The notes below the pieces were generated by a model that was not told where the DNA came from, searched no databases, and was given only the letters and a program-made list of their open reading frames with translations. This document shows, piece by piece, positions 1-64,000 of a stretch of 64,000 nucleotides of DNA. The stretch spans positions 124,001-188,000 of the forward strand of contig CAMBRF010000001.1 in the NCBI GenBank assembly GCA_945870225.1. The letters run 5' to 3'. Made by a program: the position numbers and the translations under genes. This stretch comes from PVC group bacterium (GTDB lineage: Bacteria; Verrucomicrobiota; Kiritimatiellia; CAIKKV01; CAITUY01). Within the stretch, counting starts at the first letter, position 1. The number at the start of each line of letters is the position of its first letter.

Positions 1-1661
1 TCGCCACGCAAGTGGCGGAGGAAGTACATAAACTTTCCATACACAAACGGGGAGTCCATGCGGTTCCCATCTATGGCGGGGCCTCCTATGATCGCCAGCT
101 GTTTGAGCTGAAAAAAGGGGTTCACATTGTAATTGGAACACCGGGTCGGATCCTGGATCATATCGACCGTGGCACACTGAAGCTGAGCCAGGTCAAACTG
201 GTCGTGCTGGATGAGTCGGACCGTATGCTCGATATGGGTTTCCGTGATGATATAGGAAAAATCCTTGATGCCACCCCGGCGGAACGCCAGACCGTTTTCT
301 TTTCAGCGACCATGTCGCCGCCGATTCGCGATTTGATTAAACGTTATTCGCGTGAACCCAAAACCATTCGCATGGACCAGAAGATCGCCACCGTTGCCGC
401 CATTGAGCAGTGGTATTACGAAGTTCAGGCGGTTCACAAATTATCGGCATTATTGCGCCTGATTGACTATCATGCCTTTCGGCTGGGAATCATCTTTTGT
501 AATACGCAGCGCATGGTTGACGAACTTACCGATGCTTTGATTGCTCAGGGGTTTTCGGCGGATCGCCTTCATGGCGGCATTCCCCAGGTTCAGCGCACCC
601 GCGTGATGAACAAGTTCAAGAAGGCCGAGTTTGAGTTTCTTGTGGCCACGGATGTTGCCGCCCGCGGCATTGATGTGGATGACCTGGAGCTCGTTGTGAA
701 CTTTGATCTTCCTTACGACGCGGAAGACTATGTTCACCGGATCGGACGGACCGGTCGTGCAGGCAAGCGGGGTGTAGCCATCACCTTCGTGTCCGGGCGT
801 GATATATATAAGCTCCCCTACATTGAGCGTTATACCCGCACCCGGATCATAAGGGGAAAGATGCCGACCGTTGGCGAGGTGGAAGGGAAGCGGACAGATG
901 TTTTGCTCGAGAAGGTCAGGATTGTTTTGAACAGTACGTCGTTCGCGGCGCAGATGCCTCTCGTGGATCGTCTTCTGGAAGAAGGGTTCACCTCGACGGA
1001 TATTGCCGCCTCGCTGTTTGTGATGGCAACGGGAGCCGGAGGTGATAGCGATCCCATTCCCTCTGCTAAACCAAACCCAGCGCTGGCAGCCAGGGAGGGG
1101 AGCCGTCCCCTTGTTCAAGTTCCTGTGACCGGTTCCAATCCTGAACCCCCGGGCGGGCGCCCCCCTCCTGCGCCTCGGGCGACGCCGCGCCGTCCCGCTC
1201 AAAGCCCCGCCGTCAACCCGGTGCCTGTCGCGGTGGAGCCGTCCAAAGAGCGTGCTTCCCAAAAAGGGCACACAGAACCCAGAGCCCCACGCCAGAAGAC
1301 GATGGAATCCGGTATTCCCCTTAACGAGGAACCCATTCCCATCCTGCGTCTGGCCTCGACCGGCAGTCAATGGGTGCGCCTGAGTGTGGGCTGGCGGGAT
1401 AAAACTAATCCCAGAGCGATTGTCGCCCTGCTCGGGGAAAAACTGGATGTGCCGGCACCCCGTGTCGGTATGATTGAACTAACTGATACCCAGTCTTTTG
1501 CCCAGGTAGGGAAGGAGTACCTTGCCCTGCTGAAGAACGGTCCGTTGCGTGTGGATTCCAACTTTGGTTCTATCACGCTTTCTCTGCTCCCGGAGAAGGC
1601 GGCGGCACAGCAGAAGACGAAGCCGCAAGCGAAGGGGATGCCTAGAACTCAAAGAACGTAG
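1..1661 (+). CDS. DEAD-box-family ATP-dependent RNA helicase (5' truncated by window), DbpA/CsdA-like C-terminal region
   Basis: Open from base 3 (ATQVAEEV.. continues motif Ib side); GTPGR, LDESD (motif II variant), FFSATM, HRIGRTGRAGKRG motifs; Pro-rich linker then C-terminal RNA-binding-like domain. Confidence 0.93.
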   Translation, partial: ATQVAEEVHKLSIHKRGVHAVPIYGGASYDRQLFELKKGVHIVIGTPGRILDHIDRGTLKLSQVKLVVLDESDRMLDMGFRDDIGKILDATPAERQTVFFSATMSPPIRDLIKRYSREPKTIRMDQKIATVAAIEQWYYEVQAVHKLSALLRLIDYHAFRLGIIFCNTQRMVDELTDALIAQGFSADRLHGGIPQVQRTRVMNKFKKAEFEFLVATDVAARGIDVDDLELVVNFDLPYDAEDYVHRIGRTGRAGKRGVAITFVSGRDIYKLPYIERYTRTRIIRGKMPTVGEVEGKRTDVLLEKVRIVLNSTSFAAQMPLVDRLLEEGFTSTDIAASLFVMATGAGGDSDPIPSAKPNPALAAREGSRPLVQVPVTGSNPEPPGGRPPPAPRATPRRPAQSPAVNPVPVAVEPSKERASQKGHTEPRAPRQKTMESGIPLNEEPIPILRLASTGSQWVRLSVGWRDKTNPRAIVALLGEKLDVPAPRVGMIELTDTQSFAQVGKEYLALLKNGPLRVDSNFGSITLSLLPEKAAAQQKTKPQAKGMPRTQRT

Positions 1662-1943
1662 CGCCATAGTCCGCTGGGCAGGTTCGGTTTGTCGACAAGG
1701 TGACTTTATTCCCGCAATCGGGGTTCTGTTCAGGCTTCTCTATGTGAGCCATTATCGCCGGGTGTCCTCCATGCGTTCCCGGATTAATACGCGGATCATC
1801 GTGGAGTTTGAGTCCGATAAGCGCATGGGTTTGGCCTATCTGACTCACCGTGAGATCCGCACGGGATGTGAAGGGGTCGCACACCGTGCGGGAGTTTGAC
1901 TTCGGACTTGCCCGCGCTGATCATTTGTCGCAATCTTCCGCTC

Positions 1944-3941
1944 ATGAAATACTTAGGTTGTGCTTATTATCCTGAATACTGGGGTTTGGATCGCGTGCCG
2001 GTAGATGCCGCTCTGATGAAGGCCGCATCGGTCAATGTCGTGCGGATAGGTGAATTTGCCTGGGCGCGTATGGAGCCGGAAGACGGGCGGTTCGATTTGG
2101 ACTGGCTCCACCGAACGGTGGAAATTCTAGATGCTCACGGCATCAATGTGCTGATGTGTACGCCGACCGCCACCCCGCCCGCCTGGCTGACCTGTTCCCA
2201 TCTTGAATCGCGGTTTATGCGTGCTGATGGCAGGCGCCTGGAACATGGTACCCGGCGGCACTACTGCTACACGTCGGAAATTTATCGACATTTCACCCGT
2301 CGGATCGTCGAAAAGCTGGCCTCCGAATTTTCACGCCATTCCAATGTGGTGGGGTGGCAAATCGACAATGAGCCTGATTTTATCGAAACAGGCTTCTGTT
2401 ATTGCGAGAACTGCCAGCAGGCTTTTCAAGCATGGCTGAAAAAACGTTATGGAACCCTTCCGGAATTGAACCGCTGCTGGGGGACTGGTTTCTGGTGTAC
2501 GGATTATTCGGCTTGGGATCAGGTGCGTTTGGCGCCCCCCGGGCTTGCCCCCGCAAGGGTTTTCGATACCAGGCGGTTCGCCAATGCGCAGATGTCGGAT
2601 TTTCTGCTCATGCAGGCGGATATCCTCAAGCGCCTTCACCCGAAGTCCGTCGTCTCTACTAATCTCAACGGAGAAGTGTTTACCGACCTGGATTTTGGCA
2701 ATCTTTTCGAAAAGTTGGACGTCGCCTTCAAAGACCTCTATTTCGACATCTGCACCATGGACGTGAACTCCCTCATTATGGACCAATTCCGGTCCTTCAA
2801 GCCGGGTCAGTCCTATTGGGTGACCGAAACCGGAGCTGGGATGTGCGGCAACGGCCGGCCCGCCCACAAAGGACAGTTCAATGCGTGGATGTGGAGCAAC
2901 TACGCGCATGGGGCGGATGCACATGTTGTTTTCCGCTGGAGGACCTGTCTCTCCGGTCAGGAACAGAATCTTGAAGGCATGCTTGAGCATTCGGGCCACC
3001 CGGGGCACCGCTATCAGATCATCAAGGAGGCATTCGGGGATATGCGTAAGCTTACGGCCCAGCTTGGCACCTTGCCCCTTCCGGAAGCCGCTGTCGCCCT
3101 GATTCATGACTATGACACGATGTGGGGTTACAAATCGGCGAATATCGGCAGCCAGATAGGCTATGAACGCACCTTTACTGAAATTCACAAGCAATTTTAT
3201 CGGCGCAATGTGAGGGTGGATGTTGTTTCTCCCCAAGCAGATTTATCGCGCTATTCGCTGGTGATCCTGCCGTCGCTGGTCATGATCAAGCCTGAGTTTG
3301 CGCAGCGGCTGAAGGAGTTTGTTGCCGGCGGCGGCGTTGTGCTGGCGCAGGGGCAGCTCGGTATGCGTGATGATCATAACAGTTACCTGTCATACGATGG
3401 ACCCGATCACTTGCAGGAGCTTTTCGGGCTCAGGATCCATGGCGGTATGTATCTCTACAGTTGTGTGGGGCCCGAGGAAACCCCCAGCAAGCCGACTGAT
3501 TTTAAAACCCGGATCGGGGGACAACTCGACGGGCAGGTCGTCTGCGGTTCAGCCTCCGTTTGGTTGGGTGACCTCGTCGGGCAGGGGGGCAAGGCTCTCT
3601 TAAGCGTGCAGGAGGATCTCTTTGAGGGTCAGCCGGCGGTTGTTGAGCGGGCCACGGGCAAGGGCTTGGCGGTCTATGCGGCGGCGATCCGAATGGATGA
3701 CGATTTGACGGGGGCGCTGTACGAATATGTTTTGAACAAAGCCGGTGTTGCCTTCCGTCGTGACGTCCCTCTGCACGTGGAAATCATCAATCGAGGCCCT
3801 GTTGTCTTTGCGATTAATCACAGCGGGCAGCCTGTCGAATTGGCGTTAAACATTCGCGGGACGGTTCTGCGCGGATCCTTTAAGGACGGAAAGGCCAGTT
3901 TGCTGCCGTATGATGTGGTGATTGTCGATACCCGAGTCTAA
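1944..3941 (+). CDS. beta-galactosidase, glycoside hydrolase family 42-like
   Basis: MKYLGCAYYPEYWGLDRVPVDAALMKAASVNVVRIGEFAWARMEPEDGRFDLDWL..., WQIDNEP, VTETGAG; start moved to internal ATG at 1944. Confidence 0.93.
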   Translation: MKYLGCAYYPEYWGLDRVPVDAALMKAASVNVVRIGEFAWARMEPEDGRFDLDWLHRTVEILDAHGINVLMCTPTATPPAWLTCSHLESRFMRADGRRLEHGTRRHYCYTSEIYRHFTRRIVEKLASEFSRHSNVVGWQIDNEPDFIETGFCYCENCQQAFQAWLKKRYGTLPELNRCWGTGFWCTDYSAWDQVRLAPPGLAPARVFDTRRFANAQMSDFLLMQADILKRLHPKSVVSTNLNGEVFTDLDFGNLFEKLDVAFKDLYFDICTMDVNSLIMDQFRSFKPGQSYWVTETGAGMCGNGRPAHKGQFNAWMWSNYAHGADAHVVFRWRTCLSGQEQNLEGMLEHSGHPGHRYQIIKEAFGDMRKLTAQLGTLPLPEAAVALIHDYDTMWGYKSANIGSQIGYERTFTEIHKQFYRRNVRVDVVSPQADLSRYSLVILPSLVMIKPEFAQRLKEFVAGGGVVLAQGQLGMRDDHNSYLSYDGPDHLQELFGLRIHGGMYLYSCVGPEETPSKPTDFKTRIGGQLDGQVVCGSASVWLGDLVGQGGKALLSVQEDLFEGQPAVVERATGKGLAVYAAAIRMDDDLTGALYEYVLNKAGVAFRRDVPLHVEIINRGPVVFAINHSGQPVELALNIRGTVLRGSFKDGKASLLPYDVVIVDTRV

Positions 3942-3968
3942 TCGGAATTCAGGGTATTTTCGTGAGGG

Positions 3969-4053
3969 TGGTGGTGGGATAAGGATTTGAACCTTAGTAG
4001 GCATAGCCAGCAGATTTACAGTCTGCCCCGTTTGACCGCTCCGGAATCCCACC
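3969..4053 (-). tRNA. tRNA-Tyr (anticodon GTA), CCA encoded
   Basis: Reverse complement GGTGGGATTCCGGAGCGGTCAAACGGGGCAGACTGTAAATCTGCTGGCTATGCCTACTAAGGTTCAAATCCTTATCCCACCACCA: 7-bp acceptor stem GGTGGGA/TCCCACC, anticodon loop CTGTAAA, long variable arm, GGTTCAAATCC T-arm. Confidence 0.93.
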
Positions 4054-4159
4054 GTCTGAAAAAGAGGCGTAATAATGACTTGCCGGAGGGGCGGGAGCAA
4101 GTCAAAAATGACCGACGTGGCAATTGCTGGGACGATGCGAACGGGAGTCCTGAGGGTTC

Positions 4160-4558
4160 ATGAATATATTTGTTTACGGGCCTTTAATGTTTCCAGAAAT
4201 CATACAGGCCATTATCGGTCGGAAAATTTCTTTTCGGGCAGGTCTGCTCCGGGGGTACGTTCGGGTGGGGGTGCGAGACCAGCCTCAGGCCGCGATGATT
4301 CCGTTTCCCGATACCAGTACGCAGGGGCTCGTATATCTCGAGGTGGACAAGGTTGCGTTAAAGAACATGGATGTTTATTTGGGTAAGTTTTTTGACCGGG
4401 TTGAGGTTAACATCGAGACGGATGGCGGCGAGTGGATTGAGGCCGAGACGCATGTCTTTAAATTGAGCAAAAGAAAGCTCCTGTCGTCCAAGCCGTGGGA
4501 TGAGGATGAGTTTCGCCGGAAGCATCTATCCAAATTTATTCAGGTTGATGTCTCATGA
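4160..4558 (+). CDS. gamma-glutamylcyclotransferase-like (AIG2/GGCT family) protein
   Basis: N-terminal MNIFVYGPLMFPEI... typical of GGCT/AIG2 fold. Confidence 0.75.
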   Translation: MNIFVYGPLMFPEIIQAIIGRKISFRAGLLRGYVRVGVRDQPQAAMIPFPDTSTQGLVYLEVDKVALKNMDVYLGKFFDRVEVNIETDGGEWIEAETHVFKLSKRKLLSSKPWDEDEFRRKHLSKFIQVDVS

Positions 4559-4854
4559 TCGAAAAGAGTGCGACCGTTCAGAATTCGGCAGGTATTCATT
4601 GCCGGCCCTCGGCGGTGATTGTGACGGCTGTCATTGACTACCCGGGGAGCGTGAGGATGACTTGCGACGCAGGGGAAGTGGACCTGCGTTCGTTGTTGTC
4701 TCTGGTTTCTCTGGGACTAGATGCCGGTTCGCGAGTATGTATAAACGTGTCGGGGCCCGATGAAGAAGTGTTCTGTGACCGACTGGTCGAGATGTTCGAA
4801 CGCCGATACGACTTCGCGGAACGTCTGGAAGACAGCCCGATGGCGGGATATTAA
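4555..4854 (+). CDS. HPr-family phosphocarrier protein
   Basis: GIHCRPSAV active-site His motif and RSLLSLVSLGL resembling the Ser46 region of HPr; overlaps the previous stop by 4 bp. Confidence 0.8.
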   Translation: MIEKSATVQNSAGIHCRPSAVIVTAVIDYPGSVRMTCDAGEVDLRSLLSLVSLGLDAGSRVCINVSGPDEEVFCDRLVEMFERRYDFAERLEDSPMAGY

Positions 4855-4908
4855 CGGATACCCTGCGCGAATCCCGCTCGCCTTCACGGCGGTAATCAAA
4901 CGCCAGGG

Positions 4909-5706
4909 TTACTTGTTTGCCGGGGCAGGGGTGTCCGGGGTGGCGACCACCGGTTTTTCGGGTGCGACGACCACAGGGGCCAAAGGCTGTTCCGCGACAG
5001 TAGCCGCTGGAACGGTCTCTTTTTTCTCTTCCTTGACGACATCAGCTTTGACCGGTTCTGCGGCTACGGGCTCGACGACTATCGCTTCGGCTTTCACTTG
5101 GGGCTTGGCCTGTTCTTGAATCGGAGCCGGCGGCATGACGATGTCATCAGCCGATTTGGGTTTGGCGGCTTCCACTTCATTGCCAGGAGCGCCCCACCGA
5201 CCATAACGGCGACGGTCGACGTTCTTATCGGTCAGGACCAAACCATTCAGTTGCGCCAGCCATTTCCACTGACGGGGACTAAACTTCAGGGTCGCATTCA
5301 TTTCGTTAAGCAGAACGCTTGTTTCAAGCGAAGTGATGCGTTGTACATTGGTGCACCAAGTCGGGGTGGCGGATAACGTTTCGGGGAGGGTTGAACTGTC
5401 GCCAAGCAGGATCAGATGCTTGGGATCGCCCGACATGAAACTCCCCGTTGAATAGTTAGCTGCACTCATGGGGAGCCATTCCATTCCGTTCCAACTATGA
5501 AGAAGCAATTCCGTTGAGGCGGCGTTATTGTTGTAGGCTACCAGACCCACGTCCTTGATATGGGCAATCTGGTTGGCCAATTCCACCAAACGGCGTCGTG
5601 CGGGCAGCACAATAATGGTGGAGGGGGTGGCCACTCCGGCAATAAGTTCCAGACCGGCCATCATCGCCACTATCGCCATTACGCCAAACAATTTCGTTCG
5701 TTTCAT
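4909..5706 (-). CDS. secreted/membrane-anchored hypothetical protein with Pro/Ala/Val/Lys-rich C-terminal tail
   Basis: MKRTKLFGVMAIVAMMAGLELIAGVA signal-like N-terminus; GGAG SD before ATG (reverse strand); low-complexity tail. Confidence 0.7.
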   Translation of the reverse strand: MKRTKLFGVMAIVAMMAGLELIAGVATPSTIIVLPARRRLVELANQIAHIKDVGLVAYNNNAASTELLLHSWNGMEWLPMSAANYSTGSFMSGDPKHLILLGDSSTLPETLSATPTWCTNVQRITSLETSVLLNEMNATLKFSPRQWKWLAQLNGLVLTDKNVDRRRYGRWGAPGNEVEAAKPKSADDIVMPPAPIQEQAKPQVKAEAIVVEPVAAEPVKADVVKEEKKETVPAATVAEQPLAPVVVAPEKPVVATPDTPAPANK

Positions 5707-5769
5707 AGTTAAATCTCCAATCAAATCTGATCTGAATCTAGCGATAGCTCGAGGGTAATGCAAGATCTA

Positions 5770-6984
5770 TCAAGCCGGTTTTCCCAGTGCTTTCCGAAAC
5801 TCGGATGTCAGCATGGGAACAACGGTGAAAAGATCCCCGACAATCCCATAAGTGGCCATCTTGAAGATTGGCGCATCCGGGTCCTTGTTAATGGCAATAA
5901 TGATATCCGCGGACTGCATCCCTGCGAGATGCTGGATTTGGCCGCTGATCCCTACGGCGATGTAGATCTTTGGACAAACCGTTTTTCCGGTCTGTCCCAC
6001 CTGGTGCGAGTAGGGGATCCAATTGGCGTCAACAGCGGCCCGTGAGGCTCCCACACCGGCACCCAGCGTTTCCGCCAAGGCACGAAGGAGTGAGAAGTTC
6101 TCGGGGGCCTGAAGGCCGCGTCCGCCCGAGACGATGATGTTCGCCTCGGCGATATTCATGGTCGTCTCGACTTCCGGGGCAAACTTCAATCGGTGGGCCT
6201 TGGTTTTTAACAGGACGTCCGCGATGGTCTCCATCGATACCCGCCCTTTGCGATGGGGGTCGATTTCGGCCTCCTTCATGACCTTGTGCCGAACGGTGGC
6301 CATTTGCGGTCGGGCGTTGGGCGTTTCAATAGTGGCCATGATATTACCGCCAAAGGCCGGCCGGGTTTGGAGAAGGTTTCTGGAGTTCGGATCGATTGCG
6401 AGGGCCGTGCAATCGGCCGTCAACCCCGCTTTAACCTTCACGGCGACGCGCGAGACCATGCTGCGGCCGATCGTGGAAGCGCCGCACAGGAAGATGCTCG
6501 GTTTATGGCGTTGCACCATGTCCACCAAAACGGCGGCATACGACTCGTCCTGAAAATGAAAGAGTTCCGGCCGGTCGGCCAAGTAGACCGTGTCGGCACC
6601 CCGGCTGATCAATTCGGACGCCTTGGATTCGATGTTGTGCCCAAGCAGGACGGCGCAGAGTTTCATGCCCAGTGCATCGGCCAGTTTACGGCCTTCGCCG
6701 AGCAACTCGAAGGTTATGGACTGAATGATGCCATCATGTTGTTCCGCGAAAACCCAGACATCCTTGTAGGCGGAAAGGTCGTGCGTGGGGGCGGCTTTTT
6801 CCTTCATCCAGATCGAGTCAAACTTGCACGCCTCGACGCAGGCGCCGCAGAGCGTGCATTTCATCAGATCGATGACGGGGACCTCCTTGCGCTCTTTCTG
6901 GGCCAGGGCTCCAAAAGGGCAGACCTTTACGCAAAGACCGCAACGGACACATTTATCGGCAAGTATCTTGATAGGGTCGCTCAT
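5770..6984 (-). CDS. etfA: electron transfer flavoprotein alpha subunit with N-terminal 2x[4Fe-4S] ferredoxin domain
   Basis: CVRCGLCVKVCPF...CTLCGACVEACKF then EtfA domain with VSGGRGL and SRAAVD...GQTGKTVCPKIYIAVGISGQIQHLAGM. Confidence 0.94.
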   Translation of the reverse strand: MSDPIKILADKCVRCGLCVKVCPFGALAQKERKEVPVIDLMKCTLCGACVEACKFDSIWMKEKAAPTHDLSAYKDVWVFAEQHDGIIQSITFELLGEGRKLADALGMKLCAVLLGHNIESKASELISRGADTVYLADRPELFHFQDESYAAVLVDMVQRHKPSIFLCGASTIGRSMVSRVAVKVKAGLTADCTALAIDPNSRNLLQTRPAFGGNIMATIETPNARPQMATVRHKVMKEAEIDPHRKGRVSMETIADVLLKTKAHRLKFAPEVETTMNIAEANIIVSGGRGLQAPENFSLLRALAETLGAGVGASRAAVDANWIPYSHQVGQTGKTVCPKIYIAVGISGQIQHLAGMQSADIIIAINKDPDAPIFKMATYGIVGDLFTVVPMLTSEFRKALGKPA

Positions 6985-6994
6985 AGTAGACTCC

Positions 6995-7789
6995 TCAGTT
7001 GGCGGCGCCCAGGACGGCGTCTTTAAGTTTGGCAACGAGTTGGGAGACCATCTCTTCCGGTTCACCCTGCAACATCTGTCCACCCTGGCGGGGGGCCGGG
7101 GTGAAAATCTTAACGACTTTGGTCGGGGATCCTTCAAGCCCGAGGCATTTGGCTTCGGCCAGCAGATCGGCCGCTTTCCAGGATGTGATGACGGCCTTTT
7201 TGGCGTTCATTTTCCCTTTCAGCGACGGGAGGCGCGGTTCATTGATCTCCTTGACCACGGTCAGGATGCAGGGAAGGGGAGATTCGACCGTCTCGATGCC
7301 ATTTTCCATCAAGCGTTCGGCAACGATCCGTTCAGCGTCCTGGTGCTCGATCTTTCGGACATAGGTAATCTGAGGCAGGTCGAGATGGGCGGCAATTCCG
7401 GGCCCGACTTGCGCGGTGTCACCGTCGGAGGCCTGCTTGCCGCAGACAATGATGTTATAGTCAGAGATTTTCTTGATGGCCATAGCCAGTGTGTAGCTCG
7501 TGGCCCAGGTGTCGCTGCCTGCGAAGGCTCGATCCGAGACGAGAATGGCTTCGTCGGCGCCCATTGAAATCGCCTCCCTGAGCGCGGATTCAGCTTGAGG
7601 TGGCCCCATGGTCAGGACTGTTACGGTCCCTCCCAGACGCGCCTTCATGCGAAGCGCCTCCTCGATGGCGTACATATCGAAGGGATTGATGATCGAGACG
7701 ACACCTTCCCTCATCAACGTATTGGTTGCGGGGTTGATTTTAACGTCCGTTGTTTCAGGAACCTGCTTGATACACACAACGTATCGCAT
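6995..7789 (-). CDS. etfB: electron transfer flavoprotein beta subunit
   Basis: MRYVVCIKQVPETTDVKINP...NPFDMYAIEEALR...CGKQASDGDTAQVGPGIAAHL. Confidence 0.95.
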   Translation of the reverse strand: MRYVVCIKQVPETTDVKINPATNTLMREGVVSIINPFDMYAIEEALRMKARLGGTVTVLTMGPPQAESALREAISMGADEAILVSDRAFAGSDTWATSYTLAMAIKKISDYNIIVCGKQASDGDTAQVGPGIAAHLDLPQITYVRKIEHQDAERIVAERLMENGIETVESPLPCILTVVKEINEPRLPSLKGKMNAKKAVITSWKAADLLAEAKCLGLEGSPTKVVKIFTPAPRQGGQMLQGEPEEMVSQLVAKLKDAVLGAAN

Positions 7790-7964
7790 GTTGCTCTCCT
7801 CTTAATCTTTCAAAAACGCGGGCATTATATGGAGAATGGAGACGTATGCAAGCCTGATGTCCCTTCGTATTTATGGCTTGTCAACCCAGCGGATGATTTG
7901 TAGTAATCACGGCGCTCTGAAAACCCGCACTCGGCTTTTTGATCAGCTAAAAAGGAAACTGTTT

Positions 7965-9257
7965 ATGTTGCAGACAAGGAAAACACCCGGCGATACGAAG
8001 TGGTTCGTGAATGATCGGTTTGGAATGTTCATCCATTGGGGGCTTTATTCCATGCCGGCCCGTCATGAGTGGGTGCGCCATAACGAAGCGATCAGCGACG
8101 AGGTCTACGACTCCAAATATTTCAAGCGATTTGACCCGGATCTTTACGACCCCGTTCAATGGGCCAAGGCCGCCAAACAGGCCGGCATGAAGTATTTTGT
8201 AATCACCACAAAGCATCACGAGGGCTTCTGTCTCTGGGATTCAAAGGTCACCGATTACAAGGCCACGCGTACGCCCGCCAAGCGCGACTTGCTGAAGCCG
8301 ATGGTCAAGGCCTTTCGGGCCGAAGGCATCAAAGTGGGGCTGTATCATTCCCTGATTGATTGGCATCACCCCCAGTTCATTCTCGACCCTCACCTGGGTC
8401 CCTATCGCGCCCATGCTGATCGCGAAAAAATGAACAAGGGCCGCAATCAGGCGAAATATGCCGAGTATCTCCACAAACAGGTGCGCGAGTTGTTGACCGG
8501 GTTTGGTGATATTGACATCCTTTGGTTTGATTTCAGCTATCCCAAACCGGATGGCAGCGGCAAAGGTAAGGATGACTGGCAGAGCGAAAAACTTTACAAG
8601 CTGATCCGGAAACTGCAGCCGGATGTTATTCTCGATGACCGTCTGGACCTGCCGTACGGGTGGGATATCAAGACTCCAGAGCAGTATCAGCCGCGCGAGT
8701 GGCCCAAGGTGGACGGGCAACCGGTGGTTTGGGAGGCTTGCCAGACATTTTCCGGATCATGGGGATATCATCGCGACGAGGCGAGTTGGCGCAGCGTGGA
8801 TGAGTTGACCCGCACTTTGATTGACTCCGTCAGCAAAGGCGGCAACCTGCTGTTGAACGTCGGGCCGACCTCCCGCGGCGAAATTGATGAACGCGCCACC
8901 GACCGGCTGCAGGGCATCGGTGAGTGGATGAAACGGCATAACCGCTCGATCTACGGGTGCACTCAGGCGCCCGAGGAATTCAAGTGTCCGCAGGATTGCA
9001 GGTTGACGTATAACCCCACGACCAACCGGTTGTACGTCCATGTGTTTGCCTGGCCGTTCAAGCACCTCTTTCTCGATGGGCCCGCCTCCCGGGTTGAATA
9101 CGCTCAATTACTGAATGACGGAAGCGAGATTGATATGAAGTTGGGCGACTGGTACGCGAATCAGGGGCTTACCGCCGAGCGATCGGTTGTTTTTAACATG
9201 CCGGCACAGCGCCCCAACGTGACCGTGCCCGTCATTGAGTTGTTCTTGAAAAAGTGA
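7965..9257 (+). CDS. alpha-L-fucosidase, glycoside hydrolase family 29-like
   Basis: WFVNDRFGMFIHWGLYSMPARHEWV..., TTKHHEGFCLWDS, DILWFDFSYP, GGNLLLNVGPTSRGEI; AAAGGA SD before ATG 7965. Confidence 0.92.
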   Translation: MLQTRKTPGDTKWFVNDRFGMFIHWGLYSMPARHEWVRHNEAISDEVYDSKYFKRFDPDLYDPVQWAKAAKQAGMKYFVITTKHHEGFCLWDSKVTDYKATRTPAKRDLLKPMVKAFRAEGIKVGLYHSLIDWHHPQFILDPHLGPYRAHADREKMNKGRNQAKYAEYLHKQVRELLTGFGDIDILWFDFSYPKPDGSGKGKDDWQSEKLYKLIRKLQPDVILDDRLDLPYGWDIKTPEQYQPREWPKVDGQPVVWEACQTFSGSWGYHRDEASWRSVDELTRTLIDSVSKGGNLLLNVGPTSRGEIDERATDRLQGIGEWMKRHNRSIYGCTQAPEEFKCPQDCRLTYNPTTNRLYVHVFAWPFKHLFLDGPASRVEYAQLLNDGSEIDMKLGDWYANQGLTAERSVVFNMPAQRPNVTVPVIELFLKK

Positions 9258-9328
9258 CCGGCATTGACAAAACGGGAGGGGAGCAGGCATAATCCCTGCC
9301 GTTGTTGAATCATTAGGAGGAGAAGATC

Positions 9329-9499
9329 ATGTCGTATATTATCTCAGACAAGTGCACGAAATGTGGCAGCTGTGCGCCCGTTTGCCCGCAGGAAGCCATT
9401 ACTGAAGGTGATAAGCAGTATGTGATTGACGCTGATAAATGCGTCGATTGCGGTCTCTGCGCCGGTGAATGCCCGGTCGAGGCCATTTCGCCCGCGTGA
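9329..9499 (+). CDS. small 2x[4Fe-4S] ferredoxin, 56 aa (absent from supplied ORF track)
   Basis: Manual translation MSYIISDKCTKCGSCAPVCPQEAITEGDKQYVIDADKCVDCGLCAGECPVEAISPA*; SD AGGAGG upstream. Confidence 0.95.
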   Translation: MSYIISDKCTKCGSCAPVCPQEAITEGDKQYVIDADKCVDCGLCAGECPVEAISPA

Positions 9500-10446
9500 T
9501 GAACGACGGGTATCGACACCTGTTCGGCCCAGTCCGCTCCCGGCGGCTGGGCCGTTCTCTTGGTTTGGATCTGGTTCCGTTCAAAGTCTGCTCTTTCGAT
9601 TGCCCCTACTGTCAGGTGGGTGCTACCACCACCCAGACTCTTGTGCGTTCCGAATATGTTCCTGTCGCCGAGGTTCTGGCGGAATTTGACCGCTGGATGG
9701 TTGCTGATGGAAAAGCCGACCACTTGACTCTGGCCGGGGCGGGGGAGCCCACGCTCCATCTCCATTTCGGAAAGGTGCTTGAGGCCCTCGCGGCCCGCAC
9801 GTCGATTCCCCGGGTTTTGTTGAGCAATGGCTCGCTATTTCATCTTGCAGAAGTCCGGGCGGCCGCCTGCAAGGCGAATATTGTCAAGGGCACGCTGGCG
9901 GCCTGGGATCAATCCTCTTTCCAAGCTGTTCATCACCCCCATTCGTCACTGGTGTTCGAGACCTTCTTCAAGGGGCTTAAAACCATGCGGGCGGAGTTTC
10001 AGGGTGAATTTTGGCTGGAGGTGTTTCTGGTCGCCGGGGTCAACGACGATCCCGTGCAGGTGGCTCATATCGCCGCCCTTGCCCGCGAAATCCGGCCTGA
10101 TCGGATTCATCTGAATACGGCGATTCGGCCACCGCAGGCGGTCGCCGTTGAAGCGGTGTCGGGTGAGCGTCTGGCCGCTCTGGCAGGAATGTTTACGCCG
10201 GCGGCAGAACTTTCGGTTTCTCCTCCGCCTTCAGCTTCCAACGGGAGTCAGGTTCCTGTGGATTCCGGGCAGCTTGAGGGGCGGCTCCTCTCACTGATTC
10301 AGCGTCATCCCTGCACCCTTGCCGATATGTCGAGCACCATGGGCTCGGATCTGCAGGAGGTGGAAGGCGTGTTGTCAGGACTGCTGGGCCGTGGCCGCAT
10401 CCGGACTGACTTACGGCAGGGAACCCTGTTTTACCTGGCGGTATGA
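9499..10446 (+). CDS. radical SAM protein with C-terminal winged-helix-like region
   Basis: CSFDCPYCQVG cluster motif, GAGEPTLH; start ATG 9499 overlaps ferredoxin stop (TGATG). Confidence 0.88.
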   Translation: MNDGYRHLFGPVRSRRLGRSLGLDLVPFKVCSFDCPYCQVGATTTQTLVRSEYVPVAEVLAEFDRWMVADGKADHLTLAGAGEPTLHLHFGKVLEALAARTSIPRVLLSNGSLFHLAEVRAAACKANIVKGTLAAWDQSSFQAVHHPHSSLVFETFFKGLKTMRAEFQGEFWLEVFLVAGVNDDPVQVAHIAALAREIRPDRIHLNTAIRPPQAVAVEAVSGERLAALAGMFTPAAELSVSPPPSASNGSQVPVDSGQLEGRLLSLIQRHPCTLADMSSTMGSDLQEVEGVLSGLLGRGRIRTDLRQGTLFYLAV

Positions 10447-10458
10447 GGCAGGCGGGAA

Positions 10459-11655
10459 TCAGCCCAGCCGGGGATTCAGGTGTCCGGTGCTCGGGTCGGA
10501 GATTTTTTCAAGGTACATGAGCAGTTCCCGATCATACTCGGCATCCGCATCGAGGCCCATTTCTCGGTAGATTCCCCGCAGGCGGTAGTAGCTTTCTTCG
10601 GCCTCCTTGGCGCTGGAATACCGGTGGGCGGGGTTGGGGTGCAGGAATTTTTTCATCACCTTGACCAGCCGTTTACTCTGGCGAATATGTCCGGGCAGCA
10701 TTTCCTCCACGCGGTCCATGAGCGTGAGCTTGAACTGCAACAGCTGTTCGTCGCTCATCTCCATGCAATCGCGCAAGGACTCGCCTCGCAGCATCTCCAA
10801 ACCCACAAGTCCGGTACTGAAGAGATCCGATTGCGCCATGCCGGCTTCAAGACGGTGGGTTTCAGGGGCCATATAGAGCGGGCTGCCGAGCAGGATGCTG
10901 ATGCGCTCGCCGATTTCGACAGCCCGGCCAAAGTCCACCAGTTTAACCGACCCCATGCGGTCAATCATGATATTGGAAGGCTTGATGTCAGCATGAAGAT
11001 AATTTGCCTCGTGCAGCACCATCAATCCGAGAAGCACCTTGCGCAGGATATAGAGAGCAACGCCCGGTTGAAGCATGAAGCGGCCCTCATCCAGGCGGAA
11101 CAGTGTATTCATGAAATGTTCCCACTCCTCGTCCGAGGACTGGCTGCGGGCGATGCCGAGATGCGTGCCGCCGAGAAGGTATTGAAGATCAATGCCATCG
11201 ATGACGGCCATCTGCAGGTATCCGATCCCCCGGGTCTCGTCATAGGTTTCGCGCGTCACCAGGTTGTCGCTGTGGACCGGTTGCAGCTTGGACACCTGGC
11301 TGGCCAGCCGACCCATGTCGGTCCAGTATTTTTCCGCGCTGGAATAAATGGCCGGGTCGTGAATCTTGATGGCATGACGGGTCAGACAGCCACGCCCACC
11401 CTGACGGGTGGCCAGAAACACAACCCCTTGACGGCCTTTTCCCAGTTCCCGTGCAAAACGATAGGGGACGGGCTGGATGATGGCCCGCTCGCGAAGCACA
11501 GCATGGTAATTGGCGGTCAAGTCAGCCAAGGTTGGATCGGTCGAGGCCCCCGGTGTGAGGGTTTCGAGGACGGTCGCCTCGTCACCGGGCAGAGCCGCCT
11601 TTGATGGCTCGTGTAGGAGCGTTGTTTTCATTTTAGTCATGAGAAGTAGGGTCAT
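10459..11655 (-). CDS. serine/threonine protein kinase
   Basis: GKGRQGVVFLA, YLHADIKPSNIMID, VKLVDFGRA, SPLYMAPE kinase motifs. Confidence 0.92.
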   Translation of the reverse strand: MTLLLMTKMKTTLLHEPSKAALPGDEATVLETLTPGASTDPTLADLTANYHAVLRERAIIQPVPYRFARELGKGRQGVVFLATRQGGRGCLTRHAIKIHDPAIYSSAEKYWTDMGRLASQVSKLQPVHSDNLVTRETYDETRGIGYLQMAVIDGIDLQYLLGGTHLGIARSQSSDEEWEHFMNTLFRLDEGRFMLQPGVALYILRKVLLGLMVLHEANYLHADIKPSNIMIDRMGSVKLVDFGRAVEIGERISILLGSPLYMAPETHRLEAGMAQSDLFSTGLVGLEMLRGESLRDCMEMSDEQLLQFKLTLMDRVEEMLPGHIRQSKRLVKVMKKFLHPNPAHRYSSAKEAEESYYRLRGIYREMGLDADAEYDRELLMYLEKISDPSTGHLNPRLG

Positions 11656-11824
11656 CCTAACAGACGTGATTCAGGCTGGCAATCAAACGCTCAATGACAT
11701 AAAGTCCCGCACGGATTTGACACCGGCTGCGAAGGAAAACCGGGGGTCAGAAGGATAACGAATGATTTCCTCCCTCCCGGCCCACTGATCGGCGCAGGGG
11801 TGGGCGGAGTGAAGGGATGCCAGC

Positions 11825-14800
11825 ATGCAATGGTTGTTGCAGAAAATTGTCGGGACGAAGAACCAGCGCGATGTCGCCAAACTCAAGCCGCTGGTACAAC
11901 GAATCAACGCGTTCGAGACGGAGTATCAGGCGCTGACCGATGCCCAGTTGCAGGCGAAGACCCTGGAGTTCAAGGACCGGCTGGCAAAGGGGGCCACGTG
12001 CGATGATCTCCTGTGCGAGGCCTTTGCCGCTGTGAAAAACGCTTGCCGCCGGTTGTGCGGAAGACGTTTTGAACTTTGCGGCCACGACATGACGTGGGAC
12101 ATGGTGCCCTTTGACGTTCAGCTGATGGGGGGCATTGTCTTGCATCAGGGCAAGATTGCCGAGATGGCCACCGGGGAAGGCAAAACCCTGGTCGCGACCT
12201 TACCTCTTTATCTTAACGCGCTTGCGGGCCAGAACGTGCATCTGATCACGGTCAACGACTATCTGGCGCGCCGTGATTCTCAATGGATGGGGCAGGTATT
12301 CCGGTTTTTGGGCCTGTCGATCGGGTGCATTCAGAACCAGATGGGATCGGAAGAACGTCGTGCGGAGTATGGCAAGGACATCACCTACGGAACCAACAGC
12401 GAATTTGGATTCGATTATCTGCGCGACAACGGCATGGCCTGGCGTCCTGAAGATCTTGTGCAGCGCGGTTATCACTATGCCATTATCGATGAAATCGACA
12501 GCATCCTGATCGATGAGGCGCGGACCCCCTTGATCATCTCGGGACCGGCTCCGGTTTCCTCGCACCAGTATTTCGAGCTCAAGCCCCGTGTTGAACGTCT
12601 TGTCCGCCGCCAGCAGGAGCTGTGCAACCGTCTGATTCAGGAGGCGCGCAAAGCCATTGAGGATAAGGATGAGGAACTGGGCATGCAGCGGCTTTACCAG
12701 GTGAATCACGGTATGCCCAAGCATAAACAGCTTATGCATCTTCTCGAGGAGCCTTCGATCCGCCGTCTTCTCGAAAAGGTTGAAGGCATGATGCTCACCG
12801 ACATGCATAAAGAGGAAGGGCGTGCCCTGCGCGAGGACCTCTTTTTCATGATCGACGAAAAGGGCCACGATGCCACGCTCACCGAAAAGGGCTGCGAGGA
12901 AATGAGCCCTGCGGATCCTGAAGCGTATGTGCTGCCTGATCTGGTGTCCGCCATGTCCGAGATTGACGGCAACCTGACAATGTCCGAGCAGGAGCGGGCC
13001 AAGCTGAAGCAGGAGACTCAGGAGCGATTCTCCCTGCGAAGCGAACGCATTCACAACGTCGACCAATTGATCCGGGCCTATTGCCTATACGAGAAGGATG
13101 TGCAGTACGTTGTGCAGGACAACCAGGTTTTAATCGTGGACGAATACACGGGGCGCATTCTTCCCGGGCGTCGCTGGAGCGATGGCTTGCATCAGGCGGT
13201 GGAAGCCAAGGAGGGCGCCAAGATTGAGCGCGAGACACAGACGCTGGCGACGATCACGATCCAGAATTACTTCCGCATGTACAAGAAACTGGCGGGGATG
13301 ACCGGTACTGCCGAAACCGAGGCGGATGAGTTTCATCAGATCTATAAGCTGGACGTTGTCGTGATGCCGACCAACCGGCCGGTGCGGCGGATGGACCGCA
13401 ATGATGTCGTGTTCAAGACCCAGCGTGAGAAGTACAAGGCGATTGTGGATGAAATTGCCGCCTGCAATGAGCGCGGGCAACCTGTGTTGGTGGGAACGGT
13501 CTCGGTAGAGAGCTCTGAATTGCTCAGTCGTATGTTGAGTCGGGCCAAGATCACGCATAACGTGCTTAATGCCAAGAACCACGAGCGTGAAGCGGATATT
13601 GTGACACGTGCCGGGCAGAAGGGGGCGGTGACCATTGCCACCAATATGGCCGGGCGCGGAACGGATATCAAGTTGGGCGAGGGTGTGGTCTGGGTGCCGC
13701 GCGAGGTGATCCTTTCGCAGACGGCGCTCAGCGAAAAAGTCAACGGGCGCCCCCTGCGCGAGCTATTGGCGGAGACCCCCTGCGGGTTGAGTGTGATCGG
13801 TTCGGAACGGCATGAATCCCGGCGTATCGATCGGCAATTGCGGGGGCGGTGCGCGCGGCAGGGGGATCCGGGGTTGTCGCGTTTCTATGTCTCCCTCGAG
13901 GATGATCTGATGCGTCTGTTCGGGTCCGAGAGGATCGCGGGTTTCATGGAGCGTTTTGGGATGGAGGACGGCGAGATGCTGGAGCACAGCCTCCTGAATC
14001 GCTCGATCGAGACGGCCCAGCGCCGTGTGGAGCAACAGAACTTTTCCATCCGGAAGCGTACGCTCGAATATGACGATGTGATGAATAAGCAGCGGTCCAT
14101 TATCTATACGTTCCGCGGCGAAATCGTGCGAAGTGATAACACGCGCGATCAGGTTTATGACATTGTCTATGATGTTGTTTCCGGACGTGTCGAGGAGACG
14201 CTGTTGGGCGGAAAAGAGGATACGGTCGAGGCCTTTTTACTGTGGGTTCACAGCACCTTCCCGATTTCTGTCAAGCGGGAGGAACTCGGGACGAAACGTG
14301 AGAACATCGAGGCCACCACGGATCTTGTCTTTGAGAAAATCAGGCAGGCGTATGAACTCAAGATGTCCTCAGAGCCCGCTGAAGTGGTGCGCGCGGTTGA
14401 ACGGCATGTCATGTTGCAGGCCATCGACCTGCACTGGCAGGATTACCTGCGCAGCATGGATGGGTTGCGACAGGGAGTGGGATTGCGGGCTTACGGACAG
14501 CGCGATCCGCTGGTCGAATACAAGCGTGAAGCCTATGATATGTTCGCGAATCTCATGGATGATATCCGTGAGGAGATCTGCAGCAAGATGTTCCGGTCCT
14601 CCGGGTCGGTCCTGACCTTTGAGCGTTTCATGAACCAGCTGCCCCGACAGATGATCCACGATGAAGTCGCCATGCTCGGGCAGGGGGTGTCTAGCCCGGC
14701 TGCGGCCCGTCCGACGGTGCGAGGGGGGAACGAAGTCATGCAGGCGGCGCTGAAGTCCTCGGCGTCGACACCGGTGCAACGCCAGATGCCGCGCGTGGGC

Positions 14801-14866
14801 CGAAATGACACCTGCCCTTGCGGGAGCGGCAAGAAGTACAAGAAATGCTGCGGAGTGAACGCTTGA
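11825..14866 (+). CDS. secA: protein translocase subunit SecA with SEC-C zinc-binding C-terminus
   Basis: [52 protein letters not shown]-terminal [20 protein letters not shown]. Confidence 0.98.
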
Positions 14867-16602
14867 TGAGGGGCGACTCCGTGCCATTGGCGATTCCCGT
14901 GCGAGGATGGGCGCGTTTACCTTGGAAGCCCCTGGCGGCCATTTTTTCCGGCTTGATTCTGGCGTGGGCCTTTCCTCCCTTCGAATCCTGGCAGGGGGCC
15001 TGGTTCGGCCTGGTTCCGTTGTTGTTGGCGGTGTTATGCACCGCTCTGGCGGGGCGGGTGCCGGACACCGCAGGGGTGAACGGCGTTCCGCTGTTGTCAA
15101 AACGTGCCGTTCTCCGGCAATCCTTCCAGTTGGGGTTTCTTGCGGGCGTGGTCTTCTGGCTCGTCACGCTCAGTTGGTTGCTCCGTCTTTTTGAAACGTC
15201 CCCTGCGCCTGCGGTGCTGATTGTGTCGGGGTGGCTTTTGCTGGCGGGGTACTGCGCGCTTTACATGGGTGGCTTCGCCATGACTTTTGCCTGGGTGGCC
15301 GGCCTGATTGGGGTGGGAAAATTATGGCGAACGCTCCTGTTGACCTTGGTCGTACCCATTCTTTGGGTTGGATTCGAACAGGGGCGGTCGGTGCTCTTCG
15401 GTGGCTACCCGTGGAACCTGCTGGGGGTCTCCCAATATAAGGCTCCCGCTTTGATTCAGATTGCGGCGTGGGTGGGGGTGCCGGGGGTTTCCGCGATGGT
15501 GGCGTTGTTGAACGCTGGGATCGCTTTTACTGTTTTGCGGTATTTACCGGGACACCGAGAGGAACACTACCGCCCCAACATCGAGCTTTTCATCGGTCTT
15601 ATGGTGACAGCGTTCTCGTTCCGGCTAGGATATACGACCCTCCGTGAAAATCAGCCGCCTCCCGGTCAGTTTGTGGTGACCGCCGTGCAGCCGGCTATTC
15701 CCCAAATCAAAAAATGGACGGATGAACAGGTTGACCGGATTCATACAACCTTGCGGAATATGACCGAGGCCGCGGTGGCGAGGAATCCGAAGCCGGATCT
15801 GGTGGTTTGGCCTGAGACGGCGACACCGTTCTGTGTCACGGACGAAGGGGACTCTCAGGATTTGGTTCGCGACTTGAGCCGGCATGGTGTTCCCCTTTTG
15901 GTGGGTTCCATGGATGTTGTACAATCCAATGACACGCTGCGATGCTTCAATTCCAGTTTTCTGTTCGATAAGACGGGCCGGGTTGTGGCGCGTTACGATA
16001 AGCAGCATCTGGTGCCTTTTGGGGAATATATCCCGTTCAGCGGGCTGATCCCCTGGCTGGCCCGTCTGGCCCCGATGGGGTGGAACTGTTCGGCGGGCCA
16101 TGAGGCGTCCCTCTTCAGTGTCGGAAATCCGGCGACGTCTTTTGCCTGCCTGATTTGCTTTGAGGATGTTATGGCGGGCTTGTCTCGTGCGGCGGTACGG
16201 CGGGGGGCCCGTCTGTTGATAAACCAGACCAACGACGCCTGGTTTGACCGCTCAGCCGGCCCGGAACAACATCTGAGTCACTGCGTTTTCCGAAGTGTCG
16301 AAAATCGTGTGCCAATCTTGCGTGTGGCCAATTCGGGCATTACGTGCCTAATCGAACCCACCGGTATGATTGTGGCTCCCACGGAAAACGCTTTCAGCCG
16401 GCTGCCGACACCTGTTCTCCGGGAGTGGACCGTTTTTATCCCCCCGGCAAACATGACGATGACGCCTTATTCGCGGCACGGTGACTGGCGTTTTGCCATT
16501 CCGTGTGCCATGGTGACGGTCCTGTGTCTAATCGGGACATTGATGGCCATCCGTTGGGAACGGGGTTTTACGGGTAAAGAATTGGAGAGACAGCATGAAT
16601 GA
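14866..16602 (+). CDS. lnt: apolipoprotein N-acyltransferase
   Basis: Multiple TM segments; [31 protein letters not shown] carrying the Glu/Lys/Cys catalytic residues; ATGA overlap with secA. Confidence 0.93.
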
Positions 16603-17723
16603 GGATATCCGGGCTCGCATCACGGAAATGCGAGGCAAGACCGAGGAAATGCGAGGTTATCTTTGACGTGCTCGGTCGTTCGGCCACGATGAGAGATCTG
16701 GAGGCGCAAACCACGGCGCCGGGATTCTGGGATGATCCCAACAAGGCGAAGGAACTGCTGGGGCGGGTCAACGAAATCAAGGCCGTTCTAGGGCCCTTCT
16801 CGGAGATCGAAAAAGCGGTTGAAGAAGCCGCTGTGATGGTCGAGTTGGCTGATGCCGAGGAGGCCGGCCCACAACGCGATCACGCCCTGATCGATGCCGG
16901 CCGCGATCTCGAACGGGCTGAGGGAATTTTTCACAAGTTGGAAATGCAGTCGTTATTGAGTGGAAAGCTTGATCGTAATAACGCCTACGTTTCCCTGCAT
17001 GCAGGCGCCGGTGGAACCGAATCATGTGACTGGGCCAGTATGCTGTTTCGGATGTTTCAACGGTTTTGTTCGGTCAAAGGCTTTGAGGTTGAGGTTTTGG
17101 ATGTTCAGCCGGGCGATGAAGCCGGGATCAAGAATGCCACCTTTGCCGTGCGCGGTCCTTATGCCTACGGTTTTATGAAGTGCGAGCGTGGTGTTCACCG
17201 TCTGGTCCGGATCAGTCCGTTCGATTCCAACAAGCGTCGGCACACGTCCTTTGCCTCGTTGGACGTGGTCGCGGAACTGGATGATGATATCGATATCGAG
17301 GTCTTGGATAAGGACTTACGGGTCGATACCTACCGGTCGAGCGGGTCGGGAGGACAGCATGTCAATAAGACGGATTCAGCGATCCGGTTGACCCATCTTC
17401 CGACAGGTGTGGTGGTATCGTGTCAGGCTGAGCGCTCCCAGCACGCCAACCGTAAAAAAGCCATGAAAATGCTTCAGGCGCGGTTGTATGAGCTTGAGCT
17501 CGACACGAAGCGCAAGGAGATGGAGCGTTTCTACGGGCAGAAGGGCGAAATTTCGTGGGGCAGCCAGATCAGGTCCTATGTGCTCCAACCGTACACGATG
17601 GTCAAGGATCACCGGACCGATACGGAGACGAGCAATGTCCAGGCGGTGCTGGATGGCGGATTGGATGCGTTTGTCGATGCCTACTTGAAGCAGAACCAAA
17701 AAACGGCTTCAGCGGGAAAATAG
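16595..17723 (+). CDS. prfB: peptide chain release factor 2, expressed through +1 programmed frameshift
   Basis: Frame 0 from ATG 16595: [23 protein letters not shown] then UGA (16664-16666) in CTT TGA C; +1 frame continues [24 protein letters not shown]...[10 protein letters not shown]...[20 protein letters not shown]. Confidence 0.96.
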
Positions 17724-17759
17724 GCCTGAAGTCAAGGTGGACCGTGCTGTCCTGCGCGG

Positions 17760-19394
17760 TCAGACGCCGGTAGGGACACCGGCGCCCTCCGAAATCCTGG
17801 TCAGGATATGCTCGGCGGCGCGCATGCCATCGAGGGCCGAGCTCACAATGCCGCCGGCATAACCGGCGCCTTCCCCGGCAGGATAAAGGCCGCGAGTACT
17901 CGTGGATTCACCCTCCGGGTTACGTGTGATCCAAAGCGGGCTCGAGCTGCGGGTCTCCGGGGCATATAAGACGGCAGTATCTGGTCTGACCCCATTCAAT
18001 TCCTTCAGCATCGGGGGTATCGCCTTCTCGAGGGTAGTTGTAACAAAGTTTGGAAGAATGTTCCGGAATTCGATCGGTACGGCGTAAGGGCATGAGCCGC
18101 CCTCCGGAAGCTCCGGGGAAACGCGTTGAGCCAGGAAGTCGACCAGCCGGCAAGCGGGGACTTTGTAACCGCCTCCCGCCGAGGTGAAAGCCTTACGCTC
18201 CAGTTGCCGTTGAAACTCCACGCCTGCAAGAGCCGGAATCGGATGCTCGGGATAATCGGACGGGCTGACCGGCACGAGGAAGGCGGCATTGCCCGTTGGA
18301 AGGGATCGTGTGGAGTAGCTCATGCCGTTGGTGGTGAACAGATCCGGTTCCGAGGCGCAGCTGATGACTTTGCCGCCGGGGCACATGCAGAAGCTGTAGC
18401 ACGAGCGGATGCCGTTCTCTTCCCGACGGGTCAGCCGGAAGCTTGCGGCCCCGAGCAGAGGGCTCCCGGCAAACCGCCCATATTGGGCTCGGTCAATAGC
18501 GGACTGGGGAAGTTCGAGTCGGACACCGACGGCGAAGGGTTTGGGCTGCAGGCTGACGCCCTGTGTTGCCAGCATCTGGTAAACATCACGGGCGCTATGC
18601 CCCACAGCCAGAACGCAATGCGTACAGTCGATTTCCTTGCCGTTCACAACCAGCGCCCGAAGTCGGCCTGATTCGATGATCACGGCATCCAGACGTGATC
18701 GGAATCTCACCTCACCCCCGGCGGCGATGATCCGCTCACGCAGGCGGGGCAGGATCGTCAGCAGGGCATCGCTGCCGACATGCGGTTCAGCCTCAATCAG
18801 GACGTTTTCGCCTGCTCCGCAGGAATGAAGCAGTTTCATGAAGTCCCGGATACGCCCCCGCTCTTTGCTTCGGGCGGTGAGTTTTCCATCGGAAAAGAGA
18901 CCCGCGCCCCCCTCGCCATAGAGAACGTTGCTTTCCGGATCCAGGATTCCCTGATTCCAGAATTCTGCCACTTTAGGCGCCCGTCCGGCGGCGTCGTCAC
19001 CCCGTTCAATCAACAGGGGCCGTGCCCCGGCCAGGGCCAGTTGATAGGCGGCCATCAATCCCGCAGGACCGGCGCCCACCACGACAACACGGGGGGTGGT
19101 TCCCGTCCCACTCTGGACGCGCACGCTGGGCGGGTTGTCCTCTGAAGACTCAACCAAAACTTCAATGCCCGGGCTTTTGGCGCAATGGGGCAGGGCTGGC
19201 AGATTGAGGTCCACTTCCACCGTCAGAACGTACACCGGTTCCGGATTGCGTGGGCGGGCATCGAGGGAGCGGCGTACAACTGTGGGGTTGGAAAGGGAGC
19301 CAGGCTCGCATCCGACTTTTCGGCCCACCCGCTGCAGGACGGTTGCATCGTCATAGGTGAGCGGCACATTGACCTGTTGGACTTGTATTCGCAT
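17760..19394 (-). CDS. FAD-dependent oxidoreductase (NAD(P)/FAD-dependent dehydrogenase family)
   Basis: RVVVVGAGPAGLMAAYQLALAG Rossmann motif; YPAGEGAGYAGGIVSSALDGMRAAE. Confidence 0.9.
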   Translation of the reverse strand: MRIQVQQVNVPLTYDDATVLQRVGRKVGCEPGSLSNPTVVRRSLDARPRNPEPVYVLTVEVDLNLPALPHCAKSPGIEVLVESSEDNPPSVRVQSGTGTTPRVVVVGAGPAGLMAAYQLALAGARPLLIERGDDAAGRAPKVAEFWNQGILDPESNVLYGEGGAGLFSDGKLTARSKERGRIRDFMKLLHSCGAGENVLIEAEPHVGSDALLTILPRLRERIIAAGGEVRFRSRLDAVIIESGRLRALVVNGKEIDCTHCVLAVGHSARDVYQMLATQGVSLQPKPFAVGVRLELPQSAIDRAQYGRFAGSPLLGAASFRLTRREENGIRSCYSFCMCPGGKVISCASEPDLFTTNGMSYSTRSLPTGNAAFLVPVSPSDYPEHPIPALAGVEFQRQLERKAFTSAGGGYKVPACRLVDFLAQRVSPELPEGGSCPYAVPIEFRNILPNFVTTTLEKAIPPMLKELNGVRPDTAVLYAPETRSSSPLWITRNPEGESTSTRGLYPAGEGAGYAGGIVSSALDGMRAAEHILTRISEGAGVPTGV

Positions 19395-19585
19395 AATGGC
19401 ATCCGGGGAGGTTGATCGTACCCTCTCCGTATGGAATGAGCATTAAACATAACGGCAGTGAAGAAAAGAGTAATGTTTGCAACAGCGCACATATTGCTTA
19501 GGCTGTCAGCAGTTACGAACTTGACGCGGCCCTCTCTCTAGGTTACCGATGGACCGTGCCGATGAATCATGTGGAGTTCTGATCA

Positions 19586-20470
19586 ATGACATTGAGAAGT
19601 ATGACAGGTTATGGGCGCGGGGGTGCCGCTTCAAGAGGCATGCGCGTGGAAGTTGAGCTTAATTCCGTCAACCGTAAGCAGCTTGAAGTGCGATTCACCC
19701 TGCCGCGGTCGTTGGCTTCGTTGGAATCGCGGATAGTGGAGCGAGTCCAGGAGTCGGTTTCGCGCGGTCAGGTCAGTGGAGGGGTGGTCGTCCGTATTTC
19801 GGAAAGCCTGCGTCAGAAGAGCCTGCGGGTGGATCGTCATCTCGCGGCCGCCTATGTGACCGAATTGCGCCGGACGGCGCGTGTACTCAAGCTGCCGGAT
19901 GATCTGGCGGCCAGTTTGCTGGTAGGTTTACCGGAGGTCGTGAGCTATTCCGGTGCGGATCAGGATGCCGAGCATGTCTGGCCGGTCCTCCAGAAAGCCT
20001 TGCGTGCCGCAATCAAGCAGTTGATTGCCATGCGGGAGAGGGAAGGCGCCTCTCTTGCTGCCGATTTACAGCGGCGGCTTCGGAAACTGGAAGGATATCT
20101 CGGTCAGATCCGGCGTGAGGCGCCGGACGTCCCCCGCCGTTATCGCCAGGTCCTGCAGGCCCGGCTCAAACAGGCCGGCGTGACGATAAACCCCACGGAT
20201 CCCTCCCTCCTCAAGGAACTGGCTGTGTTTGCCGACAAGTCGGATATTTCAGAGGAAATCACCCGGTTGGAGAGCCATTTCAAGCAGGCATATGGCCTGC
20301 TTAAATCGGCCGAGCCTACGGGGCGCACTCTGGATTTTCTGGCCCAGGAAATGTTCCGGGAGATCAATACGATCGGGTCCAAGGCGAATGAAGTCCGAAT
20401 AACAAACCAGGTTATTCGGTTCAAGACGGAGTTGGAACGGATTCGTGAACAAGTCCAGAATATTGAATGA
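19586..20470 (+). CDS. YicC family protein
   Basis: MTLRSMTGYGRG...VELNSVNRKQLEV...FLAQEMFREINTIGSKANEVRITNQVIRFKTELERIREQVQNIE. Confidence 0.95.
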   Translation: MTLRSMTGYGRGGAASRGMRVEVELNSVNRKQLEVRFTLPRSLASLESRIVERVQESVSRGQVSGGVVVRISESLRQKSLRVDRHLAAAYVTELRRTARVLKLPDDLAASLLVGLPEVVSYSGADQDAEHVWPVLQKALRAAIKQLIAMREREGASLAADLQRRLRKLEGYLGQIRREAPDVPRRYRQVLQARLKQAGVTINPTDPSLLKELAVFADKSDISEEITRLESHFKQAYGLLKSAEPTGRTLDFLAQEMFREINTIGSKANEVRITNQVIRFKTELERIREQVQNIE

Positions 20471-20482
20471 GGAACCTGTGAT

Positions 20483-21121
20483 ATGAACGCCGATCCTTCC
20501 CCTCCGCCTCGTGTCCGTCGTCCCTTGCTGATTGTCGTATCGGCACCCTCAGGGGCGGGCAAGACGACTCTTTGCGACCGCTTGCTGGCGGAGCATCCCC
20601 AGATGGTGTATTCGATTTCCTGCACCACCCGGGCACCGCGGGGCGGTGAGGTGGATGGAAGGGATTATCACTTTCTGGCTCCGGCTGAATTTGAAAGGCG
20701 GGTGGCCGCCGGGGAATTCATCGAGCATGCCGTTGTCCATGGGAATCAATATGGTACGTTGCGGAAGACGGTCCAGGAGTCGCTATGCGCCGGGAAAGAC
20801 GTCCTGATGGATATTGACGTTCAGGGCGCGGCTTCCATCCGGGCTGCCGCGCAGGGATGTGAAGGGCTCCTGAAAAATGGTTATGTTGATGTCTTCATTG
20901 CGCCCCCGTCGTTGAAGGCCTTACGCGCACGCCTGACGGCACGCAACGAGGATGCGCCGGAGGTGATCGATCAGCGGGTCAAGAATGCCGTGGTGGAAAT
21001 GGCGCGTTGGCGGGAGTATCAATACCTGGTGATCAACGACAAACTTGACGAGGCTTTCATCGAGTTGCAGTCCTTGGTTAGGGCTGAACATTGTCGGACC
21101 GGTTCATGTGCGGCACTGTGA
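20483..21121 (+). CDS. gmk: guanylate kinase
   Basis: LIVVSAPSGAGKTTLCDRLL...SISCTTRAPRGGEVDGRDYHFL. Confidence 0.96.
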   Translation: MNADPSPPPRVRRPLLIVVSAPSGAGKTTLCDRLLAEHPQMVYSISCTTRAPRGGEVDGRDYHFLAPAEFERRVAAGEFIEHAVVHGNQYGTLRKTVQESLCAGKDVLMDIDVQGAASIRAAAQGCEGLLKNGYVDVFIAPPSLKALRARLTARNEDAPEVIDQRVKNAVVEMARWREYQYLVINDKLDEAFIELQSLVRAEHCRTGSCAAL

Positions 21122-21921
21122 TGCTGACAGATACCCATGCTCATTTTGACAACGCGATGCCGGCCTCGGACGTGGCCGCGTTGATGGAGCGGGCTGGAAA
21201 AGCGGGTGTGTCGCGTGTGGTGGCCGTAGGTGGGGACCCCGGCATGAATGCCGCCGCATTGCGGGTGGCGGCGATGTATCCTGGCCTCGTCCGGGCGGCG
21301 ATCGGGCTGGATCGCCATTGTGCGACGAAGGGTGCCGGGGTGGATGATCTGGCGCGGGCCATGGCCACCGTACCGGCGGGTCAGGTGGTGGCCATTGGTG
21401 AGACCGGTCTGGATCGGCATCATGCACCTGAGACCATTGCCGAGCAGAAGCGGCTGATGGAGGCCCACTTGGAATTGTCGCGTTCCCTGCGCCTGCCGGT
21501 GGTGATTCACACACGTGATGCCGACACGGATACGTTTGACCTTCTTGAATCATATGCCCGTCAATGGCCTGGTGATCCAGCCCGGATCGGAGTCATTCAT
21601 TGTTACACGGGTGAGGGTCCTTTCGCCGAACGTCTTATGGGGCTCGGTTTTTTTATAAGCTTTAGCGGAATTGTCACGTTTCGGAATGCCGAGTCACTCC
21701 GTTCCGTTGTGCGCGGGATTCCGGGTGATCGCCTGCTGATTGAGACGGATACCCCTTATCTGGCTCCTGTGCCGTATCGCGGTCGCCCAAATGAGCCGGC
21801 GTTTCTGCCCGTCATTGCCGCCTGTCTTGCCGCCGTGCGCGGGGTGAGCGTGGAAGAGATTTCCCGCCTGACCTCGGTGAACGCGGCGCGCCTGTTTGGA
21901 TGGGAACTGAAGAGTTATTGA
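21121..21921 (+). CDS. TatD family hydrolase
   Basis: MLTDTHAHFDN, AIGETGLDRHH, HTRDADTDT, LLIETDTPYLAP. Confidence 0.95.
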   Translation: MLTDTHAHFDNAMPASDVAALMERAGKAGVSRVVAVGGDPGMNAAALRVAAMYPGLVRAAIGLDRHCATKGAGVDDLARAMATVPAGQVVAIGETGLDRHHAPETIAEQKRLMEAHLELSRSLRLPVVIHTRDADTDTFDLLESYARQWPGDPARIGVIHCYTGEGPFAERLMGLGFFISFSGIVTFRNAESLRSVVRGIPGDRLLIETDTPYLAPVPYRGRPNEPAFLPVIAACLAAVRGVSVEEISRLTSVNAARLFGWELKSY

Positions 21922-21974
21922 CGTTTGGTTGATGGCAGCTAGAATCGGACTCAGTAAGACAATAAGAGGCCAGT

Positions 21975-23480
21975 GTGAAAACGTTTCTCGCAGCTATTGA
22001 CTGCGGAACCACGGCCATAAAGGGTGCCGTCGTGGGTTTTCGCGGTGAGATGTTGGGACTTGCCGAGGTTCCATCTCCTTGCGTGAAGTATCCGGACGGC
22101 CGAATTGAGAGCGACCCTCGAGCCGTGGTAAACGCCTGCTTCGCAGCGCTTCGGCTGGCGATGAAAGAATCCGGAATTCCACCAAGGAATATCGAGGGTC
22201 TCTCCCTTGCCAACCAGCGGGCCACTGTTTTGTGCATCGACGCTTGCGGGAAGGAATTGGGCAATGCCATCTCATGGCAGGACATGCGTGGCGCGTCGTG
22301 CATTAAGGCGTTCCGGCGACGCATTTCCGATAAAACCTACTATTCCATCACGGGTTTGCCTAATAACGCGGTCTTTACTCTCGCGAAGATTCTCTGGATC
22401 AAGCGTCACGACCCCGATCGATTTCGCAAGACTGCGCGTTTTGCGCTAATTCAGGACTATGTGCTGAATCAACTTGGCGGCGATGGGTTTTTCTGCGACG
22501 CGTCCAACGCATCGCTTACCGGCATGCTGGATATTGAGCGCTTGGAGTGGAGTCCCGCCATTCTGGAACTGGCGGGGATACCCGAAGATCGACTGCCAGA
22601 CTTGGTGCCGTCAGGGACGAAAGTGGGAACCCTTTCGAAACGGGCGGCTAGGCGGACAGGACTGTTGGAAGGAACTCCTCTCTTGACCGGCGGCGGCGAT
22701 CAGCAGTGCGCGGCGGTTGGCGCGGGCGCGGTTGTGCCAGGCATGCTTGAAATCACGCTCGGAACAGCCGCAGTGCCCCTGTGTACGTCGGCAACAGCGG
22801 TGCGCGATCCCAAAAGGAGGGTCATGTGTTGCGCGCATGCGGTGCCGGGTAAGTGGAATCTGGAAGGGCTTCAGAATTCAGCGGGCGCCTGTCTGGGGTG
22901 GGCGGCTCAGTTGTTGACGGGCGGTGCGAAATTCTCGCATGCCTTCCTGGAAAAGGCGGCGCGCGTCGGACCCGGCGCGTCCGGCCTTCTGTTCTATCCT
23001 TATTTGGCAGGTGATTCCGCGCCCCACTGGAACCCGGACGCGAAGGGGATGTTCACAGGGCTGACGCTGACCCACAATCGGTATGATTTGGCAAGGGCCG
23101 TCATGGAAGGGGTATCCATGCAGACCCGTGAAGTGCTCGACGTATTTGCGGCCCTCGGGGTGCCCATACGCCAGATCCGTTTGACAGGTGGCTGCACAGC
23201 CATCGAGGGATGGAACCAAATGCAGGCGGACCTTTACGGAAAGCCGGTCTCCACGTTGGAGAATTCGCAGGCCTCGCTGCTCGGAGCGGCGATTCTGGCA
23301 GCCCATGGATTGGGGGCATTTCCATCCCTTGTCGCCGCTGCGAAGCAAATGGTTAAGATACGTAGGACATACGAACCTGCCCATGACCGGGTTGCAGCCT
23401 ATGACGGCATTTACCGGAAGTTTCGGGTGATTCGCGAACGGTGTGAGGCGGCGCGATTGTTTGCGGGAGTTGGATCATGA
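21975..23480 (+). CDS. FGGY-family carbohydrate kinase (xylulokinase-like)
   Basis: AAIDCGTTAIKGAVVG, SWQDMRG, LTGGGDQQCAAVGAG, LTGGCTAIEGWNQMQADLYGKPV. Confidence 0.92.
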   Translation: MKTFLAAIDCGTTAIKGAVVGFRGEMLGLAEVPSPCVKYPDGRIESDPRAVVNACFAALRLAMKESGIPPRNIEGLSLANQRATVLCIDACGKELGNAISWQDMRGASCIKAFRRRISDKTYYSITGLPNNAVFTLAKILWIKRHDPDRFRKTARFALIQDYVLNQLGGDGFFCDASNASLTGMLDIERLEWSPAILELAGIPEDRLPDLVPSGTKVGTLSKRAARRTGLLEGTPLLTGGGDQQCAAVGAGAVVPGMLEITLGTAAVPLCTSATAVRDPKRRVMCCAHAVPGKWNLEGLQNSAGACLGWAAQLLTGGAKFSHAFLEKAARVGPGASGLLFYPYLAGDSAPHWNPDAKGMFTGLTLTHNRYDLARAVMEGVSMQTREVLDVFAALGVPIRQIRLTGGCTAIEGWNQMQADLYGKPVSTLENSQASLLGAAILAAHGLGAFPSLVAAAKQMVKIRRTYEPAHDRVAAYDGIYRKFRVIRERCEAARLFAGVGS

Positions 23481-25048
23481 TACAGGATCTCTATCGGCGA
23501 CTTATGGAATTCACCGGGGACGGTGTGTACCGGTACACCTTTGACGATGGTAGAATTCTCCTCGCCAACGAGGGGTACGTTAGTATTCTCGGCTTGGACT
23601 GCACTCCGGAGGAACTAACGGGAAAATACATCAGGGATATGATCATTTACACCGAGAAGGAAGGTTCAGTTAGACGTATTTTGGAACAAAAGGGGGAGAT
23701 CCGCGGATTTGAATATCACTTCAAGACGCTTAAAGGGGAGGACCGGTGGGTAATTCATGACTCGATTCTTGTCGTCGATCCGGTTACGAAGAAACGGGTT
23801 GTTGAGGCCATTGTCAAGGACATCACGGTAAGCAAACGGGCGGAGACGGAACTGAGTAAATATCGCCTTCACCTCGAAGAGTTGGTTGAGCAACGTACCG
23901 CCGAACTGGTCCAGGCCAACGAAGGACTGCAGGGCCAAATTGCCGAGCGCAAGCGGACTGAGGAGTCGTTGAGGGAGAGCGAGGAGCGCTTCCGTGCGAC
24001 GTTTGAGCAGGCTGCCGTGGGGATCGCGCAGGTCGGGTTGGACGGGAGCTGGCTGCGCGTGAACCAGCGATTGTGCGACATTGTCGAGTACACACGTGAA
24101 GAGCTTCTGCAATGCACCTTCCAAGACATTACACACCCTGAAGATCTGAACACCGATCTCGCCTTTGTTAGCCAGGTCCTGGCGGGGAAGATTTCCTCCT
24201 ATTCGATGCAGAAACGTTATCTTCGAAAAGACCGGTCACTGGTGTGGGTCAATCTCACCGTCGGCGCTGTGAGAGATGAGGCTGGCGCCCTGAAGTATTT
24301 TGTCTCCGTGGTCGAGGATATTACCACACGGAAGCAGGCGGAGGAGAAGCTGGGTGTGGCCATAGTCGATCTGGAGCGTTCGAACAAGGAACTGGAACAA
24401 TTTGCCTACGTCGCTTCGCACGACCTTCAGGAACCGTTGCGCAAGGTGGCCAGCTTCACTCAGCTTCTGGCCGAACGCTATTCGGATAAGTTGGACGACG
24501 AAGCCAGGCAGTTCATTACCTACGCCGTGGATGGCGCCCATCGCATGCAAGGGTTGATCAACGATTTGCTGGCCTATTCCAGGGTAGGTACCCGAGGTGA
24601 GACTTTTGTGACCGTTGACGGAGAGGCCATCCTCGATTATAGCCTCGCCAATCTGGAGATGGCCATCAAAGAGAGTGGCGCCGTGGTGACTCATGATCGC
24701 CTTCCGACGTTCCTGGGCGACGCGTCGCAACTGGTCCAGTTGTTCCAGAACCTGATCGGCAACGCGATCAAGTTCCGAGGGGAGGCTCCCCCGAGCGTGC
24801 ATGTTTCCGTGGTGAGCCATGACAATGAGTGGATATTCCGGGTGTGCGACAACGGTATTGGCATTGACCCGCAGTATTTTGACAGGCTCTTTGTTATTTT
24901 TCAGAGACTGCATTCCAGGGCCAAATATCCCGGAACGGGTATCGGTCTAGCCATCAGCAAGAAAGTGGTCGAACGCCATGGCGGACGCATTTGGGTGGAA
25001 TCTGAATCTGGGAAAGGGTCGAGTTTTTATTTCAGCATTCCGAAATGA
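23477..25048 (+). CDS. PAS-domain sensor histidine kinase, apparently cytoplasmic
   Basis: Two PAS/PAC-like regions, [17 protein letters not shown]-box, [17 protein letters not shown] boxes; no TM stretch; ATGA overlap with FGGY kinase. Confidence 0.93.
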
Positions 25049-25085
25049 TAAAACGGGAGAGTCGTCAACAACCGAGGAGGGGACC

Positions 25086-25541
25086 ATGAACACAAGAAGG
25101 ACCGGCAAGCCGATTGAGATTCTTTTGGTTGAGGATGACCCCGGTGACGTGCTGCTGACCGTGGAGGCATTCAAGGGCGCCAAGGTGCTCAACCATGTAA
25201 GCGTTGTGGGTGACGGGGTCGAAGCCATGGCCTTCCTCCGCCGGCAGGGGCAGTATGTTCAGGCGCCCAGTCCTGATCTTATTCTGCTCGATCTGAATTT
25301 ACCCCGGAAGGATGGTCGTGCCACGCTGGCTGAAATCAAGGCGGACCCGGGCCTGAAGCGCATCCCCGTCGTCGTTCTGACCACGTCACAAGACGAGAGG
25401 GATGTCCTCCATGCTTATAACACTTATGCGAATTCCTATATCACCAAGCCGGTCGATCTGAAACAGTTCTTGTCTGTGGTGGAATCCATCGATAACTTCT
25501 GGTTAACGGTTGTGAAACTGCCACCCAATGAGCCATCATGA
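25086..25541 (+). CDS. stand-alone receiver-domain response regulator
   Basis: [45 protein letters not shown]. Confidence 0.93.
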
Positions 25542-25554
25542 CAGGGGATAGCGA

Positions 25555-25995
25555 GTGAGCGATACTCCCACCATCGAGAGAGAACAGTCCGGGGGCATCA
25601 GAATACTGTTGGTGGAGGATGATGATGGCTGCGCTCTGCTGCTGAAGACCGTTCTGACACGTTGGCGATACGGGGCCTTCACTATCCGGCGGGCCGAAAC
25701 GCTTGCCTCGGCGGTTTTGATGGTGGCCGAGGGAGGGGTTGACATCATCCTTTTAGACCTTGGACTGCCGGATAGTCATGGGGTCAACACGTTCGCTCGC
25801 ATGCACACGGCAGCGGGACAAGTGCCGATTGTTGTGCTAAGCGGTTCTGACGATGAAGAACTGGCCACGTCGATGATAAAGCAGGGCGCTCAAGACTTCA
25901 TCGTCAAGGGGACGGCGGTAGATGGTTCGTCGCTTGCGCGGACGATCCGCTACGCCATTTTGCGTTGTCATGCTTCGCGCGTTGGCTGCGAGTGA
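25555..25995 (+). CDS. stand-alone receiver-domain response regulator
   Basis: IRILLVEDDDGCALLL, IILLDLGLPDSHG, IVVLSGSDD, FIVKG; GTG start. Confidence 0.9.
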   Translation: MSDTPTIEREQSGGIRILLVEDDDGCALLLKTVLTRWRYGAFTIRRAETLASAVLMVAEGGVDIILLDLGLPDSHGVNTFARMHTAAGQVPIVVLSGSDDEELATSMIKQGAQDFIVKGTAVDGSSLARTIRYAILRCHASRVGCE

Positions 25996-26184
25996 TTATT
26001 TTCAGCAGTCATGCTCGGCGAGCAGCACGTCGCCCGGGCCATCCTCAACGAGTCCTCAACGAGTACAATCTTAGAGTTGTGCAAGTCTCGACGGTTGTGA
26101 TAGTAAGAACGTTTTGATGCTTTGTTCATTTGGATGGAAACAGGGTGTGTCGTCGGGTGTGCTGATAGGGAATCACATGATTAT

Positions 26185-26206
26185 TTCCCCTTGTGGGGAG
26201 TTTTTG
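26185..26206 (+). terminator. weak candidate Rho-independent terminator downstream of receiver gene
   Basis: TTTCCCC-TTGT-GGGGAG short stem followed by TTTTT. Confidence 0.35.
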
Positions 26207-26232
26207 TCAGTTAAGGACGAAGGAAAGGAATC

Positions 26233-28263
26233 ATGAAGGATATTGCTGTTAGCGACGTCAGGAATTTTGTCTTAATGGGGCATACGGCGAGCGGCAAGAC
26301 AACCTTGGCTGATGCCCTGCTGTATAAGATGGGGGTCAATGACCGCTTGGGGTCGGTGGATCAGGGGTCCAGTCTGGGGGACTACACTGACGAGGAGAAA
26401 GCGCGTAAAACAACTATCTATGCCAAGTCTTTCTGTGGCCTCTACAAGAGTTCGGATGGCCACAACATGGACATCGTGTTTTGCGACACGCCTGGTTATG
26501 CGGATTTTTTTGGTCAGGTGATTCAGGCGAGTCGCATTGCGGGGGCGGCCTTGATCACGGTGGATGCCCATGCCGGCATCCAAGTGGGGACAGCCAAGGC
26601 GTGGAAGCAGGCCGATGCCCTAGAACTGCCTCGTACCATTGTGGTGACGGGTCTCGATCGCGAAAATTCCCCTTTTGAGAAGGTTATGGCGGATATCAGG
26701 GCCATGTGGGGGGCGCGTTGTATTCCCGTGGTGATCCCCCTGCCGGATGGCAGTGGGGTGATGGATGTTTTGGGTTGCTCCAATCCTCCTGGTTCTGTGA
26801 GTGGACTGATCAAAGATGCCAAGAATGCCCTTGTGGAGATGGCGGCGGAGACCGATGACACGCTGATCGAAAAGTATCTGGGGGGGCAGTCTCTGACGCC
26901 GGTAGAGATCTCGGACGGACTACGGCATGCCGTGTTTGAACGTAAACTGGTGCCGGTTTTCGCGTGCGCGGCGATTAAGAATGTGGGGGTGGCGGAACTT
27001 CTCGATGGTATCGCCCGCTTTTTTCCTTCCCCAACGGACCGTCCGATGAAGGATGCCGAGGGTAAGCCGATAGATCCCTCGCCCAAGGCTCCTTTTGTGG
27101 GTTTCGTATGGCGTACGGTCAACGACCCCTTTATCGGCCATATGAGCTTTGTGTACGTCTGTGGCGGGACTCTGAAGTCAGACATGGAGGTGCTGAACGT
27201 CAACAAGGACCAGAAGGAGCGTATTGTCCAGTTCGTCGCTCTGAACGGCAAGAAGCAACTCCCCATTGCTGAAGCCGAGGCCGGCGATATTGTGGCGATT
27301 TCAAAGTTGAAAAACACGGTTTTGGGTGATGCGCTTTGTCAGAGTGGTGCGCGCGCAACTTTTGAGCCGTTCCATTTCCCCAATCCGGTCATGTGGTATG
27401 CGGTGTTGGCGAAGACTCAGGGGGATGAGGATAAGATCGGAACGGCCCTGCATCGTCTGGCGGAGGATGATCCGACCATCCGGTTGGATCGCAATGTTGA
27501 CACTCACGAAACGATCCTTTCGGGTATGGGTGATACGCATCTGGCGGTTGCGGTGGAACGTATGCGGAAGCGTAACGGCGTGGATGTCACACTTAGTACG
27601 CCGAAGATTCCATACCGGGAAACGATTACAGGCCGGGGTGACGGGCATTACAAACATAAGAAGCAGTCCGGCGGTCGAGGGCAGTATGGCGAAGTCTACC
27701 TGAAGGTTGAGCCTCTTCCTGAAGGGGACTCGGAATGGTTCAAGGATGCGATCGTGGGGGGGGTTATTCCTCATAATTTTGTGCCGGCCGTTCACAAAGG
27801 CGTGCTTGAAGGCATGACGCGGGGCGCCTTGGCGGGATTCCCGGTGGTGAACATCAAGTCCATTGTTTACGATGGCTCGTATCACGATGTGGACTCGTCC
27901 GAAATAGCCTTCAAGATCGCGGGCGGGCGGGCTTTCAGGGATGCCATGACCAAGGCCAAACCTGTTCTGCTGGAGCCGATCATGAGCGTGAAGATCACGA
28001 TCCCCGAGCAGTTCATGGGTGATGTGAATGGCGATATGAGCCACCGGCGTGGCCGGATTGTCGGCATGGAAGTGGTTGAGAATATGCAGGTGATCACGGC
28101 GGATATCCCCCAGGCAGAATTGTTTACCTACTGCGCGGAATTGCGCAGCATGACGGGGGGGAGGGGAACGTTCGAAATGTCGTTCGCCCGTTACGATATT
28201 GTTCCGGGTAGCGTCGCGCAAAAGGTGATGGCGGCCACCGAAAAGGTGAAGGAGGAGGAATAA
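26233..28263 (+). CDS. elongation factor G-like GTPase (EF-G paralogue)
   Basis: GHTASGKTTLADALL (G1), DTPGYADF (G3), VVTGLDRE (G4 variant), GQYGEVYLKVEP, MSHRRGRIVGME. Confidence 0.92.
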   Translation: MKDIAVSDVRNFVLMGHTASGKTTLADALLYKMGVNDRLGSVDQGSSLGDYTDEEKARKTTIYAKSFCGLYKSSDGHNMDIVFCDTPGYADFFGQVIQASRIAGAALITVDAHAGIQVGTAKAWKQADALELPRTIVVTGLDRENSPFEKVMADIRAMWGARCIPVVIPLPDGSGVMDVLGCSNPPGSVSGLIKDAKNALVEMAAETDDTLIEKYLGGQSLTPVEISDGLRHAVFERKLVPVFACAAIKNVGVAELLDGIARFFPSPTDRPMKDAEGKPIDPSPKAPFVGFVWRTVNDPFIGHMSFVYVCGGTLKSDMEVLNVNKDQKERIVQFVALNGKKQLPIAEAEAGDIVAISKLKNTVLGDALCQSGARATFEPFHFPNPVMWYAVLAKTQGDEDKIGTALHRLAEDDPTIRLDRNVDTHETILSGMGDTHLAVAVERMRKRNGVDVTLSTPKIPYRETITGRGDGHYKHKKQSGGRGQYGEVYLKVEPLPEGDSEWFKDAIVGGVIPHNFVPAVHKGVLEGMTRGALAGFPVVNIKSIVYDGSYHDVDSSEIAFKIAGGRAFRDAMTKAKPVLLEPIMSVKITIPEQFMGDVNGDMSHRRGRIVGMEVVENMQVITADIPQAELFTYCAELRSMTGGRGTFEMSFARYDIVPGSVAQKVMAATEKVKEEE

Positions 28264-28273
28264 GTTCCCGCCG

Positions 28274-29182
28274 GTGAATCCCTTCGCCTCATCCTTGGAT
28301 CATTGTGAGTTATGCCCGCGTCGATGCGGAGTCAACCGGCGGGCGGGGCAACGCGGTTATTGTCGCGCCGGTGAACGGATGGAGCTTTACAGGTTTGGCG
28401 CCCATAACGGGGAGGAACCGCCGATTTCGGGGGAGCGGGGCTCCGGGACCATTTTTTTCAGCCGGTGCACATTAAGGTGTTTATACTGTCAGAATTTTCC
28501 CTGGAGTCAGGAAGGGGAAGGCCGCGAGTATGTAACTGAGGGGTTGGCCGACGTGTTGAGGCGGCTGGCTGCGGAGGGCTGTCATAATTGGAACCTGGTA
28601 AGCCCGACGCCTTGGCTTGAGGGAATCCATGAGGCTTGGTCCGCCGTAATAGCGGGTGGCGTCCGGCTTCCTTTGGTGTACAATACCAGCGGCTTTGAGA
28701 GGATTGAAACGGTCCGGAAGCTAGAGGGGTGGGTGGATATTTATCTTACGGACCTCAGGTACTCACGGCCCGAATCGGCGGAGGAAGGGTCCGGAAACCC
28801 TGCGTATGTGGACGCGTCACGCAAGGCGCTCCTTGAGATGTGGCGGCAGACGGGGGCCCTTGAGACGGATGGCAACGGCGTGGCAAGACGGGGGACGATC
28901 TGCAGACTGTTGGTGTTGCCGGGTAAGGCGGATGAGGCCGTTGCGAGTTTGAACTGGCTTTCGCAAACGGTGGGAACCGAGATTCCCGTCAGCGTCATGG
29001 CGCAATATACGCCGGCGTACAAGGCGACGGAACGGGAGCCATGGAAACGGCGGCCGACAGCGGCCGAATATGAGAGTGTTGTCGAGGCTGTGGACCGGTT
29101 GGGCTTCACAGCAGGGTGGGTGCAGGAGTATGAGACTCCAAGCCCGGATAGCTTGGTTGGATTCAAAATGCGTCCGGAATAG
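28274..29182 (+). CDS. radical SAM protein, PflA-like activating-enzyme family
   Basis: CELCPRRCGVNR, CTLRCLYCQNFPWSQ, VYNTSGFERIETV; GTG start. Confidence 0.88.
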   Translation: MNPFASSLDHCELCPRRCGVNRRAGQRGYCRAGERMELYRFGAHNGEEPPISGERGSGTIFFSRCTLRCLYCQNFPWSQEGEGREYVTEGLADVLRRLAAEGCHNWNLVSPTPWLEGIHEAWSAVIAGGVRLPLVYNTSGFERIETVRKLEGWVDIYLTDLRYSRPESAEEGSGNPAYVDASRKALLEMWRQTGALETDGNGVARRGTICRLLVLPGKADEAVASLNWLSQTVGTEIPVSVMAQYTPAYKATEREPWKRRPTAAEYESVVEAVDRLGFTAGWVQEYETPSPDSLVGFKMRPE

Positions 29183-29218
29183 CCGGACCACAGCAAACGT
29201 AGAAAGCGAGGAGAGCTC

Positions 29219-29974
29219 ATGAGCGGGCATAGTAAGTGGAAAACGATTCAGCATAAGAAGGGCGCTGCGGATGCAAAGCGCGGGAAGATTTTCAGCAAGA
29301 TGGCCAAGGAATTGATGGTGGTGGCAAAGGCCGGGGGCGGGAATCCCGACACGAATACATCGCTCCGCAACCTGATTGTGCGTTGCAAGGCCTCCAGTAT
29401 GCCTAACGAGAACATCGACCGGGCCATCAAGAAAGGCACAGGCGAACTGGCGGCGGATATCATGGAGGAAATCTCCTATGAGGGTTTTGCCGAAGGAGGC
29501 GTGGGTGTTGTGGTCAAGGTGTTGACCGACAACAAGAATCGCGCAGCGGCAGAAATCCGGCATATTTTCAGCAAGCACGGATCGAGCTTTGCCGCTCAGG
29601 GCGCGGTTTCGCGGGGATTCCGCCGGAAAGGTCAGCTTTATGTTGATGCCGCGAGCGTCGAAGAAGACAAGTTGATGGACATTGTTTTGAATGCCGGTGC
29701 GGATGACATGGCGAAGGATGGAGATCAGTTCGAGATCCTGACCGACCCGAACGCGTTCAATGCGGTGATGGAGGCGCTGGAAAAGGCCGGCATCAAGACA
29801 AGCGACTCGGAGGTGCGGCTAGTGCCTGATACTTATGTCCCGGTCACCGATAAGGTCATCGCCAAGTCCGTCATGAGGTTTGTTGAGACGCTGGAAGATA
29901 ACGATGATGTGCAGGACGTCTACACCAACATGGATATGGACGACTCGGTTCTGGCGGAACTCGACAAGGAATAG
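29219..29974 (+). CDS. YebC/PmpR family protein
   Basis: MSGHSKWKTIQHKKGAADAKRGKIFSKMAKEL. Confidence 0.96.
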   Translation: MSGHSKWKTIQHKKGAADAKRGKIFSKMAKELMVVAKAGGGNPDTNTSLRNLIVRCKASSMPNENIDRAIKKGTGELAADIMEEISYEGFAEGGVGVVVKVLTDNKNRAAAEIRHIFSKHGSSFAAQGAVSRGFRRKGQLYVDAASVEEDKLMDIVLNAGADDMAKDGDQFEILTDPNAFNAVMEALEKAGIKTSDSEVRLVPDTYVPVTDKVIAKSVMRFVETLEDNDDVQDVYTNMDMDDSVLAELDKE

Positions 29975-30015
29975 GTCCGCCTGGGGCGGGACGGTCATCG
30001 GGATGGAAGAACATC

Positions 30016-30513
30016 ATGCGCGTGCTCGGCATAGACACCTCCTTGCGTTCAACGGGGGTGGGCGTGGTCGAAAGCCGGGGCAGCACGATGACCGCGGTCG
30101 AGCATGGTCGCATTCATAATGCGGATCGTCTGTTGCTCTCGGAATGTCTTCGTCGTCTTGATGCGGGCATCCGGGAACTGATCACCCGCACGCATCCCGA
30201 TGTGGCGGCGCTGGAGGATATCTTTTTCTGCAAAAATGCCCGGACCGCCATGGTGCTGGGCGAGGCGCGTGGTGTGGTGATTGCGGCCTGCGCGGCCTCG
30301 GGGCTTCCAGTATTCGCCTATGAACCGCGACGGATCAAGAAGGCCATTGCGGGTAACGGGGCCGCCGACAAGTTGCAGGTTCGCAAGATGATCATGGCGC
30401 TGCTGGCTTTGAAGGATGAGCCGCAGGAGGATGCCGGCGACGCCCTGGCCATTGCGGTTTGTCACCTGCATCACCAGACGTCGTTTGCGGCCCTTGAACC
30501 CAAACCGATTTGA
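30016..30513 (+). CDS. ruvC: Holliday junction endodeoxyribonuclease RuvC
   Basis: MRVLGIDTSLRSTGVGVVE, ALEDIFFCKNARTAMVLGEARG, DAGDALAIAVCH. Confidence 0.96.
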   Translation: MRVLGIDTSLRSTGVGVVESRGSTMTAVEHGRIHNADRLLLSECLRRLDAGIRELITRTHPDVAALEDIFFCKNARTAMVLGEARGVVIAACAASGLPVFAYEPRRIKKAIAGNGAADKLQVRKMIMALLALKDEPQEDAGDALAIAVCHLHHQTSFAALEPKPI

Positions 30514-30519
30514 GGTGTC

Positions 30520-31119
30520 ATGATTACTTTTCTGGAAGGCGTTATCGAGGATAAGCAACCCACCCATGTGGTGATGAATGTGGGCGGGGTTGGGTATGAG
30601 GTTGTTATTCCGCTCAGCAGTTATGACCGTCTGCCGGGAGTGGCGGAACGATGCCGTATCCTGACCTATGATCATATCAGGGAAGATGCCCACCAGTTGT
30701 TTGGGTTTATGACCGAGGGGGAGCGGCGGATGTTTGTGCTGCTGCTGACGGTGTCAGGGATCGGGCCGAAACTGGCTCTGACCACCTTGAGCGGACTTAC
30801 AAGTCGGGAACTGAAGGTGGCGATTGCAGAGGGTGACGTCAAACGCCTGAGCTCGATTTCCGGGATCGGCAAGAAGACGGCCGAGCGCATGGTGGTTGAA
30901 TTGCGCGATAAGTTTGGAGTGGGTGAGGTGTTGGACGCTTCATCCGGAGCGAAGGTATTCTCGGAGACGGACGTCAAGCTCCGTGATGCGATTTTGGCAT
31001 TGATTTCACTCGGGTATAAACGGGCTGAGGCTCAGGAGATGGTGACGCGCGTGATGAGCGATTCCACCTCCGGTCAGGAATCGGTCGAGGAACTGGTTCG
31101 CAAAGCTTTGGCGCGATGA
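30520..31119 (+). CDS. ruvA: Holliday junction DNA helicase subunit RuvA
   Basis: MITFLEGVIEDKQPTHVVMNVGGVGYEV..., SGIGPKLALTTLSG, SGIGKKTAERMVVELRDK. Confidence 0.96.
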   Translation: MITFLEGVIEDKQPTHVVMNVGGVGYEVVIPLSSYDRLPGVAERCRILTYDHIREDAHQLFGFMTEGERRMFVLLLTVSGIGPKLALTTLSGLTSRELKVAIAEGDVKRLSSISGIGKKTAERMVVELRDKFGVGEVLDASSGAKVFSETDVKLRDAILALISLGYKRAEAQEMVTRVMSDSTSGQESVEELVRKALAR

Positions 31120-31166
31120 AAGCGAAGGGATGGTCCTCTGCCCTATTCGGCGGCGACCCGTGTCGA

Positions 31167-33029
31167 TCATTCAGGGGCCACGGTGCCGGTCTGTTTTGAC
31201 GCAGGGTGGCCACCCAGACCCAGACGGGCGAATTGACGGTAGAGATTGGAGTAATGCCCTCGCTGCATGAGGAGTTCCGCATGGGTGCCGCGTTCAACTA
31301 CTTCCCCCGCATCAAGGACCAGTACCTGATTGGCATTCCGGACCGTGCTTAAACGATGCGCGATGACGAAACACGTCCGACCCTTGAGGAGTTGGAACAG
31401 CGCTTTTTGAATGCGCACTTCAGTCAGGGTGTCCACTGAACTGGTGGCCTCATCCAGGATGAGGATACGGGGATTGGCCAGAAGAGCACGGACAAAGCAA
31501 ACCAGCTGCCGCTGGCCAAGTGAAAGACCGCCGCCATGTTCCCCAACGTGGGCGCGCAGCCCGTGTGGTAACGCCTCGAGGATATCGAGGCAATCGAGGC
31601 GGCGAGCAGCCTCCATGACCTCCTCGTCCGTGGCAGAGGGACGGCCAACTCGGATATTGTCCAGGACGGTTCCGGTGAACAGGAAGTTCTGCTGCTGAAT
31701 GATGGCCATGTTGCGGTGCAGGCATTCTCCCTTGATGTCGAGGATCGAGACATCGTCAATCAGGATCTCGCCCTGTGTAGGGAGATAAAATTTCGCAATC
31801 AGGTTGATGATGGATGTTTTACCGCTGCCGGTATGTCCCACGATGGCTATCGTCTGTCCAGGGTCCGCAATCAGATTCACATCTTTCAGGACCAGCCGGT
31901 TCGCGTTGTAGCCGAATGTCAGTCCCCGACATTCGACACGTCCCCGGATCTCCGGAAGATTGCGGGCGGTGGGGCTATCCTTCCATTCGGGTTCCATATC
32001 CAGCAGCCGGAACACGCGTTCGGCTCCGGCCATCGACATCATGGCCTGATTGTAGAGGGTTCCCAGACTTTGAAGCGCGGAGAAGAAGACCCCTGAGAGA
32101 AAGAAAAACTGAATGAGCGTTCCCACGGCAACGGGTGCGGCGTTCCGGAAGGCGAGATGCGCCCCGGCTACCATCAGTCCGGCAGTGACCAATTGTGAGC
32201 TGAGTTCAAGAAGGGGCAGGAAAACTCCTGAGGTTCGAGCCATATCCAGACTGTAACGGGAGTGATCGGTGATCAACTCGTGAAATAGATCCGCGTTGAT
32301 CGACTGCCTTGCAAACCCCTGGGTGACGCGAATGCCAGTCACCGATTCGGCCAGGGTGGCCGTGATGCGGCTGAAGCTTTCCTGTGATGCGCGTGTGGCC
32401 TCGCTCAATCGCCTGCGAAAAATGCGATTCAGAGACCAGACCACCGGAGCCATGATCATGACGACCAGGAACATGTGGACATCGATCCAAAGCATAAGGG
32501 TGGCTGACACAAGCGCCTGGCCTCCCTGAACGCATCCGACGAAGAATACATCCTGAACACCCGCCCGCACGGCCTCAACGTCGCTGGTCATCCGGCTGAT
32601 GATGCGGCCGAGCTTGGTGTGGTTGAAGAAGCTCATCGGCAGGGTCAGCAGGTGCTGGAATAGTTGGAGTCGCAGGTCGTGAATGACCAGCTCCCCGATC
32701 ATCTGCCCCATGCGGATACGGAAGAAAAAGGTCACCTGTGTGAATAGAGCCAGCGTGGTGAACCCAATGCATCCCAGAAACGTCCCGCTGATGCTGCCGC
32801 GGCTGATGGGACCATTGATGATGGCGCCCATGGCCCAGGCCAGCACGGGGAGCTGAACCGAGCGAAGAATAACGGTAAAGGTCAGCCAGTTCCGGAGCCG
32901 GCTGTGGGGGCGTGTATAGATAAATAACCTGCGGATCAATCCGACATCGAGAGGGCGATACGGGGCGTCCTGGTTGTCGTCACGTCGGACCCGGGTCAGG
33001 GTGAGGGCATTGCGGGGGGGCTGGGTCAT
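31167..33029 (-). CDS. ABC transporter, TMD-NBD half-transporter (consensus Walker B, LSLGQ signature)
   Basis: VGHTGSGKTSI, GGGLSLGQRQL, LILDEATSSVD, AHRLST. Confidence 0.93.
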   Translation of the reverse strand: MTQPPRNALTLTRVRRDDNQDAPYRPLDVGLIRRLFIYTRPHSRLRNWLTFTVILRSVQLPVLAWAMGAIINGPISRGSISGTFLGCIGFTTLALFTQVTFFFRIRMGQMIGELVIHDLRLQLFQHLLTLPMSFFNHTKLGRIISRMTSDVEAVRAGVQDVFFVGCVQGGQALVSATLMLWIDVHMFLVVMIMAPVVWSLNRIFRRRLSEATRASQESFSRITATLAESVTGIRVTQGFARQSINADLFHELITDHSRYSLDMARTSGVFLPLLELSSQLVTAGLMVAGAHLAFRNAAPVAVGTLIQFFFLSGVFFSALQSLGTLYNQAMMSMAGAERVFRLLDMEPEWKDSPTARNLPEIRGRVECRGLTFGYNANRLVLKDVNLIADPGQTIAIVGHTGSGKTSIINLIAKFYLPTQGEILIDDVSILDIKGECLHRNMAIIQQQNFLFTGTVLDNIRVGRPSATDEEVMEAARRLDCLDILEALPHGLRAHVGEHGGGLSLGQRQLVCFVRALLANPRILILDEATSSVDTLTEVRIQKALFQLLKGRTCFVIAHRLSTVRNANQVLVLDAGEVVERGTHAELLMQRGHYSNLYRQFARLGLGGHPASKQTGTVAPE

Positions 33030-34933
33030 CGGGCCTCCCTGCCCGCCGGTGCGGCGACAAGCGGGGTTGAGCCAGGTTCTTTTCCTAATAGGCGGAGGCT
33101 CTCCTCATCCACGATCTGGAGGGCGGCCAGGCGTTGGTAGGCGCCCTGGCTGTTCGAGAGGGTTTGATGGGTCCCGGACTGGACGATGCGGCCGCGGTCG
33201 ATCACCAAGATCAGGTCGGCGCGCCGCAGTGTGCTGAGACGGTGCGCGACCACGAAGGTGGTGCGACCACGCATGGCGTTCTCCATGGCCTCCATGATGT
33301 CGTATTCGGTCTGGGGGTCGATCGCGGCGGTGGGATCGTCGAGAATCAGGATGGCCGGATTCAGAAGAATGGCCCGGGCGATGGCCAGACGCTGACGCTG
33401 CCCGCCGGAGAGATCGGAGCCTCCCTCGCCCAGAACGGTGTCGTAACCATTGCGGAGGTCCATGATGAATGTGTGCGCCTGGGCAATCTGGGCGGCGCGT
33501 TCAATGGCTTCGCGGGAGGCGGTGGGATTGCCGAAGGCAATATTGGCGGCAACCGAGTTGCTGAAGAGGAAGCTCTCCTGGAAAACGATTCCCACATTCC
33601 GGCGGAGGTCGTTCAGGTCCAGTTTCCGTGTATCGATCCCATCCACGAGAACGTGGCCTTTGACGGGGTCATAGAAACGAGGAATCAGGCTAAGAAGCGT
33701 ACTCTTGCCGGAGGCGGTCGCTCCGACGATGGCCAGGCACTGCCCGGGCTTGGCTTCAAAGGAAATGTCGCGCAGCACTGGGTTCGCAGGTTCGTAACCG
33801 AAGGACACATGGTCGAAGGTTACTGCGCCCAACGCCCGCGGCAGAGGAATGGCACCTGGCGGGCTGGCGATCTCAATGGGGGCATCGAGGACTTCGAACA
33901 CACGGCGGGCGGAGGTGAGGCTTTCCTGGGCGCTGTTGGCTATGTTCGAGATGGTGGCCACCTGGCCGGAAAATTGCTGAAGCAGTCCGGCAAACACCAC
34001 CAGTCCGGCACCCAGGGGTAGTTCGCCATGAATGACCAGATAGCCGCCGTAACCCAGAAGAATGACCAGATTCACCTGGGTCATGAATCCGATGGAGGGC
34101 GTGAAACGGCTGACTTGTTCGATGAGCCACTGTTTCTGAGTGAAAACTTCACGGTTGGCGGTCGCGAACCGAGTGGTGATTTCGGGTTCACGCGCGAACC
34201 CCTTGACCACCTGGATGCCTTGGACGGTCTCCGAAAGGGCGAGGATCATGTTGTCTACGAGCTCGCGATTGCGACGGAAGGCGGGGCGGACCCGGCGTGT
34301 GAAAATGCTGGTCAACAGCCATAGAAGGGGTGTGGTGCTGAGGCAGTACAGCGTCAGGGAGGGGTGAATGCTGATCATGTAGAGCAGGTAGAACGCCAGA
34401 GAGAGGATCATGATGATCCCCTGCATCATCACGCCGTCGATGAACAGTCGCGTGTGTTGCACGTCGCCTGTCACGCGGTTGATGATGGATCCGCTGGCGT
34501 TGTCATCGAAGAACCGGAAACTGAGGCGTTGAAGCTTGTTATAGACCTCGGAACGAAGGTGTACAACGATCTGGCCTTGCAGCAGCTTGGCGAGTTGAAT
34601 GGAATAGCCAGCGTTCAATATAGCGCGGATGAAGGCCAGTGCGAAAATCGAGGCCGCAATAGCGACCACTACGCCCATGGGGGGCCAGACTGAGGGCGGG
34701 GTCAAGCCAAAGGGCCATCGGGGAAGGGGTGCTCCGGGCTGGACATGGTGGCGGATATAATCGATACCGAGCCCGGTCAGGCCCAGTCCGCTCAATCCGA
34801 GAACCAGAAGCGCAACCTGCAGCATCAGCACCTTGATGCATCCCGTCCGGAAGCGCCAGGTCAGATGCAACAAGCGCTTGATCAGCGCTCCGGTCGGAAG
34901 TTCGGCCGTATTGTTTCGATTATCGTTCGCCAT
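33026..34933 (-). CDS. ABC transporter, TMD-NBD half-transporter (Walker B Glu to Asp, LSGGQ signature)
   Basis: VGATASGKSTL, SDLSGGQRQRL, LILDDPTAAIDP, AHRLST; 4-bp overlap with partner. Confidence 0.93.
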   Translation of the reverse strand: MANDNRNNTAELPTGALIKRLLHLTWRFRTGCIKVLMLQVALLVLGLSGLGLTGLGIDYIRHHVQPGAPLPRWPFGLTPPSVWPPMGVVVAIAASIFALAFIRAILNAGYSIQLAKLLQGQIVVHLRSEVYNKLQRLSFRFFDDNASGSIINRVTGDVQHTRLFIDGVMMQGIIMILSLAFYLLYMISIHPSLTLYCLSTTPLLWLLTSIFTRRVRPAFRRNRELVDNMILALSETVQGIQVVKGFAREPEITTRFATANREVFTQKQWLIEQVSRFTPSIGFMTQVNLVILLGYGGYLVIHGELPLGAGLVVFAGLLQQFSGQVATISNIANSAQESLTSARRVFEVLDAPIEIASPPGAIPLPRALGAVTFDHVSFGYEPANPVLRDISFEAKPGQCLAIVGATASGKSTLLSLIPRFYDPVKGHVLVDGIDTRKLDLNDLRRNVGIVFQESFLFSNSVAANIAFGNPTASREAIERAAQIAQAHTFIMDLRNGYDTVLGEGGSDLSGGQRQRLAIARAILLNPAILILDDPTAAIDPQTEYDIMEAMENAMRGRTTFVVAHRLSTLRRADLILVIDRGRIVQSGTHQTLSNSQGAYQRLAALQIVDEESLRLLGKEPGSTPLVAAPAGREAR

Positions 34934-35077
34934 GCTTACTCGTTACCCTGATCAGGACCAGCTCGTCGTCTCGGCATCACGACTCGAATTTGCGAACAAT
35001 GCCGTGTGCCATGCCGCCCGCCCGTGAAGCCGAGGGTAGGATGTGTAGACCTTGATTTCAAGATGAGAAACATCGGA

Positions 35078-35129
35078 CCTGACACGGCAGCCTGACACGG
35101 CAGCCTGACACGGCAGCCTGACACGGCTC
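35078..35129. repeat. four tandem copies of a 13-bp unit CCTGACACGGCAG
   Basis: Direct reading: cctgacacggcag x3 followed by cctgacacggctc. Confidence 0.95.
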
Positions 35130-35189
35130 GTTGACAAGAGGGCATGGGGGTATTACCTTCGTTGCCACGTGACACGAAGGGTTTGAACC

Positions 35190-36206
35190 ATGGCAGAACG
35201 TTTGATCAACGATGGACTGAATAAGCCGGATAAGGACTTGGATCTCCGGCTGCGCCCTTCAAGGTTTCGTGATTTTGTCGGGCAGAAAAAGGCCCGTGAG
35301 CGGCTCGAGCTTTTCGTTCAGGCGGCCAAGGGGCGAGGGGACGTCATGGAACATGTCCTGCTGTCCGGTCCGCCCGGTTTGGGTAAGACCACACTGGCCT
35401 ATATTCTTGGCGAAGAGATGGGTGTCAATGTCAAGTGCACCTCCGGCCCTGTCATCGACAAGGCCGGCGATCTGGCCGGGTTGTTGACCGGGCTGGAACG
35501 GGGTGACATCTTATTCATCGATGAGATCCACCGCATGCAGCGGGCCGTGGAGGAGTACCTGTATTCCGCGATGGAGGATTTCGTCATCGACATCATGATC
35601 GACCAGGGCGCGAACGCGCGGTCGGTCCGCCTGAACCTCCAGCCGTTTACGCTGGTTGGGGCCACCACGCGCAGCGGCCTGCTCTCGGCGCCGCTGCGGT
35701 CCCGTTTCGGTCTCTCGATACGGCTGGATTACTATGAGGCTGCCGAATTGGAGCTCATTGCCAAACGATCCTCCCGGATTCTCGACGTGGATGTGGATGA
35801 CGAAGGTGCGCGGGAAATCGCCGGCAGGTCCCGCGGGACGCCCCGCATTTGCAACAACCTCTTGCGCCGGGTTCGTGACTTTGCCCAGGTGAAAGCGGAC
35901 GGCAAGATCACCCGGACCGTGGCGGACAGTGCGCTCACGATGCTGGATATCGATGAGCACGGGCTGGACGAGATGGATAAGCGCGTTCTCGAAACCATTC
36001 TTCACCGGTTCAACGGAGGGCCCGTGGGGCTCAGTTCCCTGGCCGTGTCGGTGGGCGAGGAGGCCGATACCATCGAGGAAGTGTATGAACCCTTCCTGAT
36101 TCAGCAAGGCTATCTCAAGCGCACGCCGCAGGGCCGTATGGCGACGGAACTCTGCTACCGGCGATTCGGGCTCAAGCAGGAAGGGCCGCAAGGGCGGCTG
36201 ATCTGA
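35190..36206 (+). CDS. ruvB: Holliday junction DNA helicase RuvB
   Basis: [71 protein letters not shown]. Confidence 0.97.
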
Positions 36207-36242
36207 AACGTGGCGCAACCATCCCGTCAGGAGAAGTGTTCC

Positions 36243-37616
36243 ATGGGCCGTATCGAAAAAGATTTGCTGGGGCAGATGGAGCTTCCTGATGATGTCCTGT
36301 ATGGCATTCAAACGGCGCGGGCGCGGCAGAACTTTGATGTTTCGGGGCGGCGTGCCTGTGACGGTTTAATCACCGCGTTGGCGCAGGTCAAGCTGGCCTG
36401 TGCGCGGGCCAATTCCGCGTGCGGGTTTCTGGCGGGAGACATCGCCGCCGCCATCGAGTCGGCCTGCCGCGAGGTGATCACCGGAGGGCATCGGGACCAG
36501 TTCGTGGTGGATGCCCTTCAGGGTGGCGCGGGAACGTCCACCCATATGAATCTGAACGAGGTTCTGGCGCGTCGCGCGTCCCAGATCCTGGGGCAGACGG
36601 TCGACCCCTTCGATCATGTCAACCTTCATCAGTCGACCAATGATGTCTATCCCAGCGCTCTTCGTGTAGCCGCCATCACGGCCCTACGACGGTTGGAGGC
36701 CGCCATCATCGTGCTTCAGGAGGCCTTTCAAGGCAAGGAACGCGAATTTGCGTCGGTTGTTAAACTTGGGCGTACCGAGCTCCGGGATGCCGTTCCTGTG
36801 ACTCTAGGCCGGGAATTCGGCGCCTATGCGAATGCGTTGGCGCGAGACCGTTGGCGGGTGTTCAAATGTGTGGAGCGTTTGCGGACGGTTAACCTCGGCG
36901 GGACGGTGGTCGGGACGGGGCTGACGGCTCCCCGTGCCTATATATTTTGCGTGGTCGAAACGTTGCGGGACATTACCGGCTTCAATCTGGCCCGCGCGGA
37001 AAACCTGATGGAGGCGACGCAGAATCAGGATGCCCTAGTGGAGGTGTCGGGCATTCTCCGTGCCCATGCCGCCACTCTGGTGAAGGTGGCTCGCGATTTG
37101 CGGTTGATGTCGAGCGGTCCGGAGGGCGGACTGAATGAAATTGAACTGCCGGCGGTGCAGCCGGGATCATCCATTATGCCCGGAAAAGTGAACCCGGTCA
37201 TTCCCGAGATGGTGACCCAGGTTGCCTACCGGGTCATGGCTCATGATCAGGAGATCAATCTGGTTGTGATGTCCGGCGAACTGGAGCTCAATGCATTTCT
37301 GCCGCTTGCGGCTGATGCGCTGCTCGATTCCTTGAATCTGCTGGAGCGTGCCGATCATATTTTTGCCAGCCTCTGTATTAAAGGAATCGTCGCTCATGCG
37401 GACCATTGTCGCCGGGTGATGGAACGATCGCGTGAGATCGTGACCGCCTTGATGCCACGGATCGGGCATGCGCGGTCAGTTGAACTGGCGCAATTGATGC
37501 GTGATCGATCGATGACCGTCCGGGAGGCGGTCAAGGACATGAAGTTGATGTCGGACTCTGAGCTGGACGAATGCCTAACCGCCGAGCGGTTGTGTGCGCT
37601 GGGGACCCCGGAATGA
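36243..37616 (+). CDS. aspartate ammonia-lyase / class II fumarase superfamily enzyme
   Basis: HLHQSTNDVYPSA-like motif, GSSIMPGKVNPVIPEM signature. Confidence 0.9.
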   Translation: MGRIEKDLLGQMELPDDVLYGIQTARARQNFDVSGRRACDGLITALAQVKLACARANSACGFLAGDIAAAIESACREVITGGHRDQFVVDALQGGAGTSTHMNLNEVLARRASQILGQTVDPFDHVNLHQSTNDVYPSALRVAAITALRRLEAAIIVLQEAFQGKEREFASVVKLGRTELRDAVPVTLGREFGAYANALARDRWRVFKCVERLRTVNLGGTVVGTGLTAPRAYIFCVVETLRDITGFNLARAENLMEATQNQDALVEVSGILRAHAATLVKVARDLRLMSSGPEGGLNEIELPAVQPGSSIMPGKVNPVIPEMVTQVAYRVMAHDQEINLVVMSGELELNAFLPLAADALLDSLNLLERADHIFASLCIKGIVAHADHCRRVMERSREIVTALMPRIGHARSVELAQLMRDRSMTVREAVKDMKLMSDSELDECLTAERLCALGTPE

Positions 37617-39187
37617 AATCAAATTTGCTGCAGGGCAATGTGGCGGGGGATTATCCCGACTTTCTCCGGGATGAATCGCGCAAGGCGGGACAGGCGGAGA
37701 CGATTTCATTTCCGTGTGACGAGCGTGAAGTCCGGCATGTGATGACCGCCGTCCGAACCGGAGGGTGGTCGGTCACAACCCAGGGTGCCAGAACCGGTAT
37801 TACCGGCGGGGCGGTTCCGGGTGAGGGTCATATTTTAAATCTCAGCCGGATGAACCGGGTTCTCGGACTTCGGTACGATGCGGGACGAGATGAGTTCCTG
37901 GTCACGGTTCAGCCGGGTTTGATTTTGAGTGAGCTGCGAAAGCTTTTGCAGACGCGTGAGTTCGATACGTCAGGATGGAGTCGTTCCTCGCTGGACGCTC
38001 TGGAGACATTGCGAACGACGGGCCCATTCTTCTTTCCGCCGGATCCGACGGAAGGATCGGCCAGTCTGGGTGGCATGGTGGCCTGCAATGCTTCGGGCGC
38101 CTGTACATTTCACTATGGTCCGACGCGTGACTACGTTCAAGCGCTTCGGGTTGTGCTGGCTGATGGATCGATGCTGTCGCTTCGGCGCGGACGGGAGTGT
38201 GTCTCCGGGCGGCGGTTTTCCGTGACGACCACGGATGGGGGGCGCACGCTTGAGGGCGTCGTCCCGACGTACCGGATGCCGGCGGTGAAGAATGCCGCAG
38301 GGTATTTTGCCAAAGGCGAAATGGAACTGCTGGACCTTTTCATCGGGTCGGAAGGGACACTGGGGGTTTTCAGTGAAATCGAGTTGAGGTTATTGCGCTC
38401 ACCTGATTGCCGATGGGGGGTCATGGTTTTCTTCCCGGCGGAGGACGCCGCCGTTCGATTTGTAAAGGCGGTCCGGTCATTGAAGCCTGAGCAAAAGCCG
38501 GTTGCGGTTGAATTTTTCGATTTTCATGCGCTAGATCTCCTGAGGCGGCAGAAATCTTCAAATCCGGCCTTTGCCGGCATTCCTGATATGCCGCCAACGT
38601 TCCACACCGCCATTTATGTGGAGTACCATGGCCGCGAGGAATCGGTTTCACGGGCTCTCGATGTCATGTCTGGGGCAGCCGTCGCAGCGGGTGGTGCTGA
38701 GGATGCTTCCTGGGTCGCCATGACTGAGAGCGAACTGGAGCGGTTTAAGTTTTTTCGCCATGCGGTGCCGGAGTCCGTGAATCTGGTGATTGATGAGAGA
38801 CGGAAGCGGGAGCCTGAACTCACCAAACTCGGGACGGATATGGCTGTGCCTGACATGGAATTGGAGCGCGTACTGGGCCTGTATCGGGACGGCCTGACGG
38901 AGAAGGGGTTGGAATCTGTAATTTTCGGGCACATTGGGAGCAATCATGTGCATGTGAATATCCTGCCGCGTACGCTTCAGGAGTACAGGCAGGGTAAAGA
39001 CCTTTATCTCCAGTGGGCGAGAACGGTTGTGTCAATGGGTGGTACGGTTTCCGGCGAACACGGCATTGGCAAATTCAAGGTGGCGCTACTGGCTGAAATG
39101 TTTGGCGAGAAGGGTATCCGTGAGATGCGCGACGTCAAGCGGGTGTTTGATCCGGACGGTAAGCTGAACCGTGGGAATCTTTTTTAA
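37613..39187 (+). CDS. FAD-binding oxidase/dehydrogenase (GlcD / D-lactate dehydrogenase-like)
   Basis: TTQGARTGITGGAVP, LGGMVACNASGACTFHYGPTRDYV, GSEGTLGVFSEIELRL, HGIGKFKV; overlaps lyase stop (ATGA). Confidence 0.9.
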   Translation: MKSNLLQGNVAGDYPDFLRDESRKAGQAETISFPCDEREVRHVMTAVRTGGWSVTTQGARTGITGGAVPGEGHILNLSRMNRVLGLRYDAGRDEFLVTVQPGLILSELRKLLQTREFDTSGWSRSSLDALETLRTTGPFFFPPDPTEGSASLGGMVACNASGACTFHYGPTRDYVQALRVVLADGSMLSLRRGRECVSGRRFSVTTTDGGRTLEGVVPTYRMPAVKNAAGYFAKGEMELLDLFIGSEGTLGVFSEIELRLLRSPDCRWGVMVFFPAEDAAVRFVKAVRSLKPEQKPVAVEFFDFHALDLLRRQKSSNPAFAGIPDMPPTFHTAIYVEYHGREESVSRALDVMSGAAVAAGGAEDASWVAMTESELERFKFFRHAVPESVNLVIDERRKREPELTKLGTDMAVPDMELERVLGLYRDGLTEKGLESVIFGHIGSNHVHVNILPRTLQEYRQGKDLYLQWARTVVSMGGTVSGEHGIGKFKVALLAEMFGEKGIREMRDVKRVFDPDGKLNRGNLF

Positions 39188-39189
39188 CC

Positions 39190-40227
39190 ATGAAAACAAT
39201 GATGCTCACAGGGATTCGCGCGATGGGAGAACGGAGCGTTCCGGACCCGGTGTTGCAGTTGGACACGGACGTTCTATTGCGGCTTGCGGTGGTGGGGGTC
39301 TGTGGGTCTGATGTTCATTATTATGTGACCGGACGGATCGGCAGTCAGGTCGTGCAATACCCTTTCACGGTGGGGCACGAGTGTGCGGCGGTCGTTGAGA
39401 AAGTGGGGCGCTCGGTTAAGCGGGTGCGGCCCGGGGACCGGGTAGCGGTCGAGCCGGCCATGTCCTGTGGGGAATGCGACCAGTGTCTGGCCGGGCGCCC
39501 GCATACCTGCCGGCGTCTTCTTTTCCTTGGGTGCCCCGGTCAGGTCGAAGGATGTTTGTCGGAGCTCATCGTGATGCCTGAGGCCTGTTGCTTTCCCCTT
39601 CCTCAGGACATGACCCTGGAGCAAGCCTGTCTTGCGGAACCACTTTCCATTGGCATCTATGCGGTGAAGTTGTCGGGGACGGTCAAAGGGGCCAGGATCG
39701 GCATTCTGGGATCGGGGCCCATCGGATTGAGTGTTCTGCTGGCTGCCCGGAATCAGGGTGTGGAGGCCGTCTACATGACGGACCGGATCGAAGCAAGGCT
39801 GGCCATGGCGCGGCAGGCCGGTGCTGCATGGACAGGTAACCCAGACCGGGGCGATGTCGTCGCGGCCATTACGGAACGCGAACCGTTGCTTCTGGATACG
39901 GTATTTGAGTGTTGTGGCCAGCAGGAGGCTGTCGATCAGGCGGTGGATCTGCTCAAGCCCGGTGGCCGACTGATGATGGTGGGGATTCCCGAGGTAGATC
40001 GGATTTCGCTGGTTATCGACAAGGCCCGCCGCAAGGAATTGTGTCTTCAGAATGTGCGCCGGCAGAACCACTGCATGCAGGCTGCTCTGGACCTGATCTC
40101 TGAGGGAACGGTCAATGTTGACCCCTTGATCACGCACCGTTTCAGCTTCGCGGAGTCACAACGCGCCTTCGATTTGGTGCAGGCTTACCGTGATGGGGTC
40201 ATCAAGGCGGTGGTCAGACTATCTTGA
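39190..40227 (+). CDS. zinc-dependent medium-chain alcohol dehydrogenase (sorbitol/xylitol dehydrogenase-like)
   Basis: GVCGSDVHYYVTG, GHECAAVVEKVG, GDRVAVEPAMSCGECDQC. Confidence 0.92.
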   Translation: MKTMMLTGIRAMGERSVPDPVLQLDTDVLLRLAVVGVCGSDVHYYVTGRIGSQVVQYPFTVGHECAAVVEKVGRSVKRVRPGDRVAVEPAMSCGECDQCLAGRPHTCRRLLFLGCPGQVEGCLSELIVMPEACCFPLPQDMTLEQACLAEPLSIGIYAVKLSGTVKGARIGILGSGPIGLSVLLAARNQGVEAVYMTDRIEARLAMARQAGAAWTGNPDRGDVVAAITEREPLLLDTVFECCGQQEAVDQAVDLLKPGGRLMMVGIPEVDRISLVIDKARRKELCLQNVRRQNHCMQAALDLISEGTVNVDPLITHRFSFAESQRAFDLVQAYRDGVIKAVVRLS

Positions 40228-40285
40228 CACGTATAGGGTGGCTCACTATGGTACCGAGCTATCCGAAAACATAAGGAGAGCATCC

Positions 40286-41344
40286 GTGATACGAGCGAAA
40301 GTGATTGGTGCCGGCGGCTACGGTGGCGTCGGTATTGTGGAGTTGTTGGCGTCCCATCCCGAGGCCCGTATTGCCTGCCTGGTTGATGTCACGGATGTCG
40401 GGGCTCCCTTGAGCAAGTTATACCCTCACCTGATGGGCTTTTGCGACATGACGATTGTTGCGCCCAACGATCCGGTGGCGATGCAGGATGTGGATGTTGT
40501 TTTTACGGCCACACCGGACGGGGTTGGCATGAAACTGGCCGCAGAGATCCTGTCCACCGGCGCCAAACTGATCGACTATAGCGGTGATTTCAGGTTCAAC
40601 ACGGCCCCGAGCTATGCGGAGTATGCCAGTCGGATTGGTCTCGCGACCGAGCATGTGTCGCCGGAACTGCTTCCGGGGGCGGTGTACGGCCTGGCGGAAC
40701 TGCACCGTGGCGATTTGAATTCCAAACGCAAACTGGTTGGCAATCCGGGGTGCTTCGCCGTGAGTTGTATCCTGGGATTGTCACCGGCCGTCAAGCATGG
40801 GTTGGTCGATCCCTTCAGCGTGATTTGTGACTGCAAGACCGGGGTTTCGGGTGCCGGCAAGAAGCCGAGTGCGGTATTTCACTATCCCGCCCGCTATGAC
40901 CACATGAATGTCTACAAACTGGCCGGACATCAGCACGTTTGTGAAATCGAGCGTGAATTGAGCCTGCAGGCCGGTCGTGAGGTTCGCGTAACCTTCACGG
41001 CTCAGGTTGTTCCTGTCTGCCGTGGAATCATGTCGAGCCTTTACGGTCAGTTGACAGGTGACATCGGGGCCGAAGAGGTGATCAATCTCTACAGGGATTT
41101 CTACAAGAATAGTCCGTTTGTGCGTGTGTTTGACCGGAACGCCGCGATCGGGTCCATGCATGTGCGCGGGACCAACTTCTGCAATCTGATTGTCGATGTT
41201 GACGCGCGGACCCGCAAGTTGCGGGTGATCTCACATATCGATAATTTGATGAAAGGGCAGGCCGGTTCGGCGTGTCAGAACATGAACCTCCTGTTCGGAC
41301 TGCCGGAGACCACTGGGCTGATGCGTGCCGGTATGTATCCGTAA
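40286..41344 (+). CDS. argC: N-acetyl-gamma-glutamyl-phosphate reductase
   Basis: KVIGAGGYGGVGIVELLASHPEA, VGNPGCFAVSCIL catalytic Cys, GAGKKPS; GTG start with AAGGAG SD. Confidence 0.92.
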   Translation: MIRAKVIGAGGYGGVGIVELLASHPEARIACLVDVTDVGAPLSKLYPHLMGFCDMTIVAPNDPVAMQDVDVVFTATPDGVGMKLAAEILSTGAKLIDYSGDFRFNTAPSYAEYASRIGLATEHVSPELLPGAVYGLAELHRGDLNSKRKLVGNPGCFAVSCILGLSPAVKHGLVDPFSVICDCKTGVSGAGKKPSAVFHYPARYDHMNVYKLAGHQHVCEIERELSLQAGREVRVTFTAQVVPVCRGIMSSLYGQLTGDIGAEEVINLYRDFYKNSPFVRVFDRNAAIGSMHVRGTNFCNLIVDVDARTRKLRVISHIDNLMKGQAGSACQNMNLLFGLPETTGLMRAGMYP

Positions 41345-41409
41345 GGAATTGGCTGTATGATGTTGTAACAACAGTTGCTCGCGAACTGACGCGGGCCAGA
41401 AAGGGAACA

Positions 41410-41901
41410 ATGGAGAAGACCATGGAAGAACCTCGGACGATTATTGCTGATGATGTTGAAATTGGTGGCCCGATCAAGTGCACAGGCGGTGTGCGAATGG
41501 CCGGCAAGTTGAGCGGCGATCTGACTTGCGCGGGGGATGTGATGGTTGAGAAGTCCTCCCAGATCAAGGGAAATCTTACGGTGAACTCGGTGGTTGTCCT
41601 GGGCGCGATCAAGGGGAGTATCCTCGCCAAGGAACGCATCGAACTCAAAGGAAATGCCCGGGTCGCCGGCGATATCAAGGCCAAGCGTCTTGTCGTCGAG
41701 GAAGGTGTGAGCCTTTCGGGTAAGATCGAGATCACGCCATCGGAATCGGCCTCGGGCGAGATGACGATGGATATGGATGCACCCGGCGCGGCAGCCGGTG
41801 ATGAGGCGGCCAAGACGGACGAAGACGGCACGCGGACGGGAAACCCGGCGGCGCGCAGTGCGTTAGGAAACCGTCCGAGCCAGTTATTCGCTCGCAAGTA
41901 G
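41410..41901 (+). CDS. bactofilin family (polymer-forming) protein
   Basis: IIADDVEIGGPIKCTGGVRMAGKLSGDLTCAGDVMVEKSSQIKGNLTVNSVVVLGAIKGSI beta-helical repeats. Confidence 0.88.
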   Translation: MEKTMEEPRTIIADDVEIGGPIKCTGGVRMAGKLSGDLTCAGDVMVEKSSQIKGNLTVNSVVVLGAIKGSILAKERIELKGNARVAGDIKAKRLVVEEGVSLSGKIEITPSESASGEMTMDMDAPGAAAGDEAAKTDEDGTRTGNPAARSALGNRPSQLFARK

Positions 41902-41943
41902 GTGGTCCCCGGGGCGGGGTAGGCGGCAGGGGAGGGGTGGACG

Positions 41944-42840
41944 ATGGCAGGCAAACATGGTCTAGGGCGCGGTCTCAGCGCCTTGATACGGGATACGCCG
42001 GTGGAACGGCCGCCGGTGGCGGCCCCTCTGGAATACCCGCAGGTTGAGATTGCTCGAATCCGTCCCAATCCCTGGCAGCCTCGCCGGGTCTTTACGAAGG
42101 AGGCGCTCGAAGAACTCACCGCTTCCATTCGCGAGCACGGCGTTCTGGAGCCCCTGATCGTCCGGAAGGCTGAAGATGGGTACGAATTGATCGCCGGCGA
42201 ACGGCGGTGGCGGGCCGCGCAGGAGGCGGGTTTGGCCCAGGTGCCTGTCAGGGTGATTGAGGCGGATGACCAGAAGGCTTTGGAACTGGCTTTGGTTGAA
42301 AACCTGCAGCGAGCCGATCTCAATGTTATCGAGGAAGCTGAGGGCTATCAGGTTCTTGCCGACAAGTTCGGGCTGACGCAGGATGAAATTTCCCATCGGG
42401 TTAACAAGGCGCGCGCTTCCGTGGCGAATGCCTTGCGTCTGCTGGGACTGCCGAAAGAAATAAAGCAGTTTATTGCGGAAGGCTTGCTTTCATCCGGTCA
42501 CGCTAAAGTTCTTCTGGGGACCGGCACGGAGGCACAACAGTGTCAGTTGGCTGAGCGTACGATCAAGGACGGACTTTCGGTTCGAGATCTGGAACGGATT
42601 GTGGAGCAGGCCCGTTCGGTTCCGCGCAAAAGGCGGGAGTCGAAGAATGACATGCCGCCGGATCATTTGACCTACCTGACCAACAGGTTGCATCAGCATT
42701 TCGGCACCAGTGTTCATGTTCAGCCCTGTCGTACGCTGGCTAACGGGCGGAAGATCAAGGGAAGCGTTCAAATCGATTACTACTCCAATGATGAACTGAG
42801 CCGGGTACTGGAATTGCTGGGGCTCAGCGAGCAGGCGTGA
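41944..42840 (+). CDS. parB: ParB family chromosome partitioning protein
   Basis: MAGKHGLGRGLSALI, NPWQPRRVF, LIAGERRWRAAQEAGL, LVENLQRADLNVIEEAEGY. Confidence 0.95.
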   Translation: MAGKHGLGRGLSALIRDTPVERPPVAAPLEYPQVEIARIRPNPWQPRRVFTKEALEELTASIREHGVLEPLIVRKAEDGYELIAGERRWRAAQEAGLAQVPVRVIEADDQKALELALVENLQRADLNVIEEAEGYQVLADKFGLTQDEISHRVNKARASVANALRLLGLPKEIKQFIAEGLLSSGHAKVLLGTGTEAQQCQLAERTIKDGLSVRDLERIVEQARSVPRKRRESKNDMPPDHLTYLTNRLHQHFGTSVHVQPCRTLANGRKIKGSVQIDYYSNDELSRVLELLGLSEQA

Positions 42841-43799
42841 GCCCTACGTGGTCAGCGGCGGTTCGGATATTTTGGGGAACCCTGTCAGCCGTGGGTTTGT
42901 TGTACGTGGCCGGTTGCCGCCGGGAATCCCCTGTCTCCGATGTTCCTTTTTGCGTTCCCTCTCTGTTTTCCGGTGATGCCGCCTTGAAAGAAGTCGCGGC
43001 GTTTGTATCTCTCGGTCCGCGCGTGGCGGGGACAGACGGAGCACGTGAGGCTGCCCTGCATATCAAAAAGCGCTTGGCCGGATTCGGCGTCGATGCCGAA
43101 ATCGATGAGTATATTGATGCGACCCCCTACGGCTCAAACAGCTTTCGGAACGTTATCGGATGCCTTCCCGGAAATGCAAACAAGATCTTGCTGCTGGCGC
43201 ACTACGACACCAAGGGGGGAGTGGGAGATCGTTTTACAGGGGCCAACGACTCGGGATCCGGCGTTGGGGTGTTATTGGAACTGGCTCGGATCATGGGTGC
43301 TGATCCTGCTCGAAACAGTCTACCGTCAGGACGACCCTCCGTCTGGATCGTCTTTCTTGATGGCGAGGAGTGCTCCCTCAATTATGGGGCGGTAGATGGA
43401 CTGCACGGCAGCCGACATTTGGCGCGACAGTTGGTTGATTCAGGAGATCGGGCCAGTATTAAGGCCGTAATTTTACTGGATATGATAGGTGATCGTGATC
43501 TGACGGTGACTCTTCCCCGGAACGGCACTCCCGAGTTATTGGCTCTTGCCTTCAGGGCGGCGGAAGAGGAAGGGGTTCGATCGTCATTCTCGCTTTTCCC
43601 CGGCTCGATACTGGACGATCATCAGCCCTTTCTGGACGTGGGCATACCGGCGGTCGATCTGATCGATTTCGAGTTTGGTTCCGGTCCCCGCAAGAATGAT
43701 TACTGGCATACGGAACAGGACACTCTGGACAAGCTTTCATCCGCGAGCCTGACCACCATGGGGAGGGTGGTTATCCGGATGGTTAATGCCTTGAAGTGA
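42837..43799 (+). CDS. M28-family metallopeptidase / glutaminyl cyclase-like lipoprotein
   Basis: LLLAHYDTKGG, GANDSGSGVGVLLELAR, VFLDGEEC; VAGC lipobox; GTG start overlapping parB stop. Confidence 0.85.
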   Translation: MSPTWSAAVRIFWGTLSAVGLLYVAGCRRESPVSDVPFCVPSLFSGDAALKEVAAFVSLGPRVAGTDGAREAALHIKKRLAGFGVDAEIDEYIDATPYGSNSFRNVIGCLPGNANKILLLAHYDTKGGVGDRFTGANDSGSGVGVLLELARIMGADPARNSLPSGRPSVWIVFLDGEECSLNYGAVDGLHGSRHLARQLVDSGDRASIKAVILLDMIGDRDLTVTLPRNGTPELLALAFRAAEEEGVRSSFSLFPGSILDDHQPFLDVGIPAVDLIDFEFGSGPRKNDYWHTEQDTLDKLSSASLTTMGRVVIRMVNALK

Positions 43800-43821
43800 C
43801 CCGGGGTCTTGCCTGTGGCCT

Positions 43822-44658
43822 TTAGGGCGTTTCGAGGTCGATATCCTTGATGGCCGCCAATTGATCGCCAAGAGCGGTTCCCACCGGATCAATCCGTTTG
43901 CCTTCGAGAATTTTAGTGACGATAGCCTTGGTATCGCTTGCGAAATCGCCCTTGAGTATCCATTTCAGATAGCCGGGGTCCTGGCGCGCGAGATCACTGA
44001 CTTTTTCACCCTTCTTCTTGCCGAAGTTGATGGTGATTTCCCGGTTGGTCCATCGCAGCTTTCCATCTCGATCCACCCAGGAAGGGTCTCGCAAGTCACA
44101 ATATTTATCCAGGTCATCCAGGTTGCGCGGCAAATCATGGTAGCGCTCGAACTGGCCTTCGAGGACGCGCACGGTTGCCAGGGCATCCGCCTCGGCGTGG
44201 TGACCTTCCAGGAAAAGCTCGTCACAGTAGAAAGCGAGGGCGGCCTTGAGGTCCCGGGGTTCACGTTTGTGGAAAATACGCTGGGCATCGATCAGGCGGC
44301 GGCCCTCCAGGTTGAAGCGGATGCTCGCCCGGAGAAATTCCTCGATCAGGATGGGGACATCGAAGCGTATGATGTTGTAGCCTCCCAGGTCGCAATTTTC
44401 CAGTAGCCGGTAAACGTCAGGGGCGATGGCGCTGAAAAGCGGCTCGTTGGCGACGTCCTGATCCGTTATGCCGTGAATAGCTGTGGATTCAGGAGGGATG
44501 GGGATGTCGGGGCGGCAGCGAAAAGTGTGCGTTTCCTTATTGCCCTTGGGCATAATCTTGATGATCGCCAGCTCAATGATGCGGTCGGCCCGGGGATTGA
44601 TGCCCGTCGATTCGATATCGAAAACAGCCAGCGGCCGGTCCAGTTGCCATTTATGCAT
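43822..44658 (-). CDS. DnaQ-like 3'-5' exonuclease
   Basis: LAVFDIESTGINPRADRIIELAI ExoI motif, HHAEADALAT ExoIII-like motif. Confidence 0.9.
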   Translation of the reverse strand: MHKWQLDRPLAVFDIESTGINPRADRIIELAIIKIMPKGNKETHTFRCRPDIPIPPESTAIHGITDQDVANEPLFSAIAPDVYRLLENCDLGGYNIIRFDVPILIEEFLRASIRFNLEGRRLIDAQRIFHKREPRDLKAALAFYCDELFLEGHHAEADALATVRVLEGQFERYHDLPRNLDDLDKYCDLRDPSWVDRDGKLRWTNREITINFGKKKGEKVSDLARQDPGYLKWILKGDFASDTKAIVTKILEGKRIDPVGTALGDQLAAIKDIDLETP

Positions 44659-44837
44659 TCATATTCTCCTGTTGCCCCGTCACCATACCGGAGGGGCCAT
44701 AAAATAGCAATGTCGGCTGGTTCCCGGTATGCTGTCTGTCCAATTGAACGTTGACGGAGTGTGGGTCGCTGATGCTATTGTTCAGGTGCACAGCGCGGAT
44801 GATCCTTCAATCGGCCACAAACAGGGAGGAACGTATC

Positions 44838-46373
44838 ATGATGAGACAGTCTGCATGCTTAATACTCATTGGTCTTCTGGGGGTTGTGGTCATCTCCTGC
44901 CGGCAGGCACCCGAAGTTGACTTCCAGAAATCGGTGGCCGAAGTGCAAACCCTGCTCGACCAGGGTGAGACGAACAAGGCTGTTGGAGTGCTGCTCAAAC
45001 TCTTCGAGGACAAGCGGTTCATTAGCTATCGCACGGACCTGCTGAGTTCAATGCTTAAGCTTCAACTTACTGCCGGCGATATGGCCGGCGCCGAGAATCT
45101 TTTTCGCAAAGTAGCTGACCGGGATCTTGCGCTGGCGTCGTCCATGGTGGGGATGATCGAGGGCGCGCTGTCGGATCAGCGGCGTTATGAGGAGCTTGCC
45201 TCGTGGTGTGCGAGTCTCCTCGGCTACGACTTCGAGGAAGGCCTTACGATCAATCTGGCTGACCAGCATTTCGGCGCCTTGACTGCCTGTGGGAGGGCGG
45301 GTGAGATTCCGGCGGTGTTGACGACTTACCTTGTCAGATTGAAAGCCGCCGCAGCCTTGCGGTTGGCGCAAGGGTTGTTCAGTGCCGCCTTGGGAGCCGG
45401 CCGGGCGGGCGATGCCGGGCAAATCCTGGCTCTGGTGGAGAATCAGGTGTCCGATTCTCCTGAGCGTTTGACTATCGTGGCGGGCATGAAGGTCGATCTT
45501 TGGGTTGCTGCCAATGACCGTCCTGCGGCCGACGCTTACCTGCGCAAGAATATTCACCAGCTTTCAAACGATAGTTTGATCCGGAATCTCAGTGTTGTTT
45601 GGGATGCCGACTTGAAAGCCGGGGATAGTCAGGCCGCCGACGCTCTGGTCAAGTTTGTCATGGAGACCGTCAAGGATCGCGTCAGGGTGAGGGAGGCGGC
45701 GGGTTCATTATGGATCAAGGCCGCTGAACAGCGTGCTCCGGTCTCTGAATTGGTCAATCGTTTGACGGCGCTCAAGGAGTTCGGGTTCAGGCAGTATTTT
45801 GTTTTGGGTGAGATTGAGAATGTATATGCGAAACTTCTCGAGAAGGGGACGAAAGAGGATTTCGCTCCTCTGTATGTCTTGTGCGAAGGGGTTTACGCTG
45901 GGGCGGATGATGAGGAGCTCAAGCGGCGTCTCGTCGGTATATTGTTGGACTTGGGGTTCTATCTTGAGAAGTACGAGGACTCGTTGAAGTTGGTCGAGAC
46001 GGGAATGAAAGACGCTGATAAGGAACAGACTGCCATGCTGGTTTTGAAGATCAAAGGCCACATTGCGCTGCAAAAGGGGCAAACCCAGGAGGCTGTCAAA
46101 TATTTCAGAGCCTTTATGGCCTGCATCGATCAGGAAATGAAGCCCGACGTTGATCCGGCTGACAACACGCAGGTAACCAAAGAAATGATATTGGGGCTTA
46201 ACGCGAAGCGCATTGGTGACATATTGGCGGGAGCAGGGGATAAGGAACAGGCGGCTGCGGCGTATGCTGAGGCCCGTGCCTATTATGAAAAGGCCCTGAG
46301 AGCGTTCCCGGATGCGGCGACCAAGGAAAATCAGAAGATTCAGAAGCAGATGGCCGGGATTCCGGGGAAATAG
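44838..46373 (+). CDS. TPR-like repeat lipoprotein
   Basis: MMRQSACLILIGLLGVVVISC lipobox, helical repeats, AGDKEQAAAAYAEARAYYEKALRAFP. Confidence 0.75.
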   Translation: MMRQSACLILIGLLGVVVISCRQAPEVDFQKSVAEVQTLLDQGETNKAVGVLLKLFEDKRFISYRTDLLSSMLKLQLTAGDMAGAENLFRKVADRDLALASSMVGMIEGALSDQRRYEELASWCASLLGYDFEEGLTINLADQHFGALTACGRAGEIPAVLTTYLVRLKAAAALRLAQGLFSAALGAGRAGDAGQILALVENQVSDSPERLTIVAGMKVDLWVAANDRPAADAYLRKNIHQLSNDSLIRNLSVVWDADLKAGDSQAADALVKFVMETVKDRVRVREAAGSLWIKAAEQRAPVSELVNRLTALKEFGFRQYFVLGEIENVYAKLLEKGTKEDFAPLYVLCEGVYAGADDEELKRRLVGILLDLGFYLEKYEDSLKLVETGMKDADKEQTAMLVLKIKGHIALQKGQTQEAVKYFRAFMACIDQEMKPDVDPADNTQVTKEMILGLNAKRIGDILAGAGDKEQAAAAYAEARAYYEKALRAFPDAATKENQKIQKQMAGIPGK

Positions 46374-46381
46374 AGGGAATT

Positions 46382-47236
46382 ATGTGGGAATACACGGATC
46401 GAGTAATGGACCATTTTCGCAATCCCCGGAATGTCGGGATGATCGACAAGCCTGATGGCGTGGGAGAGGTGGGGTCGTTGGCCTGTGGTGATGCCTTAAA
46501 GCTCATGTTCAAGCTTGATAAGGGCGGCCGCATTGTCGATGTGAAGTTTCAGACATTCGGATGTGCCAGTGCCATCGCCTCCTCTTCTGCGCTTACTGAA
46601 ATCATCAAAGGGATGACGTTGGAAGAGGCCCAAAAGGTGACAAATCAGGACATCGCCCGTTATCTTGGGGGATTGCCCGAGCAGAAGATGCATTGTTCCG
46701 TGATGGGGCAGGAAGCTCTGGATGCGGCGATTGAGAATTATCGAACAGGCAAGACGGATAAAAAGATTCTGGCCGGCAAGGTAGTCTGCAATTGCTTTGG
46801 CGTTACGGAGGAGGAAATCGAGCGTGTTGTTCGCGAGAATGGTCTTTCAACAGTGGAGCAGGTTACCAATTATACGAAGGCTGGCGGCGGATGCGGTAAG
46901 TGTAAGGATGATATCGCCCAGATCATTGAACGGGTGCGAGTTGAGCGTCTAGCGGCTGAACGCAAAGCCGGGGGCCAGGCGGCTCCGCGGCGTCTCACCG
47001 TGATCGAGAAGATTCGGTTGATTGAACAGACGATTGACCGAGAGATACGTCCTTTGCTTAAGAATGACGGGGGAGATATCGAGTTGATTGATGTCGAAGG
47101 AAATTGTGTCAAGGTGGCTCTTCGTGGAATGTGTGCCGGGTGCCAGGTGGCCAAGTTTACTTTGAAGGATGTCGTTGAGGTGAAACTACGGGAGTTTGTC
47201 GCGAGCGATCTGGTGGTGGAGGAGGTCAAGGAGTGA
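46382..47236 (+). CDS. nifU: NifU-type Fe-S scaffold (IscU-like + [2Fe-2S] + C-terminal Nfu domains)
   Basis: MWEYTDRVMDHFRNPRNVG, LACGDALKL, VCNCFGVTEEEI...GGGCGKCKDD, GMCAGCQVAK. Confidence 0.95.
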   Translation: MWEYTDRVMDHFRNPRNVGMIDKPDGVGEVGSLACGDALKLMFKLDKGGRIVDVKFQTFGCASAIASSSALTEIIKGMTLEEAQKVTNQDIARYLGGLPEQKMHCSVMGQEALDAAIENYRTGKTDKKILAGKVVCNCFGVTEEEIERVVRENGLSTVEQVTNYTKAGGGCGKCKDDIAQIIERVRVERLAAERKAGGQAAPRRLTVIEKIRLIEQTIDREIRPLLKNDGGDIELIDVEGNCVKVALRGMCAGCQVAKFTLKDVVEVKLREFVASDLVVEEVKE

Positions 47237-48393
47237 AGACGGTCTACCTGGATAATAATGCGACGACGGCGATAGCCCCGGAGGTTCGGGAGGCGATGGA
47301 GCCATTTTTCAGGGACATGTGGGGGAACCCTTCCAGCATGCACACGTTTGGCGGCCAGGTCAGGAAGCACATTGAGCAGGCTCGACAGCAGGTCGCGGCT
47401 CTCATTAACGCCGATCCCTCCGAAATTATTTTTACAAGTTGCGGCACAGAGAGTGATAATGCCGCGATCCGGGGTGCGGCTGAGGTCATTGGTCCGAGGG
47501 TCAATGTCATCACGAGTCGCGTCGAGCATCCTGCCGTACTGGGACCTTGCCGCTACCTGAGCGAACGAGGGCACCGGGCGTTCGAGGTCGGGGTTGATGC
47601 GGCGGGGCAGATTGACCAGGTTCAGCTTGGTGAGTTTCTGCGCGAGGGTTCTGCCGTTGTGAGCCTGATGTGGGCGAATAATGAAACCGGAGTGGTTTTC
47701 CCGATCGCAGAAATTTCCGGGATGGTGAAGGCCGCGGGAGGAATCTTCCATACGGATGCCGTTCAGGCCGTCGGAAAACTGATTACGGATGTTCGCGCCG
47801 TGCCCGTTGATATGCTCTCGTTGTCGGGGCATAAACTTCATGCACCGAAAGGGATAGGGGCTCTCTATATTCGCAAGGGAACCCGGGTGAAACCGTTTAT
47901 GCTGGGCGGACATCAGGAGGATAATCGACGGGCAGGTACGGAAAATGTGCCTTACATCGTTGGCCTCGGTGTGGCTTGTGAACTGGCCAGGGCACACAGG
48001 GCCGATGAGTTCGTCCGGATGGCGACGTTGCGTGATCGCTTGCAATCGGGGCTGTTGGCGTCATGCCCCGACACCCGGGTTAATGGTGACGTTCATCACC
48101 GTCTGCCCAATACGCTGAATATCAGCTTTGAGTTCATTGAGGGCGAATCCATTTTGTACATGCTGAGTGATGTGGGTATTGCGGCGTCGTCCGGGTCTGC
48201 CTGCACGTCGGGCTCGCTCGAACCCTCGCATGTGCTCAGGGCTATGGGGGTTCCCTTTACGGCGGTGCATGGCTCGGTCCGATTCAGTTTGAGTCGCTAT
48301 ACCACCGAGGCGGATGTGGATTATGTTCTGGCCAAGATCCCGCCGATTGTTTCACGACTCAGGGCGATTTCTCCCTTTGTTCGCAAGCAATGA
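47233..48393 (+). CDS. nifS: NifS-type cysteine desulfurase
   Basis: VYLDNNATTAIAPEV, MWANNETGVVFPI, LSLSGHKLHAPKGIGALYIRKG, SSGSACTSGSLEPSHVL; GTG start. Confidence 0.96.
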   Translation: MKTVYLDNNATTAIAPEVREAMEPFFRDMWGNPSSMHTFGGQVRKHIEQARQQVAALINADPSEIIFTSCGTESDNAAIRGAAEVIGPRVNVITSRVEHPAVLGPCRYLSERGHRAFEVGVDAAGQIDQVQLGEFLREGSAVVSLMWANNETGVVFPIAEISGMVKAAGGIFHTDAVQAVGKLITDVRAVPVDMLSLSGHKLHAPKGIGALYIRKGTRVKPFMLGGHQEDNRRAGTENVPYIVGLGVACELARAHRADEFVRMATLRDRLQSGLLASCPDTRVNGDVHHRLPNTLNISFEFIEGESILYMLSDVGIAASSGSACTSGSLEPSHVLRAMGVPFTAVHGSVRFSLSRYTTEADVDYVLAKIPPIVSRLRAISPFVRKQ

Positions 48394-49172
48394 TTATTGA
48401 TCTCCACACACATGCTTTCCCCGATGCTCTGGCGGCGCGGGCTATAGCGCGGTTGGAGGTCGAGGACTGCAAAGCTAATCACGACGGGACAGTGTCGGGA
48501 TTGCTGCGCTCAATGGATGCCGCTGGAATCGAGCGGTCTGTCATTTGCTCGATTGCAACCAAGCCGGGGCAATTTGAGCCCATTCTCAAGTGGTCGCTCT
48601 CCGTGGCCTCGGAGCGCCTCGTCCCATTTGCTTCAATTCATCCAGCCGATCCAGACATCGTTGCGCATGTTCGGGCAGTGAAGGATTCGGGTTTGAAGGG
48701 GCTCAAAATTCATCCTTATTACCAGGATTTTGACCTGACTGAGGATGCCTTGAACCCTTTTTATGAGGAGGTGACTGCTGCTGGTTTGATCGTGATCGCG
48801 CATACCGGGTTCGATATGGCTTTCCCGCGGGACAGGCGGGCTTCCCCTGAGAAAACGTTGGCCGTGATTACCCGCTTTCCGGAACTTCGTTTTGTGGCTA
48901 CGCATTTGGGTGGTTGGCAGGATTGGGCGGCTGTGGAACGTTTTCTCATCGGGAAGCCGGTCATGATGGATCTCTCGTTGGCTCTGGAGTATTTGCCGGA
49001 AGAGGTCGCGCGCCGGATGATCCTGAGGCATTCTGCGAATCATCTCTTGTTCGGGTCCGATTCGCCGTGGGGCGAGCCGTCAGAGGCTTTGCAGCTTCTC
49101 CGGGCGCTCAAGCTCGATGAGGGACTTATGAGGAAGATTCTCGCTGAGAATGCGGTGCAGATGCTGGGCTGA
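48390..49172 (+). CDS. amidohydrolase family metal-dependent hydrolase
   Basis: MIIDLHTHAFPD, GLKIHPYYQDF, VIAHTGFDM, LLFGSDSPWG. Confidence 0.88.
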   Translation: MIIDLHTHAFPDALAARAIARLEVEDCKANHDGTVSGLLRSMDAAGIERSVICSIATKPGQFEPILKWSLSVASERLVPFASIHPADPDIVAHVRAVKDSGLKGLKIHPYYQDFDLTEDALNPFYEEVTAAGLIVIAHTGFDMAFPRDRRASPEKTLAVITRFPELRFVATHLGGWQDWAAVERFLIGKPVMMDLSLALEYLPEEVARRMILRHSANHLLFGSDSPWGEPSEALQLLRALKLDEGLMRKILAENAVQMLG

Positions 49173-49237
49173 ACAAGCTGCGCAGTGGCAGGCGAGGTAT
49201 CAGGGAAAAGATGATGTATAATGGGGGTTTTCCCTGA

Positions 49238-49267
49238 TTGACGTTTATCTTGTTCGTACTGTATAGG
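49238..49267 (+). promoter_or_regulatory. candidate sigma70-type promoter TTGACG-N18-TATAGG upstream of pilT
   Basis: -35 TTGACG 49238-49243, -10 TATAGG 49262-49267, spacer 18. Confidence 0.5.
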
Positions 49268-49351
49268 GGAGGCACGACAATGTGTATGTTTTGTCATATC
49301 TTGGCCAAAGCATTCTTAAACCCGATATGTCGTGATTTCGAGGTTTAATCC

Positions 49352-50437
49352 ATGAAAATGATCGAGGATCTTCTTAAGCATATGTGTGACCGGGGGGCTT
49401 CCGACCTCCTGCTTACAGTTGGTTCGCCACCCCAGTTTCGTGTGAATGGGATGATGGAACCGCTGCAGTCGAGCCCCATGGACGGGGGGATGATTGAACA
49501 GATCGCCTTCAGCGTTCTGGGTGAGGCCCGCATGGAGAAGCTTCAAGTCCACAAGAGTGTCGACTTCTCCAAAGGATATGAAGGGTTAAGTCGTTTCAGG
49601 TTTAATTTCTTCTACCAGCGTGACTCAATCGCGGCAGCGATCCGGAAGATTTCCTTTGATATCCCCCCGTTCGATGAATTGGGGCTGCCGGAGATCGTCA
49701 AGGATTTCGCCTGTCGCCCGTGTGGATTAGTTCTGGTCACCGGGCCGGCGGGTAGCGGGAAGTCCACGACGTTGGCGGCGATGCTGAATTATATCAATGA
49801 GGTCCGTCGCTTGCATATTGTCTGCATCGAAGACCCGATTGAATACCTGCATCAGCACAAGCAGAGTGTGATCAATCAGCGCGAAATCGGGGCGGACGCC
49901 CATTCCTTCAGCGATGCATTGCGCAGTGTGTTTCGTCAATCTCCCGATGTCATTATGGTAGGGGAGATGAGGGACTTGGAAACGATGCAATTGGCACTCA
50001 GTCTGGCGGAGACCGGCCACTTGATTCTGGCGACGTTGCATACCCAGGACGCCACTCATGCCATCAATCGAATTGTTGACGTGTTTCCTCCCGCCCAGCA
50101 GCAACAGATCTACACTCAATTGGGCATGGTCCTGGTCGGCGTGATTGCCCAACAACTGCTGATCACACAGGATCGCTCGCGGCGAGTGATGGCGTGCGAA
50201 GTGATGAATGTCAACAATGCGATCCATAATCTTATTCGCGAAATGCAGGTGCAGCAGGTGTATTCGGTGATACAAACCGGGCGGGCGGAAGGAATGATCA
50301 CCATGAACGAATCGCTCAAGAATCTTTGCGAGAGGGGCGTTATAAACGTGGATACGGCCATGAGTCGTTCGCCGCGGCCGAAGGAATTGGCAAGAATGCT
50401 GCAACTGACCGTTAAAAACGGAGCCAATGGGGCATGA
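49352..50437 (+). CDS. pilT: type IV pilus retraction-type ATPase PilT
   Basis: VTGPAGSGKSTTLAAMLNYIN, EDPIEYLHQHKQSVINQREIG, GEMRDLETMQLALSLAETGHLILATLHT, AIHNLIREMQVQQVYSVIQTG. Confidence 0.93.
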   Translation: MKMIEDLLKHMCDRGASDLLLTVGSPPQFRVNGMMEPLQSSPMDGGMIEQIAFSVLGEARMEKLQVHKSVDFSKGYEGLSRFRFNFFYQRDSIAAAIRKISFDIPPFDELGLPEIVKDFACRPCGLVLVTGPAGSGKSTTLAAMLNYINEVRRLHIVCIEDPIEYLHQHKQSVINQREIGADAHSFSDALRSVFRQSPDVIMVGEMRDLETMQLALSLAETGHLILATLHTQDATHAINRIVDVFPPAQQQQIYTQLGMVLVGVIAQQLLITQDRSRRVMACEVMNVNNAIHNLIREMQVQQVYSVIQTGRAEGMITMNESLKNLCERGVINVDTAMSRSPRPKELARMLQLTVKNGANGA

Positions 50438-50457
50438 GGAGTATTAAAGGAGAACGT

Positions 50458-52122
50458 ATGAACACAATGGCTGGATTGCGGAGCGGTTCGATTAAGACCT
50501 TTCTATTTCTCGTGATCGGTTTGGCGATGCTGGGTCTTTCAGGGGGGGCTGTTTTGGCTCAGACCACGACGCCCGCGGCGGTTACGCCAGAGACGGAGCT
50601 CTCGGCCGATTTGGTGACGATCAACGTTGATGAGGGAATGATCGTTCAGGTGTTGAATGCCTTCTCCCGCCAGACCGGGCGCAGTATCGTTGTGGGACCG
50701 GAGGTTACCGGGAAGGTGACGGCCCGCTTGAGTAATGTTCAGTGGCGTGATGCGCTTGATGCCATTTTGCGGCCGTATGGATACGGTTACTACCTGGTGG
50801 GCGATACAATTATTGTGACCGCGATTGACAAATTGCCGAGGGTTGCGCCGTCCGTGACCTCAGGGGCGTCATCGGGTACATCGGCCACGCTCACGGCTCC
50901 GCCCAAAGTGCTCAGGATTTTCACGCTCAGGTATCTGGATGCCGCCGACGTTGAAGCTGTAATCAAGAGCCAACTTTCACCTGGTGGTACTATTGGGCGC
51001 CTGACTATGCAGAGTCAGAGTTGGAAAGAAACCGGGGGTAATTCAGTTCAGAATAACACAAGTTCCGAGAGCTTGGGACGTCTGAACCGGTTCTCCGAGA
51101 ATGTCGAGCAGGTCAAAGGTAAAACGTTTGTCGTGGTGGATACAGCGGATGTTATTAAACAGATAGAAGCTATTCTTAGTCAGCTTGACAAGATGCCGAC
51201 GCAGGTTCAGATCGAGGCCAAGTTTGTCGAGGTTCGTGCCGACTTGTTGCGTGATGTGGGATTCGAGTGGGGAACCGGAGCGGGTGGTGCCTCAACACCT
51301 GGTGTCAAGACGGTTGGCACAACGGGCGGGGGAAAACTCTATGCCGCAGGCGCCCAGCAAATTAGTGGAACGGTGAAACCTGCCGGATTTGTTGCCCAGA
51401 GCTCGGGTCTGAGCGGAACTCAGCCCTTTAATGCTGGGCTATCCCTGGCTTTTCAAAAACTTACAGACTTCCAGTTTGAAGTCCTGCTGCATCTCCTTGA
51501 GGAGGATGCCTCCTATAACGTGCTTTCTTCTCCTCGTGTTTTGACCATGAACAATCAGGATGCAGTGATTATTGTGGGGACGAAGCTGCCGATCATCAAG
51601 TCCGACACCTCGGCGGGTGGCACCGCCGGGTCCGCCACAACCTCCACTACTTTGGAGCGTTATGAGGATATTGGCATCAAACTCAAAGTTCTGCCTCAGG
51701 TGTGTGAAGACAACTTTATCAACCTCATCGTTCACCCGTCAGTACGAGACTTACTGTCCTACCAGTCCGGTAAGGTCAGTTCGGGGGCTGCGGGAGCGAC
51801 GGTATCGTTAACCGAGTATCCCGTGGTGGCAACGCGGGAAGCAGAGACTCAGGTAATGGTCAAGAGCGGGCAGACAATCGTCATCGGTGGAATGATTCGG
51901 GAAAGCAAGCAAACCACGCAGTTTAAAGTGCCGTTTCTGGGGAGTATTCCTCTGCTGGGTGTTCTATTCCGGCGCGATACGGTTTCGACTGAGAAAATTG
52001 AGCTGCTGATATTCCTGACGGCACGAATTCGTAGTCCGATGGATGAAGAGAACGTGCCCGCGCCCACGTCCATCATGAATGCGACGGTAGCTGTGGCTCC
52101 TGAAAAGAAGGCAGTGAAGTAA
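50458..52122 (+). CDS. secretin (GspD/PilQ family)
   Basis: STN-like N-terminal region, VQIEAKFVEV, secretin C-terminus VKSGQTIVIGGMIRESKQTTQFKVPFLGSIPLLGVLFRRD. Confidence 0.93.
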   Translation: MNTMAGLRSGSIKTFLFLVIGLAMLGLSGGAVLAQTTTPAAVTPETELSADLVTINVDEGMIVQVLNAFSRQTGRSIVVGPEVTGKVTARLSNVQWRDALDAILRPYGYGYYLVGDTIIVTAIDKLPRVAPSVTSGASSGTSATLTAPPKVLRIFTLRYLDAADVEAVIKSQLSPGGTIGRLTMQSQSWKETGGNSVQNNTSSESLGRLNRFSENVEQVKGKTFVVVDTADVIKQIEAILSQLDKMPTQVQIEAKFVEVRADLLRDVGFEWGTGAGGASTPGVKTVGTTGGGKLYAAGAQQISGTVKPAGFVAQSSGLSGTQPFNAGLSLAFQKLTDFQFEVLLHLLEEDASYNVLSSPRVLTMNNQDAVIIVGTKLPIIKSDTSAGGTAGSATTSTTLERYEDIGIKLKVLPQVCEDNFINLIVHPSVRDLLSYQSGKVSSGAAGATVSLTEYPVVATREAETQVMVKSGQTIVIGGMIRESKQTTQFKVPFLGSIPLLGVLFRRDTVSTEKIELLIFLTARIRSPMDEENVPAPTSIMNATVAVAPEKKAVK

Positions 52123-52143
52123 GGTTCTTGTGAGGCACGATCG

Positions 52144-53853
52144 ATGACTGAAGTGCGGCTAGGAAATGTGTTGTTGCAGCGGGGGCTGATTAAAGAATCC
52201 CAGCTTGAGAGCGCCATCAGTCGTCATCGCGAGACGGGGCAGTTGCTGGGAGAGTCCTTGGTCGAGCTGGGGTATGTGACGCAGGACGACATCGGGCGGG
52301 CGTTGGCGGAACAGATGGGGATCCCTTTCTATGAACTGGGCGATGACTTTCGGATGGAGAAATCGGAAGTCAAGCTGGTGCCTGAGGCGGTTGCGCGGCG
52401 TTGCTGTCTGGTTGCGGTGAAGAAAGATGCCAGCCTTTCCATGACTCTGGTCATGAAGGATCCGCTGGATGTGGAGGCAATCGATACGGTGCGGTCCCTG
52501 ACACGGCTTGAAATTCATAAGGCGGTTAGCTCGGAGGCTCGGATCCGGGCGGCGATTGACCGTTTCTATACGCCGGAAGCCCATATTGAGCGTGATCTGC
52601 AGGATATCGCCGAGGTCGAGCCCGATCCGGCGAGTGTGGTGCTGGATGAAGCCCAGGTGAATGCCGAACAGTTGCGCGTATTGGCCAACGATGCGCCGGT
52701 GGTCCGTTTTGTCAACTTGTTGCTGATGCAGGCGGTGCGTGATCGGGCCAGTGATATTCATTTCGAGCCCGGCGAAAAGGATGTAAGAGTGCGTCTGCGT
52801 ATTGATGGGGTGCTGCGGGAAATTACGCCGCCACCGAAGGCGCTGTATCAGGCCATTGTCACGCGTATCAAGATTCTATCCACCATGGACATTGCTGAGC
52901 GCCGGCTGCCCTTGGATGGGCGGTTCAAGTTTACAGTCCATGACCGGATCATCGATATACGCGTTTCGTCTCTGCCCCAGGTGCATGGCGAAAAGCTTGT
53001 GCTGCGGGTGTTGGACCGCAAGTCTCTCTTGGTGGACATGAAGGATTCGGGCTTTAACGATGTACTGCTCAAGCGCTTTCAGCGGATCTTGCAGGTGCCG
53101 CATGGAATAATTCTGGTGACCGGACCGACTGGCAGCGGCAAGACGACAACATTGTATGGCGCGCTGAACTATTTAAAGAGTCCCCAGTGGAATATCCAGA
53201 CGGTTGAAGATCCTGTCGAATACTTGATGCCGGGTATCAATCAGATGCAGATCAAGCCGCAGATTGGTTTGGACTTTGCCAGTGCCCTGCGGTCCATTTT
53301 GCGGCAGGATCCTGATATTATTATGATTGGCGAGATACGCGATCTGGAGACGGCCCGTATTGCCATGCGTTCGGCGTTGACCGGCCACCTGGTGCTCAGC
53401 ACGCTGCACACCAATGATGCACCCTCTGCTCTTTGGCGATTGCGGGATATTGGCATTGAATCCTATCTCGTTGCTGCCACTGTGAAACTGATTGTTTCGC
53501 AACGTTTGGTGCGTCTGGTGTGTCCGCATTGCAAGGAAGTTAAAGCCCCATCTGAAGAAGCCCTCGCCTTTGCGACCAGTTTTTGTCCGGATGCGGGATC
53601 TTGGACCTATTTTTATGGTAAAGGGTGCCCGAAATGCAGCAAGACGGGCTATCGTGGGCGCAGTGGAATATTTGAGTTTCTGGAAGTGACTGATCCCATC
53701 AGGGAAATGATTTTACAGGAGACCGGCGGCGTTGTTTTTCGGAACAAGGTCATCGAGATGGGGATGGAAACATTGGTGCGGAGTGGCCTGGGAAAAGTCA
53801 AGGAAGGGGCCACAACTATTGAGGAAATCATGGGTGTCTGTGCCGGAGATTAG
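52144..53853 (+). CDS. type II secretion/type IV pilus assembly ATPase (GspE/PilB)
   Basis: VTGPTGSGKTTTLYGALNYL, RQDPDIIMIGEIRDLETARIAMRSALTGHLVLSTLHTNDA, CPHC...CPKCSKTGYRGR zinc site. Confidence 0.96.
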   Translation: MTEVRLGNVLLQRGLIKESQLESAISRHRETGQLLGESLVELGYVTQDDIGRALAEQMGIPFYELGDDFRMEKSEVKLVPEAVARRCCLVAVKKDASLSMTLVMKDPLDVEAIDTVRSLTRLEIHKAVSSEARIRAAIDRFYTPEAHIERDLQDIAEVEPDPASVVLDEAQVNAEQLRVLANDAPVVRFVNLLLMQAVRDRASDIHFEPGEKDVRVRLRIDGVLREITPPPKALYQAIVTRIKILSTMDIAERRLPLDGRFKFTVHDRIIDIRVSSLPQVHGEKLVLRVLDRKSLLVDMKDSGFNDVLLKRFQRILQVPHGIILVTGPTGSGKTTTLYGALNYLKSPQWNIQTVEDPVEYLMPGINQMQIKPQIGLDFASALRSILRQDPDIIMIGEIRDLETARIAMRSALTGHLVLSTLHTNDAPSALWRLRDIGIESYLVAATVKLIVSQRLVRLVCPHCKEVKAPSEEALAFATSFCPDAGSWTYFYGKGCPKCSKTGYRGRSGIFEFLEVTDPIREMILQETGGVVFRNKVIEMGMETLVRSGLGKVKEGATTIEEIMGVCAGD

Positions 53854-53915
53854 TTCCGTCGGGATCGTCTCTTTTGGGAGGGACGGCGTGTCGCCGTCCG
53901 GTTGAGAGGGGAAAT

Positions 53916-55157
53916 ATGCCATTTTACCGCTATAGCGCCAGAGATGCCAAGGGAGCGTCGTTCAAGGGCGATGTTGAGGCTCAAACAAGGTATGAGGCTC
54001 TGTCGCAGCTTAATGCCCGCGGTTTAACGGTCGTTGAGATTGAAGAAGTGGGGGGGGGATTCGTTCGTGCGGCCATTAGTGCGCGACCGCCGGCTATCAA
54101 AGTCTCGAAAGGGTTTCGGTCGGGAAGAGTGTCCCTCACAGAAAAAGCCATTTTTTGCCGGCAGTTATCCATCTCTGTTAGCTCGGGGATTTCACTCCGG
54201 GAGGCAGTTGAAACTATCATGACGGATCAGGATAATGCCTCCTTTCAAGAGGTTCTGGCTCGGATTCTGCAAGGATTGGATGACGGAATGCCTTTCTCGC
54301 ATGCGATCAGTCGAGAGAGTCGGGTTTTTGACCGGCTGTTTATTGCCTTGATCAGGGCGGCGGAGGAATCCGGGAGCATGACTGAGACGCTGGAGTATCT
54401 GGCGACCGCGCTTGAAAAGTCAGACCGGTTAGCACGCAAGGTTCGCAGCATCTTGGCCTACCCAATGTTTATCGGCGCGTTTTTCATTATTGTTATCGGG
54501 ATCATGACGTTATTCATTTTGCCTCGATTTCAGGACATATTCGCTAATTTTGGGAGCAAACTGCCCTTATTGACCCGTGTGGTGCTGGATGGTAACAAAT
54601 TTATCATTCACAATCTTGTCTACATCATGGCAGGGATTGTGGCCGTTATTGTTTCGCTGACGATTTATGTGCGGACGCCGGCTGGACGTCTGCAGCGGGA
54701 TGGCTTTGTGCTTAAATTGCCCTTGGTGGGTGAACTGATCCGAAAAATATCTGTGGCCAGGTTTTGTCGAAATCTAGGGATTATGATTCGTGGCGGCGTT
54801 CCTGTGACGACTGCCATTACCATTGCCGCAGAAGTTCTTGGGAATCGGGCAATGGAGGACACGCTGCGAGCGACCCATGATCGGATCATTGAGGGGAACG
54901 ATATTGCCTCCAGTCTTGATAAGAAGACGTTTCCTCGGCTTGTGGTTCGGATGGTAGGAGTCGGCGAATCCTCCGGTCGGTTGCCGGAAGTACTCGACAA
55001 GGTGTCGGATCTTTACGAAGATCAAATAGAGGGTTCTATTATGGTGATCACAGCTCTATTTGAGCCGTTCATCATCATTTTTTTCGGGGCCATTGTTCTG
55101 GTCTTTGTTATGGCGATTTATCTGCCGGTATTCTCAGTTGCGGGTACGGCGAGGTAG
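53916..55157 (+). CDS. type II secretion/type IV pilus inner-membrane platform protein (GspF/PilC)
   Basis: MPFYRYSARDAKGASFKGDVEA, FCRQLSISVSSGISLREAVE, VGESSGRLPEVLDKVSDLYEDQIEG. Confidence 0.95.
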   Translation: MPFYRYSARDAKGASFKGDVEAQTRYEALSQLNARGLTVVEIEEVGGGFVRAAISARPPAIKVSKGFRSGRVSLTEKAIFCRQLSISVSSGISLREAVETIMTDQDNASFQEVLARILQGLDDGMPFSHAISRESRVFDRLFIALIRAAEESGSMTETLEYLATALEKSDRLARKVRSILAYPMFIGAFFIIVIGIMTLFILPRFQDIFANFGSKLPLLTRVVLDGNKFIIHNLVYIMAGIVAVIVSLTIYVRTPAGRLQRDGFVLKLPLVGELIRKISVARFCRNLGIMIRGGVPVTTAITIAAEVLGNRAMEDTLRATHDRIIEGNDIASSLDKKTFPRLVVRMVGVGESSGRLPEVLDKVSDLYEDQIEGSIMVITALFEPFIIIFFGAIVLVFVMAIYLPVFSVAGTAR

Positions 55158-55277
55158 GACGAAGACTGAAAGGAGGGCTTATAAAAACGATGGAGTGGTT
55201 GGGTGTTCTTTATTGTCTTGAATGTGCCTTTTCATGCGTTGTGGTGGAGTAACAAAAAAAAGAAAGAGGGAAAGCAG

Positions 55278-55691
55278 ATGAGTATCAAGAGCAAGGCTGG
55301 TTTTACGTTGATTGAGTTGATGGTCGTGGCGATTATTGTTGCCATCCTGGCCGCTGTGGCCATCCCGCTGTTATCAGCCAACAGGAACCGGGCGTATGCA
55401 ACCGAAGGGCAGGCCGGTTGTGGTACAATTAAGACGGCTATTCGGGTGATGCAGGCCGATAATGCCACGGCTCCCGCGACGGGAAATATCGCCAGTAATA
55501 ATGTCAGGGGTGTGTCCACTGCTGATTTGGAAGGGACATACTTTGCTGGTAATGGTTATGTGCTGACGACCTTCACGGACTACAATAACTACGTTGTGAC
55601 GGCCACGGCCTCGAAGAATAATGCGGCCGGTACCGTGATTATGACGGTAGCAAGCGGGTCGGCTGCGTTCACCGGGACTCTGTTACAGTAG
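55278..55691 (+). CDS. major type IV pilin / GspG-like prepilin
   Basis: MSIKSKAG^FTLIELMVVAIIVAILAAVAIPLL prepilin peptidase site. Confidence 0.92.
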   Translation: MSIKSKAGFTLIELMVVAIIVAILAAVAIPLLSANRNRAYATEGQAGCGTIKTAIRVMQADNATAPATGNIASNNVRGVSTADLEGTYFAGNGYVLTTFTDYNNYVVTATASKNNAAGTVIMTVASGSAAFTGTLLQ

Positions 55692-55710
55692 AATAGTGGG
55701 ACTCTTCGGT

Positions 55711-55768
55711 AGACCGGGGCGATTTTCCGTGTAATACGGAATGTCGCATCCGGCTACCGGGTCTTTTC
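55711..55768 (+). terminator. candidate structured terminator after pilin gene
   Basis: Inner stem GCGATTTTCCGT-GTAAT-ACGGAATGTCGC (10/12) and outer AGACC/GGTCT followed by T-rich run. Confidence 0.35.
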
Positions 55769-55820
55769 GTTTTAGCGTGTTTAATGACGACATGCGGCGT
55801 AAACACGTCGAATCTTTCTG

Positions 55821-55876
55821 GGTAGGGCGCGCAGTCCCTTGAGCGCTGCGGCGGCCAAGGGACTGGCCGCCCTACC
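55821..55876. repeat. 20-bp imperfect inverted repeat GGTAGGGCGCGCAGTCCCTT ... AAGGGACTGGCCGCCCTACC
   Basis: 18/20 complementary arms, 16-nt spacer. Confidence 0.9.
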
Positions 55877-55919
55877 AATTGGGTTGCGGGCAGAAGCCTG
55901 TGGTGGGACGGAGGATGAC

Positions 55920-56891
55920 GTGATCAGTTGGTCCACATCAGATGTTGCCGGCGTCAATTTCGGGGACAGTCACATTACAGTGGCCCGGATGCGCGGCAAC
56001 AAGAGCGGACCTTTAGAGGTCACTCATGCGGGGTGGGGGGACTACGACCCGTCGGCCCCTGAGAAGGAAATCGCTACAGCCCTCAGGGCGCTCTGGCGCA
56101 AGGCGCGTCTTCCCACAACGGCTGTTGTGGCGTCTCTTCGCAGTTCAGCGCTGGTAGTCCGCTATTTCAAGTATCCTTCCATGCCGGAGGCCGAGTTGTG
56201 GTCGGCGCTGCAGCTCCAAGCAGAAGAGTGTCTGCAATTGTCGCGAGATGAACTGGTTGTGGACTGCCATATCAATAAAGGACAGGTGTTGGGGAACGAA
56301 AAGCGACTTGCGGGTGAGATGATCGAAGGGGTGTTGGCGGCTGCTCCTACTAAGGACGTTGACCGCGCATTAAGTGTTTTGCATATGGCCGGCCTGGATC
56401 CCATCATTCTGGATGTCAGGGCCATGGCTGTTGCGAATCTGTACGCCGTGTTAACGGCTAAACGGGAAGAGCCCACGATTTGCGTGGTCAATCTCTCGCC
56501 GCATTCGGCGGATGTGATTGTGCTCTCGAAATCGGGAGGGATGTATCCTCATACGGTCTTCTGCCGGGCCTCGACGTGGGCTGAATCTCCCGAGTTTTTG
56601 TGCGAAAATATCCGCGATGTGATGAAATATAGCGAGTTCAAGCTTGATTGGGATCCTGTTCATCGGGTCTACCTGACAGGAGACATGTCGACGCAAGGTG
56701 CAGCAAGCCCGTCTTTTAACAGTGAGTTTATGGCGAAAATTCAGACAGGGATGAAGCTTCCGGTAGAAGTTTGGGACCCGTTGAAGCACCTCGTTTTGAA
56801 GGCGAAAAGGGTCAAGGAGTTGATTGAAAGTCATCCCGCTGACGCGGCGCGGCTTGCACCCAGCCTGGGCCTGGCATTAAGGAGGGGCTGA
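55920..56891 (+). CDS. PilM-like pilus assembly protein
   Basis: VAGVNFGDSHITVARMRG actin-like start; position pilin-M-N-O; GTG start with GGAGG SD. Confidence 0.75.
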   Translation: MISWSTSDVAGVNFGDSHITVARMRGNKSGPLEVTHAGWGDYDPSAPEKEIATALRALWRKARLPTTAVVASLRSSALVVRYFKYPSMPEAELWSALQLQAEECLQLSRDELVVDCHINKGQVLGNEKRLAGEMIEGVLAAAPTKDVDRALSVLHMAGLDPIILDVRAMAVANLYAVLTAKREEPTICVVNLSPHSADVIVLSKSGGMYPHTVFCRASTWAESPEFLCENIRDVMKYSEFKLDWDPVHRVYLTGDMSTQGAASPSFNSEFMAKIQTGMKLPVEVWDPLKHLVLKAKRVKELIESHPADAARLAPSLGLALRRG

Positions 56892-56892
56892 C

Positions 56893-57498
56893 ATGGTTCC
56901 CTATAGGCTGAATATGGCGCGAGGGCACGTGTTGCCGTTGGCGACCAGGAGGCGATGGCTCCTCTGGCTCGCGATATATTTTTTGGTCGTGCTGGTGGTT
57001 TTGGCGGTGAGCGTGGCGGTGCTTACCCATAATGGGATAGCGCTTTCCCGGCAGCAGGAAATCATCAAGGTCATGGAGCGGCAACTTTTGGATAATCGGC
57101 CGGGGGTTGTCAGTGTAGGCGACCTTATGCAGCGTCTGAGCCGGGAGATGGGCGCCTGTGAAGGACAACTGGGCGCGATCAATAGTTTCCGGGTGGGGGA
57201 AAGCCGTACGGCGGGAGTTATTTTGGGGCTTGTGAACGTTATGCCGTCCGGAATTGACTTGGGGAAGGTTGGCCTTGATGGTGCAGCCGCTCGAATGGAG
57301 TGCGAGGTTTATGTTCCAGCAGGTCTTAAAGCTGATGACGGCATGACGCCTCCCCGTTTGATAGCATTGTGGGGCGGAGAACCGTTGCTAAAAGGCAGGG
57401 TGAACCATTTTACGTCGGAAAAGAGTGAGCGCGTGATCGTTGATGGCCAGGAAGTGATGAGCTGGCGTTTTGCAGGCGTACTGGGCGGGGGTAACTAG
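56893..57498 (+). CDS. PilN-like pilus assembly protein
   Basis: Single N-terminal TM after a short basic cytoplasmic segment; locus position after pilM. Confidence 0.65.
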   Translation: MVPYRLNMARGHVLPLATRRRWLLWLAIYFLVVLVVLAVSVAVLTHNGIALSRQQEIIKVMERQLLDNRPGVVSVGDLMQRLSREMGACEGQLGAINSFRVGESRTAGVILGLVNVMPSGIDLGKVGLDGAAARMECEVYVPAGLKADDGMTPPRLIALWGGEPLLKGRVNHFTSEKSERVIVDGQEVMSWRFAGVLGGGN

Positions 57499-58437
57499 AT
57501 GAACCTGAGCATGTTAAGATCGGGGCGTCTGGAGCTCGCGGTGTGTATTGTGGGTCCGCTGCTGGTGCTTGCCGTCATTGCCATCCCCGGCCATCTCTAT
57601 TGCCGGCATTGGCGGCAGAACTTGGCGGATAGGCAGGCTTGTCTAGAACAGATTCCTGCGATGGAGCTGCAACTTGCGGCGGCGCGGCAGGCCTTGACTC
57701 CCTTTGCGGCGTCCAGTGCGGAAGGCGACAAGGCGGCGGAACTGACCCTCACCGCGGAAAAGGCGGCCCAGGATTTTGGCTTCATTACACGGTCGGTTAA
57801 TGTCGAGAAACCGGCGGGTGCCGGGGCGGAGTCATGGTCCGATTTTCGGATTGTCCTCAATGGAACCGGCCCCCTCAACTCAATCATAGGAATGTTGGAC
57901 TTTCTGGAACATCCCTCACGGCGGTTTCAGGTTGGTCAGGTTACCCTGAAGGCCAGAGGATTTGTTCCTCAGCCCATATATGATGGGATTGTGGTTCTGA
58001 GTTCCAGGGCTATGAATTCTGCTGCCCCCTCGGGCGCGGGCCCTGCCACTCCTGTGGTAACAGCGGCGCAGGGGATCGAATTGACCAGGCGTTTGGGCCA
58101 ACTGACGGCTTCGATTCGAGCGTGGGCTGAGGAAAAACGCTCGCCCTTGAGTATCCCGAAAAAAGCGGATGACCGTAAGGCGCAGGTAAAGACAGAAAAC
58201 CCCCTGAAGGCAAGTCTCTTTACGTTGACCGGAATCATAAGGGATAAAAAGAATCCGTTAGCGTTGACGGATCGTGGCGTGTTCGGTGTCGGCGATAAGA
58301 TCGATGGTTATCAGGTGCTTTCGATTGCCGAAGACCATGTTCTTGTTCAAGGCGTCAGTGGACCTCCGGAAACGGTGAAATTGTATTCTGATGAGGGGCA
58401 CAAAGATGAACAGAATCCTGGCAAGCGCGGCGATTGA
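57499..58437 (+). CDS. PilO-like protein with C-terminal PilP/GspC HR-like region
   Basis: N-terminal TM + coiled region; C-terminal LFTLTGIIRDKKNPLALTDRGVFGVGDKIDGYQVLSIAEDHVLVQ. Confidence 0.65.
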   Translation: MNLSMLRSGRLELAVCIVGPLLVLAVIAIPGHLYCRHWRQNLADRQACLEQIPAMELQLAAARQALTPFAASSAEGDKAAELTLTAEKAAQDFGFITRSVNVEKPAGAGAESWSDFRIVLNGTGPLNSIIGMLDFLEHPSRRFQVGQVTLKARGFVPQPIYDGIVVLSSRAMNSAAPSGAGPATPVVTAAQGIELTRRLGQLTASIRAWAEEKRSPLSIPKKADDRKAQVKTENPLKASLFTLTGIIRDKKNPLALTDRGVFGVGDKIDGYQVLSIAEDHVLVQGVSGPPETVKLYSDEGHKDEQNPGKRGD

Positions 58438-58891
58438 CTCCGACCGGACGCTAAATCGGTCACCTGTCCGAGCGAATCGTGTGGGGAAAAGTGGCAGCTC
58501 ACTGGTCGAAGTGATGGTCGCCTGTGTGATTCTTTTGATTATTGCCGTGGCAGGAGCCGAGTACCTTTCTCACGGTCAAGCAACCCTCGCGTTTCAGAAA
58601 AACCGTCGGCTCGCACTTGAGGTGGCGAATAGCGAAATGGAGAAGATTGAAGGAATGTCATATGGAGCGATCACGAACCTGTTGCCCAATAACCCCAGGA
58701 GTTTCGGTGTTGTGAATATAGGGACAAATGTGAACATTGGCGGCGCCACGCTCCCGATGACGAGAACGTTTCGGTATTTCGACGCCGACGCAGGTTCGTC
58801 CACCTACGATGCCGTATGGGTCTCTGTTTCAGTTCGGTACCGGTCGGATTTGGGAGATCAGATCACCTTACACACTCTAAGATCTTTATGA
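58406..58891 (+). CDS. prepilin-like protein (PilV/GspI-like)
   Basis: GKSG^SSLVEVMVACVILLIIAVAGAEYL; short N-terminal leader. Confidence 0.75.
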   Translation: MNRILASAAIDSDRTLNRSPVRANRVGKSGSSLVEVMVACVILLIIAVAGAEYLSHGQATLAFQKNRRLALEVANSEMEKIEGMSYGAITNLLPNNPRSFGVVNIGTNVNIGGATLPMTRTFRYFDADAGSSTYDAVWVSVSVRYRSDLGDQITLHTLRSL

Positions 58892-58910
58892 GTAGGGGTT
58901 CTTAAGCTCA

Positions 58911-59375
58911 ATGAATGCTTGTCGAAATAAGGGTTTCACACTTGTGGAACTGATGGTCGGCATGGTTGCGGCGGCCATACTTGCCCTGATGTTTGGAGCC
59001 ATGTTGTTTTACGGCTACACAGGGTGGGTGAGACTGCAGGCGATGGCCGAGATGGAACGTAGTGGTGCATTGGCGATGCATACGATGAGTCGAGTGTTTC
59101 GTGGGGCTACGGCGACTAAAATAAAGAATGTCAGCGGCAGCTCGGTAATCGTCAGTAATGTCAACAGCATTGCGTCGCAGTCTTTCTACCGCTCCGGGGA
59201 AACGCTTAAATATGGTATCAACGGAGTGGATAGAATGAATTTGGTTGAGACGGGTTTGACAGCTTTTGTCTGCCTGCCGGTTTCCAATAACGAGGTGAGA
59301 GTTATGTTGAGTCTGAGAGTGCCTGCGGTGAATATGACGATGAGCCTGACGAACATCATCACACTGAGGAACTGA
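58911..59375 (+). CDS. prepilin-like protein (PilW/GspJ-like)
   Basis: MNACRNKG^FTLVELMVGMVAAAILALMFGAM. Confidence 0.8.
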   Translation: MNACRNKGFTLVELMVGMVAAAILALMFGAMLFYGYTGWVRLQAMAEMERSGALAMHTMSRVFRGATATKIKNVSGSSVIVSNVNSIASQSFYRSGETLKYGINGVDRMNLVETGLTAFVCLPVSNNEVRVMLSLRVPAVNMTMSLTNIITLRN

Positions 59376-59378
59376 ACC

Positions 59379-60575
59379 ATGAGCACGAACATCCATATTA
59401 TGAACCGTTGTCCCCTTCGGCCTGATGGTAATCGTCGGGAGGGTGCCGTTCTGGCGATTGTGCTTATGGTGGTTCTGCTTCTCGGCATTCTAGCCGTTTC
59501 CATACTGAAAAACGGCGAGTACGTAGGGGTTGAGGCCTCAAGAGGCATAAACGACGCCAAGGCCTTCTGGGCTGCTGAGGCGGGGTTGCATCATGCCAGA
59601 GGTCGCCTGTTTAGCTTCTCGAGTTTTCGCGACGTTCCTTACCCGTTCACCAGTACTCTAGCCACAGGAATTGACTACTCTGTGACAGTCGTCAATGGTT
59701 CACCCGATTATTTCACCATTACATCAACAGGAGTGGTTCAGGGCGTGGCCGGAAACGCCTCGTTTTCGAGAGCGGTTCGCCAGACGGTTCTGATCCATGA
59801 GGATTGGCGCGCTTTTGATTACGCGCTATTCGGAGGTAATGGTAATACTACCATTGGTAAGCTCGCGATGATCAATGGAGATGTATTCCAGAACGGAAAT
59901 ATCAATTTTACTCAAACTCCTACGGTCACCAATGGGAATATTGAGGCAGTTGGCACCGTTGGAAATTATCCGCGAACGGAGCCGCCGGTCCCCCTGCCGG
60001 AAGCACCGGTATTGAAGACGAGCGTTTACTCCAATCTCATCAACATTGCTGCGGTTAGTACGAATGTGACCTATCCGACCTCGCTTGCTGGCAAGACTAA
60101 TAACGTCCGAAATTCTATTACAATCTCAGGCAATCTTGTTGGGCCGGGGATGCTTGTGGTGAACGGTGATGTGAGCATTAACACGAGTACCGGGATCGGG
60201 AGCAATCTTACGATTGTGGCTAAAGGGGAGATTCATTTCACGAAAGATTGTGCAACGGGGGCCAACTGTATTCTCTATTCAAACACAGGATTCGACATAC
60301 AAAAAGACAACGCCATGCTGAGCGGGTGCATGCTGATTACACCAGGCGATATGGATATCGATAAGGAATTCACTTTGACCGGCGTGCTCTATGCTGGCGG
60401 AACCATAACGCTCGATAAGGCGGCCACCGTATACGGGTGTATTGTGGCGGGAGAGGGGTTTGATATTGCCAAGGAATTCACGGTTGTTTATACGAATGTG
60501 ATGAATACCATTCCGCCAGGCTTTGTAACGACGTTAACGTTGCGCGAAGAGCCTGATTGGGTGGAGCTTTTCTAG
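59379..60575 (+). CDS. PilX/GspK-like pilus-associated protein with beta-helical C-terminal region
   Basis: REGAVLAIVLMVVLLLGILAVSILKNGEYVG...AFWAAEAGLHHARGRL; repetitive GDMDIDKEFTLTGVLYAGGTITLDKAATVYGCIVAGEGFDI. Confidence 0.75.
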   Translation: MSTNIHIMNRCPLRPDGNRREGAVLAIVLMVVLLLGILAVSILKNGEYVGVEASRGINDAKAFWAAEAGLHHARGRLFSFSSFRDVPYPFTSTLATGIDYSVTVVNGSPDYFTITSTGVVQGVAGNASFSRAVRQTVLIHEDWRAFDYALFGGNGNTTIGKLAMINGDVFQNGNINFTQTPTVTNGNIEAVGTVGNYPRTEPPVPLPEAPVLKTSVYSNLINIAAVSTNVTYPTSLAGKTNNVRNSITISGNLVGPGMLVVNGDVSINTSTGIGSNLTIVAKGEIHFTKDCATGANCILYSNTGFDIQKDNAMLSGCMLITPGDMDIDKEFTLTGVLYAGGTITLDKAATVYGCIVAGEGFDIAKEFTVVYTNVMNTIPPGFVTTLTLREEPDWVELF

Positions 60576-60625
60576 TGTCTGTTGCGTTTCAGGGCAACAT
60601 GTTTAAAGGAAGGAGCAAGGATATA

Positions 60626-60988
60626 ATGAAAACACGAAACGTTTGTTTGCTGTGTACGGTGCTGTTGATTGGGGCTGCTGGTGTGGCCCTGACCGGATGC
60701 GAGTCGACGGGAACGACTGATTCGGCCATTACGATTACGGGGTCATCCTCGAACATCACGGGCAAAGCCGCCGTGACGCTTACAGCCGTGCTCGCCGGGG
60801 GGACTAATTCCACCACCAGTTTGGCGCTGCCGCTCGTGTGGACTGTGAGTGACTCCTTTTTGGGCGGCATCAAGTCAAGCGCCGGCGTGACCGCAATCTA
60901 CCAGTCGACCGGCAAGGTCGGGAATAATGCCATCACCGTCCGCGATCAGGGTGATTCGGAAGGCGTGGCTGTGGTGAGCCAGCAATAG
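60626..60988 (+). CDS. lipoprotein with bacterial Ig-like domain (putative)
   Basis: MKTRNVCLLCTVLLIGAAGVALTGC lipobox; ITGSSSNITGKAAVTLTAVL...VWTVSD... Confidence 0.65.
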   Translation: MKTRNVCLLCTVLLIGAAGVALTGCESTGTTDSAITITGSSSNITGKAAVTLTAVLAGGTNSTTSLALPLVWTVSDSFLGGIKSSAGVTAIYQSTGKVGNNAITVRDQGDSEGVAVVSQQ

Positions 60989-61009
60989 GCTGGGATGGGG
61001 TCTTGATTC

Positions 61010-61039
61010 TTGATGTGGCAATGAACGGCGAAGTATAGA
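61010..61039 (+). promoter_or_regulatory. candidate promoter TTGATG-N18-TATAGA of lipoprotein copy 1, duplicated upstream of copy 3
   Basis: -35/-10 arrangement and flanks conserved with 62867-62896. Confidence 0.55.
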
Positions 61040-61112
61040 TGCCTCCAAGAGGAAGCCATGCGCGTTGTGCTAGGGTGGTGATGACGGTGCCTTGAAGCAA
61101 AGGAAGGGTGTT

Positions 61113-61802
61113 ATGGTTAAGAAACTCTCGCTGTTGGGTGTGCTGTGCGTGGGTATGATGCTGTGCGGATGCGATGATGATAAGGATGGTTCCGCAAGTG
61201 GATCGGCCAGCGTCAGAGGTGAGGTAACCTATGTGAGTCCGGAATTCGCGCCCGGCGTTGAAGCTGGCGTGAAGGTTGACTTGGTCGGTCCGGTCACCCT
61301 GCATGCGACCTCGGATAGCAAGGGAATCTTCACGTTCAATAACGTGCCGGCCGGGCACTATACGCTAGTGCTGCATGTCAATGGCGGTGAGGCGACCTAC
61401 GAGCTTAATATTGCAGAAGGCAAGGCCGTGGTGTTGGTGCATGTCCGCGTAAACAAGAACGGTTCGGTTACTGTCTACTCCGATGAGGCGGACGCGACCA
61501 ATATTGCCGGAAGCTGGGCGTTCCGCAACACATCCCCCGGGACATCAGCGGAGGAAATGACGATTGTTCAGAATGGTGAGGCCATTTCAGGGACGCTAGG
61601 TAGTCGCATAAGGTTCACCGGCTCAGTCAGTGGAAATTCGGTAGCCTTCAATTTCACCTATACGCCGACTTACTTGGGAATCAAATCAGCCACCGGCACC
61701 ATTAATGATAACGCCGACGGGATGAGTGGGACTTGGACAGACGAAGACGGTCATACGGGGAACTGGACGGCAAATCGGGGCGGCGAATTTGGTGACAGAT
61801 GA
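61113..61802 (+). CDS. tandem lipoprotein paralogue, copy 1
   Basis: MVKKLSLLGVLCVGMMLCGCDDDKD lipobox; CarboxypepD_reg-like TSDSKGIFTFNNVPAGHYTLVLHV; variable C-terminal beta domain. Confidence 0.9.
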   Translation: MVKKLSLLGVLCVGMMLCGCDDDKDGSASGSASVRGEVTYVSPEFAPGVEAGVKVDLVGPVTLHATSDSKGIFTFNNVPAGHYTLVLHVNGGEATYELNIAEGKAVVLVHVRVNKNGSVTVYSDEADATNIAGSWAFRNTSPGTSAEEMTIVQNGEAISGTLGSRIRFTGSVSGNSVAFNFTYTPTYLGIKSATGTINDNADGMSGTWTDEDGHTGNWTANRGGEFGDR

Positions 61803-61872
61803 GCGGTGTCTGACGTTGACGCCGGTTAAATAGAGAAGATGGGCGGATGATAACAAGGAAAGGAAGGTCTAA

Positions 61873-62565
61873 GTGATTAAGAAAGTTTCTCTGTTGGGTG
61901 TTCTTTGTCTGGGCGCAATGTTGTGCGGATGCGATGATGATAACGATGATTCCGCCAAGGGGTCGGCCAGCGTCAAGGGAGAAGTCACCTACGTGAGTCC
62001 GGAGTATGCTCCTGGTGTTGAGGCCGGAGTGAAAGTTGATCTGGTCGGTCCGGTCACCCTGCACGCAACCTCCGATAGCAAGGGAATCTTCACGTTCAAC
62101 AACGTGCCAGCCGGGCACTATACGCTGGTGCTGCATGTCAATGGCGGCGAAGCGACCTACGAGCTTAATATTGCCGAAGGCAAGGCGGTGGTGTTGGTGC
62201 ATGTCCGCGTGAATAAGAACGGTTCGGTTACGGTTTATTCTGATCAGGCTGACGTGGTCAATATCGCTGGTAACTGGGCCTTTCATAACACGACGCCGGG
62301 GATTGTCGAACAGCAGTTGGTGATCAACCAGAACGGTGAATCCATTTCTGGAACCCTGGGCGGCAACCTCCATTTTTCGGGTTCAGTCAGTGGACATTCG
62401 GTATCCATGAATTTCACTTATATTCCCTCAAATGTTCCTTCACCGTGGGTAATCAAGAGCGCCACCGGAACGATCAACGACGACGCTACTGCGATTAGCG
62501 GCACGTGGACTGATTTGGACGGTAATGTCGGGAATTGGTCGGCAACCCGCCATGGGCTCGACTGA
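61873..62565 (+). CDS. tandem lipoprotein paralogue, copy 2 (GTG start)
   Basis: MIKKVSLLGVLCLGAMLCGCDDDNDD; identical central domain to copy 1. Confidence 0.9.
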   Translation: MIKKVSLLGVLCLGAMLCGCDDDNDDSAKGSASVKGEVTYVSPEYAPGVEAGVKVDLVGPVTLHATSDSKGIFTFNNVPAGHYTLVLHVNGGEATYELNIAEGKAVVLVHVRVNKNGSVTVYSDQADVVNIAGNWAFHNTTPGIVEQQLVINQNGESISGTLGGNLHFSGSVSGHSVSMNFTYIPSNVPSPWVIKSATGTINDDATAISGTWTDLDGNVGNWSATRHGLD

Positions 62566-62580
62566 GAAATAGCCACTTAA

Positions 62581-62615
62581 AGCCGCCACCGGATTGCTCC
62601 GGTGGCGGCTTTTTT
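62581..62615 (+). terminator. Rho-independent terminator after lipoprotein copy 2
   Basis: Perfect 13-bp stem AGCCGCCACCGGA-TTGC-TCCGGTGGCGGCT followed by TTTTT. Confidence 0.92.
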
Positions 62616-62693
62616 GTTGTGCATCGCGCATAGAATGTTTCAGTAATAGGTCTCTACAAATATATATTCCTGCATCACCGGGAAGATCTTATT

Positions 62694-62776
62694 ACATCGA
62701 TGTACAGGATAGACAGGATCGTTCGGAGTCCCATTATCTTTCCCAGTTTCATCCTGTATATCCTGTCCATCGATGT
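62694..62776. repeat. long inverted repeat ACATCGATGTACAGGATAGACAGGAT / ATCCTGTATATCCTGTCCATCGATGT
   Basis: 26-nt arms 24/26 complementary, 31-nt spacer; REP/MITE-like. Confidence 0.9.
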
Positions 62777-62866
62777 TAAGCGAATTTCAGACAGCCCCCT
62801 CATCCTCTCCACATTCCAGAAATTAATTTGTCCTGCTCGCATGGCTGGGCCAGCTGTCCTTGATTC

Positions 62867-62896
62867 TTGACGTGATTATGATGCGCAAAGTATAAG
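62867..62896 (+). promoter_or_regulatory. candidate promoter TTGACG-N18-TATAAG of lipoprotein copy 3
   Basis: Same architecture as 61010-61039. Confidence 0.55.
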
Positions 62897-62969
62897 AGGC
62901 ATTAGGAAAAAGCCATGAGCGTTATGCTAGGGTGGCGATAACGGTGGCTTGATGCAAAGGAGGGGTGTT

Positions 62970-63659
62970 ATGGTTAAGAAACTCTCGCTGTTGGGTGTGC
63001 TGTGCATGGGTGTGATGCTATGCGGATGCGACGATGATAAGGATAGTTCTGGCGGCGGATCAGCCAGCGTCAGAGGTGAAGTAACCTATGTGAGCCCTGA
63101 ATTCGCGCCAGGTGTTGAAGCCGGCGTGAAAGTTGATCTGGTCGGTCCGGTTACCCTGCACGCAACCTCGGATAGCAAGGGAATCTTCACGTTCAATAAC
63201 GTGCCGGCCGGGCACTACACGCTGGTGTTGCATGTCAATGGCGGCGAAGCGACCTATGAACTGAATATCGCGGAAGGCAAGGCGGTGGTGTTGGTGCATG
63301 TCCGCGTGAATAAGAACGGTTCGGTTACGGTTTATTCCGATGAAGCTGATGTCAGAAATATTGCGGGAACATGGGCTTTCCGGAATATGACGCCGGGAGT
63401 GCCCGGGTTGGAGATGGTGATCAACCAGAACGGCGAAACCGTTTCGGGAACGCTGGGAAGCAGTCTTCACTTCACGGGGTCAGTCAGCGGAAGCACGGTT
63501 AGTCTCAGTTTTACATATACTCCTTCGCGTTTAACAATTAAGACCGCCACCGGAACGATCAATGATGATGCAACCGCGATCAGTGGGACTTGGACTGATG
63601 AGGATGGCAACGTGGGGAATTGGACGGCAACTCGTGATGGTCTCTCTGATCCCGAGTGA
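62970..63659 (+). CDS. tandem lipoprotein paralogue, copy 3
   Basis: MVKKLSLLGVLCMGVMLCGCDDDKDSSGGG; same central domain. Confidence 0.9.
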   Translation: MVKKLSLLGVLCMGVMLCGCDDDKDSSGGGSASVRGEVTYVSPEFAPGVEAGVKVDLVGPVTLHATSDSKGIFTFNNVPAGHYTLVLHVNGGEATYELNIAEGKAVVLVHVRVNKNGSVTVYSDEADVRNIAGTWAFRNMTPGVPGLEMVINQNGETVSGTLGSSLHFTGSVSGSTVSLSFTYTPSRLTIKTATGTINDDATAISGTWTDEDGNVGNWTATRDGLSDPE

Positions 63660-63675
63660 GTAATCGCCCCTTGCC

Positions 63676-63715
63676 AAAGCCGTCAGCGGCAATCTCCGAT
63701 GGCGGCTTTATTTTA
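63676..63715 (+). terminator. degenerate candidate terminator after copy 3
   Basis: AGCCGTCAGCGG..CCGATGGCGGCT then TTATTTTAT; resembles the perfect stem at 62581. Confidence 0.5.
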
Positions 63716-63755
63716 TGGATGATGGGTGAGGTCTGCAAAAACGAAAGGTCTAAAA

Positions 63756-64000
63756 ATGGTTAAGAAACTTTCACTGTTGGGTGTGCTGTGCGTGGGTATG
63801 ATGCTGTGCGGATGTGATGATGATAAGGACAGTTCCGCAAGTGGATCGGCTAGCGTCAGAGGCGAGGTAACCTATGTGAGCCCGGAATTCGCGCCCGGTG
63901 TTGAAGCCGGCGTGAAGGTTGATCTGGTCGGGCCGGTCACCCTGCATGCGACCTCCGATAGCAAGGGAATCTTCACGTTCAATAACGTGCCAGCCGGACA
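63756..64000 (+). CDS. tandem lipoprotein paralogue, copy 4 (3' truncated by window)
   Basis: ATG GTT AAG AAA CTT TCA CTG TTG GGT ... MLCGCDDDKDSSASGSASVRGEVTYVSPEFAPG..., open to window end. Confidence 0.9.
   Translation, partial: MVKKLSLLGVLCVGMMLCGCDDDKDSSASGSASVRGEVTYVSPEFAPGVEAGVKVDLVGPVTLHATSDSKGIFTFNNVPAG

Follow-up and report, generated by a model that had tools for sequence, protein, structure and literature searches.

Is a protein segment that is identical in neighbouring paralogues kept so by purifying selection, by homogenisation of the copies, or by both? The question is raised by a tandem array of lipoprotein genes at the end of the 64,000-nucleotide stretch of bacterial DNA analysed here (the window), in which a central core was invariant in protein but not in DNA. 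A preliminary description of the locus had favoured strong purifying selection over only very recent duplication.

Organization of the lipoprotein gene array

Four lipoprotein genes were arranged head to tail on the plus strand, at 61113-61802 (copy 1, 230 codons including the stop), 61873-62565 (copy 2, with a GTG start), 62970-63659 (copy 3) and from 63756 onwards (copy 4). Only the 5' part of copy 4 (63756-64000) lay in the window; reading past position 64000 completed the gene (L014:7756-8436), with the stop 436 bases past the window end. Exactly four copies, where at least four had been noted before, were detected when the assembly (54 contigs totalling 2.7 Mb, 83.6% complete) was searched with the core and with the C-terminal domain. 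Each copy consisted of a signal peptide with the lipobox LCGC followed by DDD, the core and a C-terminal domain of approximately 101-105 residues. Inspection of the translations for a positively charged n-region, a hydrophobic stretch and a lipobox ending in Cys found these features of signal peptidase II substrates in MVKKLSLLGVLCVGMMLCGC, which occurred in all copies with small variations. The core was located at 61254-61484, 62014-62244 and 63111-63341 in copies 1, 2 and 3, respectively. Assembly duplication or collapse was ruled out as the cause of the array, because the copies differed at synonymous sites throughout and their spacers differed as well.

An intrinsic-terminator-like hairpin (plus strand, 15-pair stem and T run) followed copy 2 at 62579-62612 (L014:6579-6612). 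Between copies 2 and 3, an inverted pair of ACATCGATGNACAGGATANACAGGAT was present at 62694-62776. A shorter form of this repeat, ACAGGATNNACAGGATG, was found 14 times in the genome and the reversed control pattern 0 times, indicating a dispersed repeat family.

Purifying selection on the core

The 77-aa core was identical in all four copies, including the portion of copy 4 beyond the window, which extended the identity first seen in copies 1-3 and the visible part of copy 4. The copy pairs differed there at 14-24 codons, all synonymous, with no replacement. Copies 1 and 3 differed at 24 codons, in agreement with the two dozen or so synonymous differences initially estimated. The four cores together required a minimum of 37 synonymous and 0 replacement changes, with 42 of the 77 codons identical in all copies and 35 variable. 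By simple site counts, approximately 11 replacements were expected at an omega of 0.1 (probability of zero, 2e-5), and the 95% upper bound of omega was approximately 0.028; Nei-Gojobori counts served for omega. The core is thus under strong purifying selection that removes replacement changes, as had been proposed from the first inspection.

Homogenisation of the core, probably by gene conversion

Codon differences were then compared only at residues common to two copies, so that protein-level selection could not matter. The fraction of such codons differing between copies was 0.18-0.31 in the core and 0.57-0.67 in the C-terminal domain. As fully randomised codons were predicted from the codon usage of the window to differ at 0.64, synonymous sites in the C-terminal domain were saturated. 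The contrast between the two domains was found in every copy pair (Fisher p from 4e-4 to 5e-7) and survived stratification by residue (permutation p=5e-5). Divergence at synonymous sites was therefore 2-3 times lower for the core than for the C-terminal domain of the same genes, and the view that purifying selection had acted in place of homogenisation was not sustained.

The tract of low divergence had boundaries near codons 47 and 124-128, and nucleotide identity between copies dropped from approximately 0.9 to 0.6 across codons 120-135. Before the core, 0.42-0.53 of the shared-residue codons differed between copy 2, whose 5' end has diverged, and the others, as compared to only 0.16 between copies 1 and 4. 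The divergence of copy 2 shows that variation is tolerated ahead of the core, and the resemblance of copies 1, 3 and 4 in this region is specific to those copies. Lower synonymous divergence in the common tract than elsewhere in these genes, together with the tract boundaries and copy-specific mosaics, agreed with concerted evolution. Four-taxon AU tests of the tract and flank regions gave no significant topology discordance, a result from short segments that is compatible with a mosaic; topology discordance was accordingly dropped as proof of conversion.

From this one snapshot of four copies in one genome, we infer that the core has been homogenised by gene conversion, and part of its low divergence could reflect synonymous constraint. 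A signal at the DNA or RNA level that constrains synonymous sites would mimic homogenisation, and the 42 core codons identical in all four copies fit such a signal. Against it, the other 35 codons vary, the copy-specific similarity before the core is not predicted by constraint, and Rfam gave no match at the locus except one tRNA; a signal of this kind as the main cause is highly improbable.

Comparison with homologues in other genomes provided a further view of the core. The only full-length homologue found was that of G329, a genome of a different family in the same class; identity to it was 29% for the core and 29-35% for the C-terminal domain. A core that evolved slowly by nature would be expected to exceed the C-terminal domain in this comparison, which it did not. 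Among the paralogues, the core was 100% identical within the genome and 29% outside, whereas the corresponding values of the C-terminal domain were 50-72% and 29-35%; the paralogues were thus closer to each other than to the G329 protein in this domain too, but far less markedly. The preliminary description had pictured an old array with a core invariant purely through purifying selection and a diversifying C-terminal display module. The 37 synonymous against 0 replacement changes in the core and the 50-72% identity of the C-terminal domains speak for this picture, but the lower synonymous divergence of the core largely refutes the word "purely", and between genomes the core has evolved no slower than the C-terminal domain. 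We regard such a history as quite unlikely. Identity of the core within the genome is instead the result of concerted evolution as well as short-term constraint.

No relatives of the lipoprotein were matched in phage, plasmid or viral contigs, in a pattern search of genome contigs, or in four further genomes reached via ThyX.

Duplication history and the origin of copy 4

In a self-comparison, the unit of copies 1-2 could be aligned over its full length with that of copies 3-4 (75% identity over 1581 bases). The upstream flank of copy 3 matched that of copy 1 (79% over 112 bases), and the leader of copy 4 was of the copy-2 type (75% over 77 bases). As the flanks of copies 1 and 3 and those of copies 2 and 4 match each other, the gene pair was duplicated. 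The 5' coding end of copy 4 was of the copy-1 type, with 96% identity over the first 24 codons, so that copy 4 is a mosaic of a copy-2-type leader joined to a copy-1-type 5' coding sequence.

The reverse course of events was also considered, in which a recently duplicated anchor-core gene gained different old barrels by recombination. Such cassette swapping would give an equally sharp boundary, and in other genomes of the class the core-like and barrel domains were indeed found apart, each in lipoproteins of its own. But no donor barrel copies were present elsewhere in the genome of the array, and copy 2 diverges ahead of the core too. The age of the spacers and leaders (75-79% identical) is also easier to reconcile with overwriting of the 5' half. 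Swapping of the C-terminal domains is therefore unlikely.

Folds of the core and the C-terminal domain

The preliminary description had likened the core to a transthyretin-type, carboxypeptidase-regulatory-like domain, and PF13620 (CarboxypepD_reg) scores around the cut-off of 32.3 bits were consistent with this likeness: 28.3-29.0 bits by hmmscan, 31.9-32.1 bits per stretch and 32.4-32.6 bits with neighbours. The core also matched the scaffoldin chains 4u3s/4wi0 in PDB (E 1.4e-5), in line with a CarboxypepD_reg/transthyretin-like fold as in PF13620 members and cellulosomal scaffoldin X-modules; its AlphaFold model was only moderate (pLDDT approximately 58-69). This type of fold is generic and common to many secreted proteins, and says little about function. 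A large protein with a 2743-aa open frame and several CarboxypepD_reg-like matches was observed elsewhere in the same genome (G000:C20:51180-55403).

The C-terminal domain (61485-61799 in copy 1) was predicted by AlphaFold to form a barrel of eight antiparallel strands, with pLDDT of approximately 80-92 for most blocks from residue 131. The fold matches were NHBA, TbpB, Cap15, PvdP and a designed barrel, all with Foldseek E above 1e-3, and indicate no more than a small barrel. This domain was 50-72% identical between copies with one 4-residue indel. The divergence in sequence first described for the C-terminal 85 residues or so was therefore real, in a domain that measures approximately 101-105 residues. 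In the three pairs for which dS was finite, omega was approximately 0.1-0.2; with dS saturated this measure was weak, and it did not point to positive selection or hypervariability as expected of an antigenic or diversifying display module. Clustering of variable residues at one end of the barrel was not supported either, as the loop-position counts were 18/25 vs 5/8 and the variable residues were spread over both ends. The C-terminal domain shows ordinary divergence under constraint. Confinement of diversification to the last domain was consequently an overstatement, since this domain is constrained too and the sequence of copy 2 ahead of the core has diverged as well.

Neighbouring secretion genes and outer-membrane barrel

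Directly upstream of the array, a type II secretion/type IV pilus-like cluster was located at 49352-60575 on the plus strand, as recognised by Pfam matches and gene order. Pfam detected a T2SSE-family ATPase, a secretin, GspE, GspF, pilin-like proteins and PilM, and the N/O- and K-like genes were assigned from position and inspection alone. The gap between the cluster and the array held a small lipoprotein-like ORF (MKTRNVCLL...LTGCES, 60628-60988) without Pfam match.

Downstream, a gene for a 252-aa protein predicted to be a 10-stranded outer-membrane barrel lay on the minus strand, tail-to-tail with the array (L014:8506-9261, 506-1261 bases past the window). The protein had no Pfam or NCBIfam match and no TPR domain, and its predicted structure (pLDDT 86) was OpcA-like (TM 0.76/0.84, Foldseek E 6.6e-12). 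This gene was rare, being present in 9/346 genomes of the class, with a patchy distribution across families. In G329 it was tail-to-tail with the lipoprotein homologue, and in G043 approximately 1.5 kb, including a GspG gene, separated it from the gene for a lipoprotein whose core is similar. In G321, a core-type lipoprotein gene adjoined a secretin gene, so that secretion genes were adjacent to such lipoproteins in G043, G321 and the genome of the array (G000). The barrel gene occurred in lipoprotein-type genomes more often than by chance (p approximately 1e-3 without the query genome, from two overlapping samples and small numbers), and most genomes with the barrel gene had no adjacent lipoprotein of the array type. 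This neighbourhood and co-occurrence put the 10-stranded barrel protein and the secretion apparatus first among the candidate partners.

Further downstream were tRNA-Met and, at L014:9518-13429, a TPR protein of approximately 1300 aa that carries NfrA_C at its C-terminus, with a DUF4434 protein after it. These two proteins suggest that a module for exopolysaccharide or the envelope adjoins the array.

Comparison with known lipoprotein systems

A conserved block that recombines among tandem lipoprotein paralogues has been described for Staphylococcus aureus Lpl, and likewise for the immunity genes esaG and tipC (PMC9484751). Similar to the present array, the Lpl/Csa proteins (DUF576, including TilA) are tandem lipoproteins with a common block for recombination between neighbours and a divergent remainder (PMC9484751, PMC10730906). 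The array differed in its protein, with no DUF576 match reported, and had no T7SS effector nearby; its block was a homogenised stretch of 77 aa at the protein level, whereas that of S. aureus is a crossover site of approximately 130 nt. The like architecture would fit an immunity-protein array of the DUF576 (Lpl/TilA) or TipC kind, in which identical regions recombine and variable domains neutralise different toxins. But no toxin gene was identified beside the array, PADLOC gave no match, and the neighbours were secretion/pilus and outer-membrane genes, which makes an immunity function very improbable.

The Slam-dependent lipoproteins TbpB, NHBA and HpuA also combine a small C-terminal 8-stranded barrel with an adjoining gene for an outer-membrane barrel. 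The NHBA and TbpB matches of the array were weak, as given by their Foldseek E values, and Slam comprises a 14-stranded barrel and TPRs (PMC7857515). The adjacent Slam expected for a Slam-dependent surface lipoprotein was not found, as the neighbouring protein had 10 strands instead of a 14-stranded DUF560 barrel, no TPR and no Pfam match.

Long-lasting concerted evolution has been described in prokaryotic paralogues (PMC6053082). Like these, the genes of the array were closer within the genome than to outside homologues and combined purifying selection with conversion, but their concerted evolution covered only a portion of each gene and stopped abruptly at a domain border. Gene conversion over part of a gene, combined with purifying selection, is an established process; the array is an unusually clear further case.

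Proposed history and function of the array

We consider it probable that the array is a four-gene tandem lipoprotein family in concerted evolution, shaped by pair duplication, conversion of the 5' half and drift of the 3' half, and serving in docking and binding at the cell surface. One gene would have given rise to a pair, and the pair would have been duplicated again. Gene conversion without crossover may then have copied the 5' half (anchor and core) repeatedly among the copies, up to approximately codon 124-128, while the 3' half would have drifted long enough for synonymous saturation, with selection additionally purging replacement changes from the core.

The lipoproteins would be exported by Sec, lipidated at Cys20 and presumably placed in the outer membrane. 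The acidic residues that follow the cysteine make their exposure at the surface probable. In a search for the Bacteroidota-type export signal (C-X-K-(D/E)2 or an SDDDD-like run after the cysteine), CDDD(K/N)D was found after the lipobox, acidic and with no polar or basic residue ahead of the acids; it resembles but does not match the described signal (PMC5080379). Type II secretion is also capable of lipoprotein export (PMC7857515). The common core may dock to one partner, for which the 10-stranded barrel and the adjacent secretion/pilus apparatus are the best candidates, and the four C-terminal barrels may serve as alternative binding modules.

A more specific and tentative proposal, to which we give a rather low probability, is that selection favours mutually identical cores because the lipoproteins co-assemble or all dock at a single site, on either the OpcA-like barrel or the secretion/pilus apparatus. 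Conversion would then keep the interface uniform, the interface would drift between lineages, and the barrel heads would specialise, constituting an undescribed lipoprotein/outer-membrane-barrel system.

As a caution, protein identity among paralogues should be checked against synonymous sites before ultraconservation is claimed. The array provides a clean case, from one genome, of two gene halves under different rules, in which a homogenised core is joined to a head that diverges freely. A linked family of outer-membrane barrels without Pfam entry, in a little-studied class, comes into view as well, and with it a testable partner of these lipoproteins.
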